The notes under the pieces were generated by a model. It was not told the DNA's origin. It did no database searches and saw nothing but the letters and a program-made list of their open reading frames with translations. The translations under genes and the position numbers were made by a program. Positions 1 through 64,000 of a DNA stretch of 64,000 nucleotides are shown in pieces (within the stretch, counting starts at the first letter, position 1; each line of letters opens with the position of its first letter). Source of the DNA: Spirometra erinaceieuropaei (lineage: Eukaryota > Platyhelminthes > Cestoda > Diphyllobothriidea > Diphyllobothriidae); assembly GCA_902702965.1 (NCBI GenBank), contig CACRXP010000164.1, forward strand, positions 801,698 through 865,697, read 5' to 3'.

Positions 1-302
1 GTCTTCTGTTCGACTTCGCCAACACGCGGATATTGGCGCGAGCCGGCAACAAGACAGGACGAGAGCTGTTGGAGGCGTGGGTGTCGGACACCAACTCTAT
101 CAACAGACACATCGATTTGCCTACGTGTTATCCGCGCTCCGCCCTCGCAGCCAGGTGGCGCAGCTCACACCGTCGCGAAGTGCAAACGGCGTCACCACGC
201 CGGGGGACCATCGTGGACCAGGCGGCACAAACCCTACCTAGCCACGGACGTACTCCCCCTCCCCCCCGCAAGGACGAGTTGCTGCAGTCAAGTAGTCTCT
301 GA
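1..302 (+). pseudogene. Penelope-like element, C-terminal end of the GIY-YIG endonuclease ORF (cut by window edge)
   Basis: The frame is open from the left edge to a TGA at 300-302, so the ORF starts outside the window. Readable motifs are FDFANTRILARAG, GRELLEAW and NSINRHIDLP. The order (aromatic block, R-E-x2-E-x-W, then I-N-R-H-I-D-L-P) is what I know from the C-terminal tail of flatworm Penelope-like retroelements, behind the GIY-YIG endonuclease core. In such elements this domain nicks target DNA to prime reverse transcription. The remainder after the INRH motif is low complexity (Pro/Arg/Ser rich). The block is much more GC-rich than the sequence that follows. No stop or frameshift is seen in the visible part, but an active full-length copy cannot be judged from 100 codons. 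Assignment to PLE is family knowledge from motifs, not a database match. Confidence 0.7.
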
Positions 303-328
303 TGATGAACTCCAGTTCGAGTTCGAAA
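299..328 (+). ncRNA. Hammerhead-like core overlapping the PLE stop codon (incomplete)
   Basis: CTGATGA (299-305) is followed by one extra T, a perfect 6-bp stem GAACTC/GAGTTC with a CAGTTC loop, then GAAA (325-328). The TGA stop of the upstream PLE ORF lies inside the CTGATGA. PLEs are known to carry hammerhead ribozymes in their terminal repeats, which makes the position suggestive. I could not pair convincing stems I and III around a cleavage triplet, and the extra T between the core and stem II is non-canonical. This may be a decayed or chance motif. Confidence 0.25.
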
Positions 329-1837
329 GCTCAGGCAAATATACTGTCCCAGTGATCGTGCCTTCGCCTTCTTTTAAACAAGAACCTGGGATGCGCATAT
401 TCTCTTCCATTCGTGAGAAAACATTCTATCTAAGTAGTATTTAGTTACACTTCCCCTTGTAATGTAAGCACCCACACGGGCATTCGGATTTAAAGGCCTC
501 GTCCACAACAACGTACGCGAACTCTCGCGGTGACCTATGGCCTTAACGGAGCCGGGGGTTGCCGAAGAAAGTAAACACTGACCCGCCAAGTAATTTGAAG
601 TGGGTCTGCCTGTATGTCTCTCCTCGTTTTCAGTGTAAACATCTTGACTTCGAGCTCACGTCTACGCTGAAATAGTGCATTAGGTTTGGCAACTCCACCT
701 ATGCACGACCTTAGCCGGGAACTTTGCTTTTGACATTTACTTTCTCTTAGTTACTGATGCATGGTCAAGCGACTTTTTGAAATTCGCTAACCGAAGCTAT
801 CGTTCTTCCACGCACACAATTAGGACATCAGGATTTAAGTTCTATAACAGACGTTTAAGACTAATATTTTGCACAGAAACTCATGAGAAGTTAAATGGAA
901 GTTTCTGATAGCTTTCTAGATGGGAAAAGATAAGTTTGGGATTAATGCTCTTTGAGTGAACGCCAACTCAGTCTTCCGTGGTAGCTAAGCATGGAAACAA
1001 TCATTAAAAACACTAAGCCTGTTATTCATCACCTGTTCTTCCATGCGCATTTTGAATGACATCATATTTAACAGTTGTAATGCACAACGATCCGGGACGT
1101 GAGTTCATTTCATAAGACTACACGCCGTGAGAAAGTAACTTTTAAGAACGGGGGCAGTTCACTTTTCTAACTTCAGTTAGTTTGGTCTCTTTGACATGCT
1201 TACGTGGTTATTCCTTGGGTTTTTAACATTGGCCAAAAGTGTGCAGGCACAACTTTTGAGAAATCACAATTTGAAAAAAGTCAAGGTCTGAGAACGGACA
1301 CTTTGATTTTTCCTCGTCGAGTTTTTACAACAACGCAAGTAAGTTACAACACAGTAGCAAAGTGGAAGACAACCAATGACAGGCAGTCATGCGGAAAGGA
1401 TCGAAGGGGTTCATACGTGTCAGAACCAGGGATAATAACAGTTTATGATGTGCGAGGAAGGAAAGGAGGGGTAAGAAATCAACAAACGGGCAATTCTTAT
1501 GTTCCATTATCATGGCGCAGCGTAGTAGGATGCGGTGCGAACATATTGGACAGCATGGTCACCGCCTCTGCCGTCGCAGTATCCACTGGCGCAGGAACCT
1601 GGAGTGTCTCTCCAACACCTAATAGATCATTCGGAATGTTTACTTCACTTCTACCTGGCGGATGCTGTCAACCAACTCAACTTTAATTACTGCGCAGGCT
1701 TGAGGATGAATACGTACGTACTTTGATCGAATTCGAATTCTTCGCTGTTTGCATGGGTATCAACGCATAATTTTTACTTCCCTTTAATCGAACACGAAAA
1801 AGGAATGTTTGGACAGTCTGTCACTAAAGATAAACTG
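303..1837. other. Spacer without recognisable gene
   Basis: GC-poor sequence after the PLE end. The plus frame 1204-1686 is open but starts at GTG and reads as low-similarity, glycine/serine-rich text in its last third. I see no family, splice context or polyadenylation signal that supports it. No tRNA, repeat array or transposase motif was found. Confidence 0.5.
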
Positions 1838-2012
1838 ACTCCGCCAGCGATCGATGAGCACCCCTTACGGCATTGTATATACCCGATCGCAACCGACAGG
1901 ACGATGAGTCCGTAGCTCTGTGGCTAGGGTGGTGGACTCCTAACCACGAGGTCGTGGGGTTGAACCACAGGTGGCTATTCCAGTCTCTCTTGTCTTTGTC
2001 GGTAGTGCTTAA
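1838..2012 (+). mobile_element. tRNA-Arg-headed short repeat, internally deleted copy
   Basis: This copy is in sense orientation. An A-box-like TAGCTCTGTGG lies at 1913-1923 and a B-box-like GGGTTGAACCAC at 1957-1968. The anticodon-loop position reads CTCCTAA, giving CCT at 1939-1941, so the head resembles tRNA-Arg. After the head the text jumps directly to GGCTATTCCAGTCTCTC. The 5' half of the hammerhead present in other copies (stem I, CTGACGA, stem II, GAAA) is therefore deleted. The copy ends in the shared tail around TTTGTCGGTAGTG. It is the most tRNA-like of all copies. Confidence 0.75.
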
Positions 2013-5000
2013 CTTCGAAGAGCAAGGTACTTTATTAATAGCACAAACCCGGGATACTGCGGCCAATTTTTTTTTGTAGATTACCACCTGTTCATGGCTT
2101 CTGCATCTTATGTGCTAACGGGCTGACTTGATCTACTGCAGGCTGTTTCCCTTAAAAGTAGGTTTGGATGGACCTAAGCCGATTTTGCTTGAAGGCTAAT
2201 TTGAGGTTCAGCAGGTTCATGTCATCAACGATGCCCGCATTTCGAATGGCTGTTAACTCTGCCAGCGAAATTTTACTGATCAACCAAACAAAACAGGCAA
2301 TCACGTGAATGCTGGCCTGTTGCCATTGGCTTCTAGGGTAAAGAAACATACGAAAAGAATTCACAATGCATAATGATTGGATCTTAACTAAAGAACACAA
2401 CATGGACTCTATTGCAAACATTGTACTTCTCCTGTCAATATTTGGCACGTACTAAACACAAGTTAACCAACTCCCACACGTCTAGAAAGCTTTCTCGTAT
2501 CTTTGTCAGGCTTGTTCGAGCCACTCGCTTCGATCGAAACCTACACTGTAATTATATCACAAAATGCCTTTTTATGAGCAGTGTAGACCGGAAAAAATGC
2601 TGTTATAATTGTCTTGCAAAGCATGGGACTTGCGCATTGGTTAATCTTAGTAGCGATAGGAATTACGCCTCAATGTTGCCGAACGGAATATTAGTTGGCC
2701 AGATTCGACATCAAAAAATATTGACAGCTCATCTGCAAGTACTTGAGACTGTCTGTACTCAACAGCCAACTATTAAGATACCCAGCACTAATTTTCTTGA
2801 CATAAAACGATATGTTTTTTTATCTTGTTAGCCGGTTGAGAAGTATACGCTGTCTGGTTAAATAAACCCCACCCTTATAATCCACAAAAAATTGGTGTTA
2901 TAGGTTTTGCATTGAACGCGACTGTCATTGTTGAACGTTTATGTAGTCGGTGAAACACGTTTCTACGCACAAAAGCACGAAGCGTGTGAGAAATTTCAAA
3001 ATAAAATCCTAGAAGGATAAACGCCTTACTTAAACCCATGCTTTGTCACATCTGAGCCTCGAGCCAGAGACCTGTCGTCCTGTCGACTGCTATCCGAGTA
3101 AAGCTGGCTGTCAAGTGTAAGTAGACAAGAAATGGGTCCTCCGGTCTACCTTGTCTTTTTCAGATTTTCCCTCCTCACTAGATGCTACTCAATATATTTG
3201 AATTGGGAGGTGTTTTTCCACTGCCGCACTGCCGGATGTTGCGATGGAGGAAAGTGAAAACTAGGGAAGAAGACACATTACTACATTGGCGAACAGTAGT
3301 TCGCTTGATCGGAAATGATTGAGGAAGAAGTAAAAGCATTTGACGCATCTCCTTAATATTGCAGGTGCTTGAATGAGACATTGTCCCGTAAGACGCCCAT
3401 GCGACTGGGTATTCTTACATGATTCCTCACTCATATAAGACCCTCCTTCTAGTCCTCTTTCTTATTTGGAATAAAGATAACTAACGGTGCACTTTGACAT
3501 ACGGAATGACGTTTTGGTTTCTGTGTACACGTTTTTCGTTTAATGTTCTATCATGTGTTTCCTCCACTATATTTTGCCCTCTGTACTCTTGCTTTATGTT
3601 TTCCCTACCCTCGATCTTCTTTAAGTAATTATGTAGGCCTTTCCGTGCTTTTGAGTTGCTAAGATATCAGTGTTTTTGGTCTGGGGCCTTGCGTCTTCCT
3701 TTTAATCTTAGTTTGTCCATTTTTCACTCAATCTTCACTTGTATTTTGAAGTGCTTAGTATTTTCTATGATTGAGCGTGTTGCAATTTCTTTTCTTTGGA
3801 TGTGGTAACGTTCACGAGCTTTGAATTAGTATGTGGATTAAATTCCATTTCTTTTTTATTATATTCTTCTATCGTTTCTTTTCACTCTTCTTCGTTCCGC
3901 TCAAGCTTTCTTAATCGGTCTCCTTTTATCCGTATTGCTCGCAGCCGACATATTTAAGCGTTTTTAATCCTTTGAGCACCTATATTTAAGTATGCAGTGA
4001 TTGAAGTGGAATTTGTTCCCAAACATGTGACAAAAGGCCAGTGTCTTCACTTTGAAGCAAGCAAACGAAATTGAGGACTCCTTAAGTGACATTCATTGCC
4101 TTCTTCCCTGCCTGGATAGATGGTTGAAACGGAACAAGATGAAATGGCGCAGGGAAACATGTCAAATATAGCTGTGTACTAGGCATTTTCGACTACAAAA
4201 CGAACGATAAAATAATTTGAGAAAGTTAAACTTAATTGTTTTGACGTTAGAAAAACGAAGTATTTTAAATGGAATCGTTACATTGAGCTCGATCTTCTCT
4301 AGCCGCCTACAATTCTAAGAAACTATACACAAATGAAGTGTGAATTTACCCAGTTTCAAGGTATTTTCGAGAATGGTTTACATGTTTAGTATTGTACCAC
4401 ATAGATACCACTTCATAAAAATTATACTTGATGAGGAATAAGGCTAATTTTTATCCTTCAAAACGGATATCCACATTCGTTTTCGCAAGCAACTTTTACG
4501 ATCGGCTTTGGTAAACGAATAAATATGCTCAGCGTTAAAGAGCCAGAAAAAAATATACGAGTTTTTGCCATTCAGGTGACTTTACGTTGTGTCTCCAATC
4601 CATAGGTCCTGCAATCTGTCTGTTTAGTTGTATAAATTTATTGACTAAAGTGGTCTTGACTTTGACATTTCGTAACCATACATGCATAATCGAAGAATTT
4701 AAAATGGCGTAGGCATGCGCAAAATGTGTTTCCTGTTCTCGTGCTGAGATTGCTTCGGACATCGTTTTAATACTTTATTGTACTTAAACACTTATTAGCA
4801 GAATTAAAGGGACTTTTTTTTATTCTTTTCTGGAATATCCTACCAGCGCAGTATTTGGCATGTTCTGCAACGAAAGTATCCTCCTTTACCTCAGCAAAAG
4901 CTCTTTAAATACTTACTATGTTGTCTGCAAGCAATATTTGCTCTCTTCCCCGTGTTTCCTAAAAGCGCTCACGCCGGATACCCAGAATTCATTGTTTGCC

Positions 5001-5744
5001 TAAATGAGATCAGGAGAGTTTATTTCTGTAATCATTAAATTGTTTAAATATTTATACAGAATTTTTATGTAGAATGCAGTTTTTGCATCCTGTCGCATAC
5101 AAGCAGCGATACACTGTATCACATCTAGTCAGTGCCAACATACATTTATTATTATAAATATCTACACTTCTAATTATTTACTTGATGAATAAATGGAATA
5201 TGCAAAATCTGTCAAATAAACCCATATATTTTGTGAAACTGACAATCGCCGGCGAATTTCAGATTGACTGTTTAGGAAAATTTACTTCAGTAGCCTGTTT
5301 TCTGTGTCAGATTGGTGCTTTATATATATTTTGCAGTAGCTTAGGCTGGTAATTCGATGACAATATGATTAAAATCACAATTTTCGGTAAAGGCCTTGCA
5401 ACGTAGATGGTTGGATCGTTGACTGTGCCCAAGCCATGCCCTTGGTGCCATGGTTGCCGAATTTTTCAAATGTAACTACAATGAACAGTTTATATGTCTT
5501 ATATCTATGCATATGATAGAAGGTCGCTAACCGATCAAGTTGCCGTATTTGCTCGCACCGTTGAATATCAATGCCTAATGAAGAGTTTTTGCAAGCGATC
5601 GCATGACGACCTGAACTATATGCCAAAAAGACTGAGATTGCTATTTCTTTGCTTATTGAACGCTTTTCAGAAACTTGGACTTTTGCCGCAACTGAACTTC
5701 TAGCCTTCGTTCTTTAACTAACTAGCATCAGTAACTCTGAAGTC
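2013..5744. other. AT-rich spacer, with a pyrimidine-biased stretch
   Basis: No gene is recognised. A plus-strand open frame at 2412-2831 contains a short Cys/His cluster (see findings) but begins at TTG and has no other support. From about 3420 to 3960 the plus strand is strongly T/C-biased, as often seen in introns or near splice acceptors. The rest is AT-rich without repeats that I can match elsewhere in the window. Confidence 0.5.
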
Positions 5745-5805
5745 TTAACCGATGAGCCACCACTCGTTGCCCTGTCGGTTGTGACCGAGAATATTAACTG
5801 GGGTA
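5745..5805 (-). mobile_element. Fragment of the tRNA-Arg-headed repeat
   Basis: CGTTGCCCTGTCGGTT followed by an ACCGAGAATATTAAC-like block matches the junction just upstream of the tRNA head in the other minus-strand copies. Only the head-proximal leader is left. The ribozyme part is absent. Confidence 0.55.
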
Positions 5806-7341
5806 GAAAGACGCCAGATGATCAGACTAGGATTCCTGCTCATTCCACTGTGATTTGGAGTCCAAATTAGAGCTCTTGCATGCAGTCGCATAGCACTCAG
5901 GCATATACTCATATGGTGATTGAAATGAATTAGGGTAGCAAGGTCTCTTGATCTTATTCTGAAAAATAGTGAAGATTAATAGAAGTGTAAAATAAACATG
6001 TAATGTCCACTGCCTAATATGTAATGCGTTTTCCTATCTAACTAAACAGTAGGATTGGATGTTAGTGCCCATTTTCGGCAGCCCTTTCACAGCTCAACGA
6101 CAGTCGGCAAGTCTGAATACCCTCGTTTTGAGGCCTTTGGGAGAAAGATATCTTCTTCAAATTACAGTAAAATATAAAATCGCAAGCCTAGAGGAAACCA
6201 CAGTGACTGCGTGCATTAACAAATTGCATATCTAACCACTTTGGCTAGCAGGACTTCTGGAATGATTGTGTGAGATATGAAATTGCTTGAATAACCTATC
6301 AACATGCCCAATTGCTGTGGCCGCAATCAGTCGTAAGTTGAAAAAGCTTCTCGGTACAAAAATTGTCGACACCAATATTTGTAGAAAAATGCACCAATAT
6401 GTCGAGATTGATGGTCTGTTGAGGAGTACAGTCTAATATGCCTTCGAGTGAAAATCGAACCTAAATTGAGTTTTATTAACACGAAAAGCAATTAATATTT
6501 ACTTCTCAAAGGCTATTGGTTTACCTTTGAATTGATTGACCTTGGTGTAGCCTGTCCAGCCTGCGCTGGGATCGAACCGAAATGTAAGTTGCGTTAGTTA
6601 TACCGATGTGTTTTTGGTGCCTATGGAAATTCAGTCATGTACCCTGCAAAAGAAAAAAGAATTGTTTGAAACTTCTATGCATGCAGTGGAGAATTGCGTT
6701 CTTTTTCAATTTAATACGTGAAAAATGGATCTGTTTCATTCAGAGGGAAGGGACGATAACCACTTCATATATTGAGACGACGTAACTTTTGCACCTTCCT
6801 GTTATTCCATGAATACGATGCAGTCAGCTGGCTTGCCTCCAATTGGCCACAACGAGGTTCCCAATATATTCGAGTGAATATAGATTGTCCTTTATTATCT
6901 GAGGGCATAATTACACCTCATAGACGTGGTAGGTTAACGGCCCTCCGTGGCAATGCGTCAGGCATTAACAAAATTGCAAATCTTTCCAAAACCGACGTAG
7001 AATCTTCCATCGGCCTCAATATATGCGAGTGCAATTTCCTTTATCATTAATATAAGAAAAGAATTACTATGCGCGCCTTATAGATTATCACATTAAAGCA
7101 ATGGAAGTAATGAAGTCTCTAAACAAATACAAGCAACGATCGGGTAAAGAACCCCAGCCAAAGGCGCCTGTTTTACGGGAATGGTTGTTATAGGAATTTC
7201 ACAGGCGAGGTCTTTGTATGCATAGAGGAAGGGCAGAATATGAATAGATGATTGGTGAATCCATTTTTCGGGCGGAAATGTTTCTATGCATTGACATATA
7301 GCAACATAAATTAAGCAGGACAATTTTAAAAATAAACATTA
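5806..7341. other. Spacer, with one member of a dispersed repeat pair
   Basis: No gene recognised. About 7150-7320 resembles 56850-56960: both contain a CCAAAG block, TTACGGGAATGGTT, and then a GGTCTTTG or GGCCTTTGG block at similar spacing. The similarity is partial and old. The plus frame 6772-7050 has no recognisable motif. Confidence 0.4.
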
Positions 7342-7481
7342 ACAGTCTACAGCGACCGCTTCTCAACCCTCTGGGCAGAGGTCTTTGTAGATTATCCACC
7401 AGACTGTCCACAACGATCGCCTCTCAACTCTCTGAGATGAAATGATTGTAGATAATGCACTAGATCGTCTACAACAGGCGA
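7342..7481 (+). repeat. Degenerate tandem repeat, period about 57-61 bp, about 2.4 units
   Basis: Three successive units share the order CAGTCTACAGCGACCGC or CAGACTGTCCACAACGATCGC, then CTCTCAACYCTCTG, then TGTAGATWATSCAC. The third unit stops after TAGATCGTCTACAACAGGCGAT. Units differ by several substitutions and small indels, so the array is old. It lies in non-coding sequence and matches no other array in the window. Confidence 0.6.
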
Positions 7482-9538
7482 TCTAACCTTGTACAATGGA
7501 ACACCGAACCGAAATAATAATGTCGAACCTAAATCCACTTAAATAAGTATAGTAGATATTCTTTGTATGCCGCAGATGCTTGGGGTCCTTCACCCGATCC
7601 TTACCCAAATACATCTTAGCCACAAAACGATTCTTTCGAGTGTATTTTATTTGGCTGGATAAAAAGTGTTTATTTAGAATGCACTATGTCATGGTTTCTA
7701 ACGTCGCGCCCATGCAGATCGGAAACTTTCATTCTGTATTTAATGCTTTTCTAGACGTATCGTGGATCGGATTATGTCTGGATTCGGTCTGTGAAGGCAC
7801 ACATGCTAGTCTATTCTGTGGATGCGTTCTTTACAAAAGCCTCTGTGTGGACCTCCATGTTTTGCGTTCCAAGCACCGTATTAATGTACAAATGACGCAA
7901 CAGGATGCCGCCAGCTTTGCCATTTTCGACGTTGTAAGAAACAGGACTCAGCCTAAGACCAGTTGGCTAAACATCGAAATACTGAAGAATCCCGGTCTTA
8001 CAAACTAGGCTTTGGATATGGCTAGCTGGCACTTTGTTACTATCATCTCATTGAGGCGGGAAGTATATTTAAGAATTGTGATGGTTCTAGCAACTTATAT
8101 TGAAATGCCTTATGTAAAGCAAATTTGTTGACTGGGAAGAGAGTTGCTCAATCCCTAGTACGTACTCATAAATACCGTTCCATTCAGAAACAGTCACACA
8201 TCTACTTGTATCTACCACCACATGTGCTGCTTACCATAGAATGCAATGCACACTCTTGAACCAGTACGTAACGATTGGGTGAATTGTTGCTTACGAGTTT
8301 GGTTTGGAAGTACTCCGACTGGATTTGACCTCCATGAATGCCTATTTTCCCCATTTTGACGGTTTCACGCTTGTCTCTTATTCGTTTTTTCCTCCATCAG
8401 CATATTTTCAGCCTGCTACTAATTTTCTTTTACGTCATTTTCCTGATCATGTTATTCATCCTCCCCCTTTTTACGGCTTCCTTACTTACTCTTTTTCATT
8501 TCTTCCTTATAACCTCCTGTTGTCCTTTTTCTTGCATTTATTTCGTTAAATTAATTACCTTGCTCATGAAAATGCGACCTCACCTACTCCATCTGTAATA
8601 CGACAAATCAATATCTCCAGGAAAAATGCCTCAACCGTAAAAATGTGGATAAATAGGTGCTTCAACGACAACCAGCTTAGACTTGACTGGAAAAGTTGTC
8701 CGTGCGTCACTGGTCACAAGGGAACTCTACACCGCATGTAGAGCGAAACAGTATAAGCGTCAGTGGGTATCGGTCATAGTTTGCCAACCCTGATAGGACG
8801 TTATAAATTCCTGTAAAATTCACGCTCTACACCAAAAGTCCTCGTCCTTCAGAATAGAAGTGAAAACAGTGACCTTAACCAGTTACATCTGGTCAATTAT
8901 TCATGGTATATTCATCTAAAAAAGTTAAACCTAAAATTACGTCAAAATGTGTGTAATTTACATTTCACTTAGTCTGTGATGTTGAAGCAAGCAAGGGCCC
9001 CGTAGTTGTCAGCCCTAAACGGTAGAAATACCCTAATCAATCCCTGGGTTGGTTGTGAATGGTGTAAACTTTTCATGTCTAAAAGTACCTGTCCACTTCG
9101 ACTCTATATTATTCATGCTCGTGGGGGCGAAAACCGGATATTAGGGACTAGAAAGAGGAAAGCAGTTTCTGTACAGATAATCACTTGGTTGGCAAGTGGG
9201 TAGCTCAAGCTATGATCGAATTTTTGACTAAAACCAAACGTCAGAAATCTCCTGCTATCACGTAATATGATCCATTTGCAGCATAGTACCTTATCCTGGA
9301 ACGAATTCAAACATGTGAGTTTTCCAGAGGTTTTAAAGCTGCGTTCAACTGAGTGATGAAATAGCACACTTCCGCGTGAACCAAGCAAAAACAGATGCGG
9401 CCACCGTTACAAAGGTGTGATTGATTTTTAGGAGTCTAATCCAAAGTTGATTGTAAATTAATTCTTATTTTCTTTTTTCGAATTTGTTAACGAGTATAAT
9501 TCGGCAGAGGTTTATGGGGTCAGCGCATGATTTCAGTC
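7482..9538. other. Spacer without recognisable gene
   Basis: A 142-codon plus frame (7580-8008) begins at TTG. It shows no domain or signal I recognise and no splice or polyA context. 8340-8600 is pyrimidine-rich, giving overlapping Phe/Leu-rich shadow frames. A small hairpin CTCTAC/GTAGAG occurs near 8728. Nothing else was identified. Confidence 0.5.
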
Positions 9539-9826
9539 CTATCTACAACTCAAGTATAGATTTTCTATTTGCTTATCCACCACTGTATTTAAATGCCCAT
9601 CTAGTGCTTGCGCAGCAAGTGATTTATGCTCAACTATGGCGTCGTACGAGCTTTCGCGCCTCCATAAGTTAAGAAATGCCGACATAATTTCGGCCAATTC
9701 TTCTTCTGGCATGCACATTTTCGTGATTCTGAACAGAATGGAAGCGGTTTGCCATGGGGCAAATTGCTTGATGTTTGCAAATAGTCGGGAAATTTTACCA
9801 TTTCCAGCTCCTTTCAAAATTGTCAA
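9539..9826 (-). CDS. Candidate exon, unknown protein
   Basis: The minus frame is open for about 100 codons and has no ATG at its start, so if real it is an internal or terminal exon rather than a complete gene. The text is protein-like and not low complexity: ITKMCMPEEELAEIMSAF, then NLWRRESSYDAIVEHKSL, then DGHLNTVVDKQIENLYL, before TAG. The acidic and amphipathic stretch (PEEELAEIMSAFLNL) could form helices. A possible acceptor AG precedes the GAGNGK segment. About 100 nt past the stop there is an AATAAG, a weak variant of the polyA signal. I do not recognise the family. A chance ORF remains quite possible. Confidence 0.3.
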   Translation of the reverse strand: MTILKGAGNGKISRLFANIKQFAPWQTASILFRITKMCMPEEELAEIMSAFLNLWRRESSYDAIVEHKSLAAQALDGHLNTVVDKQIENLYLSCR

Positions 9827-9883
9827 GAGAACATAAAATGAAGTTATACATCAGTAGTTGATAGTTTCGGTCTTAGATTGATA

Positions 9884-10842
9884 TGCGGTCAGCGACCGAT
9901 CTCATGATATTTTAAACAAAATTCTTGAATTTACCTCCGATTAGGAAGAATAACTTGAGTAAGACTCTGGGTCTTGTCGTCTTGCAAAGCAATCCTGTGA
10001 CGTTTTAGATTTGTCAGGATGTTGGCTGCTGAATGCACTTCTTTTCGGTCACATGCAAAAACCGCAAACGACAAAATGGATTGTTTTCGTAGTATACAGT
10101 TTACCGACGTTTGAAGTCCTTGAAATTTTAAATATATCATAGGGACGGCATCTAAATATATTATTTATTGTATTTGTCTGGTAGCAAACTATGTCTTTTT
10201 TTACACTCAACACGTGAAGCAATGGTAGCTTTCGCTTCAAAAAATTTTGAAATTCCCGACTAATTCTGAACTTGATCTGCTGTAAATCTTTTGTTTAGTA
10301 TTTTCAGTCTTCGAGCTATATACTTTCTGTATGAGACACTGTAAGAGAACACTATATGGGACTTATAAAATCTTGCAACATCTATGACTATGTCGTCCCC
10401 TTATGGAAGGACATTATTTAAGAGACAAATACGATGCTATTTGAATGGACGTTGCATGGTCTTAAAAAGTCTCATAAGAAACCTTTCTTTGAGACAGAAA
10501 GATACCCTTCTCCGAGTATTAAATTTGGAGAAGACGGGATATGCCATACAACCGATGCCAAACAAAGTATATGCGTCCGTTTTCAGCAAACAGTTTTTAA
10601 TCTTATAAGAGCATCAAAAACCGGTATTAAAATGCACACTACTTAAGTAATCATCTATTTCCGGTGCCTTTTTTGAAGGTGACCGAAAAAGGCCTTCAAA
10701 AGCCAAAATCCGGACATCTCCGAAATATTGCGGGATTTTAAGAAAAAATAATCGTCATGACAGCTCTACTTAAGTAATTTTTCTTAATCCTAGAAGAATT
10801 TCAAAAGTTACGTCCAAATTTCACAAGATCGGTCACTGACTG
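9884..10842. mobile_element. Tc1/mariner-type foldback MITE, about 960 bp, diverged
   Basis: The left end reads GGTCAGCGACCGATCTCATGA and the right end is its inverse, CAAGATCGGTCACTGAC, so the element is flanked by terminal inverted repeats. Left-arm text (GGAAGAATAACTTGAGTAAG) has its counterpart at the right (TACTTAAGTAATTTTTCTTAATC). The middle matches the internal part of the copy at 37860 (CCCGAATAG or CCCGACTAATTCTGAACTTGATCTGCTG). No transposase frame is present; the 10384-10646 open frames are shadows inside it. This is the most diverged full-length copy of the family in the window. Confidence 0.65.
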
Positions 10843-11455
10843 TTAAAATCTGTTCATACACCTTACAGTGTAGCATAACAACTGCATAATATTTGCGATA
10901 CGCCGCTTTAAATAACGACAATTAAGTTTGGAGTCAGGGAAGAGAGATGGAAAAGGGTATATCACCGGCTAATCTCACTTCCACAGTTCGGAACTCTCGG
11001 CTTTGCTAAGGGCTATAATAAGAGCCAAAACAATCAAATACGTCAAAGCCACTCAGATTTCACCAATCCCCTTGCAAGAATCAGATTGCTGGCAAGGTGC
11101 GGGACAAAAAATCTGATGAGTATCCTCTGGTCCAGTGACTCCTACAGGGAATACCTCGTTTTGGTTCTTTTGGTACGTCAGAATGGTGACTTAGGCGGGC
11201 AGGGAAGGACCCGTTTTTCTGCGCAGCTCATTGTATTATTCACGGTGCGCACCTTCATTGTCCACTTGCGGTAGTTTTCTTTAGAACTTTTATGGCTGCA
11301 GTGGGATTTCAGGCCGGCAGAATTTCGCACAATGCTAATGTGGTCAGCACTTGTCCGTGAAGCGCTGGCGACGTCAGTACTTTTGAAACGGCGACCCAGC
11401 ACTCGAACTTCTGCGCAGGTGCGATGGAGTGCGCAAGTCCGCAGGACGCCGGTGA

Positions 11456-11980
11456 TCGTCTAGCTCTCGGCATTATTTCGCTGGAGCCCATCGCCCACAG
11501 ATGACACCTCTTGTCGACGGCCATGCTGTTTTTCTCCAACCGGAGGCCGCCTGTCTCATTGAAGTGCACGACAAGGCAACCCAGACAGCCGAGGACACGG
11601 AAGATGACACCTTGCGAGCAAGACTAATCAGTCGCGTTGGTCGGGCACTACTCAGGCGTTACGCGCAGCATGCTCCCAATGTCGTAAATGGCAACGGCAG
11701 CGGTGTTGGGGGCAGTGGGTGCGCTTACTGGGGCGGGGGGAGTAACAGCGTGATCCCCGATAGGCCGCCCAATCCCTGTCAAACCTGCCAGCATGGATGG
11801 AGGCCCTGGCAGACTGAGCGTAATCATGTGAATGAACTTCTTCAGCGCATCGGTGAGAACAGTTCAAAGGCGACTGCGGCTGCGGCAGCTGTACATGGCT
11901 CCGCCAGCGCTGGTTTGCGGCCTCCTTATGAATCGAACTGGCTTGGTCATGCTCGTAACCCATTCACCTTCTTCACTTGA
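11456..11980 (+). CDS. Candidate exon or short gene with a K-x-T-Q-T motif; unknown protein
   Basis: The frame is open from 11456, with the first ATG at 11501 (159 codons to TGA) preceded by CGCCCACAG, a possible splice acceptor. The block is clearly richer in GC than its flanks. From the ATG, residues 25-29 read KATQT, the classical dynein light chain LC8 binding form K-x-T-Q-T, followed by an acidic run EDTEDD. About residues 40-55 are basic and helical (LISRVGRALLRRY). About residues 63-83 are Gly/Ser-rich (GNGSGVGGSG, WGGGS), and an Ala run (TAAAAAA) lies near residue 127. The mixture suggests a disordered linker or scaffold region of a larger protein. The antisense strand is also open for 103 codons, as expected from the GC bias. 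Family unknown. Confidence 0.45.
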   Translation, partial: SSSSRHYFAGAHRPQMTPLVDGHAVFLQPEAACLIEVHDKATQTAEDTEDDTLRARLISRVGRALLRRYAQHAPNVVNGNGSGVGGSGCAYWGGGSNSVIPDRPPNPCQTCQHGWRPWQTERNHVNELLQRIGENSSKATAAAAAVHGSASAGLRPPYESNWLGHARNPFTFFT

Positions 11981-12924
11981 CCCGTTTCCTGGACAACCTG
12001 ACTGGTCGTACATGTCCGAGGTTCCTTTCCCGCACAATTTGTCCGTTGAATCATTAACCTGGACGAGTTAAGTCAAACCTACCACCTGAACGGATTTTGA
12101 TAGTCACTCTGGGAATATCACACATTCACATCCTGCTCCGGCGATGTTCAGCGTCGTCATTTTTTAACTTTTTAACACCCACTAGTTTTATACCGTAGAT
12201 TGCATTGTATTGTCGTAGGTAAGAGAAGTCACCTATGTATTTCCCTTTTACAAGATTGCAACAGCATCTGTTGACTCTGTTTTAACTAAATGCAAAATAA
12301 TCACAGACACCAATGTGGGCTTCGTAATCATGATCAAAACTAGCGTCTTCTTTCTGTACGAGTACTGTAAGCCTTGCCACTGTATACGCCCTCTACTGCG
12401 TAGACACGATAGAAAAATTTATCCCATGATTGAACTGCCTTTGCCTGGTCTGAGGTCTGAATTTCGGCATGAGCCTGGTGTACGGACAGTGTCACTTGAG
12501 ATCGCTTCCGTCTTCGGCTTCATTGCCGGGACGATGAATGACATAAAATGACCTTTATTATGACACTGACAGCTAACCAAGAGCGCGGAACCACATAGAA
12601 GTCCTAAAGCATTGCCAAATGGCTGTTTCCTACATTCAATAGCACAAAATACGGGCTGAGATATGGTCTACCAATGGATTCCCCCATTCTTAGCTATTTC
12701 CATCACGGTCAGAAGTTAAACTGCCTCGAACGTGCCAGTCCAGATGCTAAGCATAGACCGATTACACCTTTGTCATTATGAGCTGAGGCAACATTGGGTA
12801 CATCAGAGTCCAACTCAAAGTGATTATCCCTCAAATTCGCCAACTTGCATAGGAAGAAGTGAGCGAACGGCCACCCTTTTTAAATGTCCTTATTGGATGC
12901 CAGTCCACTGGTCAAAGGATAATA
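11981..12924. other. Spacer without recognisable gene
   Basis: The GC content falls off after 12070. No polyA signal of the AATAAA form follows the candidate exon at once; AAATAATC occurs near 12293. No repeat of the window maps here. Confidence 0.45.
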
Positions 12925-13035
12925 CGAGGCCGGGTGTTCCACACTTCGGGGTTTGGCATGACTAACTGACGACGTCTAATAAGCCAGAAATGGCCATTCC
13001 AGTCTCCCTTGCCTTTTTCGGTAATAACATATTGC
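12925..13035 (+). mobile_element. 3' part of the tRNA-headed hammerhead repeat
   Basis: The copy starts just after the tRNA-like head (GGGTGTTCCACACTTCGGGG), contains the ribozyme, and ends in the tail CTTTTTCGGTAATAACATA. The tail here has a T5 run, which could serve as a Pol III terminator. The head is missing, so this is a 5'-truncated copy. Confidence 0.85.
12960..13004 (+). ncRNA. Hammerhead ribozyme motif (type I), weakened copy
   Basis: In order: GACTAA (stem I 5' side), CTGACGA, CGTCTAATAAGCCA (stem II), GAAA, TGGCCATT (stem III plus AUU site) and CCAGTC (stem I 3' side). Compared with the consensus, the two core-proximal stem I pairs are lost (AA opposite CC) and stem II has one mismatch (GTCT/AGCC). 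The core letters are intact. Confidence 0.7.
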
Positions 13036-15371
13036 CAATAAGAAACCGATAAAACATCGGCAAACAAAACGGCAGCCACTTGTTTGCCTTACTAGCTAGC
13101 AGGCACGTCTTATAGCACACTAGCAGCCAGGTGAATTAAGTTCATTAGCCATGGGAAGGTCTGTGACACTTACTTACTCACGCCGATTTTCGACTTGCGA
13201 AACCGGCAATCAAAAGACAGCAAACTTAAAAATGTTGACAGACCCGCATGACAGCGGGCCTTCTTGTACGTTAGGGCGTTATCGAAAGAGTGTTGAGGCC
13301 ACTTGATGGCAGAAGAGTGCAAAAGACCGACTCGACGTTTCTGCGCCATGCGATGCGACCGAAGAGCCGAACCAATAAGCAGATAAAATTATCCATCATC
13401 CACTGACAACGATGTAATTGTGGTGGATTCAACTACGTATGGTGGATTGGCCGAAACTATAGACGAAAATGTGCAAACATTACCGAATTGTGCGGAAGCT
13501 TGGCTAGAGGTCACAGGCGGCGACGCACACAGTCTTGCCTGACCACAGCTCTGACGTTGGCGCGGTCGACATCGTGGAGCAGGTTGATGGTCCAGCGGCA
13601 GGACGGGTACAGCTGGCACGGTTGTTGAATGCACATTCAGCCAAACCATATATGTATATATAAGCATAGAAGTGAGTTCGGGGAAACAGTTCAGAAGAGT
13701 GAGATTCGAGCGCTAAAACAAGACATTTATTCGGCTGACTTTTCGGATTTTTATTAAGATCCATCGTCGGAGACGGAGGTAAGGGACAAATACGGGGCGG
13801 TATTTATAGAATGTAGATGCTATGCCAACACATACTGACCACAATTTACAGCTCACGCATTAACGGCTGACGATTCTAACTGGTGCGACGATTGCATGCT
13901 TGTATACATCCGAGTCGTTAATTGCAGCATTATCCGTCACCGGTTTTATTTAGTGCATACTAGTTACTCCGTCATATGGTAGGGGTTAGGTATATGCGCA
14001 GGTTAGGAAAATGCCAACCGTTGTCTAACAATTTCGCCACAGTTTTAACACTCTCGCTTTACTAGCAGACGCAGGCATTGCATTTCGAGTACTTTTTACT
14101 ATCTGAGTGTTCTCCGTGCTTTTGCCCCACTAAAGAACTACGCGTGGGCACGCAGAACGGTGAACCAACGTAGATATTCCAGCAGCACCGACTCCTCGGG
14201 GCAATACAGGTCGCCAGATGACCGACCAAAACTCTATCGAACAGCACCTCTTTTAAAAATATTGCAGGCAGTTCTTCCTAGTTCTCTTTACCCCGCCCAC
14301 ACGCTTAACCCTTACCTGTCATTTGGTTTTTGGATGCTGTCCTTGAAAGCGGTTTTCACCGCGTCCTAACGGCGTGGTCAACTACTGTGTTCAGGCAAAC
14401 TTTAGGCAACGAATATGGTGGGGGAGGTCACTACATGGGCAAGTCCACAGTGGACCCGAGAAGCATAAATCAAACAACCCCTCATGCGGTTGTTTTCCTG
14501 CGTGGACAGTTCGGCGTCGTCAAACGTTAAGGTGTAATTGGGTCTGATTAAATGGATTGCGAGCTAACGAGTAACGTTGCTCCTTCTCGCCGCTGCGACG
14601 TGTTCGGCCATCCGCGTCCAGTGTAGTTTCCTACTTTCTCCTATGCAGTTATTTTGCCCGCAATTGAGCCTTACTAACTTAACCACTTTAGACGCTTCCT
14701 GCGGGGGCTGTCAGTCATCCAGCCTCATTACTTGGCACCTGATGGCTCCTTTAGACTAACACGACCTTGTAGTCAAACAAACTCCCTGGACGACTTCCCC
14801 CGACACCCAACCTCATAAACAATCAGATCGCACGGGTATACCGGCTGCAGTCCTGAAGTTTCCGACGTGGCGCAGACCGCGAGCTACTCAGTTTTGGAGA
14901 AACGCTAAAACTCAAGCTGACATACACAAATACGAGCCCTCTTACACTACATTTTTGGCTGTAGCAGAAATTATGTGTCCGGAATTCGTCCCAAAATAGT
15001 TTTCCCGAAATGTATTTATAGACTTAAATTGCAAGCGCTGAGTGCATTATTCGTTTGCTCGCAGCGTACTATCCGGTCGGATTGTTAACAATGTCTTGTT
15101 CTGTGATATCCTAAAGTACGACATAAAGTTTTCTAGAAATCAGAAAATGTCTTGTACACACTGTCGATTCAACTTGGTAGGTGTAAAAACTTATTTGACA
15201 GGACCCTGACAAGAACTACTGAAAGTCCAAAGTAGACTCGTGTTTCGTCGACTTAGTTCCGCTAAATGACGCCGTTTCTTGAGTTTCGACCACTTAATGT
15301 GTTCCTTTGCTTCCTCTTTGTTCTTTCTTCCAGATATTTCGATTTTCGACGATGACTCGTTCCACATTCGA
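13036..15371. other. Spacer, moderately GC-rich in parts
   Basis: 13390-13760 has overlapping minus frames rich in Pro/Ser/Thr and Arg, with no recognised domain. About 13800-13840 shares TATAGAATG-x-AG-x-TGCTATGCCA with 28192-28220, a hint of another old dispersed repeat. An isolated GGGGTTAGG near 13983 is too short to call telomeric. Confidence 0.4.
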
Positions 15372-15409
15372 CACACAATCTACTGCTTAAACTTGCAGTA
15401 GATTGTGTG
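15372..15409 (+). repeat. Perfect 15-bp inverted repeat with 8-nt loop
   Basis: CACACAATCTACTGC (15372-15386) and GCAGTAGATTGTGTG (15395-15409) are exact reverse complements around TTAAACTT. The hairpin stands alone in AT-rich spacer. It has no T-run, so it does not look like a Pol III gene, and it is shorter than a usual microRNA precursor. Confidence 0.85.
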
Positions 15410-18400
15410 GCCCAAGCCACTTTAGGTTCTGTTCTTGGGCAAAACCAATACGCTAAGCAAATCGCTCGGTCGGCGGGTCACGTATGTTTGACCTGCACAA
15501 TCTGCTGTTCTTACCCGGATCAGTTGAATCAGAACCTGAAATATAGAAATATCCCATTGAAATAGACGGCTATTATAAACTGGTCAATCAGCTTCATCGC
15601 ATTTCCCGTGGTTTCCTATTGAGAATCATAGAGTAGGCCAAGTTTTCTGAAATTTTAGACGGGCAAAAATTTTCTTGAAAATAGGTTTCTAGAATTCTAG
15701 GGCTGGCATTAGCCTATTTAAATTAAAAGTGTCTTACTAGTCCCCCAAAAGGGATCACCGCGGAGTAATCAGTTGTTGCGCCTGAAGTCATAATTTGCGG
15801 AAAGCTTAGAGCAGGTTCTCAAGAGAGATGTTCAGGTAACTTTATGTACACTATAGAAAATACCGAACTAGTCACGTAAATGTTTAATTATAGATTTTCA
15901 AAGAAGTTGCCTTCCACGTAAAGTATGATTACTGTAGTGAGGTAGCTCATTTTAACCGAAGGCAGTGGTACATTTTTGGTGAGGTCATTATGACATGTTG
16001 AATTTCTCAAAGCTACAGAGGTTGGTATTCTCTAGGAATTCATTGCTGTTGAATACTTACGATAAGCCCCCGTGCAAAATTTTCATAACAGGTATATCGA
16101 GCAATATATAAAGAGCCCCTGCAAATTGTACTACTTTAAATATATAAGAAGGTATGTTTATTTCGCCAATATAAAATCTAAATATAGAATATTTTCGAAA
16201 ACCTCATACTTTGGCCAACTTGCTAAAACTAAATTGTTCTAATTGCAAGGGGTTTACCACTGAAAACTGGTTAAATAATTTTTCTTAGTCTTCCAATACG
16301 GAGCATCGGAGGTTCTCAGGTTGTCAGTTGTAACGTTCCCCCTCCGCCTGTCACAGTAAGTGCATTTTAGGTTGTCGTAATTTTTACTTCAATGCCGGTT
16401 TGGTGATTCTTGGCTTGTTTTTCGCTGCTAATCAATTCACCACATTGCGATCAAATATTGCACACTCCAGGCATCCAGGCAAGGGCGGTATCGAATATTC
16501 AATTTCATAGACCCACTCTAACTGCTCATCGAAGGCAGTTGGCCTAATTTGGCCATTAGGCTGTGGAAATTACACAAGATAGTGCCCTATCAGGAGTACG
16601 TTTTTAATGCTTTTTTAATCAAAGTTGTTTTGGTACGGTCGGATGATGGGGTATTTCTCAAAGAGCTGTTTTCGGGTTTTTTGGGCACAGAACTGTTAGG
16701 ATTACCGAACTCGAGCCTGCCAAACTGCCTTAATAACCGCTTGTCTCCCACCAACATTCTAGGCCCAATTTCACTATCTGACCTTTGTTTATTTAAGCCC
16801 CAGTCAAACGTTTTTATCCGTAAGTGAATTATTCCTGAGGGACGGATAGTTGGTGTGTGCCTGCTTCACTTTTTCTCTTGCCGGGTCTACCAAAGTTTGA
16901 GGTATTTGGTTACTGACAAGGAAAGAGATACTAACAGGGCTGTTGCTGACGCATTTGCTGCCATGAGTTCATGTTAACCCGACCTCGGGCTGCGCACCTG
17001 AGATTAAAAGGCCTTCAGTCGGGTGACCATCGATCGGAGCCTTCAACACTGCACTGCGTCCTGTCTTTCTAAATCGAAGTGATTATTCTGACAAAATCGT
17101 TGCGATGAAGACCAGTTTATACAAGGCCCTTACCGCTTCCACCGCTTCCTTAGAAGTCTGGGAGTTTTAATAACAAGGCAACCCTTGCCATCCCGATATA
17201 GGGTTTTTACAGTACTGGCGAGCTTGACCTGTGTACCGCTTCCATGATGTCGCATGAAGCACTCTTACTAAGGAATTAACAAGACGCAATTTCACTCGAA
17301 TTTTGACCAAATACTAGGATGCAGGTATTTGGTCCAGATAGATATCAACTCAGACCTACTCTCACGACTTTATTGAGAGGTAGACTCTAGGCACGTTGAA
17401 AGACGCATAGAAGAGATTCTCCACAATTGTCCTGGTCATCCGCCTGTCATTTTAAACTGAAGTCAGAGCCACTTATTCGTATGGTAATTATCTAGAAAGA
17501 TCTGGTAAGCCCAAAGATCGTTACCTTACACTCAGTCAGGTCTGAAATAGATGACTCCACTGACTCTGACGGGGCACCTGCACTTTAGGGAAGGCGGAAT
17601 AAAGCACATTGGACCGGATGCGGGAACACGGGTCCCCGAGCTATATTCCATGGGCTACCTATGTCCGTGTCAGGACATTTACAGTTATCCTCCCAGCCAC
17701 AACACTAATCCTCAGAATCCTAGGCCTCTAAATGCTGACTCTAACTCTAACCCTCGAAGACTTTAGAATGAAATCATTTTTTGTTACGAGGGGGTCCACA
17801 GTCCCACACCCAGTCATATACTGCAGCTGCGAAGAAGTAAAGTTTAAGTAGAATCTTTTTACCTGAGGTCTGATGTCAACAGTAACAGACTCGCCCAATG
17901 TACTTAGAGTGAATAATGCTCTTCGCCTTTCCGAGGAAATAACACGTAATTTACGAACTAAAGAGAAAAACGATGCCGTTCGCTTCACATTTGCCCATTG
18001 GCAGCAGATTAGTTCTTGCATTGACGTCACTACTCACAATTTTCAAATGCTATAGCCACTAGCCGGTAGTGGCTTCCGTCGCTTGGTCAACACCCACTAA
18101 AGACAGAATTACTTACAAAATTCAAACAAGTACTACCTACATGCGGATTCGATTTAAAAATTCATCCTTAAAAAAGTCGGCTGTTCCAGCTGCAGGAACG
18201 TTAAGAGGACAGATTTCTGAACTGCTTACTAGCGATAACTACTTGAAAAAGAGAGTAAGAGTTATAGGAACATTTCCATATCCTTTACTTTTTATCCCTT
18301 GCCTGGTGAATTTATACCAATACGTTTGATCTTTACGTCGAAAATGCCTTGCTTACCACTTATTTACGAACCTATAGCGCTCTTTTCCAATTTTCGCAAG

Positions 18401-18887
18401 GCGTTTTCGTCTACAGTAATTCGATGCTTGCCTGCTGGACAGCTCACGGCAATCCAGGACTGTCATTCATTTGCAATTTTATCTTCGTTCAGCCTGTTAT
18501 TTACACTTACGAGGATAAGTGCACTTGCTCACTTGTATGAAAAATTTAGAAGCCTGGAGTTTCTGATTCACTATGGAATATATCATCAGAGATTGATTAT
18601 GAGACCGGAGGGGGTAGAAGAAAGTATCCTCCACTTCCGATTCTACTAAATGACTTGGCTAGCCAATATTAACTCTCTTTCTGAGTGTAAAGAAACCGTT
18701 TGCCGAAAGGTTTAAATGTGCCGAAATTTAACCAAGCCTTCTGCCCTTTTTCACTCCTTGCTTGCCCGTTGTTTCTAAAAAATTGGCTTGAAAATACCCA
18801 GCAAAAAGCATTTTACCATTCACTCACTTTGTTGAGTATTAGTTTTACATGTTAAATAATCCATTAGGCGATTAATTCGTGAAAACA
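15410..18887. other. Spacer without recognisable gene
   Basis: Only short shadow frames. A few TAACTCTAACCCT units near 17738-17755 resemble telomeric repeat but are too few to call an array. No matches to the MITE or ribozyme repeat families were seen. Confidence 0.45.
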
Positions 18888-19385
18888 TTATGACTGGATT
18901 TTGCACCGGACATGCCGTCGTTTCTTCCTTCTGGCAGTTAGAAGCCGGCAGCAAGCGAGTAGGGCAGCGAAAGAGGGTCGCACACTCGTCAGATCCCTCT
19001 TTCCCACTTTGGCCGAAAGTTCGGTTGTCTTACGAATTCCAAATCCCCTGTTGCAATCTACGAAGTTCACTGGGTATTGGACGTGCACATTGTACACAAA
19101 GTAGCTGCGTCGGGTAAATCTCAAGTCGTCCTCACGTTCTTGGTCAGACAAGAGGATACTCTGAAGTAGGTGGAGTCCGGCCACTATTCGGGAATTCAGC
19201 CCGGTTGCATTGTGTTCTGATAATTGTCCACCGTCCCCAGATGAGTTCGCCACATGTGGATTGCCATCTCTCCTCTCACGTTTCCTCTTTTTTCGCCCAA
19301 AGCAATTAAACGCTCCTCCAGGCTCCAGTGCCAGCATCATGAGAAGAAGGATAAGCAATAGCAACAGACTGATCTGCTGTCCCAT
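18888..19385 (-). CDS. Possible secreted protein ORF (165 codons), probably exon 1 of a spliced gene
   Basis: ATG at 19383-19385, stop TAA at 18888-18890. Residues 1-25 form a textbook signal peptide: MGQQIS, a long Leu/Ile/Met core to about residue 20, then EPGGA. A strongly basic cluster (RKKRKRERR, 31-39) follows and could be a proprotein cleavage region. Possible N-glycosylation sites are NSS (47-49) and NAT (59-61). Residues from about 72 read LLQSILLSDQEREDDLRF and on to a VQYPVNFVDCNRGFG segment. A strong splice donor GTAAG (complement of 19029-19033) lies right after this segment, so the basic C-terminal tail in the open frame may be intron read-through. The ATG context is weak (T at -3). 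I do not recognise the family. Confidence 0.4.
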   Translation of the reverse strand: MGQQISLLLLLILLLMMLALEPGGAFNCFGRKKRKRERRDGNPHVANSSGDGGQLSEHNATGLNSRIVAGLHLLQSILLSDQEREDDLRFTRRSYFVYNVHVQYPVNFVDCNRGFGIRKTTELSAKVGKRDLTSVRPSFAALLACCRLLTARRKKRRHVRCKIQS

Positions 19386-20104
19386 GAATGGGGTTCTGGG
19401 TCGGCGTAAATGCCTACGTCGTCTTCATTTTCTCCGTTGCTGCACGACAAAGCGAACGTCGCAGTGTATTTAGGGGGCATATAGACGCAATTTGAAACCT
19501 CCAAGAAGTTTACTTGAAGGAATGCACTTTTTGGACAACGCAAATGCGAAAAATGGCGCCCTTATGAACTTTTTACTGGTGAGCATATTGTGCACAGTGA
19601 TGGGCACTTACGGGCTGCCAAGTACGCGGTCCTACATGTTGTTTTGATAGAGTGCCATGCTGTTTGTATGGTACTTTGAAAGAAGGTCACCTCGAATGCC
19701 GCGTTTTTTCTCCCACGACCAACAAAATATCACCGCAAAGGGAATGCAATGAGCGAAATAAGAATTTCATTCTCCTGACGTTTCCAACGTTTACTCGAAG
19801 TACATTATCAGGGACAGCAACAGACAAAGATGACGGCCATACAACGGATGCAGTATTTATGCTGTGTCCCATGTGCTTCTATAAGTTTCCCCTGTTGTAA
19901 TCTGTTATGACAGTTCCAAATGAAAATCCGAAACCTCTGGTAGGTCAAGCTATCGTCCCAGCAGTAACATCTCCGTCAGCTTGACCGCTTTTTTAGAACT
20001 CATCACGCGTGTATTGACAATAAAATATTTATCCACTAACGTGCCACAGCCGTTGGCAAACCATGTTCCCTATGCTAATCCCCTTGCAGCCAGAGACACC
20101 GTAT

Positions 20105-20148
20105 CCTCCTCCTCCTCCTCCCCCTCCTCCTCCTCTTTCTTCTTCTTC
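20105..20148 (+). repeat. (CCT)n/(CTT)n microsatellite
   Basis: About eleven CTC/CCT triplets with one CCCC interruption run into TTCTTCTTCTTC. It is a simple polypyrimidine tract in spacer. In the plus frame it reads as poly-Ser, which is a shadow. Confidence 0.9.
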
Positions 20149-20768
20149 GGTTACCCTAGAACGTTGGCATAGTTGAGTACAATTTGTAAGCAAATAAATC
20201 TCGCCTGCCTCTGCTTCTGAGCTTCCTACTTCCCTTTGTTGATCTTATTGCAGTAAAAACCACTTTTATGTCAAGGTGCACGATAACAGAAAGATCTGAT
20301 AATGAATAAGCAAAAGTGGGCATCCACGTGTGGTGACATTCACTAACAGTTTGGGACCAACCAAAAGCGAGGTTAGCAGTTTTCCCAAAGAATCTTTGTA
20401 ACGCACTGACCACTTAAGCCCAATCCAAGAAATTTTTGACTGTGTTAAAAAAACGATGGCACTCTGAAGAAGGCTTTTTTTGGTGCATAGGCAGTTGTAA
20501 GTTCACTAAATATTACTTTTTTTATCGAAAATCATCAGATCAGAAACGACTGCATACTAGATCAATAATTGGCACTTAATACAATTTGCAATGGGAACGG
20601 AAATATAATACAATGTAAAAATAATAAAAAACAATATCACGTACAATTTATTAGCATTTTGTTAATTTTTCTTTACATATGAAGCATTTGTAAATCGGGT
20701 GGACGTAGCTACTAACAAAACATCTTTGGGAAATCTGCCTATAAAATTAGTAGGCACAACATTCAGCT

Positions 20769-21065
20769 TTTGGTACGCTGCCGTTTCAGACCTCCTCAAT
20801 GTGCATCTACGCGTTCACTTGTTCCTGTGGAGCAGGCTATATTGGCCGAACAATAAGGTGTCCATCAAAGCCGATGCGAAAGCACCATCCTGCCTGACTA
20901 TATCAAGGCGGGGAAAAGTCCATCCCTAACGCAATTTTGGCTCGTTTGGTTGACAGTGGCCATCTATAAAGTGTCGGCAAGACACTCCAAGTCCCTACGT
21001 CAACGGATACTTGCGACAGCGGAAACAGTGACTATCCAGCCTTGCGCTCGTAGAAGGCCTTCATT
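20769..21065 (+). pseudogene. Penelope-like element GIY-YIG endonuclease domain, broken
   Basis: In the frame through 20802 the text reads SSMCIYAFTCSCGAGYIGRT, containing the GIY half (CIYAF), the Cys pair (CSC) and the YIG half (GYIGRT). It continues with RKHHPA, a stop, LYQGGEKSIPNAILARLVD and SGHL. The order matches PLE endonucleases of flatworms. It is broken by an in-frame TGA after HHPA, a TAA after SGHL, and a frameshift, after which KSLRQRILATAETVTIQ continues in another frame. Following sequence to about 21530 is probably the element's 3' region. This copy belongs to a different PLE lineage from the one at 1-302, because the conserved blocks differ. Confidence 0.75.
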
Positions 21066-24000
21066 AAAGCCCTTGTATCACTCTGGTCAAAGCTGAGTCA
21101 GGAAAGATCAGACGCGCACCATGGCACGTTGCGCCACAGCGACGAAACATAAGCACAACTCAGTCAGACTACCCTACCTTACCACTTCCCCTCCCTCCTC
21201 CCACTTCCTGTACCACTGACAGAAACCAGACTATAATTGGACCCTGCTGCCCCAAGTTATCTGTTCATTATTTGTTTTACTTCTCGAATTTCGTTGCTCT
21301 ACCTAGACCTATATTTATGTACTGGCCTGGTGAAGAATAAGCGAAAATATACGTTCGCCGACTTGAACTTCCCCAAATGCAAAGAGATTTTTGATCTGAC
21401 ACAGGTCTGGGCTGTCAGCAGGAATATAATTGTTTCGCAGGCCACAGGCGGAGAACCTGGCTGTGATCTAAAGGATTTAGATTATAGTTGTGAGCTTAAT
21501 CAGAAACATAGCTCCCTTGAATGGTGAAAAGGCGCATTATCCTGCAGTATTACAGCGTCCATTCGGCTCCCGTGAATATCGCTGTAACTGAGGGCATACT
21601 GCATAATGTCAATGAACACTTGCTAATGATGGTCTCTGTTGTCGATCAACATGCTGGTCGCTCTCCAAATTTGATGGCGATCTAAACCATCAGGCGTTAA
21701 CAATTCTTAAAATGTTGCTGTCGACTTAGTATGTTTTCGGCGGAAGTCTCCCCAAATACATATGATCACCCAAGTCGATTTCTGAGGCATTTCTTAAAAT
21801 AAGACCCCATCTTAAATGTATCTGATTTTTCAGATTGTGATCAATATACTCTTAAATAAATCAAAAACATTTTCGATGTAGTTTTGTGCTTTAAAATTAT
21901 TTTTCGTAGTCTTTTATAAATGAAGAGCCAAGTCTGCTGTTCCTTTTCCAGTTTTGCGCAAAGTTCACATTTAAAAACTTTTCATATAAAGTTTAAAGGG
22001 GCATATAATGGCCCGTTTTAGTTTGTTACTGACGTTTAGGACACAAAACACCCCTACTTTGCAAAAGGAAATTTTAAAAATGATTCAATCATGGTTTCTT
22101 GAAAACATCGGGATTTCTCATATTTTCCTCTGCCTGATTTTAATTCACACAAAATTGGATTTCCCGGTTGCATACGGAATTTATCCAAAAAATTTTCATG
22201 CTTACATTTATACTCTTTTAAAGTATACGGCGTCCTAAGGGAGCTGTAATTTTCAATGGCGTACGACATTTCTTGGGTACCAAGAAAGGTCAAATTGTAC
22301 TGAAACCTAACACGTTTTCTTTGCATAAAATAGCTAAAATGAATATTTTATTAGTAAAAAGCATTCTGAGTCTTATGTCAATCGAAAAATCAAAGTGAAC
22401 AACACCAGGTTTACGGGATACTACCCGCTCAAATTTCGTTCAGGACATTTCATGTGTTAGTTTTGTTCCAAATAAAGTTTTCTTCATGGTTAAAACATCC
22501 ATGCAACTTCTTTTGTATGTACTGAAAGTAAGCGAGTGGAGGTATTGTGGTTATCGAGGTAGAAGTTTGGTTTTAGCTACTTCAGTTTCAATTGCCATGG
22601 CAATGCAACTTATTCGGTTTAATAAACCTAGGTGAAACAGTAAGCGACAGAGAATTTCCTGACAAAGATTTCGGAATAATTTTGGAGCGCATTTAAATGT
22701 GAACCGAGTTAAAACATCCAGTTTATTTTCGTATCTAAAAGAAACAAATTTATGTTCAAGGAAGTAACCCAACGTCATATTATCTGAATAATTTGGCCAG
22801 AATTGAGAACGTACTGAGTATACTAAAAACGTGTCCATACAATAATTACTTTGATGGTAAAAGATGTAAAACCTTTATTATTCCTTCTTTGCAGCATTCG
22901 ACTGGCAAAAGTGAGGAAAGGTACTTGATTTAAACTTCTTCTACATATCACACACTGCAAATATTTTAAGAATAAGCTAAAACAATAAACGTTGACAACA
23001 AAATAGAGTTTATAATTAGTGCAAAATTCTAAATACGAAGTAAATGCACCTTTCCTTGTCAAAATGAGGTAAAATCCGGTTACTGTTTCGAATTGAGTAC
23101 TGTGACTCTCCAAAAAGTGTATCAAGTCGCATTCGTTCTGCCGCTTTTGCTAAAAATGACCTGCTTAGGAATATAATTATGGTGAAACCTTCAAGTGCTT
23201 ATACTGAATATTTATTCTGATAGTCTATCATAAAGTTTTTAAAAAGTCATCAAAGCTTTTACTAATGCTACTCTTTTTAGGTCGGATGAGATAGCGCCAA
23301 AAAGCGCACTACAGAATAATTGCATAAATAATTATTATCGACAAAATGAATTTCAGACAGAAAAATTTGCTAAAGTTCCACTGAATGCACATTCGCTGGT
23401 TTGATGGTCATTTGTTAGATTCAAAAGAGAAAATCACCTAAACCTAGATGTTTTATTATTGCCTGTATCCAATGCCTAAGTAAATGGGCTACACTTTAAG
23501 ATTATCTCTTTCTTTTTATTGGCCAATATTCCGTTGTCCATAAAGATTCTTGAGAATAATTTGTTTCAGTTTTAATTTAACATGTCATTGTATCCATGTC
23601 CGAGATTCTGTATAAAATAAGTTTATGTCCTTTGTTAATCCAAAACTCACATAATGGCATATTAGTTATCTTGGCCATTTTGTTCGCTGGAGATAAACCT
23701 GAGGAAAATAAAAGTTAGGATTTAGGATCCAATTTTTCAGTCCTCTCATGGACATTTTAATAAAATGCTGACAAGGGAATGGATTGCAGCTGATATTTGG
23801 AACTTGTATTGACGCGAATCCTCAGCGTCAGTGAAAAGAAAGCCGATCCATGATAGTAATACGTCATTGCCTATCAGGCGGGCACATAGCCGACCAAAAG
23901 CTGGTTAGGTATTTATAACAGAAGACTGAAAAACGTGGCAAATATGAAACGTTTTCTGTCAAATTCGTCAGGGCTGTGAATCCAAATCAACTCTCAACCG

Positions 24001-24422
24001 GTTTTACCGGTCTGCATTATCGTCACTGAATGCGGAAAGTCAAAATCATGACCCGACTCAAGGCTCTTCACGTAAACTTTAGGCAATCTGACATGCGTCC
24101 GCATAATTTGTCTGGTGTTGCCCAGCTATCAGTCGAACCCTTTTTCCGGTCGTTTGAAGAGTATTTTCAGCAGGAAAAGGTGTTAGGAATTCGCGCTGTC
24201 CACTTGCATTTAGTTCGCAATCGATCTAAATTGGTTTACTGCAACCGATTGCTTCTTATTCACATACAATGGCCGTACCTGATAGAGGCAAAAATGTGCT
24301 TGATTTGAACGGATTTCTGCCTAAGCATGATGAGTATCCGTTGTAACTAACTTCTACTCTATGTGCTTTGTAGGAAAGCAAGGGGAACGACGTAGTGGTT
24401 AAGCAACGGTAGAGTGCTTTAT
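21066..24422. other. 3' region of the PLE copy, then AT-rich spacer
   Basis: 21066-21530 may be the PLE tail. From 21540 to 24400 the sequence is strongly AT-rich, with no frame above 100 codons, no recognised domain and no match to other repeats in the window. Confidence 0.4.
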
Positions 24423-24613
24423 GCAGAATGGCATTACCGACAAAGACAAGGGAGACTGGAATGGTCTTGTCTGGCTTATTAGCCGTCGTCAGCCAGTCTT
24501 ACCCAACCCCGAAGTGTGGAACAGACGAAGTTAGAACTCGCGACCTACTAGTTAGTAAGGCACAACGGAACGAGTGAGGTTCTTAAGAACGATTGGTGAG
24601 CGTCCCCTACCAC
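24423..24613. mobile_element. Ribozyme repeat: minus-strand piece fused head-to-head to a plus-strand piece
   Basis: 24423-24554 is the repeat in minus orientation, from the tail (GCAGAATGGCATTACCGAC) through the hammerhead into the tRNA-like head (ACTCGCGACCTACTAGTTAG). At 24555 it switches to plus orientation, TAAGGCACAACGGAACGAG through GATTGGTGAGCGTCCCCTAC. The switch is abrupt, without spacer, and the intervening leader and half the head are missing. Confidence 0.8.
24454..24498 (-). ncRNA. Hammerhead ribozyme motif (type I), GAAA mutated to GACA
   Basis: On the minus strand: GACTGG, CTGACGA, CGGCTAATAAGCCA, GACA, then AGACCATT and CCAGTC. Stem I is a perfect 6 bp. The change in the invariant GAAA, and the altered stem III strand (AAGACCAT instead of ATGGCCAT), should inactivate this copy. 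Confidence 0.75.
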
Positions 24614-25327
24614 AGAGTGTCTTATATCCTCCTGACTTGCATTAATACTGCATAATTTGAGGCCTCGTTTTCGGTTAAGGTTATAGCCGTGCTCTGTGAG
24701 AAATTGTTAATATCATTCATTTGCACTCACCTCCTACAGCTACTGAGAATGGCCTGAGATTATGAATGGATGGTTAATTTAAGTAAAGAAGACTGGTCGA
24801 TTTCCCTCTGTTCCTCCACCAATTTTGAGTCTCACTTAAGTATAGCTTATAGGTTTTTTCTGGCGGAATGCAGAACTTCATGACATGCTCGAACTTTTGG
24901 GTGCCCGCATTTAGTGGCATTCGTCTTCCTATCATCCCCGCGCAACCCCGTGCGCAATTTGTTTGCCCATAACCTAATGACATTACTAAAGATGTCTCCT
25001 TCCCACTGTGTCAATATCTCTTTGGCCTTTTACTGCTAGTTAGTAGGCGGAGTTAAAAGCGCATTTTGTGCTTTCTTATTTTTAGGGACAGGTGTCCCAC
25101 TACTGCTGCAGTTGGTTCCCGGTTTCCCTGTCCGTTGGAGGAAATAAATGATGCGGAGAAGGCTGTAGTTTGCAGGTATAAGCACTTCATGCCGAACAAT
25201 CGCCAAAGCTTCGCCTGAACAGAAGCAGTACAAAAATCGTGAACTATGGACGAAATACGCAGGTGGCCTAAAAGTGCACACAGTCCTCATGTAACGGGCG
25301 CAGTTTGACCGACGGGTCATGGGCAGG

Positions 25328-25336
25328 TATAAATAG
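25328..25336 (+). promoter_or_regulatory. TATA box (TATAAATAG)
   Basis: TATAAATAG lies 46 nt before the ATG of the Cys-rich ORF, with its first T 54 nt upstream. A CAGT initiator-like element at 25364-25367 lies 36 nt downstream of that T, slightly farther than the usual ~30 nt. The combination of core promoter, short 5' leader and immediate ORF supports a real transcription unit. Confidence 0.55.
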
Positions 25337-25381
25337 CCAGATAATCTAGCACCCGCTCGCTGACAGTGCAACTTTTGAGAA

Positions 25382-25729
25382 ATGGAGAATCCGCCAAAAC
25401 TACCTTCTGGCTTTGGATGCTGCTGTTGCAATTGCGAACATTGCCGGGGGAACCAGGGGATCTGTCCCACATGTAGACCCCTCAATTCGGCTTCCGACTT
25501 CATATTTGGGAATCTGACAAAGAACGTGAAGGATCAGAATTTAGGCAGAGATCCCTCGAAGCTGAACCATAACGTGACTGTGGCATTGGAATTGCTGCGA
25601 TCATCTCTGAAGAATCACCGCTTCAACAGAAACACTCGCCCAATGGAGAGTGAAGCCCTACTCTCGGGGGAACTTCTCTGGGGTAGTGATCTCCTCGAAA
25701 ATTTGTCAACACCGTCACCCATCTTGTAG
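25382..25729 (+). CDS. Cys-rich 115-residue protein, unknown family
   Basis: Complete ATG-to-TAG frame, with G at -3 and G at +4, behind a TATA box. The N-terminus carries eight Cys within 19 residues: SGFGCCCCNCEHC (9-21), then GICPTC (26-31). Residues 18-31 give C-x2-C-x6-C-x2-C, a spacing that could bind one metal ion; the CCCC run is unusual. The remainder (32-115) has no Cys. It has a polar middle with possible N-glycosylation sequons (NLT 44-46, NVT near 64) and a helical ALELLRSSLKNH segment, ending LLENLSTPSPIL. There is no signal peptide or membrane segment, so a cytosolic or nuclear protein is more likely and the sequons are probably irrelevant. No AATAAA is seen just downstream. 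An overlapping antisense frame (25036-25503) is treated as a shadow. Confidence 0.55.
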   Translation: MENPPKLPSGFGCCCCNCEHCRGNQGICPTCRPLNSASDFIFGNLTKNVKDQNLGRDPSKLNHNVTVALELLRSSLKNHRFNRNTRPMESEALLSGELLWGSDLLENLSTPSPIL

Positions 25730-25915
25730 ACACCTGTTCTTCTTGTAACAACAAATTTTTTGTTCTAATTAAGACACTGGTTTTCCTGGTTGGATATCTG
25801 AGAGAGTTAGGTAGAAGGAATATCGTGTAAGACGGTTTACTTGTGAGTTAGCATCCATGTTTTTCACAGATTAATATAAGTGGGGATATCAGCCGTCTAT
25901 ACATTGAAAGTTCGG

Positions 25916-26392
25916 TCAAATGTGATTATGTAGCCCCCCCTGATGGGCACAATACTGTTGACCTACTTAATTATTATGAGTTGCTGTGATTACGTTGGCG
26001 TGGTGTTGCTGTGCATTACGGTGCGTTTTCTGTCAGCGGCCTTGTTTCTTTGTTGTCATGTCTACCTTTTTGGCCAAATGCCGGTGGTTCTTCTCGACTT
26101 TTGACCTGTCGTCTCCTTCTGACTTTCGTGTTGGGTATTTCGGGGTATGGGTTTTGCGGCTGCGGTTAAGGTTTAGGGTCAATGGTAAGAGTTAGGGGTT
26201 AGGGTAACTATTCATCAACCACTAAAAGTACAACCGCGCATTCCCAACAGCATTCCTTTAGGAAACAACTACTTGACCTTGTCGCCTGTGCGTTATCCGG
26301 CCCCATACATAAGAACGTCTATTACCGGCGGTCTCATATCACATGTGACTGTGGTTTGTTTACCTCAGGCGTGGTTACATAATCACATCTGA
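25916..26392. mobile_element. 477-bp inverted-repeat element carrying telomeric TTAGGG repeats
   Basis: The left end TCAAATGTGATTATGTAG (25916-) continues CCCCCCCTGATGG. The right end, read on the minus strand from 26392, is TCAGATGTGATTATGTAA then CCACGCCTGAGG. The two ends match over about 30 bp with few differences. A short TTAGGG-like array lies inside. There is no coding capacity, so it is a non-autonomous element. A partial third end with the same sequence is at 60379. Confidence 0.65.
26164..26208 (+). repeat. Interstitial telomeric-type repeat (TTAGGG), degenerate
   Basis: GGTTAAGGTTTAGGGTC and GTTAGGGGTTAGGGTAAC read as imperfect TTAGGG units in one orientation. The array sits within the inverted-repeat element rather than at its edge. 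Confidence 0.7.
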
Positions 26393-29300
26393 TCACAAAT
26401 TCCGCTAAGGCGAATTGTTTGAATGCCGGTGGATGGGCTTAAACATAATGCGAGAATACATCGCATCATAAATTCAAGTTATCGGTTTTGATTGTCGCGG
26501 TGGTCACCATATGTTGTCCAAACCTTCATGCATAGCCTCGAAAATAATAACAGAGCTTATGTGAGAAGACTGTAGGCCAACAGTAAGAATATAGCGGATT
26601 AGGGAGGCACACTCTAACCAACCGCTTTGGACTTTCATATTCACTTATCACCATCTTGAGAAATCGCGCAGTTTATACAAGTTTTAGCTCATAATTCACA
26701 CTGTATGTTGAAAAGGGCAAATGGCACTGTAAAACGATGAACTGACAAGAAAAAGTCATCTGGACTATGAAGACCTATCTTGCCCGGCTTTGGTACTGCA
26801 CATCAGTTGAATACCTATCTATAGCATGTTTTTTTCAGTTTACGAGTGACCCTGGTCATGGGTGATTTCGTGTCGTGGCGATATGGGGAATTAGTCCATA
26901 GCTTGCTAAGTCAATTGACAATGCAGTCATTATTACGTCTGCGAGACTCGTTTTTGCTGCCCAGAGACCGTACAAACATGGTGGATTTTGTAAGATATTA
27001 CTTGTCTCTATATTTCCAGAATGGAGGCGAATGCTCGAACTCCAGGTGTATGTATGAGTAAGGATGGAGAAGGCCAGTCGAACACTGAAACAATTAAGAT
27101 ATTATTCTGAACTTTCGAAATCCCACAAGAGTTCATTGTGAGGATACCAACTGAAAGAGGTCAAGCGACAATTATAGGGGTATTAGGCAATCAGTGGACA
27201 GTGACGAAGGTATGGATTTGGCGGCGCAGAGCTCTGTATGCTGGCGGATAGTAACATCTCGGTCGACTGAGATATCATCCGAGGCCCAAGGTCCAATCAT
27301 TTCGCAGCTTGTCTTGTACTCAACGTGGACGATTATCATGACGGCTGCGAAATTGAACACCTAACCTATTTAAAAGGCGGGGACAGCCACTTGCGATATT
27401 TCCTCGTCCCGCCGGACAGCCCAATACTGTTGGCAATTGACCTGGACTTCGTCGAAAGTTGCCTCGCGTACCCAAAATGTGGAGCACAAAAGTCCAATAT
27501 AATATGAAAACCTTAACTGATTGGGCTTTCTCCATCTGAGATTTAAGGAGGAGAAATGTTTTCAGGATGCTACGCAGCAGGAACCGCTTGTCCGTAACAG
27601 AAAGCCCCAAACTCACAATAAAACGACTCGTTAGTTGGAGCATGATATCGCAACCTGTTGGAAAAGTTAATTAAACCCAGTAAGTTGATAATTAAACCGC
27701 CATAGTTCCGTCCTTAAACACGTGTCACCAATGTAAAATGCACTGCTGCTGATTTCGTGCCCATTGGAAACTTTCTATCCATTATAAAAATCAGCAACTC
27801 AGCTTACGAAAAGGCCCTTTACACTGCTACGCAGAGTACGTAACAGCGGTTTCGAAATCGATATACTCAGATATCTGAGAAGAAATTTCCCCCGTTGATA
27901 ATGAGAAAATCCAGTGTGTGTGTGTGTGTTGAATTTCGTAAACAGATTTAGAAACGCATTCGCGTTATATTGTGGCCGAGTGCCAGCAGTTCATGCAGAC
28001 TGCCGTATGGCGAACGGAAATCGGCAATCAAAGGGCTATGTAAGCAAAGACGGGTGCGATGAGATGATCATTTCTGAAAATTGACTCGATCACTGGAACA
28101 AAGGCCTTATTTGCCAGACGCTTTGAATTCACCCTTAAATCCGGCATCGGGGCCAGAATCAGAGAAGGGTGAGGTTTTGCATGTGTTTCAATACTTATAG
28201 AATGCAGTTGCTATGCCACGGTACATCTATCAAAATCGGCTGTTTCCCTTTCCATCGCGAACGGGTGAAAGTGGTGCATGGTTGGTGTGTGAGTGGCTAA
28301 CTGCTTGGATCATGGTTTTCCGTCCCTCTATCGATTAACCAGCGAAAGGACCTCCAGACTTTATATTCCGTACTGAGACGTTGATCGGGCAGATTTATTA
28401 ACCGCTCAGGGAAAACCCAGTCGAGCACTGTCAGTGGGTCGGACTGCCAACAAACCCATTGCAGAGATAAAACTTCGGCAACCAGACAATTATCGTCCCA
28501 CGATGCCATCTGCGATGGATGAAAGAGCCGCCAAAATTGATGTGAAATGGCATAACAATTGCGCACTATAAATACTGCAACAATTGCGCTGAGCATCATC
28601 CCTACCCGATTGTAACCTGTCACCCGTCAGGGTTTCAAGTTTGTAGAGGGAGTACTTAGGACTCTGCGTGCAGACAGGTATTGAAATTCCGGGATTTATT
28701 TCTTATAATGACTGGAATTGTCTCACGCTCTACAGCTTTCGGGTTGTTAACAGAGGCAAATATAAACGCCACTGCAAACTTCAAAGCGCTGTCTAGACGG
28801 TGTAGGCACCTGATTGGTATAAACTGTCTTCGCGCTTGTGGTTCATATAAGCTGCGTCTCAGTCTTTTTTAAGTCTGGTCTTTATAACTGCAAGGAGAGC
28901 CGATATCGGAGTATGGCACAAAATATCTGACCGCTTATGCGCCTGTGATAGAGGCTTCTGTTATCAGGAGAGAGCTGCGGATGGCGGTTCCGGGTCAGTG
29001 TAATCGTCATCAGATGTTTAAGTAATATGGTGTATCACGGTGGATCGAGCGGCAGTTGTAAAATGGGCGGACGACTGTGTGGACTGTACGCTATTGTTTG
29101 TAGACTTGTTGAACACGCTAATTAACTGATAGGTAATTATCTGAAAGGAAATGAATACTCTTGAATTCTTTTAAGGACTGCTTCTGCAAACGCTTATTCA
29201 GATAACCGCCTCTTACTAGACCTTCGTGGCCGCCGATAGCTAATGTCATATGGCATTATCATTCAGACGATGTATCCAAATCAAAGTGATGAGATCCGTT

Positions 29301-29691
29301 GTCAGATCTTCTATAATGGTTCACTTTCAATCGCCGTTTAGACTGGTTTTTAGTCAACTATCTGGGTTTCCCACTGTAGAGGATGTACCTCATGAAATCA
29401 AATACAGACGAAAACAACCGCTACGCTCCATATTTTCAGTAAAAACAGATACGATTAAACTGATGCAACTATACCCTTCTTGATTACACCATACGCGAAA
29501 CAGATGCCAACTAACCGAAGCGCAGAGCAAAAATTCACAAATGTACTACTCATTACAGGCTCCAATTATGTAAAGACATTTATCATGATGTATCGGCCAG
29601 CAATAGGCAGTAAGTAAGTAGCGTTCTATCCGTGATCGCTGGGATGGTAATGAGGTAATCTGCCGAAAGAGACCAAAATATGTTGAACATA
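26393..29691. other. Spacer with unassigned open frames
   Basis: Minus frames at 27320-27643 and 28297-28623 each have about 108 codons. The second starts at ATG and reads as Trp-rich text (FHPSQMASWDDN, VLSLQWVCWQSDP) without a known family. Neither has splice or polyA support that I can see. A (GT)8-9 microsatellite lies at 27914-27930. Confidence 0.4.
27914..27930 (+). repeat. (GT)n dinucleotide microsatellite
   Basis: Eight uninterrupted GT units and a half unit in non-coding sequence. Confidence 0.9.
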
Positions 29692-29861
29692 ATTGTAGGG
29701 GGCGCTCACCGATAGTTATTACGGAACTCACATGTCCCCATGTGCTTTACGTGCTCTTCCTCGAGCCCGACTAGCAGCCGGACAGCAGCGCACGATATAG
29801 ACGGAATGGCAGTACCCTTGTCTTGGCATGACTCTTGTGTTTGTCGGTAATGCCATTATGC
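29692..29861. mobile_element. Ribozyme repeat fragments, minus then plus, no ribozyme core
   Basis: 29692-29800 matches the minus-strand copies from the GGGGGCGCTCACCGAT block to the unit end (CAGCGCACGATATAGAC) and runs over the unit junction into GGAATGGCAGTACC. After 33 nt, TTGTGTTTGTCGGTAATG (29834-) is the tail in plus orientation. This again shows opposite-orientation pieces side by side and a copy that spans the circular junction. Confidence 0.65.
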
Positions 29862-30234
29862 TGAAGATAATTTACAGGTGAAGTGCCAAGAACAATTCAG
29901 AAAGTGTTGGACGACCACTTAATCCACTTGCGTTCTCGCGACCCATTGTGTGCCTAGAGGTAGCCGTGCTATGACCTACATGAAAAAATGCCTCAGGTTC
30001 TAAAAACCCACATCCGTAGTACGGAACTCGGTAAGTGCGGTGGACTCTTATGATAGGGCGGAACTCAAATATTTTTATTGGGCAGATCTCATGTAATTGA
30101 GTAGCCAGATTTTGGGATTTCAATGAGAACATACTAGCAGCGTCTTAAGGCACTAGAACCCTTGCGCACATTTCTTCCTCTCGTTTGTCGAAATTTCCCG
30201 TTTCGACCACCAGAAGATGCGACAGTACGACCAA

Positions 30235-30470
30235 CTGTGCAATGATTTACCGTACTAACAACACAGGTATTAGCTAAAAGCCCAGACCTGCGTGTTTCGC
30301 AAATCTTATGCTGCTGCTTGACGCAGCTGCGAGGGGTTTGGCTCGTCATTGGGTCCTCCAGATTTCCCCGTGTGTTTTCTGGTACATGAACTCCAGTTTC
30401 AACTTGCCTTGTTTAATTTCCGAAGAAATGAATGCGTAAACTTGGAGTAACTCTTTCGAAACAGGCCTTT
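30235..30470 (+). repeat. Dispersed repeat 'C', long copy
   Basis: This copy matches the inverse of 51090-51310 over more than 200 bp with scattered differences. Shared blocks are CAATGATTTACCGTACTAAC, ACACAGGTATTAGCTAAA, GACGCAGCTGCGAGGGGTT, CCGTGTGTTTTCTGGT and CTTGCCTTGTTTAATTTCCG. It has no long frame. The class is unknown; it could be part of an LTR or an untranslated region of a retroelement. Confidence 0.75.
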
Positions 30471-30580
30471 TCAGGCACGGCCCGAAGTTTGATATGAATA
30501 TTTGGGCTGAAATCCATCAGCTAGTGCGGAATAACCGCTTAATATTCACAAACCGCCAACAGGCAGCCAGTAGTATAGAA

Positions 30581-30690
30581 CTGTGCAATGATTTACCGTA
30601 CTAAATACACAGGTATTAGCTAAAAGCCCAGGCACGCGTGTTTCGTCAATCTTATGCCTCTGCGAGAAGCAGCTGCGAGGCAAGTACGGC
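30581..30690 (+). repeat. Dispersed repeat 'C', second partial copy in tandem orientation
   Basis: CTGTGCAATGATTTACCG to AGCAGCTGCGAGGC repeats the first ~110 bp of the copy that starts at 30235, offset by 346 bp and in the same orientation. The pair could be a local duplication or two ends of one element. Confidence 0.7.
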
Positions 30691-30902
30691 CAACGCATGC
30701 GACGATGTCCACCCTGAGTCCTAGAGCACTATGGATGCAAGACGATGGCAAGAGAGAGGGAGTCAGGAATGCCGGAGACGGGTTCAGGTGTAGTGGTTAA
30801 CATACGACAGTACGACCGTCGTTGCTAACGATGTCTACTGTGGGCCACACAGCAAGGTGCGCAGCACGGTGACTTGCACGTGAATTAGATCACAGTGAAA
30901 GT

Positions 30903-31240
30903 AGACTTACGCAGCATCTACCTCACTCTTCCCCAATCCCCATCTGGAGCCGGTATCAAAATATAGTAAAAAGACCGGAGGCGGAGGAGGGCGCAGGTGG
31001 ATGGCATGGTCGAGCCCGCAGCTTGGCGTTCCATTCCACACCCATGGTCCACACAGCCAATGACCAGGATTTTTCACCAACAACAACAACACCCCGACGG
31101 GGTCAGAAGTACGGGCATGACTGGCCAGACAAGTCCACCACCTGCGGGAGCAAAAACGCATCTACCGGCAAGGAACCAGGCGTGAGGGACCTGCTAGCTC
31201 ATACCAAACTTTGAGGGCCCTGGTTTGCTGATACTGGCAT
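30903..31240 (+). repeat. Dispersed repeat 'B', copy 1 (GC-rich)
   Basis: ACGCAGCATCTACC, then CTCTTCCCCAATCCCCA, GAGCCGGTATCAA, AGACCGGAGGCGGAGGAGGG, CGCAGGTGG and GTCGAGCCCGCA follow the same order as the reverse complement of 37195-37485. It then continues with CAACAACAACAACACCCCGA. The open frames here on both strands reflect its composition. Probably the non-coding part of a retroelement; class not identified. Confidence 0.6.
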
Positions 31241-33149
31241 AACACACGCGTGTCACACGCGGCTTTGCCCGTGCGTAGTGGAACAGTTTTTACAGAAACA
31301 TGGAAGCGGTCTAGATCTCAGTGAAGTGGGAGTGCACGAGATCAGACTCAGGACGAGTTATAGAACTTGACTTCTCAGGACAGAGTTACCGCGTCAGTCA
31401 GTAACCTTCCATGTCACGACTTCTAATGCGTCATGTTAGTTACGAAAAGCGTCACATTTATTAGAGGGGTGAGTACGTTGCAGTGCCGTGGGGATTGCTT
31501 CATCGGAGTCGAACTTTCTCTTCCCTCTCCCATGGACCAATCATCTGTCGTGGCCTGTCAACCATCTGGCTTTGGGTTTCGACATAATGGTTGGCACGGG
31601 GGTGCTTTGGCTCTAAGCAGTCGGATTAAAACTCACGATGCTCTAATCTGGTCCCCGTTTTGGTTTTCAGAGAGGATATATTTTTAAGGTATTTTGCAAA
31701 AACCGTGCATTTTAACGAAACCCTGCATTACTTTACATCGAGATGATTTAGTATATTAATGGCTGTTGTAAGATATGTCCGCGTGGTTTGATGCGGATTT
31801 CTGTGATTCACCAGTAAGCGAGTGGGAAATTTAAAAAGGCAGCCTTTGCTTATCGAACAAGACAGACGCTTAAAACAATGCCATTTTGAAACATTGGCGG
31901 TGGTTTCGGATCCGAAAATTCAAATATGTATGCTGATGCATTTTGCGACAAAAATAATGGAACGGTTACTGCAGAAATGTGATTTGGTCAAAAATATCCG
32001 TAGATTACAAAGGTCGTTGAAGGCATAATAATAGACTCAGAACTAAACAAAGATGATTAAAGCGACACCTGAATAAACAAAACAACGACATTTCCATGTT
32101 GTAACTATAAAGGCCCATTGTTACTGTGGATTACGTGCGCACGTAAATTCTGTCTACTTTCCGTTTTACCTCGTTTCAAAATTGTTAAGGCTTTCGAACT
32201 TAAGCTGGGAAAGATAGTACAAGGGTTGTTTAAAGCAGAAAATCAGTGAAGAAGTGGCAGTAGCATAGATGGTTGGCCAGGGATAGGATATGTGGGCGCA
32301 CTGGATTTAGTATCCGCGACCATCTACCATATTTACTCATCTAGTCGCAGTTCGGTGTACTTTTGGTTTGTCCTTTCGCCACGTCTTGGCCTGCAAATTT
32401 GCACTACGGCAGTTACAGATTCGTTTGGGCCCATTCGTTTTCACCAACAGCGTGCTTGCTGTGAAGTCGTCCGTGGATGTCCTCCCTGACAAACCTACTT
32501 CGCTTTTAGTTTCACGTTTGTATGTCTTCGTCCCTTGTTTTCCCCAAACCCTACTCTTCTTCTACTAGGGGTCCGCGTTGGATATCCACTGCGATAGCCC
32601 AGCATCCGGCTAGCATATCTTGTTACGTTCAAGCAGCAACTGCGCTGCCTGTTTCGCTTGTATTTGCCTACTCATCGGTTACAAAGGCACTAGCGGAGTT
32701 CGGCATGTTCACCTCCTGAACCGTATTGCCCATTATTTCACGTCTTACGGGGTTTTCCTCTCTTTGGTACTCGGTGGATTTCCTATGCAGTCGGGCTCCA
32801 GGCCGTACGATCCCTGTCTTTTAGCCAGCGAACAACGTCAACTTCGGTTTGAGGGTTTTGTTGTCCATCGCCACTGCCGTTATCCATCCTGAAATTGTTG
32901 CCAGTTGGAGTTGCTTCTTACTCAGGAAGAGCGGCAACCTATAATTGTTTCCTATTTCTGACCGACTTACACTCCCGCCTATCCTCTTAAGAATGATCAG
33001 AGTCCAATTAGAATTACTTTCCGTGAGGGAAATTACGCACACATGGACGACAACTTGTTGATTTTGCTGCGCAGGATACACCTCAACCATATGCGATAGT
33101 AAGGCCTCCCGCGTTTCATTGAGGCCAGCTGTGTCAGGCCAAACTACAG
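31241..33149. other. Spacer with overlapping unassigned frames
   Basis: 32290-33420 is open for long stretches on both strands. The 130-codon minus frame 32821-33213 runs alongside the Merlin-like fragment in another frame and shows no domain of its own. No support for a host gene. Confidence 0.4.
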
Positions 33150-33275
33150 ACCTCATACAACTCGACCTGATATTGGCCATCTTCCGGGGAGAGTTCTTTT
33201 CAGTCTGCTCCAATATGCGTCGAGGACCATCCGTAAACGGATGTGTGAACAGATAGCGACAGTCCTCTGCTCTAT
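33150..33275 (-). pseudogene. Possible Merlin transposase C-terminal fragment
   Basis: The minus frame reads DAYWSRLKRTLPGR-x4-SGRVV, which resembles EAYWSRLRRRLLEGRSASGR in the Merlin pseudogene at 58268. In that family the segment includes the region around the catalytic acidic residue (E-A-Y-W in the better copy; here D). Upstream sequence does not extend the similarity, so this is either a short relic or chance. Confidence 0.3.
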
Positions 33276-35044
33276 CGTTATTCGCTGTTGGTTAAGAAAT
33301 TTTCGGTTGTCTGCTTTTCCTTCTGACTTTTGCCGATGTTCTGAAGTAAGAAGAAAAATAAGAGTAAAGATTATCGTCAACTTTGTTGTTGTGCGTATCC
33401 ACTTTGTGTAAACAGCTCTCATATAGCTATTCCTTCCCTTTTCAACCTTTACGGTAGGTTCCTATCCTGGGCTCTTCGTCTCGTCTTGAAATGCTTCCAT
33501 ACGTAACTTGAGTTACTTCTGTCTTGATCACTGGGTTGCATTCGAATAGCTTCTCTTTTATTTATTTGCCTTACGTCAGGTAGTACGTTGACTGTCACCT
33601 ACCACTTTTCGTACACTGGTTACTTTCATTTCGCATTGGTTGTTTTGACCCATGGAACTGGACCTCATTTCGCGCAAATTCGTTAGTGCCAGTCTATTCA
33701 ATTACATCTTATCTATTGAATGTTGCTTTATTGGTTTTTTGAGTTTACGCGTTCACTTCCCGTTCATACCCTAAGCTCAGGAAAGCTTTTATGGGGAAAT
33801 TATAATTATCTTATGAATAAATTTTCGAATTCGCCCACCCTCGCGCTTCCGTACCCCACCCATACGATGCTTACCACTACAATTCCCATAAGACACGTTT
33901 CACTAGTTTTCACTTGTGGAGTGGGGTTACATACCTCACCCTTGCTGATGGCGGCAGATTTTTCGTAAACCTCTGCGACAGTCTAATTTCTTTGGTGGAG
34001 AGAATTCATTTTCAGACAAGCCCACAAAAATGCCCAAACCGTTAAGTGTTGAGGATGCTTGCGCTAACGAGGAACAAAACTGATAATCACTTTCGGAATG
34101 AGCATAATATAAATCAGCGCAAGGTGTTTTTGTAAATCTCACGTATTAGGGAGTCCCCAAAATATCTTTTGCTCATAGTTCGTACGTTTCATCCATTGAC
34201 TAGGCTTGTTGGTCACCAAAGCACCTTCATTCTGCCTTGAAATCGCCTCCATAGTGTCTTTTATATGAAAAACACTATGCTGGTACTATTGGAGGCCGTA
34301 AAAGATGAAGGCCGCCTTCTAGAAAGCTGCGCAGTTCGCTCGGAATTTCACATCGGTCACCATGCTGACCGACAGTTCATTCACACCCACTGGGGACGCA
34401 AATATCACCTGCGATCACGGGAATTCACACGCAAACGTTCTGACTTTCGCAAACCTCCTTTTATAAGCCCACGGCGTAAGAGTGGAGGGTTTCGTTGAGT
34501 GGACGATGGATCTGCCTTATGCCATGTTGCTGACGCTGACCCTCGACCAGATCCTGATAAAAGATACGCGAAGACAGCTGTGGAGAGAGAGCAGTCGGCG
34601 GTCACAATTTCAGCGTGAACCTCTGGAACTCAGAGGTCTTTGTTTTACATGGGTACCCTGACTTAGACATTCGACTGGGCCCGGGGAGGCATAGGCAACG
34701 CTGACGACGGAGGAAGGGCGAAGTTGTACCGCCCTCCATACTGGTGACTTACGGCTCTCGTCTGAGTGACAATTAGCATGTTTGGAGATTTCTATCGCAG
34801 AATATATCATAATGCATTTTAGCCTCCAGTTCGAATTCAATCTTTAAGGAGATTTACATGTACAATGTAGGCATTGTGTGCCTTACCTCTTTAACGTGTT
34901 CTCCTTAAAAATATACAGAAATGCACATATTGCGTGAAAATCAAACATGTTTCTTCAAAGGGATTTTAGAAAGGAAAGAAAACAATCTGGGGATTACTTT
35001 AAAAAATAACATATGGGAAATGTAAATTGAAAATTTCTTGCGTA
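33276..35044. other. Spacer without recognisable gene
   Basis: 33420-33960 is pyrimidine-rich on the plus strand. 34265-34620 is GC-richer, with a His/Arg-rich plus frame (34265-34498) that has no recognised motif. Nothing assigned. Confidence 0.45.
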
Positions 35045-36018
35045 CAGTAGATTTACTAACTCATCAGATGTTGGCCGAAGTTCTGAAATGAGTTTTCAGT
35101 TCGAAAAGATTGCTTAATCAGGGTTGTGGTGTTAATTATCCTGTCTCATGATACCAAATATTCCAGTCAGGCCAAGTGACCGGATTTTGAGCAAGCTCCC
35201 TACTGACCGCGAGCGTAAAATTCATTCATAAAAAAGTGGCTACTTATATATTCCGAATTTTCACACTGATTTCGATGCCGTTACAAATTCGCATATATTC
35301 TGTAGAAGACGTACGCAGAGATATACTATAATACAAATTCGGTAGGAAATGAAAACTTTTCAAGTTTCGTACCTGAAAAAAGAATATAGGCCGCTTTTAA
35401 AAGAACTTCTTATCATGAGTCCTTTACGACCGTTAAATGTCCACTTGTACACCGTCGCATCAGCACATTTAATAATGCTGCTTGCAAAGTGGACAACATG
35501 GTCTCCATTCACTACAAAATGTTATGATTTCTATATGTCGTCGTCATAATAACATATAGAAATGGGTAGTTTTTCTTACAAGAAAAATATACGGCTAAAA
35601 GTTCGTAAATCCCGAACGCGACTTAAGGGCAGGTCGGGTTCAAAACTGATCGGAAGAGGAGACTGTTTTTAAACCAGATGATATACTTTCTCCAAGTATA
35701 AAGGCGCAATTTTGTACCAAATGATTAAAAGAAAGAGTGCTGTTGTGCACTTTACCTGTAATATATATTTGAAAATATAAGGCTATCAAGGATCCGTGTA
35801 AAACATTCATACGGATTAGCAGTTACTTTTTACAGAGCGCAGTTTATGTAAACTGCCGACAAGGAGCTCATTCTAAAGCCGGCATCTTACCGTGACTGAA
35901 ATACTTTAACATTGTGCCACAGGACGACTAAAAGTAAAACGCTAATAAAGTAATCTTTTTAAGGTGAAAACAGATTTTAGAGTTTCAGTCAACACTTCAC
36001 GAGGAGGCCTACCTACTT
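35045..36018. mobile_element. Tc1/mariner-type foldback MITE, 974 bp, TA-flanked
   Basis: The left end is TA then CAGTAGATTTACTAACTCAT; the right end reads inward as AAGTAGGTAGGCCTCCTCGTG, also bordered by TA. Arms of about 300 bp are inverted relative to each other (left GAAAAGATTGCTTAATCAG against right CTAATAAAGTAATCTTTTT). There is no transposase. A perfect 12-bp hairpin (35527-35538 with 35552-35563, ATTTCTATATGT/ACATATAGAAAT) lies near the centre. TA target duplication and CAGT ends are typical of the Tc1/mariner superfamily. Confidence 0.75.
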
Positions 36019-36100
36019 TAAATAAATCAAGTATAATGAGTAAACCAAACAGAATGCACTACTTTTAATTATCGGCCGACTGTAATTGTCAAATCACATA

Positions 36101-36442
36101 CAGTAGGTGGGCTAACTCATGAAATGTTAACCCAAGTTCTAAAATGCATTTTCGTTCCGCAAAGATTAAGTAAGTAGGGTTGTAAAACTAATCATTGTAC
36201 AGCGTAATTTTATGAGAATTCAGTTGCCTTAGGATGCCGGCTTTCGAATGAAATTCTTTCCGTCTGCATGCAAAAACAACACCCTGTAAAAAAGATTACT
36301 TAATTAGCGTGCATTTTTCTCATTGATTTTCGAGGCTCGTAAAAATTCCATTATATTTCATGAAGCACATTTGTATAAATATTCATTCTTTTGCTCATTT
36401 GGTAGAAAATTACGTCTTCTTCCAATTTTATACTCGAAAGAC
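36101..36442 (+). mobile_element. Foldback MITE, left arm only
   Basis: It starts at a TA followed by CAGTAGGTGGGCTAACTCAT and follows the left arm of the copy at 37860 (GGTTGTAAAACTAATCAT, TATTCATTCTTTTGCTC, GGTAGAAAATTACGTCTTC) until TATACTCGAAAGAC. There a ribozyme-repeat fragment begins. The internal part and right arm are missing. Confidence 0.75.
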
Positions 36443-36683
36443 GGGGATAGGGCATATGGCATGTGGGCGCTTACCGATCGTTTTTACGTAGCCCACGCGT
36501 CTCGTTTTGCCTTATGGGCTCTCTCTCTCTCTGTCGAGACTAACCAGCAGCCGCAAAGCGGCGCATGAGATGGGTAGAACGTTATTACCGACAAGGACGA
36601 ATGAGATTGGAATGGCCATTTCTGGCTTGTTAGCCGTTGTCAGCCAGTCATACCCAACCCCGAAGTGAAGAACATCTGGGCCA
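36443..36683 (-). mobile_element. Ribozyme repeat copy that crosses the unit junction
   Basis: On the plus strand it begins in mid-unit (GCGCTTACCGATCG), runs to the unit end (CAGCAGCCGCAAAGCGGCGC), crosses the junction (GTAGAACGTTATTACCGAC) and continues through the ribozyme to CAACCCCGAAGTG. The tRNA head is absent. A (CT)n expansion (36519-36532) sits where other copies have a single CTCTCTCGAG. A copy that starts in mid-unit and continues past the junction cannot derive from a simple linear monomer. Confidence 0.8.
36605..36649 (-). ncRNA. Hammerhead ribozyme motif (type I), core-mutated
   Basis: Minus strand: GACTGG, CTGACAA (consensus CTGACGA), CGGCTAACAAGCCA, GAAA, TGGCCATT, CCAATC. 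The invariant G8 is replaced by A, which should abolish cleavage. Stem I has one mismatch. Confidence 0.75.
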
Positions 36684-37194
36684 GGATCGCTGGATCGAGC
36701 GCACTGCCCAAAAAGTGTTTTTATATGCCTCCTTAGTGTGTACAGTTAACCACACTAGTTGGGGTCATTATGTCGAAGTCTACCTCGATGCCTCTATTTT
36801 GTAATTTGTTAACGTAAATTGACTAATAGAGAGTGCCCATATGCGTATTACGCCAAAGTACTGTACCGAAAAACGACTTCAAATAAACTACCCCACGAAA
36901 TTCCGACGAATTTTAACCGACCGGAATTTTGTGACGTGGTGAGAAAAGAGCGATTGTAACAACTTTCCGCCACTGCGTGAAAAGTTTGTTCGGAACAATT
37001 TGTTTGAAGTTGGCATATTAATTTCAGTGGACACCAAAAGGTGACATCGCCAAACTGGAGTAACTACTAGAGAGCACGCGGGAGCCCTGAGAACGCTGTG
37101 TCATGCTGCGACAGAAAAGTCGACGAGGCACAGTTGTAGGCTTTTAGGTATTCCTTGTCTATCATTTTGGTGGATCATACATCATATGTGTACT
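36684..37194. other. Spacer without recognisable gene
   Basis: AT-rich; nothing identified. Confidence 0.45.
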
Positions 37195-37485
37195 ACCCAG
37201 CCTTTGAAGGGTGATGGCCCAGGCTAAATGCAGGGCAGCGTGTCACCCTTCTGGGTCTCAAGGAATGTAAGCGTCTGCTATGCCACGATCAGCAAGCCAT
37301 GCCTCTCGCAGCCTGGTGCGCGCTGGTAGTTTCCTGGCGGGCCTTGCTGGGTGCGGGTCCGGCCGCTCCAGCCACCTAGGCCCTCCCTCACCTCCGGTCT
37401 TCTTGACTCCGTCTTGACACCGGGCCCTGGTGGGGACAAGAGAGTTCGTAGATGCTGCGCATTTCTACAATCACTATAAATTAAT
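37195..37485 (-). repeat. Dispersed repeat 'B', copy 2
   Basis: Read on the minus strand: GCGCAGCATCTACGAAC, CCGGTGTCAAGACGGAG, AGACCGGAGGTGAGGGAGGG, CTAGGTGGCTGGAG. It then continues beyond the homology with copy 1 (30903) into GAGACCCAGAAGGGTGACAC. It is far richer in GC than its AT-rich surroundings, which suggests insertion. Confidence 0.6.
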
Positions 37486-38771
37486 TCATGCATAAGTCAC
37501 CTTGGCTGCTCCACCTTTCTGTGATGCACACGGTGGACACCGTCGGGTATCCCTCAGATGATGGAATTCGGCTAGAGTTTGCACACCAACATTCGACCCT
37601 ATGTACGCAGGCCAATATAAACTGCAAAATGTATGCCAAATACAAGCGTGTTTTAATACATTTTGCAGACTGTTTTTTTAAACATAATTTCGTTTTTCAT
37701 GTACGAATCCTAAATTCGTGAATAGCACGCCCCATCAGGCCTGACAATTACGTCAACGTAATTAAACACAAAGCATAAAAGCCTGCATATATTCACTCAT
37801 AATTTAGCATTTAGGGGCATGATCCCATTTCAAATAATCTCCAGCTCCATGCTGAAATACAGTAGATGTGCTAACTCATTAAATGTCAACCAAAATTTCG
37901 AAATGCGTTCTCGTTTCGAAAAGATTAATTAAGTAGTGTTGTAAAACTAATCATGATGCAGCATAAATCTATAATGATCCAATTACCTCAGGGTGTCAAC
38001 TTTCGAGAGAACTTATTCTCGACTGCATGCAAGATCTATACTCTGCAAAAAATGACTACTTATGTAGCATGCAATTTTCTCACTGATTTTCGATGCCCTT
38101 GAAAATTCAATTATATTGCTTGGGAAACATGCATAAAAATATTCATTCTTTTACTTATTCGGTAGAAAATCACGTCTTCTTCCAAATTCATACTCAAAAG
38201 AAGAGTATAATTCGGTTTTAAAGAACTTTTCTAATTCCCGAATAGTTTTGAACCCGACCTGCTGTTACACTTGCGTTCAGGGTTTCAAAACTCCAAGCTG
38301 TATATTTTCCATGCATGTCTCTACGGTGTTAAGAGGAGACCATATGAGGGTCATAAAACTAAGCAGTGGATTTGAGCAATATTGTTAACTTTACAAGCCA
38401 CATTCTTAAATGCAGATACATGACGTTTCATGAACGGCCATTTAACGGTATTAAAAACTTTTGCAATTAGAAACTTTTTTAAAACTGAAGTATATTCTTC
38501 TTTTGGGTATAAAATTGGAAGAAGACGTGAATTTCTACCGAATGAGTAAAAGAATGAATATTTTTATGCATTTTTTCCATGAAATATAATTGAATTTTCT
38601 AGGGCACCGAAAATCAATTAGAAAATTGCATGCTACTAATGTAGTCATTTTTTGCAGAGTACAGATCTTGCATGCAGCCGAAAATAAGTTCTGTCGAAAG
38701 CCGACACCCTGAGGTAACTGGATCATTATAGATATATGCTGCATCGTGATTAGTTTTACAACACTACTTAA

Positions 38772-39103
38772 GCAGAATGGCATTACCGACAAAGACAAGG
38801 GAGACTGGAATGGCCATTTCAGGCTTATTAGCCGTCGTCAGCCAGCAATACCCATGCCCGAAGTGTGGAACACCCGAGCCTCGAACTCGCGACCTGTTGG
38901 TTTAGAATTTCACGCCTCTACCCACCGGGCCACGTGCCCGTTGCCCTGTCGGTTTTCGGTCGGGAATATACAATGTTAGGGGGCGTTCACCGATCGTTCA
39001 TACGGAACTCACTCGTTCCGTTGTGCCTTAAGGGCTCTCTCGAGCACAACCAGCAGCCGCACAGCGGCGCATGATGTATAGGCAGAATGGCATTACCGAC
39101 AAA
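38772..39103 (-). mobile_element. Complete ribozyme repeat inserted in a MITE, with 22-bp terminal direct repeats and a 5-6-bp target duplication
   Basis: The insertion starts and ends with the same 22 bp (GCAGAATGGCATTACCGAC plus AAA: 38772-38793 and 39082-39103), 310 bp apart. It is flanked by CTTAA on both sides (38767-38771 and 39104-39108). Removing it restores the MITE arm (ACTTAATTTATCTTTTCG, as in the left arm). It contains the tRNA-Arg-like head, the ribozyme and the leader. So one unit plus 22 bp of the next unit was inserted, as expected from copying a circular or multimeric template. Confidence 0.9.
38803..38847 (-). ncRNA. Hammerhead ribozyme motif (type I), near-complete
   Basis: Minus strand: TGCTGG, CTGACGA, CGGCTAATAAGCCT, GAAA, TGGCCATT, CCAGTC. 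The core is intact. Stem I keeps four Watson-Crick pairs plus one wobble. Stem II is GGCT/AGCC with loop AATA, but the core-proximal position is C opposite U. Confidence 0.8.
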
Positions 39104-39177
39104 CTTAATTTATCTTTTCGAAACGAGAACGCATTTCGAAATTTTGGTTGATATTTCATGAGTTAGCACATCCACTG

Positions 39178-40576
39178 TACCTTCCGACAGTCTTGAATTG
39201 ACTCCACTGTCTGAGGTGTCACGTAAACACAAAACAGTGTCATCATACATATTAGCAGAAGTGTGTTCCGATATTTTGCTGTCAGATATGATTCATATGC
39301 AGGAAACACCAAACTTACAATGACCGAGGTAACAAACTTAGCTCGAACATTGAGAATTGTCATTTCTGAAATTACAGCGAAACGCAAACTCCATACATGT
39401 GTGGTTCAACTGTTACACAATCCGTACCTAACCAGCGATATAGTTTGACTAACAAAAAACAGCAATGCTCATTCTATAGCACAGATGAATTTCTTATCAA
39501 CGCTTTCTCTAACTAAGTAATGTCCGGACTTGCCAAATTTCTTAATCTGTCGCACTCCTTGTCAGCAAGTAGAACACGCAAATAGTCTCGTATTTTGTCG
39601 ATCATACAAAACAGTTTATCTCATGGCATAATTTCCGTTGAGTAAAATCACTTAATCGCCTATAGAATGCCTTTCTGACTTTTATTATCTAGTCTGTCGC
39701 AAAAAATGGGCTGATGAAAACATGACACTTATACTGCTCCAGGAATCACGGATGTTAGCAAATAAACAATTGCTTCTTCTGAGGCACCGTGACTTTCATA
39801 TAAATACCTACTCAATCTTTTTCGGTCAGAGTAAGAGACTTCTGACAGAGACAAAGAACTCTGAGGGTGGCCATGTCTATTTCAAATATCCCTATCCTCT
39901 CCCCACAGCTAAAGGTTTAAAACATGAATTCGAACTTCGCTGGCAAACGTGTCAATTTCCTACAGGCTCACACAAGTGCTCACGTTTTTTCGGTTGTGCT
40001 TGTCAATACAGAGGCAAGGGTTTATCGACCTAGCCTGACTTGGCATTAGAATTGGATCATTGAGTGTAAGTCGCCATGCGAACACCTTCGAAGTCCTTGA
40101 AGATAAGCTCCACTAGGATCGATCAGTCACCTTGGCTATTTTCAACTAAGGTCGACGTGGCGAAACTCGTGAACCGGCAGCAGGGCCTTTGCTCAACCAA
40201 TAACTTAATTCGAGCTCAAGTCTCGGGTCTTTTTGTCCTGGGCGTAGGGCCTTCTTTTCTGCAAGGATCAAGTAAATAGAAAGCGACGTTATAGTCTCCC
40301 GGGCTTTCTGAGCAAGATTTATGAATCATCCGAATACACTGAAGGGCCTCATTTAACTCACAGGACAAATCTGAGGAGTTTACGAAAACCCGACGCTCCA
40401 GATAATTTTGCCTAGTCAGCGGACACTTTAAGCACATGCAATTTTGAACTTAGTTTTGTAAGTGCCGGACAATGGAGAAAAGCGAAAACAACTTAGAGAT
40501 TAAACCGCGTTTTGTCTAGCTGGAGGATGGGCACAATCAAGTCACCAGAAAAATGAAGTAGTTGTAGCGGAAGTCA
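39178..40576. other. Spacer with a weak candidate frame
   Basis: The plus frame 39722-40033 starts at ATG and contains protein-like text (HVYFKYPYPLPTAKGLKHEF) and a small Cys cluster near its end, but has no splice or polyA support. 40216-40437 is open on the minus strand with no domain. Neither is called. Confidence 0.4.
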
Positions 40577-40582
40577 TTTATT
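40577..40582 (-). terminator. Polyadenylation signal AATAAA
   Basis: On the minus strand AATAAA begins 12 nt after the TGA of the candidate terminal exon at 40594. This is an unusually tight arrangement, but it fits a very short 3' UTR. Confidence 0.45.
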
Positions 40583-40593
40583 TGCATGCGTGC

Positions 40594-40949
40594 TCAAATG
40601 AGTATGTTCTTCAGCAAAGCAATCGCGTTGTCGATATTTTTTGAACTTTTGATAGTCGATGTTATTTTTGGTGGTGTTGGCGGGGAATTTGTCAGTGCCT
40701 GCGAAGGCCCTTGAGGGGTACTTGCGGATATCGACGCTGCCGACGAAACCACTGTTGTTTTTGGAGGCAGAATAAAGGAGGAGGATGTATATCTCATGGT
40801 GGGAGAAGCCCTTTCGTTTCCCGATGCTGTTTCAGAAATAATGGTAGTGAGGCATTTTGAAAACTTGGTACAGTAGGTGCCAGAATTGCGTCTTGCCAAA
40901 CTACTGTTCATCCTTCGTTCTGAAGGTAAAACTGCTTGTTGGTCGTCCT
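40594..40949 (-). CDS. Candidate 3'-terminal exon, Ser/Thr/Pro-rich protein, unknown family
   Basis: The minus frame is open from a TGA near 40985 to the stop at 40594-40596. A TTCTCAG acceptor precedes GACGACCAACAAGCAG, so the exon may start near 40949. The first ATG is at 40911 and leaves 105 codons. The text has natural variety: RRNSGTYCTKFSKCLTTIIS, then SGNERASPTMRYTSSSFIL, then an S/T/P-rich linker (SSAASISASTPQGPSQALTN, SPPTPPKITS), and a C-terminal helix-like end (NIDNAIALLKNILI). An AATAAA follows 12 nt after the stop. This looks like the disordered C-terminal tail of a larger regulatory or scaffold protein. Whether further exons lie upstream (higher coordinates) cannot be seen. Confidence 0.45.
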
Positions 40950-41864
40950 GAGAACTTTGAGACAGTTTTGCGTAGATTTTAGGTCAACATTTGACCTTGA
41001 ATTGCGTGCACCATTTCGATTACACAGAAAACACTAGGAAGGGAAAAAGCGAATTTTAAAAAAGAGCTGAAAAGGAGGAGATGCGATTTTTAAAACAATA
41101 ATTTGATTGTTTTGACGACTCCGCTTCTAACTTTCGCACGTAATCAAGGTCGGCTTCGGATTAGGTCACTGATACTGAATGAGGACGAAAATGCTAAATG
41201 TCGGACGAATAAAATTCCTGTCCCAGCGATTGCATTTCCTTCTTGTCAACATTCTTGATTACAGCCTAAAGCCAGCTTTGGCTAATAGGAGATGGCGGAA
41301 ACATCAAAAGGATGAGGGAATTCCCTCTGTTTCTTTTCGAATACTGACAGGTGGAATTAAGAGCCGCAAATCACTTCATCCTAATTTTCAGTATGCGTCC
41401 AAAAGTCATATACTAATTACAGAAATTTGTAGAATACTTTCCAGCATATAGTCACCGGAGGCCAAACACCATGGCTTATTTGAACACCGTAAAAAGTTAG
41501 CATTCCGGCATGGCGTGATGGGTACATATCACCAAAGTTCTCAGAAAATGCTTGATTGATTAATTCCTACTCCGTTCCAATTTCTTGTGTGCACTTCTTT
41601 ATTAGTCTTGTAAATAAGCATGCGAAAGTTCCACCCAACAAAAATCAATTCTAGTAGGTGCGCCATCTGGCATTCGAACAAAAAGAGCAAAAAATTGTTC
41701 TTGCGATCGTCATATAGATCTTCTCCTTTTAAATCATGGCCAGTGAGTTTCGCATTTTGAAGGTTGGCATCTTTCCATAGATCTATGTGCCTCGATACGT
41801 CAATTCAATTAATTTTCATGGTTATCGCGAAAAGGGTGTTTTGAATTTAATGATTTATTTTGAC
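40950..41864. other. Spacer, possibly intronic to the exon at 40594
   Basis: A plus frame 41179-41451 starts at ATG but lacks any recognisable feature. No repeats matched. Confidence 0.4.
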
Positions 41865-42080
41865 CCAACTGTGAATAACTCGGCGACATCGGTGGGACTC
41901 GAATCCACGACAGCAAGGGGGAGACTTTAGTACAGCCAATGCTCTGGCCACCTAAGCTACGAGGCCCACCGGAAGACGTGAGTTTAATCACACTTGAGTC
42001 AAGTTTACCCGCCTAACCTACTGCAACGTCTGAAGTCCCCCAAATCGGATACAGTAAGCTGACTACCCAAGCAGTATTTT
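41865..42080 (-). mobile_element. Second tRNA-like repeat family, single-arm copy
   Basis: On the minus strand, roughly 41884-41965 folds as a tRNA-like head: a CCTCGTAGCTTAGGTGG A-box region, anticodon-arm text GGCTGTACTAAAG, and a GATTCGAGTCC B box. It then continues into ATAACTCACAG-type flank. On the head's 5' side, the spacer seen in the 62-kb foldback is present (TTTACCCGCCTAACCTACTG) but the opposite arm is missing or decayed. Confidence 0.7.
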
Positions 42081-44146
42081 TTAAGTAAGTCACCTAGAAT
42101 CCGCTAGATGACAACCAGGCACACGTAATTCACGGATGTTTTAACAGATTTTGAAAAATTGATTTTGGATTATTAGAAATATCTTAAAACACCTATTAAT
42201 TCGATCATTTAGTTAATATGACTTTACGCTGTTTATAAATCATGCTTATTTATTCGAAGTCGTAGGAGACATCTAACTTGTAGTACTGGGCTGATGTCCA
42301 GAGTACCTTCCGCATTTCTCCATATTACAGTCCTATCTAGATCTTCCCAAATTGTGAGACTATTTTATAATTTTAATGCGTCAATCAAAAAATAAGTCGT
42401 TTGAAATTAATGGTGTCGACAGTCCTTGGAAGGGAATCTGAGTTTTCCCTGCCCACTAGAGGAAACGTGGGGAAATAAGCATGAGTATAAACCAATTCTC
42501 CAAAAAATAACAGGTTTGCAACTATAGCTTCGAAATATGCTACGAAATAAGTGCGAGGAGTCGATAAGATCACTAGACTATAAGTATAAACCTACTGCAT
42601 GCAAATTGGCGAAGAATTTCAAAGGTACGAAACTGCATCATGCGCATAACGAAGGTAATATGAGGTATGACAGGCAAAGGCCCTTAATAACTTCTCACAT
42701 AAGATAAGACAGCCATTTTATCTAATTGTAACGACATATTTTTGGTAAGTGCTTGAGGTTGCACTAGCTTTGACTGTGAATACAAACAGTCCCGGTAGTA
42801 CGTCCTAGTCACATGTTCATGAGCTTCTTCATGAGGTATCCCGTGGACCAGAGAGAAGTCTGCGGGGTTTTCACAGGAACACGCGCGAGCATGGGGACCG
42901 GTAGTGCCGTCCTCGTGAGGACTGGGCGTAGCCGAAAATCGCCATTTCATCTACCATATATATTTGTTCACATGGGGCTTTGCTGAAAGTTTGGTGTGAG
43001 CTACTTCAGAGACAAGGAGAGGAAAAATCTAGCTGTTTCGATGACCCCGTACCTTACCCTCTATACTGTGTTGAAGGATCGTTTAGAACGACAAGCGACA
43101 TCAGCACCGCTTTACTTCTACAGTGACTGTTCCTGGACCGGCCAAGTTTAGCACAAAGACCTCAACCATTCGCGGGCAACCCGCCAGACTTTACTCTTCA
43201 TGAAAGCCACCTTATGAAATAAATAATCAGAGATGAAATTTTTTCCTTGCTTTTGTTGACTTGCAGCCTGCTACAATCTCTGCAACACATCGGAGCGAAG
43301 GAGTTAACTCGGTTGGTGCGGATAGATCTCATAGGCTGACATGTCTCAAGTACTTTGTCGACAATAGGATACCACTAAGGTGCCAATAATGGTCGTGATT
43401 TCATCAGCCCTGCTGACTCTTGTCGCGGCAGTTTGCTCATTGTCATCGGACATCCGCGCCCTACCCCGTTGCTAATTACTTGGTCCAGGTCAAGTCACAG
43501 CACTGCATACGGAGGCGGGAGGTCCTTGCTCTTGTTAACTCAGGCAGTTCGCAGCTCGCGCACTTGTCGCCTCTTGAGAGAATCTCGGTCTCGTCCAACT
43601 TTGAAGTGTGGTCAGGCCCCATCGAATGGTTTGCGATCTTTAAGTTCGCATCCTTCCTCCTCACTGCTGTTACGTCCTCGGCCATTCGGTGACTTTATAT
43701 TTTTCACTAGAAAAGGTTGGTAAATTCTGAGCAAATTTCCATATTACGTTTGAAAAGGCAGTTGGCGAACATATGTCTTCGGTAATTCATCGTCAGGCCA
43801 ATACAATTAAATAGAGAACGAACTTGCGAGGTATGGACAGGATTTTAATGTCTCAGGGGACAGGGTTAGTAAAATTCCTTGTTCTCACACCATCTACATC
43901 AGCCTGTTGAGGACGATGGGGCTGGGATGGGCGGAAAAGGGAAGGGTTCGGTTTAGGCTGCAAGCGCCGTCTGTATGTCGTGCACATGGAGTGCGTGTGA
44001 CTGTTCCTAAGACGTCGAGACGGCGGTGTGGGAATAAGGCATTTGACTAACCCTGCCCCCTGGGACACATCTAAATATTGTCAGTAACTCACATGTTCAG
44101 TATACATGTATTGGTATTGAAATGCCGATGACTTACTGAAAACATA
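42081..44146. other. Spacer; one GC-rich stretch open in three frames
   Basis: 43420-43723 is GC-rich and open in two plus frames and one minus frame. The minus frame (43476-43685) begins at ATG and reads plausibly (LDETEILSRGDKCASCELPE), but is only 69 codons and has no other support. No gene is called. Confidence 0.4.
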
Positions 44147-44919
44147 CTGTGAGTGACCGATCTCATGAAATGCTGGTCGAAATTCTGAAATGCGTTTTCC
44201 GTTAGGAAGGATTACTTTGGTGGGGTTGTACTATTGATTATCATGCGGCATAATCCTATGGTAATTCGGACTCGTCAGGATGCCGGCTTTTAAATGCATT
44301 TTCTTTCGTGCTCTTAAGGAAAAGACACTCGGTGAAAAATGTCTACTTTACTAGCATGCACTTTTCGCATTGATTTCCGATGATGTTATAAATTTGTACA
44401 TATTTTTTGCGGGAAACTCTATATACTGTCTTCTTAAATGCCTAAAGGAATATCTGATTTTCCTTAAGCGGAAAGCATGCTTCTTGTAGACTGAAATCGC
44501 TAAAAGCTAATGCAGCGGCTGATCAGGCTCGAAATTCTTCAGGAAATGGGAAACTTTTTAGATACCTAAATATACACTTTCTTTGGGTATAAAATATAAC
44601 CAAAATATGATATTCTACCAAACGAGTAAAACAGAGCATACTTTTACGCATGTTTTCTACAAATATATATGAATTTATAACATTATCGGAAATCAATGCG
44701 AAAAATGCATGTCACTTAAGTAGACATTTTTCATTAAGTTTGGCTTCTGCAGGAAGTCAAAAAGAAGCAAATTTAAGAGCCGACATCCTGGCAAGTCCGA
44801 AATACTATAGGATTATACCACATGGTAGTCAATATTACAAACCCTTCTAAATAGACCTTCTTAATCGAAAACTCATTTCAGAATTTCGGCCAGCATTTCG
44901 TGAGATCGGTCATGCACTG
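44147..44919. mobile_element. Foldback MITE, subfamily 2, 773 bp, TA-flanked
   Basis: Left end TA-CTGTGAGTGACCGATCTCAT, right end GTGAGATCGGTCATGCACTG-TA. The arms are inverted over about 300 bp (left GTCAGGATGCCGGCTTTTAA, right TTAAGAGCCGACATCCTGGC). The ends differ from the 37860 copy (GTGAGTGACCGATCTC instead of GTAGATGTGCTAACTC) but match 9884, defining a second subfamily. The middle is about 200 bp shorter. Confidence 0.8.
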
Positions 44920-45909
44920 TATGTTTGCCAACTGACACTTCAAGGACGATAAAGTTTTTCATACACTTATTCTGTGAAATTTCGCGGCGTTTACGGATAT
45001 CCCGAATGTCTTTTGAATTGTTCGCTTAAATAAGTGGAGAAGTTCCAAAATACTGGGTTATTAGAGCCGCCTTCAATTAAAACTGGGCAAACATTGAGCG
45101 TTGTCCGTAAAATAGGAACACACATAGTAAGTCAATAGACATCAACATAAGGGTACGTATGCGTCAGTGCAGCCGATTTCATGCCTACTATTCAGTTTTT
45201 TGGGCAAAAAACGTTTTGCGTAACCCAGACCACCAAATGATAAATACCACTTCAGTAAAATATTGTTTTTTAAAAGATAGAACTTACAAATCATAAAATG
45301 TATGCCATGATGCCTAATTCACATGATCTGGCCTCTGGGCAATTCCCTTCTGCTCTCACCTGTTTCACTATCGGAAAATTGTCAAACTACAGTGCAGTTT
45401 TACAAGTTTAAACATCATTTTTGAAAGAAGCGCAACTATTGGTAGGATTGTTCTGTTCAGGCTCATATTTTTTAATTGTCCTGCACAGGTGTTTGGCAAG
45501 GTAATATCAGGATATTTTTATGGTCCTTCCAACTCACCATCTTCGTTCGAGTTATTATTAAGTTCTGAGCGCCTCCTACACTTTCAGTCCATAAGGGAAC
45601 CTCATCCACCGCATATCCTGTTGAATAAATAAAATATTTACTAAAAAGAAAGAATTCCGGTACGAAGAGAGCAGCCGAAATAGCAGGGGATAGGATGCAA
45701 GTCAGGCGGTGTCACGTCAGTGATTCCCAAAATCATTTTCACGGGGGTTATCTCAGTTCATGACACAAAAATCTGCCCTAACTAGTTTTCACATCTAAGT
45801 CAGTAAGAATTAAGAATACCTATCTACCAAAGAAAAACAACCGTAAACTAATAATAGACACCTCCGAAAGTCAGAGATTATCAATAAAACACGAAATAAG
45901 CAGTATTAA
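44920..45909. other. AT-rich spacer
   Basis: No open frame of note and no repeat match. Confidence 0.5.
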
Positions 45910-46350
45910 CTGGTTAGATTTTTCTCGTCCGGACTAATGTCCCGATTTGTCCAGCATCGTTGCCTTGCTCGCAACCGCACCGTATCTGGTAGACAACTCC
46001 AGACGTTTCCTGCCACGGCAGGGGGCCTTTCAATTTCATGACCTGGCGTCTGATTGTTGCCTTCGGTCTATGTGAAACTCTATCATCGAGGGGTATGAGA
46101 AGCCGGCTGGCGTTCCTCACGTATGGAAGCGCTTGCCGAAATCTCGAGCCGGTAGAACTTCTCCTTTCATCGCGTTTCCGCATGCGCCGGCAGTCAAAAT
46201 TGCTCGGGTGCCATTCGTAATAATTACGCCTCGATGATATTGTAATTTGGCAGCCTTGTCTTTAGGTTCACTGTAATGCACCTTCCTATGATGATAGGTT
46301 CGAGTAATAATCCGAAACCTCAGACAAGTAAACAACTCGGTCGAGTGACC
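45910..46350 (-). pseudogene. Penelope-like element fragment spanning the start of the GIY-YIG domain, broken
   Basis: Read from 46350 downward: RTYHHRKVHYSEPKDKAAKL and QYHRGVIITNG in one frame; after a frameshift, RKRDERRSSTGSRFRQALPY. Then come SHRPKATIRRQVM, KGPLPWQETSGVVYQIRC and CEQGNDAGQIGTLVRTR. GVVYQI corresponds to the GIY motif and NDAGQIG to a damaged YIG motif, preceded by the linker that joins reverse transcriptase and endonuclease in flatworm PLEs. It stops at 45910 before the C-terminal INRH region. No reverse transcriptase YxDD is seen upstream. It appears closer to the 1-302 lineage than to the 20.8-kb one. Confidence 0.75.
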
Positions 46351-46491
46351 GCATCTTCTTCTGATCTTATTTTTACGGTACCTTTTTGTTCTTTTGCTCC
46401 AATTGTCTCTGCATCTATATCCCCGTTTGTAAACTACTCCGCTGGCGTCATAAGCATCATTTGAGTTCGTTCTTCTCCTTTGATAACTCAT

Positions 46492-49400
46492 GGGGTAACA
46501 AACGAATTTGTCAAGTCAGTTTATCACACAGGGACGGCTGCAATACTTTTTTCAAAATATATAAGACAACCCTGATTTGGTCGAAAAGTGGTACAAAACA
46601 ACACGATTTTCATACATGTTGTTTCGGACAAAGGACGATGTTTTGTGGTCAACTGATCAAAAAATAGCTAAAAAATCATAGCAAGTAAGATACCATTCTC
46701 AAGCAACAGAAGGGGGCGGTAAATCATTTCACCTTAAAAATCACTCTTTTGGTGATGGCCTTCGACTTCTGTGGTTGTCCGAAATAATTATATCGGCAAA
46801 TGAGTCAAAATGGGCATACAATGAAACAGTCGTACTCTTCGATAGGTGTTTTAATGTTAGTTTGCAACCTCGATAAGTAAAACACATCGCCAAACGTCTA
46901 TTTGCAGTATATGTCCTATCTTTCCTTGCTAGGAAAAATATTTTATAATCATCAGGGAAATAATGCCTAACGAGGGTAAACAAGCAGCGCAATAGAGACT
47001 CGTCTGCGGCTAGCATAATTGTCTGAACGCAAGGGTACGACACGACAGGCTTTAAGAACCTACAAGCATGATCCCACATTGTAGTTGCACAGCTGACTTT
47101 ATTCAGCACACGCCCTTGATTGGTGCGCACTATTAACGTTTTATAATCATTAGTAAACAAGTATATTTCACAAAGTCCTCTGCAACAATTGTCTTCGTTG
47201 AATTCACTTTTTACACAGTTTTCTTAACGAAGTTATATCAAGAGCATGCGGTAACCGGTGACGCAATGAGGCAGGGGTTTGTGAATTCCCTAGTACTCGA
47301 CTCATTTTTTAAATGTGAATAATTCATCATTTTATGCTTAAATTTGCCGATTAGCAGCATCTGCATTTAAAAATACTTTACATATTGTGAACAAATCGCA
47401 GAAAGACATTTGTTAACCCTTGATTTTCGATGGCAGTAAAATTAATAGATTAACACTAATGTGTACTGATGAACCTGCCAAAAGGTTGAAAATAGCTGTT
47501 TCAGAGATGGCTGTTTGTCCTCTAGCCCTGTCAAAACAGATTTGGCCAATCAGGCTTGGTAATTAGTAGTAAAACGTATAGGTTACTTATTTCGCCGTCT
47601 TATAGCCGCCAACATAACGACAGTTCTTCCTGGATTTCAAAAACTGCAGTCAATATGTTCGGTTGGAATTACATCAATTCCAATTAGTCCTCCAGACGCT
47701 AATTTTATTAACGCTTTTTTGTCCTGATTCCCAGCTTAGGCCGAATCACACAACGCTCCTTTACCATTATGTAACCACGAAACGTTTCTGCTGGTCAAAG
47801 TCTATTCTGGAAACAGACGACCTTTGCTAAAAATTGGAGGTATCCAGCCCAGCTGGATGCAGTAATGTGATATGTTTGCCTTTAGTCGCAAAGACAGAAT
47901 GGTGGAAACTCATCAGTCTCCACTAAAAGTGTTGGTTGCGTCGAATTTTTTTCTATAGGAACAATCCGAAAGTAACACTTCATTCGAATCTGCCCAGGGC
48001 TCAAAGGCTCATGTTAAAATTGCATCACTGTTCTTAATCTTTGTTACTGTCAGTTTTCTTCACCGGAAGATTTGTCACGTTAGCCTGCATTATCCTTTGC
48101 TGAGCATCGGGGAGTTGACTGTTAAAAGATTGCCCATCTCGGTTTCTAGTGGTTAATACCATTGCCAATCCGGATTTTCGATGACCATGTAAATAGACTA
48201 AGGCTATTGACATACGTAGAAACAACCGAAACACTAACACAAGATGTTGAATCAGCATGTCTTGTTGGTCTTAAGCAAATTTTCGGTCGTCAGAATAAAA
48301 ACTACTGACTCTCTGCCTGCCCTTAATATTAAGTAAACTTACTCTATTTACGCGGTCCTCATATGGGACTTCTTTTCTGTAACATCTTGTAAGAAACCCC
48401 AAAAGGGGACTGAGTGCTTTATGTGCAGAGCGTCCACAGAGAGTGTCTGGCCGCATTTACGGACTCTGGAGGTTTAACAGTCGAGAATATGGGGCACCTC
48501 CATTCACACGCACGGAAATGCAGTCGCTCTCATGTGCAACGAAGGAGTCATGTGAACTCCCGTAATAAGCTTTGAAAAAGCACGAGGTATTTGAGAACCT
48601 AGATATATAATGGCATAAAATTCACAATCGGGCTCAGTTGGAGGTCTTTTCGCATCATTTGATGACGTATCCACTAGTCCCAACAACACTGGTAGGCGTG
48701 TATCTCGACCTTTACAGGATAGTGTACGAGCAAATTCTCGTTTCCAAGGAGCGGAAAAAGCAAACGCCACCTGAAGAGGCAGAGGTCTTTCCCAACTGCA
48801 ATGGGGCACTATTTGACCAGTGAATTTTTGACCGTACACTAATTGGCATATTCATTTTTGGCCCTTTTCTAGTTTTCTGTGTTCACACGCAATTATGATC
48901 ACTCAATAAACTGCTTATTTCGATGTCATTCAATTGTTTTGAAGTGGGAATATTGGTTACTTGGTTATCAGCCGGCGGCAGAGAATCTGACTGCCACTCA
49001 TATAGACGAATAAAAGCATATTTACAGGAGAAAAAAATGCCTGTGAACTCTGTGCGGTTGGCATAATACGGTGTATTGATATATACGATTCGTCCCATAA
49101 AGGCAAAATTGAACGGATCGAGCAGACAGAAATAAGCTTACAAGTGTCAATCAACTCACGTTTTACATAATCGGATTCGAAACACGCTTGTAACACACAG
49201 GACAACATAATTAGCGGCAGGGCAAAACTAATCAATAAAAGCTTACTATCTCCTGTCGGACACATTGAGGTTAGCGGTTATACTGAACTGAGATCCTACA
49301 ATCATCACATGTAGTCCTTGTTGCAAGTTATGAATCTGACAAAGGGTTGGCACGGCTGAAACTGCCGTTGGTGCAACATTTGCGATGTTGTAGGGTTACC

Positions 49401-50879
49401 AGTGTAGAGTAAAAATTAATTTATTCCTGCCTGAGCGTGAAGGGCGGCAGCATTATTTAACTAAGAACGAAAATTGCTCGGATTCTCAAAAATGCTGACG
49501 AAATGATGACAGATGCTCGAGCTACTCCTTGATAAACTTATGGATAACGGCCCACGGCACAATGTAACCACTGGCGTAATACCCCTGTTAGTATGCCAAG
49601 AGTAGTTTTGTAGGAGTTGTGCCTCCAACGTTTTATTCAAATCTACCTGAGGCGTGTAAACCAGACTTTTCAGCTGCTGTGTTTCTCACTCAAAGTTTAT
49701 ATTGAAACCTATCAGAAGTAAATGAGCTAACCAAACGAGAAATTCCTTGAGACGAATATGCAACCTTCTAAAATATGCAATGGATTAGACACTTATTCAC
49801 GTGCACTGCTTTAACTGACTGCTAAGCAACCCACCTTCAATTACAGGTGAACAGATCACTTTTGATAGACGTACAGACCCTCACTGCACGCTTTACGACA
49901 CAAATAACATGAAGTTCCTGCATTCAACCATATGGCTCAAATTACCTGCATTTACCGAGTAAACATGAATGCAAGTAAACATTTTCCCTAAAGATAGCGT
50001 AGTTCTGCGCAGCCAATACGGTCTCGTGGTTTTATGTGATGGTTATACAGTTTTTCAGTAATGTCTCTCGACAGATAAGTCACCGAGGAAAGTAAGGACG
50101 GAAACAGCTGGATCCTGGATTTGTCTCTAAGCGATAGTCTACATAACTGACGTTGACATTTTTTAATAAGTATACTTTTTTCAACAAATTAGACAGCTCC
50201 CAAAAGTTGTTTATGAAGCACACATTTGTGTTGATGTAAGGAACACGTGTTTTGTTTTCAGCGAAACGCGTTCAACGACATTTCCGCATTTAATACAGAT
50301 TTTCCAGTTTCTGATCTAATTTTTAGCAGTTTCAGTGGAAAAGCTGTGGTTGCAGTTGTGTAAATCAAGGCATAGTCGATATGTTGGTCGTTTCATTCAG
50401 CTCAACTAAAGTTATACACAGGCTAACTGCGTTGATCAATTTGCTCCTGATTGTTGTTATGTCCTTGTTTTTCAGTAAATATTGGAGCCAAAAATCGGGG
50501 ACAAGATAAAACATACGCTGTCTATTTTTGAGGATAGCGCAGCTCCCAGTTATGAAAAAACTTTTTAAGGCTTTTTTATTAACATTTTGGGTTTTCACCA
50601 TACCTAATCGATGCTTATATCTGCAGATAAATGTGCAAATGCTAGTCTTAGAAAGCGCTTGAAAAGATGTGGACGCAAGCGCCGGATCAAGCGATTTATT
50701 CATCTGTCGTTTCGTGCTCATGACCAAACCCAGAATAAGAGAGACCACCAGACACGTGTAGCACATACGCATGGGGTTGCAGTATTTATGGGATATTATA
50801 AATGCCCGTATTTGGTGCTATTTCTTATTGCGATATATTAGAAAATGAGTTCAAAATGCCAGGCGAACGAAGCCTACAA
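46492..50879. other. AT-rich spacer with unassigned ATG frames
   Basis: Minus frames at 46741-47160 (139 codons) and 50365-50772 (135 codons, hydrophobic start MRMCYTCLVVSLILGLVMS) are the longest. The second crosses a good acceptor-like TTATCTGCAG on its strand, so only part could be exon. 48611-48823 plus and 48504-48839 minus are open on both strands, with AATAAA at 48905 on the plus strand. None is convincing enough to call. Confidence 0.4.
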
Positions 50880-51040
50880 AAGGGGATTAAAGGCAGAGAG
50901 AAGGAAGACTTGAATGGCCATTTCTGTGTTTGTGACGACCATCAGCAAGCCATAAAAAACACCAGGTTAGCAACCTCATAGGCCAAAAATCGCGTACCAC
51001 AACCTTATAACCACCGTGCCGCAGGCTTCTGTCACAAACG
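50880..51040 (-). mobile_element. Ribozyme repeat, degenerate copy
   Basis: GACTTGAATGGCCATTTCTG, then CGACCATCAGCAAGCC, then ATCGCGTACCACAACC and TAACCACCGTGCCGCAGGC follow the minus-strand order tail, ribozyme, tRNA head. In the ribozyme the core is CTGATGG rather than CTGANGA and stem II is disrupted. Stem I (GGCTTG/CAAGTC) still pairs, although both strands differ from the consensus. Confidence 0.6.
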
Positions 51041-51089
51041 ACTGCGTTTACTTCCGTCCGCTCTTCTGCTTTTACCCGGTCCCAGTGAA

Positions 51090-51310
51090 TGGTAAAGTCA
51101 TGACCTGACTGAAACGTGTTTGCCTTCTTTAATTTCCTCGGAAATTAAACAAGGCAAGTTAAACCAGAAAACACACGGACAAAGCTGGGGACCCACTGAC
51201 GAGCCGAACCCCTCGCAGCTGCGTCAGGCAGCGGCATAAGATCGGCGAAATACGCGTGTCTGGGCATTTAGCTAATACCTGTGTTGTTAGTACGGTAAAT
51301 CATTGAGACG
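51090..51310 (-). repeat. Dispersed repeat 'C', third copy
   Basis: Reverse complement of the 30235 copy: CCTCGCAGCTGCGTCAGGC, CATTTAGCTAATACCTGTG, TGTTAGTACGGTAAATCATTG. It abuts the degenerate ribozyme repeat at 50880. Confidence 0.75.
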
Positions 51311-54300
51311 CGTTTCTCAAAATGGTCCAAGGGACTTTCATCAATCAAGTCATTCCCAGAAAATCCTTTGATCTTTTGAATTTCGACCAGAAACTGTCAA
51401 TGTCGGCAAGTATTATTTCAGTTTATTCTTTTGAGTTAAATAACGACAGTTTTTAACAGAAAAATTGCGTTAAAATTATCAGAGACGAAATTTTACGGAT
51501 TGATACGGAAAAAAGCACAGCAAGATCAGGATAGTGGGACCAAACCCCGTTATGTTGCGAGTTTTGGCAGTCAGTTAAAACGAGTATATTGTTTTTTTGA
51601 GCATGTGTCGACTGAACATACATGTTTTTAGGAAAAATTGAGGAGATCTAGCTGTGACGATACCTCAGCATCCTCCGCTCGTCATCATTTGCCCTCACAT
51701 GAAGTTGTCTTTTACTCCGACTAAAAAAACTGCTCTGTTTTTTTGGATAACTGCATCCATTTTTTAATTATTATGGTCCAATTTAGGGCTTTGTTGTAGC
51801 ACGCAATTTCCCTGTTGTTTTTTATATGTTCAAAGTTTCCATAGTTTAAGGGATAATTTCTGGCTAGTATAATGTTTCCGACTTTTATTTATATTCTGCA
51901 ATTAGTCATCAGTGCTATTTTTCAGTCACCTTATTAGTTAAGCGGTAGTCGCCTCTTCGAGCCCCTCACACATATTCACCCCGATTTATTCGAATACGGT
52001 GACTGCGACATCTTCTAGTACAACCGAATTTCCGCCATATTCGATTGATGAATTTTTGTATTGGCTCCTTTTAGTCTCCAATCCCAAGTTATTTTCTACC
52101 GTGGCGGACCAGATGACGCTAAAGGAAAAAATCCGACATATCTTACTTAAAATTGCCAATATACAGATGTTTTTTGTCAGTAGTAATTTCGGCTTGTTGC
52201 CTTGAGTGCCCTCAATATATCTTGATCCGCATAAATTTGTCTTGCGGGGAACGTTTGCAGTGTGTATATAGCAGCTGTCATCATCGGTTCACATTGGTTG
52301 TAAAAGCTGTTTTGACCATAAAAACCTAAGAACAGAAGAATAGATGCATATTTACACTTCACCAACTAGCGGTTTGCTGAAAATTATTCAAACGGTTCGA
52401 CTTTGGAAGGCAAAGATAATCAGTTTCGATGGATGTCCACACAAAACCGATGACTGCATCTGTGTTAATAAGAAAATCTAAGTAAGTGCTTCATTAAACT
52501 GTCAGTTCAGGCTGCACGGATATCCTAAATAAGTACTCGACACACATCAAACCTAAGTCTAAGGCAGAAGGATGAAAACAGGAAAAGCACAGAGTGATAC
52601 TACTAAGCACGATTTAGTGTCGCTCGACTCCGGTAAAAATTGAATTCACTTACAAGGACAACCAGTCGCCCTGAATCCTGATATAAATGATCCATACTTT
52701 TACATCTGAGGTTATCACAAGGAAGACGTTATTTCAGAAGTGTTTTGGCGGAGGGATTGGTTTCGAGCCGTTCGAAACATTCCCAACGAAAGGCTTCTTC
52801 GAATCGTCAGCACTCCTTGCGGCAGGTCATAATCAAGGTGCTCGATTACGTCGATACTTGACCGAATTCAAAGCTCTTTCTTGTTTTCGTAATGATTTTG
52901 TTTGCTCGGGTTTACGTCCTGGCAACTATTTTCTATTTCGGTAAGATCCGAACAAATATTGCTTTACGTACTTGAACTTTGAAATTAACAACACCATAAA
53001 GCACATTATACTTTTGAATATTAGTGACAGTGGCACCTGTGAACAAGACTGTGTGAACAAAATGCCCATAAATATTGACGCAGTTTCTCAATGAAACCGG
53101 TTTTAATAAAAACAAAAAAGTGCATTAAAAACGGTGGCCTGTCAACATGCTGATCAGTTATGGGGCCGATACGAATGCCTAAAATTATCCTCCTACCGGG
53201 ATAAAAGTAAATCTTCATTCAGTGAACAGAGCCACATAAACCGCATGATCTCATTTAGTGCATTAATTCCTTCAGGTTTATTCGGTAGGAGAAAGGCACT
53301 TTTTCACAGTGCCACTCACAGGATGAGGACGCATGACTGCTCCAAAGCTCACATGGACATTCGCACAGTTATGTTTATCAGCTGAACTGTCTCTCTCAGC
53401 ATATAAACACCAGGTGTCGCCCGTTCACTCAAATCCAGTTTCTTCAAATGGTGACGCCGATTCAGCCCGTTGGGCCAACAGGAGTGTACCTTGAGCTCTA
53501 TAACCTTCTGGTAGAGTTGATTGCCAGGCGAAATGAGACGGCACGAAACCGAATTCCAGACCGTCTTGATTTTTTTTCTGACTGTCTTTGGAGGCAACCA
53601 CCATAGTCGCAACTCCTGCTAGATTAATGCTGCTACACGTGCACCTTCCTCAGCTTATGGAGGCTCCTTCCAGCCAAGACTGTCTTTTATCTTTTAATCC
53701 TTCTAAATTAACTTTTCGAAAATTAAATGATTACCATTGCTTGTGGTGTCCTATTTCTCATGTAGCGTGATTTGGGCCGGTGTGAACGTAAATCCTCCGC
53801 TTTGGGTATTTGTCCACAGTCCGTGCTTTTAGGTACGAGCAAGGAGACATAAAGAGATGATCCAGTAAATTTTATCATCCTACACCTCTCTAGACTAGAG
53901 AAAAATATGCAGGTGCTGCATGCCAAAGCATTTGATATTCAAAATACCTCGTGCATTTAGAAAAAATTCCTTAACGCACAGTGAATGCGGCTATATTTAA
54001 TCGGGCAAAATAAATGAAAATTAGACACTCAGTCGACGGAAGGCGAATAGTTCTTTGCAGGACAATTATAAACATCCGATTAGTCCTTTTGAGGGGTTGG
54101 CTAGAGGAGAATCCGTATAGACATTTTTGATCTGTTTCCTAGCTTTTCAACTTGGATCCTTTAAATGAGGATGTTTCATGACCAATTTACACGGAATTAT
54201 CAAAACTGTAATGTTTCTATTCATAAACGTATTTTAGGTAAAAATAGAACAGGGTAGGACAGATTGACGAAAAACTTAAATGGCTACCGAAGTCATCTCA

Positions 54301-55123
54301 AACAGTACGCCTCCGTAGATTTTTGAAATAAATGCAATTGATGAAATTTGCTGGGAAATTTAGACATGAATACACATAAGAAAATTTTACTTTTATTCCT
54401 CTTTACAAATTTCCCCCTCTCAGTCGATTCAAAAAAGAAAGGGTAATAGGCAGTCGCAATTATCAATCTAAACATTATTAAGCGACCTTTTACGTCATTA
54501 TTCTTTTGACAGCACGATGCAAGCGGGATAGGTAGACACATGCTGCAGGTATCAAGCGGAAATGCATTATTACGAGAACATCTTGTTCTACACACAGTGT
54601 TTGTTCTGCATTTGATACGGGGTCCTTTCTGTTTGATGATGCAATCTTTTAAAGAAATTTTAGGCAGGCGAAAACTTACCAGTCAAGTTCTTCATCGAGT
54701 TTGATCAGTTTTAAAAACAATGAAGACCTTTTTATTCGATAGGATGGCTCGCCATCATATCCTCCCAGGTATCGTATCTCTAACTTTATAGTAAAGAAGC
54801 GTAGAAAGATGAAATTATCTATTAGAAATATCATTTCCAGTTTGAATATTTGTTCTTATCCAATACAAGATTGTCAAGACCTCGGAAATTCTTTTTGTAA
54901 AACTCGTTAGCGCCTGCATGTAACAGTGAGTAAGAACTGAAAGATGGGAAAGGGCTTATCGCTTGTCATACTTTAGTCTTCGAAACCACCAAAGAAACGG
55001 CAAATAACAGCAAATATAACTGTAAAAAGTTTATTTTGACTAGGTATGGCGGGTAATTGTATTTGCTACCTTTTTAAAACAGTTGTTTACAACCAAAGTG
55101 TGAGGAAAGTTAACAGTGTTCAG
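51311..55123. other. AT-rich spacer
   Basis: Short frames only (52687-52944, 53349-53612 and others), without ATG-plus-context or domain evidence. No repeats of the window's families were matched here. Confidence 0.45.
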
Positions 55124-55283
55124 GAGAGGTATACCAAGCCAGCTTGCCTTATCTGGGCAACTACTAGCAAAACGACGGCGAGGTTTCGACACATTCTCGC
55201 TAAAGAATGTAAATCAGGCGAGATCAGATGCAGAAAATATAATTTTCAGCCTTCCTTTGATATCGAAAGCAGAAGCCCATTAC
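55124..55283 (+). CDS. Candidate internal exon, 53 codons, unknown protein
   Basis: The block is bounded by an acceptor TTAACAGTGTTCAG (AG at 55122-55123) and a very strong donor GTAAGTAA at 55284. The frame between them reads RGIPSQLALSGQLLAKRRRG, then FDTFSLKNVNQARSDAENII, then FSLPLISKAEAHY, and ends on a complete codon. The composition is that of a folded, charged protein rather than of random AT-rich sequence. A second frame (from 55046, ATG) is also open across the exon and ends a few codons after the donor. No partner exons were identified with confidence. Confidence 0.4.
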
Positions 55284-57589
55284 GTAAGTAATCACATTCT
55301 CACCTGGACATTCAAATATTCCCAAATAAAACTTTTGGGTTGACAATGCAGTTAGGCTATAAATGTCCGTTTCAACAATTGCTAATTCTGAACACCATTT
55401 TAAAAACACAGTTATCTTAGTAATGCAACGTCAACCTTTGTTCAAACAGATGATCCAGGGTACACTTTATTTGTTTTTTTCCTGCGGTTTCACTGAGAAA
55501 TGGTATTCGAAAAGCACTTTTCGGACAGAAAGGTCCTAGTGCGTAAACACACTGGGTTAAGTAAATCCTATGCCCTTTTTTAATCTTCTATTTGGCGTAC
55601 AACCAGATTATAGCTGACAATGTAGCTCATGAGCTTTCCGTCAGCTGTATGCTAATATTTCATTCGGTAATAAATATTTTAAATTCTAGGTTACATGCAC
55701 AAGGTTCGATCCGCGCAAAATGCTCGCAAAGGCTACCGCGTGATTTCATTTAGTGCAGATTGTAACGGCTGATCTCCCACTGGCCAGGACGATTAACCGT
55801 CTAACAGATCGCACACATACTCGAATAGAACACTTTTATGGAAGAATGGTCGCAGTAATTTAAAAGCACGTTCCTATCCCTTTTTGATTGTCATTAAAAC
55901 TTTCCAATGGCTCTGTTAACTGAGCCAATTACTTACACATGGAGTCCTGAGACATTTGGTTAGGCTAATCGACAGGTGTTTCGGGCTTCCGGATCATACG
56001 GGCAGTCTTCCCAACTATTTACAAAGGAGGCTGCCATGGCCGTATCTTTACGCAACTTCGACTGATCGTTCTCTCTTCCCTCTCATTCTTACTTATGCGA
56101 CATTTTCTCAAGGCACAAGCTCCCTTCTCCATATGCCTGTTATAGAGTATTTTTAATGGAAGAGGTCAGAACGCATTCCTTGTCGCGAGCTTCTGTGCAG
56201 AAAAAGGGGTTCATTTTTTTAAAAAATGCAAGCTTGCTATAGACGTCAGCATACCTTGCACGTATCAAAAACAGAGAAAACTATTACAAATAGCAAGAAA
56301 TTTAACGTGAATTGAAGAGCAAGTAAGTTTTCGGAAAGCCTTAATGTGGTCTCCGGTCCTATGCTAGTTGGTATTTGAAGCAAAAGAAAGTTTAAGTATA
56401 CTGATATAAATAGTTATTTACATCGAGATTCCTGTCTTCATTAGATTCATTTTTCTGTAGGAAGCGCAAAGACAATACAGGCAATAAAACTAATGAAGCA
56501 AGTATAGCTGATAGTTTATGATGAAAATACAAATACTGCGTGTAAGAGCGGGACCTCTTAGCTCCGGTAGTTTACACAGTTCACCATATCACCAAAAAAC
56601 TGTCAAGAAGTGATGATTTGAAAAAAGAGGGCCGATGTCTCTCGTAGGAGTTTTTGGATTTACGCTCGAACTCACCGTGAGAGCAGCAGACGCAAAAGGG
56701 ATGGAGTAATTACGTAACAACATGCCTATCGGAATTACCAACTCCGACATTCATCCCTGATGGGCATGGTTGGTGAGATTCAAAGCCAAAAATTCCTGAT
56801 CTTAAGAATTATAAAGACGATGATATGATTTGTGGCCGTGGTCAGTAACAGGTAACCAAAGAAGCTTGTCTTACGGGAATGGTTATAAAAGAGGTTATAT
56901 GGGTAGGGCCTTTGGACACACGTACAAGCACTCAGTGAAAGTAAAAATGGAAAAAATGGAATTTCATCGCGTACTTTCTAATGTTCTGGGAAGATGATTG
57001 GTAGTTAATTGCGAAAGCCCAAAAATACCGGAAATCGGTAGTCAGGAGACTTCAGACAAGTAAATAAACCGCCACAGCCCAACCAACGGAAGTTCATGTT
57101 TTTACGGAATAAGCACTTAATGGCAATTGGCCACAGGCTTTAATCGGTGGTGCAAATAACATAGGTCATAGCGAGGAACATGAAACGTTAGTTTACAGGG
57201 AGTTACGCAGATGCAAAGAATGGAGATAAGAAAGCCAAACGAGGTAAACCGAATCGCTGTGGTAAAGAATAGAAGTAAAAGTCAAGTATACTAATATAAA
57301 GAGGCATGACTTGCATGTACACGCATGGACGGATGTACTGGAAACAAGTCCTGGTAAGTGGTGAAAATCTCAGTGGAAATGTAAATGAACAAACTGGATC
57401 TAGAAGCACAGTTAAGCACTTCACCCCTGCAAACGTACATATTGACATCTGTAAACAGTCAGTAGTCTGAATAGAAGTAAGCAGCGACAAATCGTAAACT
57501 AACTTGTTTTTTTAACTCAGACCGCCAACTGAAGGAAATGTGAAACATCGGCGGCCTCAGAGGGATATATGACGGTAATTGATGAAATA
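55284..57589. other. Spacer, second member of a dispersed repeat pair
   Basis: About 56850-56960 resembles 7150-7320 (TTACGGGAATGGTT block and flanks). 56650-57590 may be the 5' flank of the Merlin copy. No terminal inverted repeat was identified by eye. Confidence 0.35.
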
Positions 57590-58360
57590 ATGAATGCACT
57601 GAACTCCGAGAAGCTGGCGCAGTATTTCCAAGACAGAAGGACTGCTGCCGACAAGTTTGAAGTGCAAATGTCCGTGGAGAATGCGACAACAAGTCCTCAG
57701 ACAGCACATAGACGATTTCGTCTTTATATGCAACCGATGTGGTAAAAAGAAGGCATTGCGGACGGGTATAATATTTCACGGCATCCATCTAACAATCAGG
57801 AAGCTTTTAAAAATCCGCATTTCGTTCATAAAAAGAGCCAAAGTGAAACAACGCCAAGTAGAATTGGAAATCTGCTACGCATTGGCAGTGCAATGGAGTA
57901 GCATATGTCGCAGATTATGTTTCCCGACCCTCCTTAACCACGCCCGACCGCTTGGCCTCCCCCGGTGCAGACTGATGGGGCACTGAAAATGCAGCACCAT
58001 AGGCAAAAAAATATAATTCTGGCTGTTCGGGATGTATGATAGGAAGCAGAAGAAAGTAGTGTTAGATCAAGTTAACGACAGAATCTGACATGCCCTAAGG
58101 CTGGTAATAACGAATTAGGTGGCGAAAGAAAGTAAGATTGTGACGGACGAACGGGGAGCCTACTCACGCCTGCCTTCTGAGGAATATGACTAGTACGCAG
58201 TAAACCACGGCAGGAATGTTTCATATTCTACTACATGCAAGCGTACAAATGTGGGTGAAGCGTATTGGAGCCGTCTAAGAAGGAGACTGCTTGAGGGACG
58301 TTCTGCGTCAGGCCGAACGATCCGAGCCTAACTTGACGAGATACAATATCGTCTAGGGTA
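57590..58360 (+). pseudogene. Merlin-superfamily DNA transposase, decayed
   Basis: Most of the similarity lies in one frame. In order: QYFQDR then, after a 1-base frameshift, LLPTSLKCKC (57642-); DDFVFICNRCGKKKALRTG; IIFHGIHLTIRKLLKI; VELEICYALAVQWSSICRR; a degenerate stretch with stops near 57984-58016; FWLFGMYDRKQKKVVLDQV; SKIVTDERGAYSRLPSEEYD; YAVNHGRNV; and TNVGEAYWSRLRRRL. The zinc-ribbon Cys pairs, the LRTGxxFxGxxL block, the second catalytic Asp (VTDERGAY) and the acidic residue of N-x2-E-x2-W are recognisable. The first Asp is only tentative (QTDG near 57970). At least five stops or frameshifts show it is dead. Merlin is a known DNA transposon class in schistosomes. Terminal repeats and target duplication were not found. 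Confidence 0.8.
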
Positions 58361-59204
58361 GGGACCAAACACCGCAGACCTAGAATAAACGCGAGAAACC
58401 TTCATATTTCGCATGCTGGAAGTGTAGCCCGTGCAGCAGCCGGACGGCGGATAAGCCGAATGGAAGGGGTACGCACCAGACGATTTTCTCAGTTGTAGGA
58501 ATTTTCACGTTTATAATGTAATTCCAAAAACTGATATCTTAATAAGATGAACTTGAACATAACTGACACAGGTGCAGGAGGCAATCATGAAGGACTGATT
58601 TAGGATGATAAGGACTGCCTGAAGCCAACAGTTCTGCCAGCGCTGGAATGCGGATGAGAGGGCGCCGCATGGATGTCGTCAATTGCGCAAAAACTTTTCT
58701 CATTTTGTTTTACACGCTCGGCGTAAGGAGCAGTATTATGAGTTTATATGAACTCTTCTTCAGCGCCTGGTCCTTGGGGCGGTTGATTGCAAGGTGATAA
58801 GCATAACACGACGAAGCCGGTAGGACAGGCCGAAGCTAAGGTTTAACTGGTGCACGAGCAAAAGCGTAATTGAAAAAAATGTCTGCTTAAACAAGTTCAG
58901 TAGCGAATCTAGTGTCGGTTGTAAGCAATATCCTTATAACGATAAATCCGGGAACTATCAATTCGGAAAAATATATGGTTCGCATGGAAACTCCAACCAA
59001 TAGACACTGCAGCTTCTAGTCTGTTATCTGACCATCTAGTCGGTATTAATTTTGACCTCTCAAAGAATTTGCGAGTCTAAGCCTTTAATGCTGATCAATC
59101 AGCTCTGATATAGACAGTGCTTAAACAGATGCGAACAACTTTCCGCCCCCTATCGGACTTCCGCGTTTTAATTTCTCTGATATCTTATTTGGCTGTCCAG
59201 CGAT
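58361..59204. other. Flank of the Merlin copy
   Basis: Likely includes the 3' non-coding part of the transposon. No second gene or repeat was recognised. Confidence 0.35.
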
Positions 59205-59334
59205 ATGCCATATCGACATCCTGATGGGTTTGAAATACATTGGGGCTATGCTCCATGATAGGTAATATTGCAACCTTAGTTAAGAAAGTTTGAAAATTTC
59301 GGTTAGCGCTTTATGAGATGGTCCATCTACTCTA
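59205..59334 (-). mobile_element. Foldback MITE, right-arm fragment
   Basis: TCGACATCCTGATGGGTTTG, then ATGATAGGTAATATTGCAAC, AATTTCGGTTAGCGC and TTATGAGATGGTCCATC align in order with the right arm of the 44147 copy. Only this arm remains, and it is diverged. Confidence 0.6.
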
Positions 59335-60107
59335 TCTGTGCAGATTATTGCATTTATTCTGGGTTTGAAGTGGATTCGCAAATTCTTGACCTCACCTTGG
59401 TATTAAGATTTGTTTTGCAAAAAACTCTGGCACTCCCTGAATTTATGCCAACTCTTTTACCGAACTGAATAGCAAGGATCTACACGATCGTCATTATTTA
59501 AAAGCAGTTAACCGTGCATTTAGGGGTTCACATGAAATCGGATATTGCATAAAGAAGCTGGAGACACGTTCAGACTAAAGGATTCAATAGGGTAATGATC
59601 CGTCACGGAGAAACTAGTTATATTTCTCGGACAAAGTTTGAAAAACAGAAACAAGTGCCTGTTATAGCAAAATTTTGGGAAAGCCCTCTCCGTACAGGTG
59701 CCTTCAAGTGACCCATTTATCTCACTGTTTATGATTAATATTGAAATTATAAATAACGTGAGGTAAACATAAATTCAATGGTTTTGGGGACAAATATTCC
59801 GGATTACCCCAAATTGTCCAATTTATCTAGTGCGCGGTTGGTGATTCATCTTTCACAAAACTTGCAAGTTCTCGCGAATGCGAAGTGAAGAATGGAAGGT
59901 CACCATTTCGCACGATGACCGCCGGCACGGCATTGAATCTCAGGTCATGGAAATCGCGCGTTGGTAAAGGTTACCTACTGACGGCTAAGAAGTCAGCAAT
60001 TACCATCTTAGCCTCACTTATTTGTCGGTGCTCCTGCCTTTACATATATTTGCATATTAATTCTGGCTGGATCGCCGTTGGTAGTCAGGAGTGCAAAGGC
60101 GGACGGC
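59335..60107. other. Spacer
   Basis: No supported gene. The plus frame 59885-60115 ends at the telomeric-type array and shows no domain. Confidence 0.45.
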
Positions 60108-60360
60108 GACCTTAACCCTAGTCCTAACTTTAACCCTAATCCTAACCTTAACCTTAAATGTTAACCCTAACCCTAACCGAAATCGTAAACTTAACCGTAG
60201 CCCTTAGACATCGCCGTAACCGAAAAACCTAACTGTCATGCCGAAACCTAATAATTCGCTCAAACCCTAACCGTAATCCGATAACATAAGCCTAAAGGCA
60301 TAGGCCTAAGCCGAAAATCGGAAACCCCTAACCGGTGCCCTAATCCTAACCTCGAACGTA
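60108..60360 (+). repeat. Interstitial telomeric-type array (CCCTAA), degenerate, about 250 bp
   Basis: It opens with TTAACCCTAGTCCTAAC and contains the cleanest run TTAACCCTAACCCTAACC near 60160. The units then decay into variants such as CCTAACTG, CCGTAACC and AAGCCTAAAGGCATAGG. The orientation is constant (CCCTAA on the plus strand). It looks like an old internal array that has accumulated substitutions, not a chromosome end, since 3.6 kb of unrelated sequence follows. Confidence 0.85.
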
Positions 60361-60378
60361 AAACAGAAGCCAAATAAG

Positions 60379-60470
60379 TCAGATGTGATTATGGAGCCCG
60401 ACAAAAGATTTCCCAGTAAACAAACCCCAGTCACCTGTAATACGGGTCCTGGCTGCCAACTGCGATCTAG
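60379..60470 (+). mobile_element. Partial copy of the telomeric-repeat inverted-repeat element (one end)
   Basis: TCAGATGTGATTATGGAGCC, then GTAAACAAACCCCAGTCACC, follows the right end of the 25916 element read inward (TCAGATGTGATTATGTAA, GTAAACAAACCACAGTCACA). It begins only 18 nt after the CCCTAA array. The other end was not found. Confidence 0.6.
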
Positions 60471-61343
60471 CCCTAATTTTTGTGTGTAAAATCAAGTTCC
60501 GAGCTAAAATATTCATTATCGTGAGGAGTAGTATATGGGTATTTTATCTACGCCAGAATGCGCGTTTCCCCGGCCACATGCAAAATAGCACTCGCCGAAT
60601 AATGACTGCTTATACAATAGGAATTTTTCACTATTTTCGATATTCTTGCATTCCAAAATATTGTGGTAGAAAATATGCCCAAAATATCTGTTATAATGCT
60701 GATTTCGTAGAAACTATGTGTTCTTTATCTGTTTTGCCGGAGGAATGGGGATATTTCGTACTGTAATCATAATAATTTTGAGAAGCATAAAGCTTCGGCT
60801 CAGATAATATCGCATTCAAAGTTCTTTCAATGAGTTTAATGATGTAAGAAACGTGCACCATCTCCGTAGCATATGGAACTCTCCTAAAATTAAAAAGGAA
60901 AGAACGATTATCCTTAAATGGAAAGTTGGAAGCATATATTGTAGAAGCAACAAAGTCAAATGCGAGGAGAATACGACTTAAAAATTATACAGGAGTTACA
61001 AATTATTAAAAACTGGAAAATGCACATTTTCGAGTAAGAAAGTTGAATTAAACTTAGTGAAAAAAATGATTCGTGCAAGCTAATATTTATTGTGCGTGAT
61101 ATCTATAAAACCTGTTTGTTTCCTCTCGCTCAGGCTTATTCAGAAAAACAGCGTTTCAAGTAATTTGCGCATTCTTCTTATGACCACAACTTCGGTTATA
61201 CAGGAATTGGAAATAAATTCGAGACGTAGCCACCAAAGTGCAATTTCCAATCGCGCCCGAAAGCATTCTAAACGTAAAGCTAGCAAACGAACATTCAAGG
61301 AAATCGTTCGTAGTAGGTCCACGTTTAACAATATTCTCGATAG
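60471..61343. other. AT-rich spacer
   Basis: No recognisable gene. A plus frame 61090-61545 runs from spacer into the ribozyme repeat and is a composite shadow. Confidence 0.45.
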
Positions 61344-61646
61344 TATGGTATTACCAACAAAGACAAGGGAAACTAGAATGGCCATTTCTGGCTTATTTGC
61401 CGTCGTCAGCCAGTCATACTCAACCCCGAAATGTGGAACACCCGAGGCTGGAAATCCCGACCTGTTGGTTAGAAGTCCATGCCTCTATCCACCGGGCCAC
61501 GAGCCCGTTGCCTTGTCGGTTTCGATCGGGAATATACAATGGTAGGGGGCGCTCACCGATAGATCTTACGGGAATTACTTGTTTCGTTGTGCCTTACAGG
61601 CTGTCACTCGAGCCCAACCAGCAGTCCCACAGCGGTTCATGAGCGC
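61344..61646 (-). mobile_element. Ribozyme repeat, minus-strand arm of a large inverted pair
   Basis: On the plus strand it runs from the tail (TATGGTATTACCAAC) through ribozyme, tRNA-Arg-like head and leader to CAGCGGTTCATGAGC. Positions 61344-61597 pair with 61647-61900, giving arms of about 254 bp around a 49-bp spacer. The head carries typical internal Pol III promoter text. Confidence 0.85.
61371..61415 (-). ncRNA. Hammerhead ribozyme motif (type I), intact core
   Basis: Minus strand: GACTGG, CTGACGA, CGGCAAATAAGCCA, GAAA, TGGCCATT, CTAGTT. The stem I 3' strand differs at two positions from the consensus, but both changes give G-U pairs with GACTGG, so all six pairs remain. Stem II shortens to GGC/GCC-type pairing. 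Confidence 0.8.
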
Positions 61647-62020
61647 GTAAGGCACAACGGGAGGATTCAGTTCCGTAAGATAGATCGGTGAACGCCCCAT
61701 ATCATTGCACATTCCCGATCGAAACCGACAGGCAACGGGCTCGTGGCACAGTGGTTAGAGACGTTGTCTTCTAACTAACAGGTCGCGAGTTCGAGCTTCG
61801 GGCGTTACACACTTCAGGGTGGGGTATGATTGGCTGACGACGGCTAATAAGCCAGAAATGGTCATTCCAGTCTCTCTTGTCTTTTTCGGTAATAGCATAC
61901 TGCCTATATCATGCGCCGCTGTGCGGTTGCTGGTTAGGCTCAAGAGAGGGCCCTTAAGGCTCAACGGAACGAGTGAGTTCCGTAAGAACGATCGGTGAGC
62001 GCCCCTCTACCATAATATTC
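61647..62020 (+). mobile_element. Ribozyme repeat, plus-strand arm, one full unit plus ~65 bp direct repeat
   Basis: It starts at GTAAGGCACAACGGG and ends with TAAGGCTCAACGGAACGAG to CGCCCCTCTACCAT. The same leader segment occurs at both ends (61648 and 61955), 307 bp apart. A box TGGCACAGTGG lies at 61744-61754, B-box region GAGTTCGAGCTT at 61787-61798, and the anticodon-loop position reads CTTCTAA (TCT at 61770-61772, tRNA-Arg-like). The tail has T5 after GTC (near 61880). The permutation point differs from that of the 38772 copy. Confidence 0.9.
61828..61872 (+). ncRNA. Hammerhead ribozyme motif (type I), best-preserved plus-strand copy
   Basis: Stem I GATTGG (61828-61833) pairs with CCAGTC (61867-61872), five Watson-Crick pairs plus a U-G. 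CUGACGA (61834-61840) fits CUGANGA. Stem II is GGCT-AATA-AGCC. GAAA lies at 61855-61858, stem III AUGG/UCAU is nearly palindromic, and the predicted cut follows AUU (61864-61866). It lies 30 nt downstream of the B box on the same strand. The pair next to the core in stem II is C opposite A rather than the canonical G-C. Confidence 0.85.
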
Positions 62021-62198
62021 TAGGCTCTGCAGAGCAACACGTTGATTTCGGATGCACGTTTGGACATTTGTTTCCTCTTTTCAAGGATTTCGGCTGTCTA
62101 CTATCCGAAGAAATATTCGGTTTTTGTTGATTTACAATTCATAGGTATTTTGGCAGATTTTGAATAATTCATATTGACCTAACTGTGAAAAACTCGGC

Positions 62199-62277
62199 GC
62201 CTCGGTGGGATTCGAACCCACGCAGCAAGGAGAAGGCTTTAGTACAGCCAACTCTCTAACCACATGAGCTACGAGGC
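62199..62277 (-). tRNA. tRNA-like sequence (pseudogene/SINE head), left arm
   Basis: It mirrors the right-arm copy: 6-bp acceptor stem, D arm, anticodon arm GGCT/AGCC around GTACTAA, long variable region, and T arm GTGGGTTCGAACCCAC-type. The anticodon position reads ACT, which is not a standard tRNA species, so this is a tRNA-derived head rather than a functional gene. Confidence 0.6.
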
Positions 62278-62412
62278 CCCGCCGGACGACTCGAGTTTAA
62301 TCACATTTGGGTCAAGTTTACCCGCCCAACCTACTGCAACGTCTGGAATCCACCAAATCTGATACAGTAAGTTGACTGCCCAAATGTGATTAAACTCGAG
62401 TCGTCCGGCGGG

Positions 62413-62491
62413 GCCTCGTAGCTCAAGTGGTTAGAGCGTTGGCTGTACTAAACCTTTCTCCTTACTGCGTGGGTTCGAATCCCACCGAGGC
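62413..62491 (+). tRNA. tRNA-like sequence (pseudogene/SINE head), right arm
   Basis: Acceptor GCCTCG/CGAGGC, D arm GCTC/GAGC, A box TAGCTCAAGTGG (62419-62430), T arm GTGGG/CCCAC with B box GGGTTCGAATCCC. The anticodon arm in this arm has lost a G (CTAAACC instead of CTAAAGCC), weakening the stem. A 12-nt variable region recalls class II tRNAs. No CCA or terminator T-run follows directly. Confidence 0.65.
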
Positions 62492-62526
62492 GCCGAGTTT
62501 TTCACAGTTGGGTCAATATGAATGAT

Positions 62527-64000
62527 TTACAATTTTTTTTAACAGCAGTACTAATCTCAGGCTTTGTGTATTACTCCAGCTTTACCGAATCGACTGCAAT
62601 TTGCGCTTAAAGAGAAATAAGGGTGCTTTCTAGTAGTTTACATTTCGCCCTGTTTATCTCTCCTCCACGAAAAAATGTTGTAGCCAGACGACCTGCCGGC
62701 CTACTCTCGGTGAATGCTCACATCTTACAAGCAGGAAATACGCCCAAACACGACAGTCTGCCTTGTCATGAATTACAATGGGAAGGAGACTGCATCAAGC
62801 ACCGACCGCATAACTTGCGCACTTTCCATTGGACGATTCGCTTGGCTTCCCTCAATTATAATTTGTTCCGATAGCTGTAAATCGGATTCGATTCCCTCGC
62901 GGTCATATTACCACTTTTAGTGGTATGCTAAATCCTAGAGATCCCCTTCTTTCCTCAGGTGTGAATTGGTACAAAAGTAATTTAAATACATAGATAGACA
63001 CTGAGATATAGGATAAGGTTTACCAGTATTCGTAGTTCGTTTGCTCTAAGACCGTGCGTGTCATCTGCTCGGAACATGGTGCGTCACAGCGGGCTCTAAG
63101 AAAGTAAAGCCGACCTCTTACATCTACGCGCAGAGGCTTCCTGAAACTTTTTATAACTAAACCAGGAGACTGTAATAATCGTTCCTGACTTGTCCGTCGT
63201 CATTAGCCAGCTATAGTCAAGCCCAATTGTTTGTCTCCAAATCTAAACCTGGGTCAAGGTCACGGAGTCGGGAGGACAGCGGCGATCTTGAGCCCCGATC
63301 AGTAACCGCCAACACTAGTAAATCTCTAAGTAATTCAAATCCTGAGGTAGACCGTTAAGCGTTCAGCGAGTTAAACCTGAGACAGTTCGAGAAATGGTCT
63401 GTAAAACGTGAAGTACAACCATGTTCTCTACGCACACAGGAGACTAAACAACACGTGGCCCGTCCTACCCATTCCTTTTGCATTGACACTGGAGCTGCCG
63501 AAACTAGACACAGATGAGACAACTCCTCCCCAGTTACGTCACAGGACGACAAAAATAGGCAAACGCGTCCGGCAAACTCCCGAGCTGAGCCTGTGACGGC
63601 AGCGAGAAGCGACCTCAACAGTCGCAGGAAACAAGTCCACCTGACTATGTGAAATCTCAACCTCAGGTGGGGTGATAAACATGTTACCGACCTAACAGAT
63701 GCGGCCGCGGTCTGAGCTTTTGCAGTAAGAAATTCGACCGTTGTCTGAACCTGACGTGCTGATACCTCCTCGACTTCGGAGAGGCTGGCCCGTGTGGGTT
63801 TTCTGCATACTTGGCAATATTAAAGTCATCTTCGTATGTTTAACGGGGACCAGGCCAGACAGCATAGGATCTCAGGGCGTGTTTAAGAACTTACAAGTCA
63901 ATCTTTTCAGTAAGTTTGAATGAATAGATCTGATAGCCCGTATAAACCACGTTTGAACCGATGACAAGTACTCTAAAAAACATACTCGAGCTCCATGTCT
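62527..64000. other. Spacer; possible retroelement relic near 63.4 kb
   Basis: 63350-63680 is GC-rich and open on both strands; one plus-frame segment reads HSFCIDTGAAETRH, see rejected items. A faint ribozyme-repeat fragment lies at 63168-63232. The rest is unassigned. Confidence 0.4.
63168..63232 (-). mobile_element. Ribozyme repeat, faint fragment
   Basis: GGAGACTGTAATAATCG, TTCCTGACTTGTCCGTCGTC and ATTAGCCAGCTATAGTCAAG keep the order of the tail-to-ribozyme segment, with many changes. The hammerhead core is destroyed. Confidence 0.4.

What the first reader, a model, noticed from the sequence alone, without database searches (positions are those of the whole stretch)
61828..61872. A hammerhead ribozyme inside a tRNA-Arg-headed short repeat
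In the sense strand of a ~307-310-bp repeat the order is stem I (GACTGG), CTGACGA, a 4-bp stem II with AATA loop, GAAA, palindromic ATGGCCAT, T, and stem I' (CCAGTC). All single-stranded core letters match the hammerhead rule CUGANGA...GAAA with an NUH site (AUU). The layout is type I, with a very short stem III as in newt and schistosome satellite ribozymes. It sits about 30 nt after the B box of a Pol III-type promoter on the same strand, so a transcript would contain both. Six copies in the window show the fold (12960, 24454, 36605, 38803, 61371, 61828). The schistosome Sm-alpha repeat is a known parallel; this sequence family may be a separate, undescribed relative.
Basis: partly seen in the sequence, partly recalled or inferred. 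Interest (0 to 1): 0.92.

Follow-up and report, generated by a model that had tools for sequence, protein, structure and literature searches.

The report
Hammerhead RNA circle riding Penelope retrotransposons
A 309-312-base repeat, with about 20,000 hammerhead-ribozyme-like sequences in what is likely the Spirometra tapeworm genome, often lies in head-to-head insertions with two preferred end points, the same form that Penelope-type retrotransposons of that genome show, so it is likely a ribozyme-made RNA circle that Penelope machinery copies into new sites.

Summary
No Rfam hammerhead model matches, even on an exact-consensus copy; the base of stem II is C.A. HHR sites genome-wide: 20,487 (reversed-pattern control 0). 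The HHR stretch is among the best-conserved windows of old copies.

New here: the finding is one arm of a head-to-head insertion (61342-62013) flanked by an 8-bp duplication. In the loci read, arms mostly end at one of two RNA positions (A or B; 127 of 141), have scattered starts, mostly run past the cleavage site, and often form divergent pairs (52 '-+' groups, 2 '+-'). Pairs join one A and one B end (35 of 41), often at microhomology, and about half show target duplications. Penelope-like elements (PLEs) here show the same form: 20 divergent, 0 convergent pairs; two ends about 35 nt apart, one of each in 5 of 6 pairs where both could be told. Published PLE behaviour agrees.

Best reading: a metazoan non-LTR retrozyme with a tRNA-like head whose RNA, likely circular, is copied in trans by PLE machinery. 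Self-cleavage, circularity and PLE-RNA contact are inferred.

The parts
61330..61337 (.). left copy of the target-site duplication AATATTCT
61342..61642 (-). left arm of the head-to-head insertion (unit 45 round the circle to 35, B-type outer end at 61342)
61371..61415 (-). hammerhead copy of the left arm (core intact, one stem II pair broken)
61641..61642 (.). junction of the two divergent arms, 2-nt overlap in the BLAST alignment
61641..62013 (+). right arm (unit 84 round the circle to 148, A-type outer end at 62013)
61744..61754 (+). A box of the tRNA-like head (TGGCACAGTGG)
   Evidence: consensus A box
61787..61797 (+). B-box-like GAGTTCGAGCT of the tRNA-like head
   Evidence: consensus
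61828..61872 (+). hammerhead motif of the finding: stem I 61828-61833/61867-61872, CTGACGA 61834-61840, stem II 61842-61845/61850-61853, GAAA 61855-61858, predicted cleavage after 61866
62014..62021 (.). right copy of the target-site duplication AATATTCT
38769..39103 (-). single-arm copy with B-type end, hammerhead 38803-38847
24420..24612 (.). head-to-head copy (minus arm 24420-24546, plus arm 24556-24612), hammerhead 24454-24498 with broken GAAA
36465..36667 (-). single-arm copy with A-type end, hammerhead 36605-36649 with broken core
12925..13040 (+). 5'-truncated copy with B-type end, hammerhead 12960-13004
29696..29799 (-). 5'-truncated copy with A-type end, without the hammerhead
1848..2004 (+). 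old copy in two pieces
50886..50954 (-). old fragment with a decayed hammerhead (50907-50951)

Best explanation
The feature is one hammerhead-like motif of a 309-312-nt repeat that often sits in the genome as head-to-head insertions of the same form as those of the Penelope-like elements of that genome, and the repeat is likely a retrozyme: an RNA predicted to be made by Pol III, cut by its own hammerhead, closed into a circle and copied into new sites by Penelope-like machinery. Steps shown from sequence: the hammerhead core and its conservation, the two preferred outer ends, the scattered 5' ends, the head-to-head arms, the A-with-B pairing of ends, junction microhomology, target duplications, and the same architecture for PLEs of this genome. 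Inferred steps: (1) Pol III transcription from the A and B boxes of copies with tandem units; (2) self-cleavage after AUU, probably by paired hammerheads because stem III is only 2 bp with a palindromic GGCC loop in the consensus; (3) circularisation, probably by a host tRNA ligase; (4) a PLE protein, perhaps a dimer, nicks both DNA strands and starts one cDNA at site A and one at site B of the RNA, both in predicted hairpins (loop or 3' side); (5) the cDNAs run a variable way round the circle, often pair at microhomology and are filled in, leaving <-- --> with a target duplication. Copies with one hammerhead per arm, including this one, should be unable to release a full circle; 11 of 184 arms hold two or more and would be the source copies.
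For: HHR: 20,487 sites against 0 in the control. Among 105 distinct HHR-like sequences N7 is the most variable core position (C 85, T 16) and the cleavage-site base is never G (T 93, C 11, A 1). The HHR window is 0.851 identical to consensus in 18 old copies against a median window of 0.766 (best 0.858); HHR exceeds the rest in 68 of 86 copies. Insertion form: 117 groups, 52 exactly '-+', 2 '+-'; 127 of 141 outer 3' ends in unit 131-160 (69) or 16-50 (58), together 65 of 309 positions. Pairs with both ends classed: 35 AB, 3 AA, 3 BB, p = 2.4e-6 against independence. Shared flank string of 8 nt or more: 25 of 49 divergent pairs against 4.4% of mismatched flanks; 8 of 44 single arms against 0.85%. 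Junction overlap of 4 nt or more: 16 of 54 against 1.7% simulated; 149 of 178 arms cross the cleavage site; 7 of 178 5' ends at unit 307-309 or 1-4 (4.0 expected). PLE side, from capped lists: 39 of the 40 best PLE copies stop at query 1053-1062; 20 divergent and 0 convergent neighbour pairs among 99 merged copies; two ends about 35 nt apart, one of each in the two pairs read at both ends and in three more by coordinates. Literature: the PAc PLE cuts and extends both strands from two adjacent internal RNA sites (PMC11167929); bdelloid PLEs are mostly head-to-head where inverted, with 8-10 bp duplications in the passages seen and an optional tail on one arm (PMC3846280); PLEs proposed as retrozyme movers (PMC7229834, PMC7761336).
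Against: No Rfam hammerhead match at any threshold tried. The C.A at the base of stem II and the 2-bp stem III predict weak monomer activity. Pair covariation is near the shuffles: 19 to 69 of 500 reach the observed values. The sequence likeness between the PLE end and site A (CGATC(C)GGTGAGC) is not significant alone: 202 of 2000 shuffles reach it; in 14 other PLE fragments searched, the exact TCGGTGAGC box occurred only in three stretches that are retrozyme copies by their letters, and CGGTGAGC once more (L086) at no known end. One PLE pair (C507, arms 1.2 kb apart) has the long end on both sides. Single-arm groups are common (57 of 117), 24 of 49 divergent pairs show no shared string of 8 nt, and 18 of 54 junctions hold extra bases instead of overlap. 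The 5' ends are not even: 39 of 178 lie in one bin near unit 155-185, in part because sample 1 was picked with a query that starts there. Sibling arms are often no more alike than copies elsewhere. A second tRNA-like family without a hammerhead core seen also occurs head-to-head, so the hammerhead is not needed for this form. No control with RTE or CR1 LINEs was obtained. No RNA data were available.
Confidence: 0.74

Rival explanations
1. An ordinary tRNA-derived SINE moved by an RTE or CR1 LINE, with head-to-head arms from L1-style twin priming; the hammerhead is a passenger.
For: RTE-BovB and CR1 each make about 10% of the Spirometra and Sparganum genomes (PMC8166898, passages); tRNA-like A and B boxes are present.
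Against: Twin priming gives one fixed 3' end and a variable inverted end (recalled); here both outer ends are mostly fixed and paired A with B. No poly(A) tail is seen by eye at the ends printed. Most arms pass the cleavage site. PLEs of the same genome show the same form. A LINE control is missing.
Confidence: 0.12
2. The element is PLE-mobilised, but from uncleaved multimeric transcripts of tandem arrays; the hammerhead acts little or not at all. (This shares the mover with the best reading, so its odds overlap with it.)
For: Anolis PLE inserts RNA in vitro with hammerhead-dead templates (PMC11167929); tandem arrays exist (L031); no Rfam match.
Against: The hammerhead stretch is among the best-conserved windows in old copies; most copies are not arrays, with 11 of 184 arms holding two or more complete HHRs; tandem units within an arm share private variants (20 comparisons, median ratio 0.44 against 0.90 between insertions), as copying one circle twice would give, though a homogenised array could too.
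Confidence: 0.22
3. Self-priming: one cDNA folds back and copies itself, making the inverted arms (the model raised for bdelloid PLEs).
For: Head-to-head palindromes in bdelloid PLEs were read this way (PMC3846280, passages).
Against: The two arms start at different unit positions: 0 of 54 within 10 nt, median distance 72.5 nt; the outer ends are mostly A with B, not copies of one end.
Confidence: 0.04

Closest known systems
Metazoan non-LTR retrozymes (Cervera and de la Pena 2020, PMC7229834)
   Same: 170-400 nt units, type I HHR with weak stem III in some, tandem copies in places, no long reading frame (longest stop-free run 79 codons), predicted highly self-paired circle, high copy number; PLEs co-occur
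   Different: tRNA-like Pol III head; mostly short head-to-head or single-arm insertions rather than plain tandem repeats; two preferred RNA end points; C.A at the base of stem II; GC 56% against the reported <50%; RNA not tested
Sm-alpha and Sj-alpha hammerhead SINEs of schistosomes (PMC2770079, PMC8490949, passages)
   Same: flatworm, SINE-like, tRNA-related head, type I hammerhead, more than 10,000 copies (Sm-alpha)
   Different: different tRNA likeness as reported there (tRNA-Gln for Sm-alpha); Sm-alpha hammerhead letters recalled as different, not compared by a call; insertion architecture of Sm-alpha not examined here
Penelope-like elements: PAc of Anolis (PMC11167929) and bdelloid Penelope (PMC3846280)
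   Same: head-to-head insertions, 8-10 bp duplications, two alternative RNA start sites with the longer 'tail' end on one arm, internal start in a stem-loop, hammerhead in the PAc RNA
   Different: this element has no long reading frame; its two sites are about 107 nt apart rather than 30-40; template is likely a circle
Newt and axolotl satellite retrozymes (PMC7229834)
   Same: stem III of one or two pairs with a tetraloop (palindromic in one form), acting better as dimers; a mismatch at the base of stem II is known in one axolotl form
   Different: unit sequence not compared by a call; tRNA-like head; host phylum

Membership tests
Type I hammerhead ribozyme | core CUGANGA ... GAAA with NUH cleavage site | tested here: met
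   consensus core intact; N7 variable; H17 T 93, C 11, A 1, G 0 of 105
Type I hammerhead ribozyme | three stems, open at stem I | tested here: met
   stems I 88.4%, II 89.8%, III 89.3% of cells paired in 98 aligned sequences; base of stem II is C.A
Type I hammerhead ribozyme | covariance-model match in Rfam | tested here: not met
   no hammerhead family at E<=10
Type I hammerhead ribozyme | compensatory changes in the stems | tested here: inconclusive
   7 of 12 pairs have a double change, 40 of 500 shuffles reach that
Type I hammerhead ribozyme | self-cleavage | not testable with these tools
   needs an in vitro assay
Metazoan non-LTR retrozyme | 170-400 nt unit with type I HHR, multicopy, tandem units in places | tested here: met
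Metazoan non-LTR retrozyme | target-site duplications | tested here: met
   25 of 49 divergent pairs with 8 nt or more, 4.4% in control
Metazoan non-LTR retrozyme | GC below 50% | tested here: not met
   consensus 56.0%; the paper states it as a shared trait of its repeats
Metazoan non-LTR retrozyme | circular RNA in vivo | not testable with these tools
   no RNA data held
PLE-mobilised element | head-to-head arms with duplications | tested here: met
PLE-mobilised element | two alternative internal RNA start sites, one per arm | tested here: met
   PLE of same genome
PLE-mobilised element | shared recognition sequence with a resident PLE | tested here: inconclusive
   202 of 2000 shuffles score as high
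PLE-mobilised element | LINE families of the genome do not make such pairs (specificity) | not tested
   PF00078 searches not answered
tRNA-derived SINE | A and B boxes | tested here: met
   A box matches TRGYNNARNNG; B box imperfect
tRNA-derived SINE | head recognised as tRNA | tested here: not met
   ARAGORN on consensus, cmscan on array

The most novel reading that the evidence does not exclude
A ribozyme-made RNA circle is copied at two places at once: a Penelope dimer holds one circle, nicks both DNA strands, and each strand primes its own cDNA at its own hairpin site on the circle. The two antisense strands then meet and pair, so no separate second-strand step is needed. The retrozyme has reduced its parasitism of PLEs to two start sites, a promoter and a hammerhead.
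Probability: 0.45. Interest if true: 0.87.

Novelty: new variant of a known kind. Interest (0 to 1): 0.74.

Why it matters
Which machinery moves animal retrozymes is an open question. The authors who defined them call PLEs a strong candidate (PMC7229834) and write that the repeats show no conserved motif that would reveal the autonomous partner (PMC7761336). Here the scars themselves point to PLEs, and they name two RNA start sites that can be tried at once in the existing PLE in vitro assay. The A-with-B pairing also speaks to an open point of PLE biology: how both strands are copied and joined. Judging by titles and abstract starts, no paper listed in the searches made reports this for a hammerhead element; the three Sparganum/Spirometra genome papers listed hold the word 'hammerhead' 0 times.

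Tried and rejected
Rfam at gathering and relaxed thresholds on window, array and an exact-consensus copy: no hammerhead. A tRNA call on the head: none. A shared sequence box between PLE and retrozyme ends looked striking by eye but did not beat shuffles and was not found as such in other PLE fragments; it is not used as proof. My notebook gives it more weight than it deserves, and one search gives 66 and 57 ends where the recount gives 69 and 58. Self-priming of the arms: rejected by unequal arm starts. Sibling-arm identity alone is ambiguous: many pairs are no closer than copies elsewhere; the ratio test is clearer but still mixed (42 sibling comparisons, median 0.70, range 0 to 1.0). Pfam on nine long window ORFs found nothing. 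A search of the local loci for LINE reading frames gave no usable control.

Full report
WHERE. The window is G000:C164:801698-865697 of a 758.7-Mb assembly. A PLE reading frame from it matches Sparganum proliferum (90% identity) and Spirometra erinaceieuropaei proteins best, and its contig C1 is 5,490,141 bases long, the length printed for the longest scaffold of Spirometra erinaceieuropaei GCA_902702965.1 (PMC12249497, passages). I infer that organism; the mitochondrial check (PF00115) did not complete.

THE HAMMERHEAD. Four of six keep the whole core. The string with up to 3 mismatches occurs 20,487 times in the genome, 0 times reversed. Rfam finds no hammerhead. The likely reasons are a 2-bp stem III and a C.A at the base of stem II; that is my inference. 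In favour of function: among 105 distinct HHR-like sequences (162 sites found in the loci with up to 14 substitutions; some of the most divergent are out of register) the most variable core base is N7, which the rule leaves free, and the cleavage-site base is T 93, C 11, A 1, never G. In 86 copies (arms with the exact 33-mer in L048-L087 were dropped, because those loci were picked by it) the hammerhead is closer to consensus than the rest of the copy in 68 (Wilcoxon p = 1.5e-7), and in 11 of the 13 most diverged (p = 0.010); over 18 old copies its window scores 0.851 against a median of 0.766, with the best window at 0.858. Covariation is weak: on 98 aligned sequences (7 of 105 dropped as out of register) 89.0% of cells pair (22 of 500 shuffles reach this), and 19 to 69 of 500 shuffles reach the other measures. 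Most copies are decaying, so this says little either way.

THE INSERTION FORM. I aligned 79 fetched loci plus the window to the circularised consensus unit, numbered from the cleavage site (L001-L008 left out as duplicates; L088, a PLE locus in the same file, has no arm). Of 117 insertion groups 52 are exactly '-+', 2 '+-', 57 single arms and 6 other. Of 141 outer 3' ends of arms of 80 nt or more, 69 lie at unit 131-160 (A) and 58 at 16-50 (B), 14 elsewhere. The 5' ends are scattered but not even: one bin near unit 155-185 holds 39 of 178, in part because the first sample was picked with a query that starts there. Among 54 divergent arm pairs, 41 have both ends classed: 35 AB, 3 AA, 3 BB (p = 2.4e-6). 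The pattern holds in both samples: 14 AB and 3 AA in loci chosen by likeness to the window copy, 21 AB and 3 BB in loci chosen by the exact 33-mer. Both samples favour young copies. The outermost flanks share 8 nt or more in 25 of 49 divergent pairs, against 4.4% of mismatched flanks. The two arms begin at different unit positions (0 of 54 within 10 nt) and overlap by 4 nt or more in 16 of 54, against 1.7% in simulation; 18 of 54 junctions hold 1 to 44 extra bases instead. The copy of the finding is such a pair: minus arm 61342-61642 with a B end, plus arm 61641-62013 with an A end, and AATATTCT at 61330-61337 and 62014-62021.

CIRCLE OR MULTIMER. 149 of 178 arms cross the cleavage site, and 5' ends do not pile up there (7 of 178 against 4.0 expected), so cleaved linear monomers are not the main template. 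Some arms exceed one unit, and L031 holds over four units at 99-100% identity (its left border touches an N). Tandem units within an arm share private variants (20 comparisons, median ratio 0.44, against 0.90 between insertions; sibling arms 0.70 over 42 comparisons). Circles fit best given the conserved hammerhead, but uncleaved multimers are not excluded. The consensus circle has MFE -127.8 kcal/mol; the A and B end ranges fall in two predicted hairpins, in the loop or on its 3' side. The array unit has -121.8 against -100.3 (sd 5.0) for 50 mononucleotide shuffles.

PENELOPE. A GIY-YIG search gives 34 matches among 150 scored of 4416 first-look candidates. L088 holds an open frame with a YVDD reverse-transcriptase motif (by eye) and a Pfam GIY-YIG domain. 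A DNA search with its 3' part lists 40 best copies: the query locus itself and 39 that stop at query 1053-1062 (copies with the longer end stop there too, because the query locus has its own flank beyond). Merging the coordinates of the capped lists gives 99 copies with 20 divergent, 0 convergent and 2 same-strand neighbour pairs under 3 kb. Ten fetched ends show two forms: six stop at CTCAG(AT), four run about 35 nt further. The pairs at C157 and C114 have one of each, and C15:2511, C232 and C61 likewise by coordinates, while C507 has the long end on both sides; the other pairs were not read at both ends. So the PLE family searched carries the same scar as the retrozyme. This agrees with Frangieh et al. 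2024 (PMC11167929; parts 1 and 2 of 4 read): a purified Anolis PLE cuts and extends both strands and starts at two adjacent internal RNA sites, most often in a stem-loop. It also agrees with the 2013 bdelloid study (PMC3846280; passages): inverted head-to-head copies, duplications of 8, 9 and 10 bp, an optional tail on one arm.

WHAT IS KNOWN. Animal retrozymes: PMC7229834 (abstract, Results parts 1-2 of 3, and passages). PLEs as candidate movers: same paper; no motif to prove it: PMC7761336 (passages); LINEs or PLEs named as possible movers in PMC11722881 (passages). Schistosome Sm-alpha: PMC2770079 and PMC8490949 (passages). Penelope elements make about 10% of the Spirometra and Sparganum genomes, as do RTE-BovB and CR1: PMC8166898 (passages). 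By titles and abstract starts, no paper listed or 85 reports this family or this signature for a hammerhead element; subscription papers are mostly not held.

LIMITS. No RNA evidence, no LINE control, samples biased to young copies, one PLE family searched, capped genome lists, and counts that rest on BLAST boundaries. A second tRNA-like family with no hammerhead core seen also occurs head-to-head (window 62157-62533, L051, L070), so the insertion form belongs to the mover, not to the ribozyme. The odds of the best reading and of the second rival overlap, since both have the same mover.

Noticed in passing
window 62157-62533 (head-to-head), 41849-42070 (one arm); L051 and L070 (head-to-head), L052 and L059 (one arm): A second tRNA-like repeat (ARAGORN reads tRNA-Ser(act); the TGTACTA loop looks tRNA-Tyr-like by eye) also occurs in divergent head-to-head pairs, with a palindrome between the arms (Rfam MIR6440 sub-threshold match at 62281-62409). 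No hammerhead pattern match lies there. It may be another non-autonomous rider of the same machinery.
   Followed up: partly
window 9-233, 14483-14743, 43468-43688, 45923-46302: Fragments of Penelope-like reverse transcriptase/GIY-YIG reading frames.
   Followed up: partly
window 60109-60178: Array of imperfect ACCCTA/ACCTTAACCCTAATCCTA units, telomere-like, inside a contig.
   Followed up: no
L065, L069, L086: Clusters of three to five retrozyme arms, partly in alternating orientation, as if insertions land near or in older ones.
   Followed up: no
L031 1217-1998: A PLE fragment itself in head-to-head arms (minus 1217-1588, plus 1597-1998), right beside the retrozyme array.
   Followed up: no
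unit 155-185 of the retrozyme: An excess of arm 5' ends just past site A (39 of 178; 12 of 67 classed arms in the sample not picked by likeness). It could be reverse transcription stopping after one turn of the circle, or sampling.
   Followed up: partly
window 7345-7475: Two copies of a 61-bp unit (74% matches).
   Followed up: no
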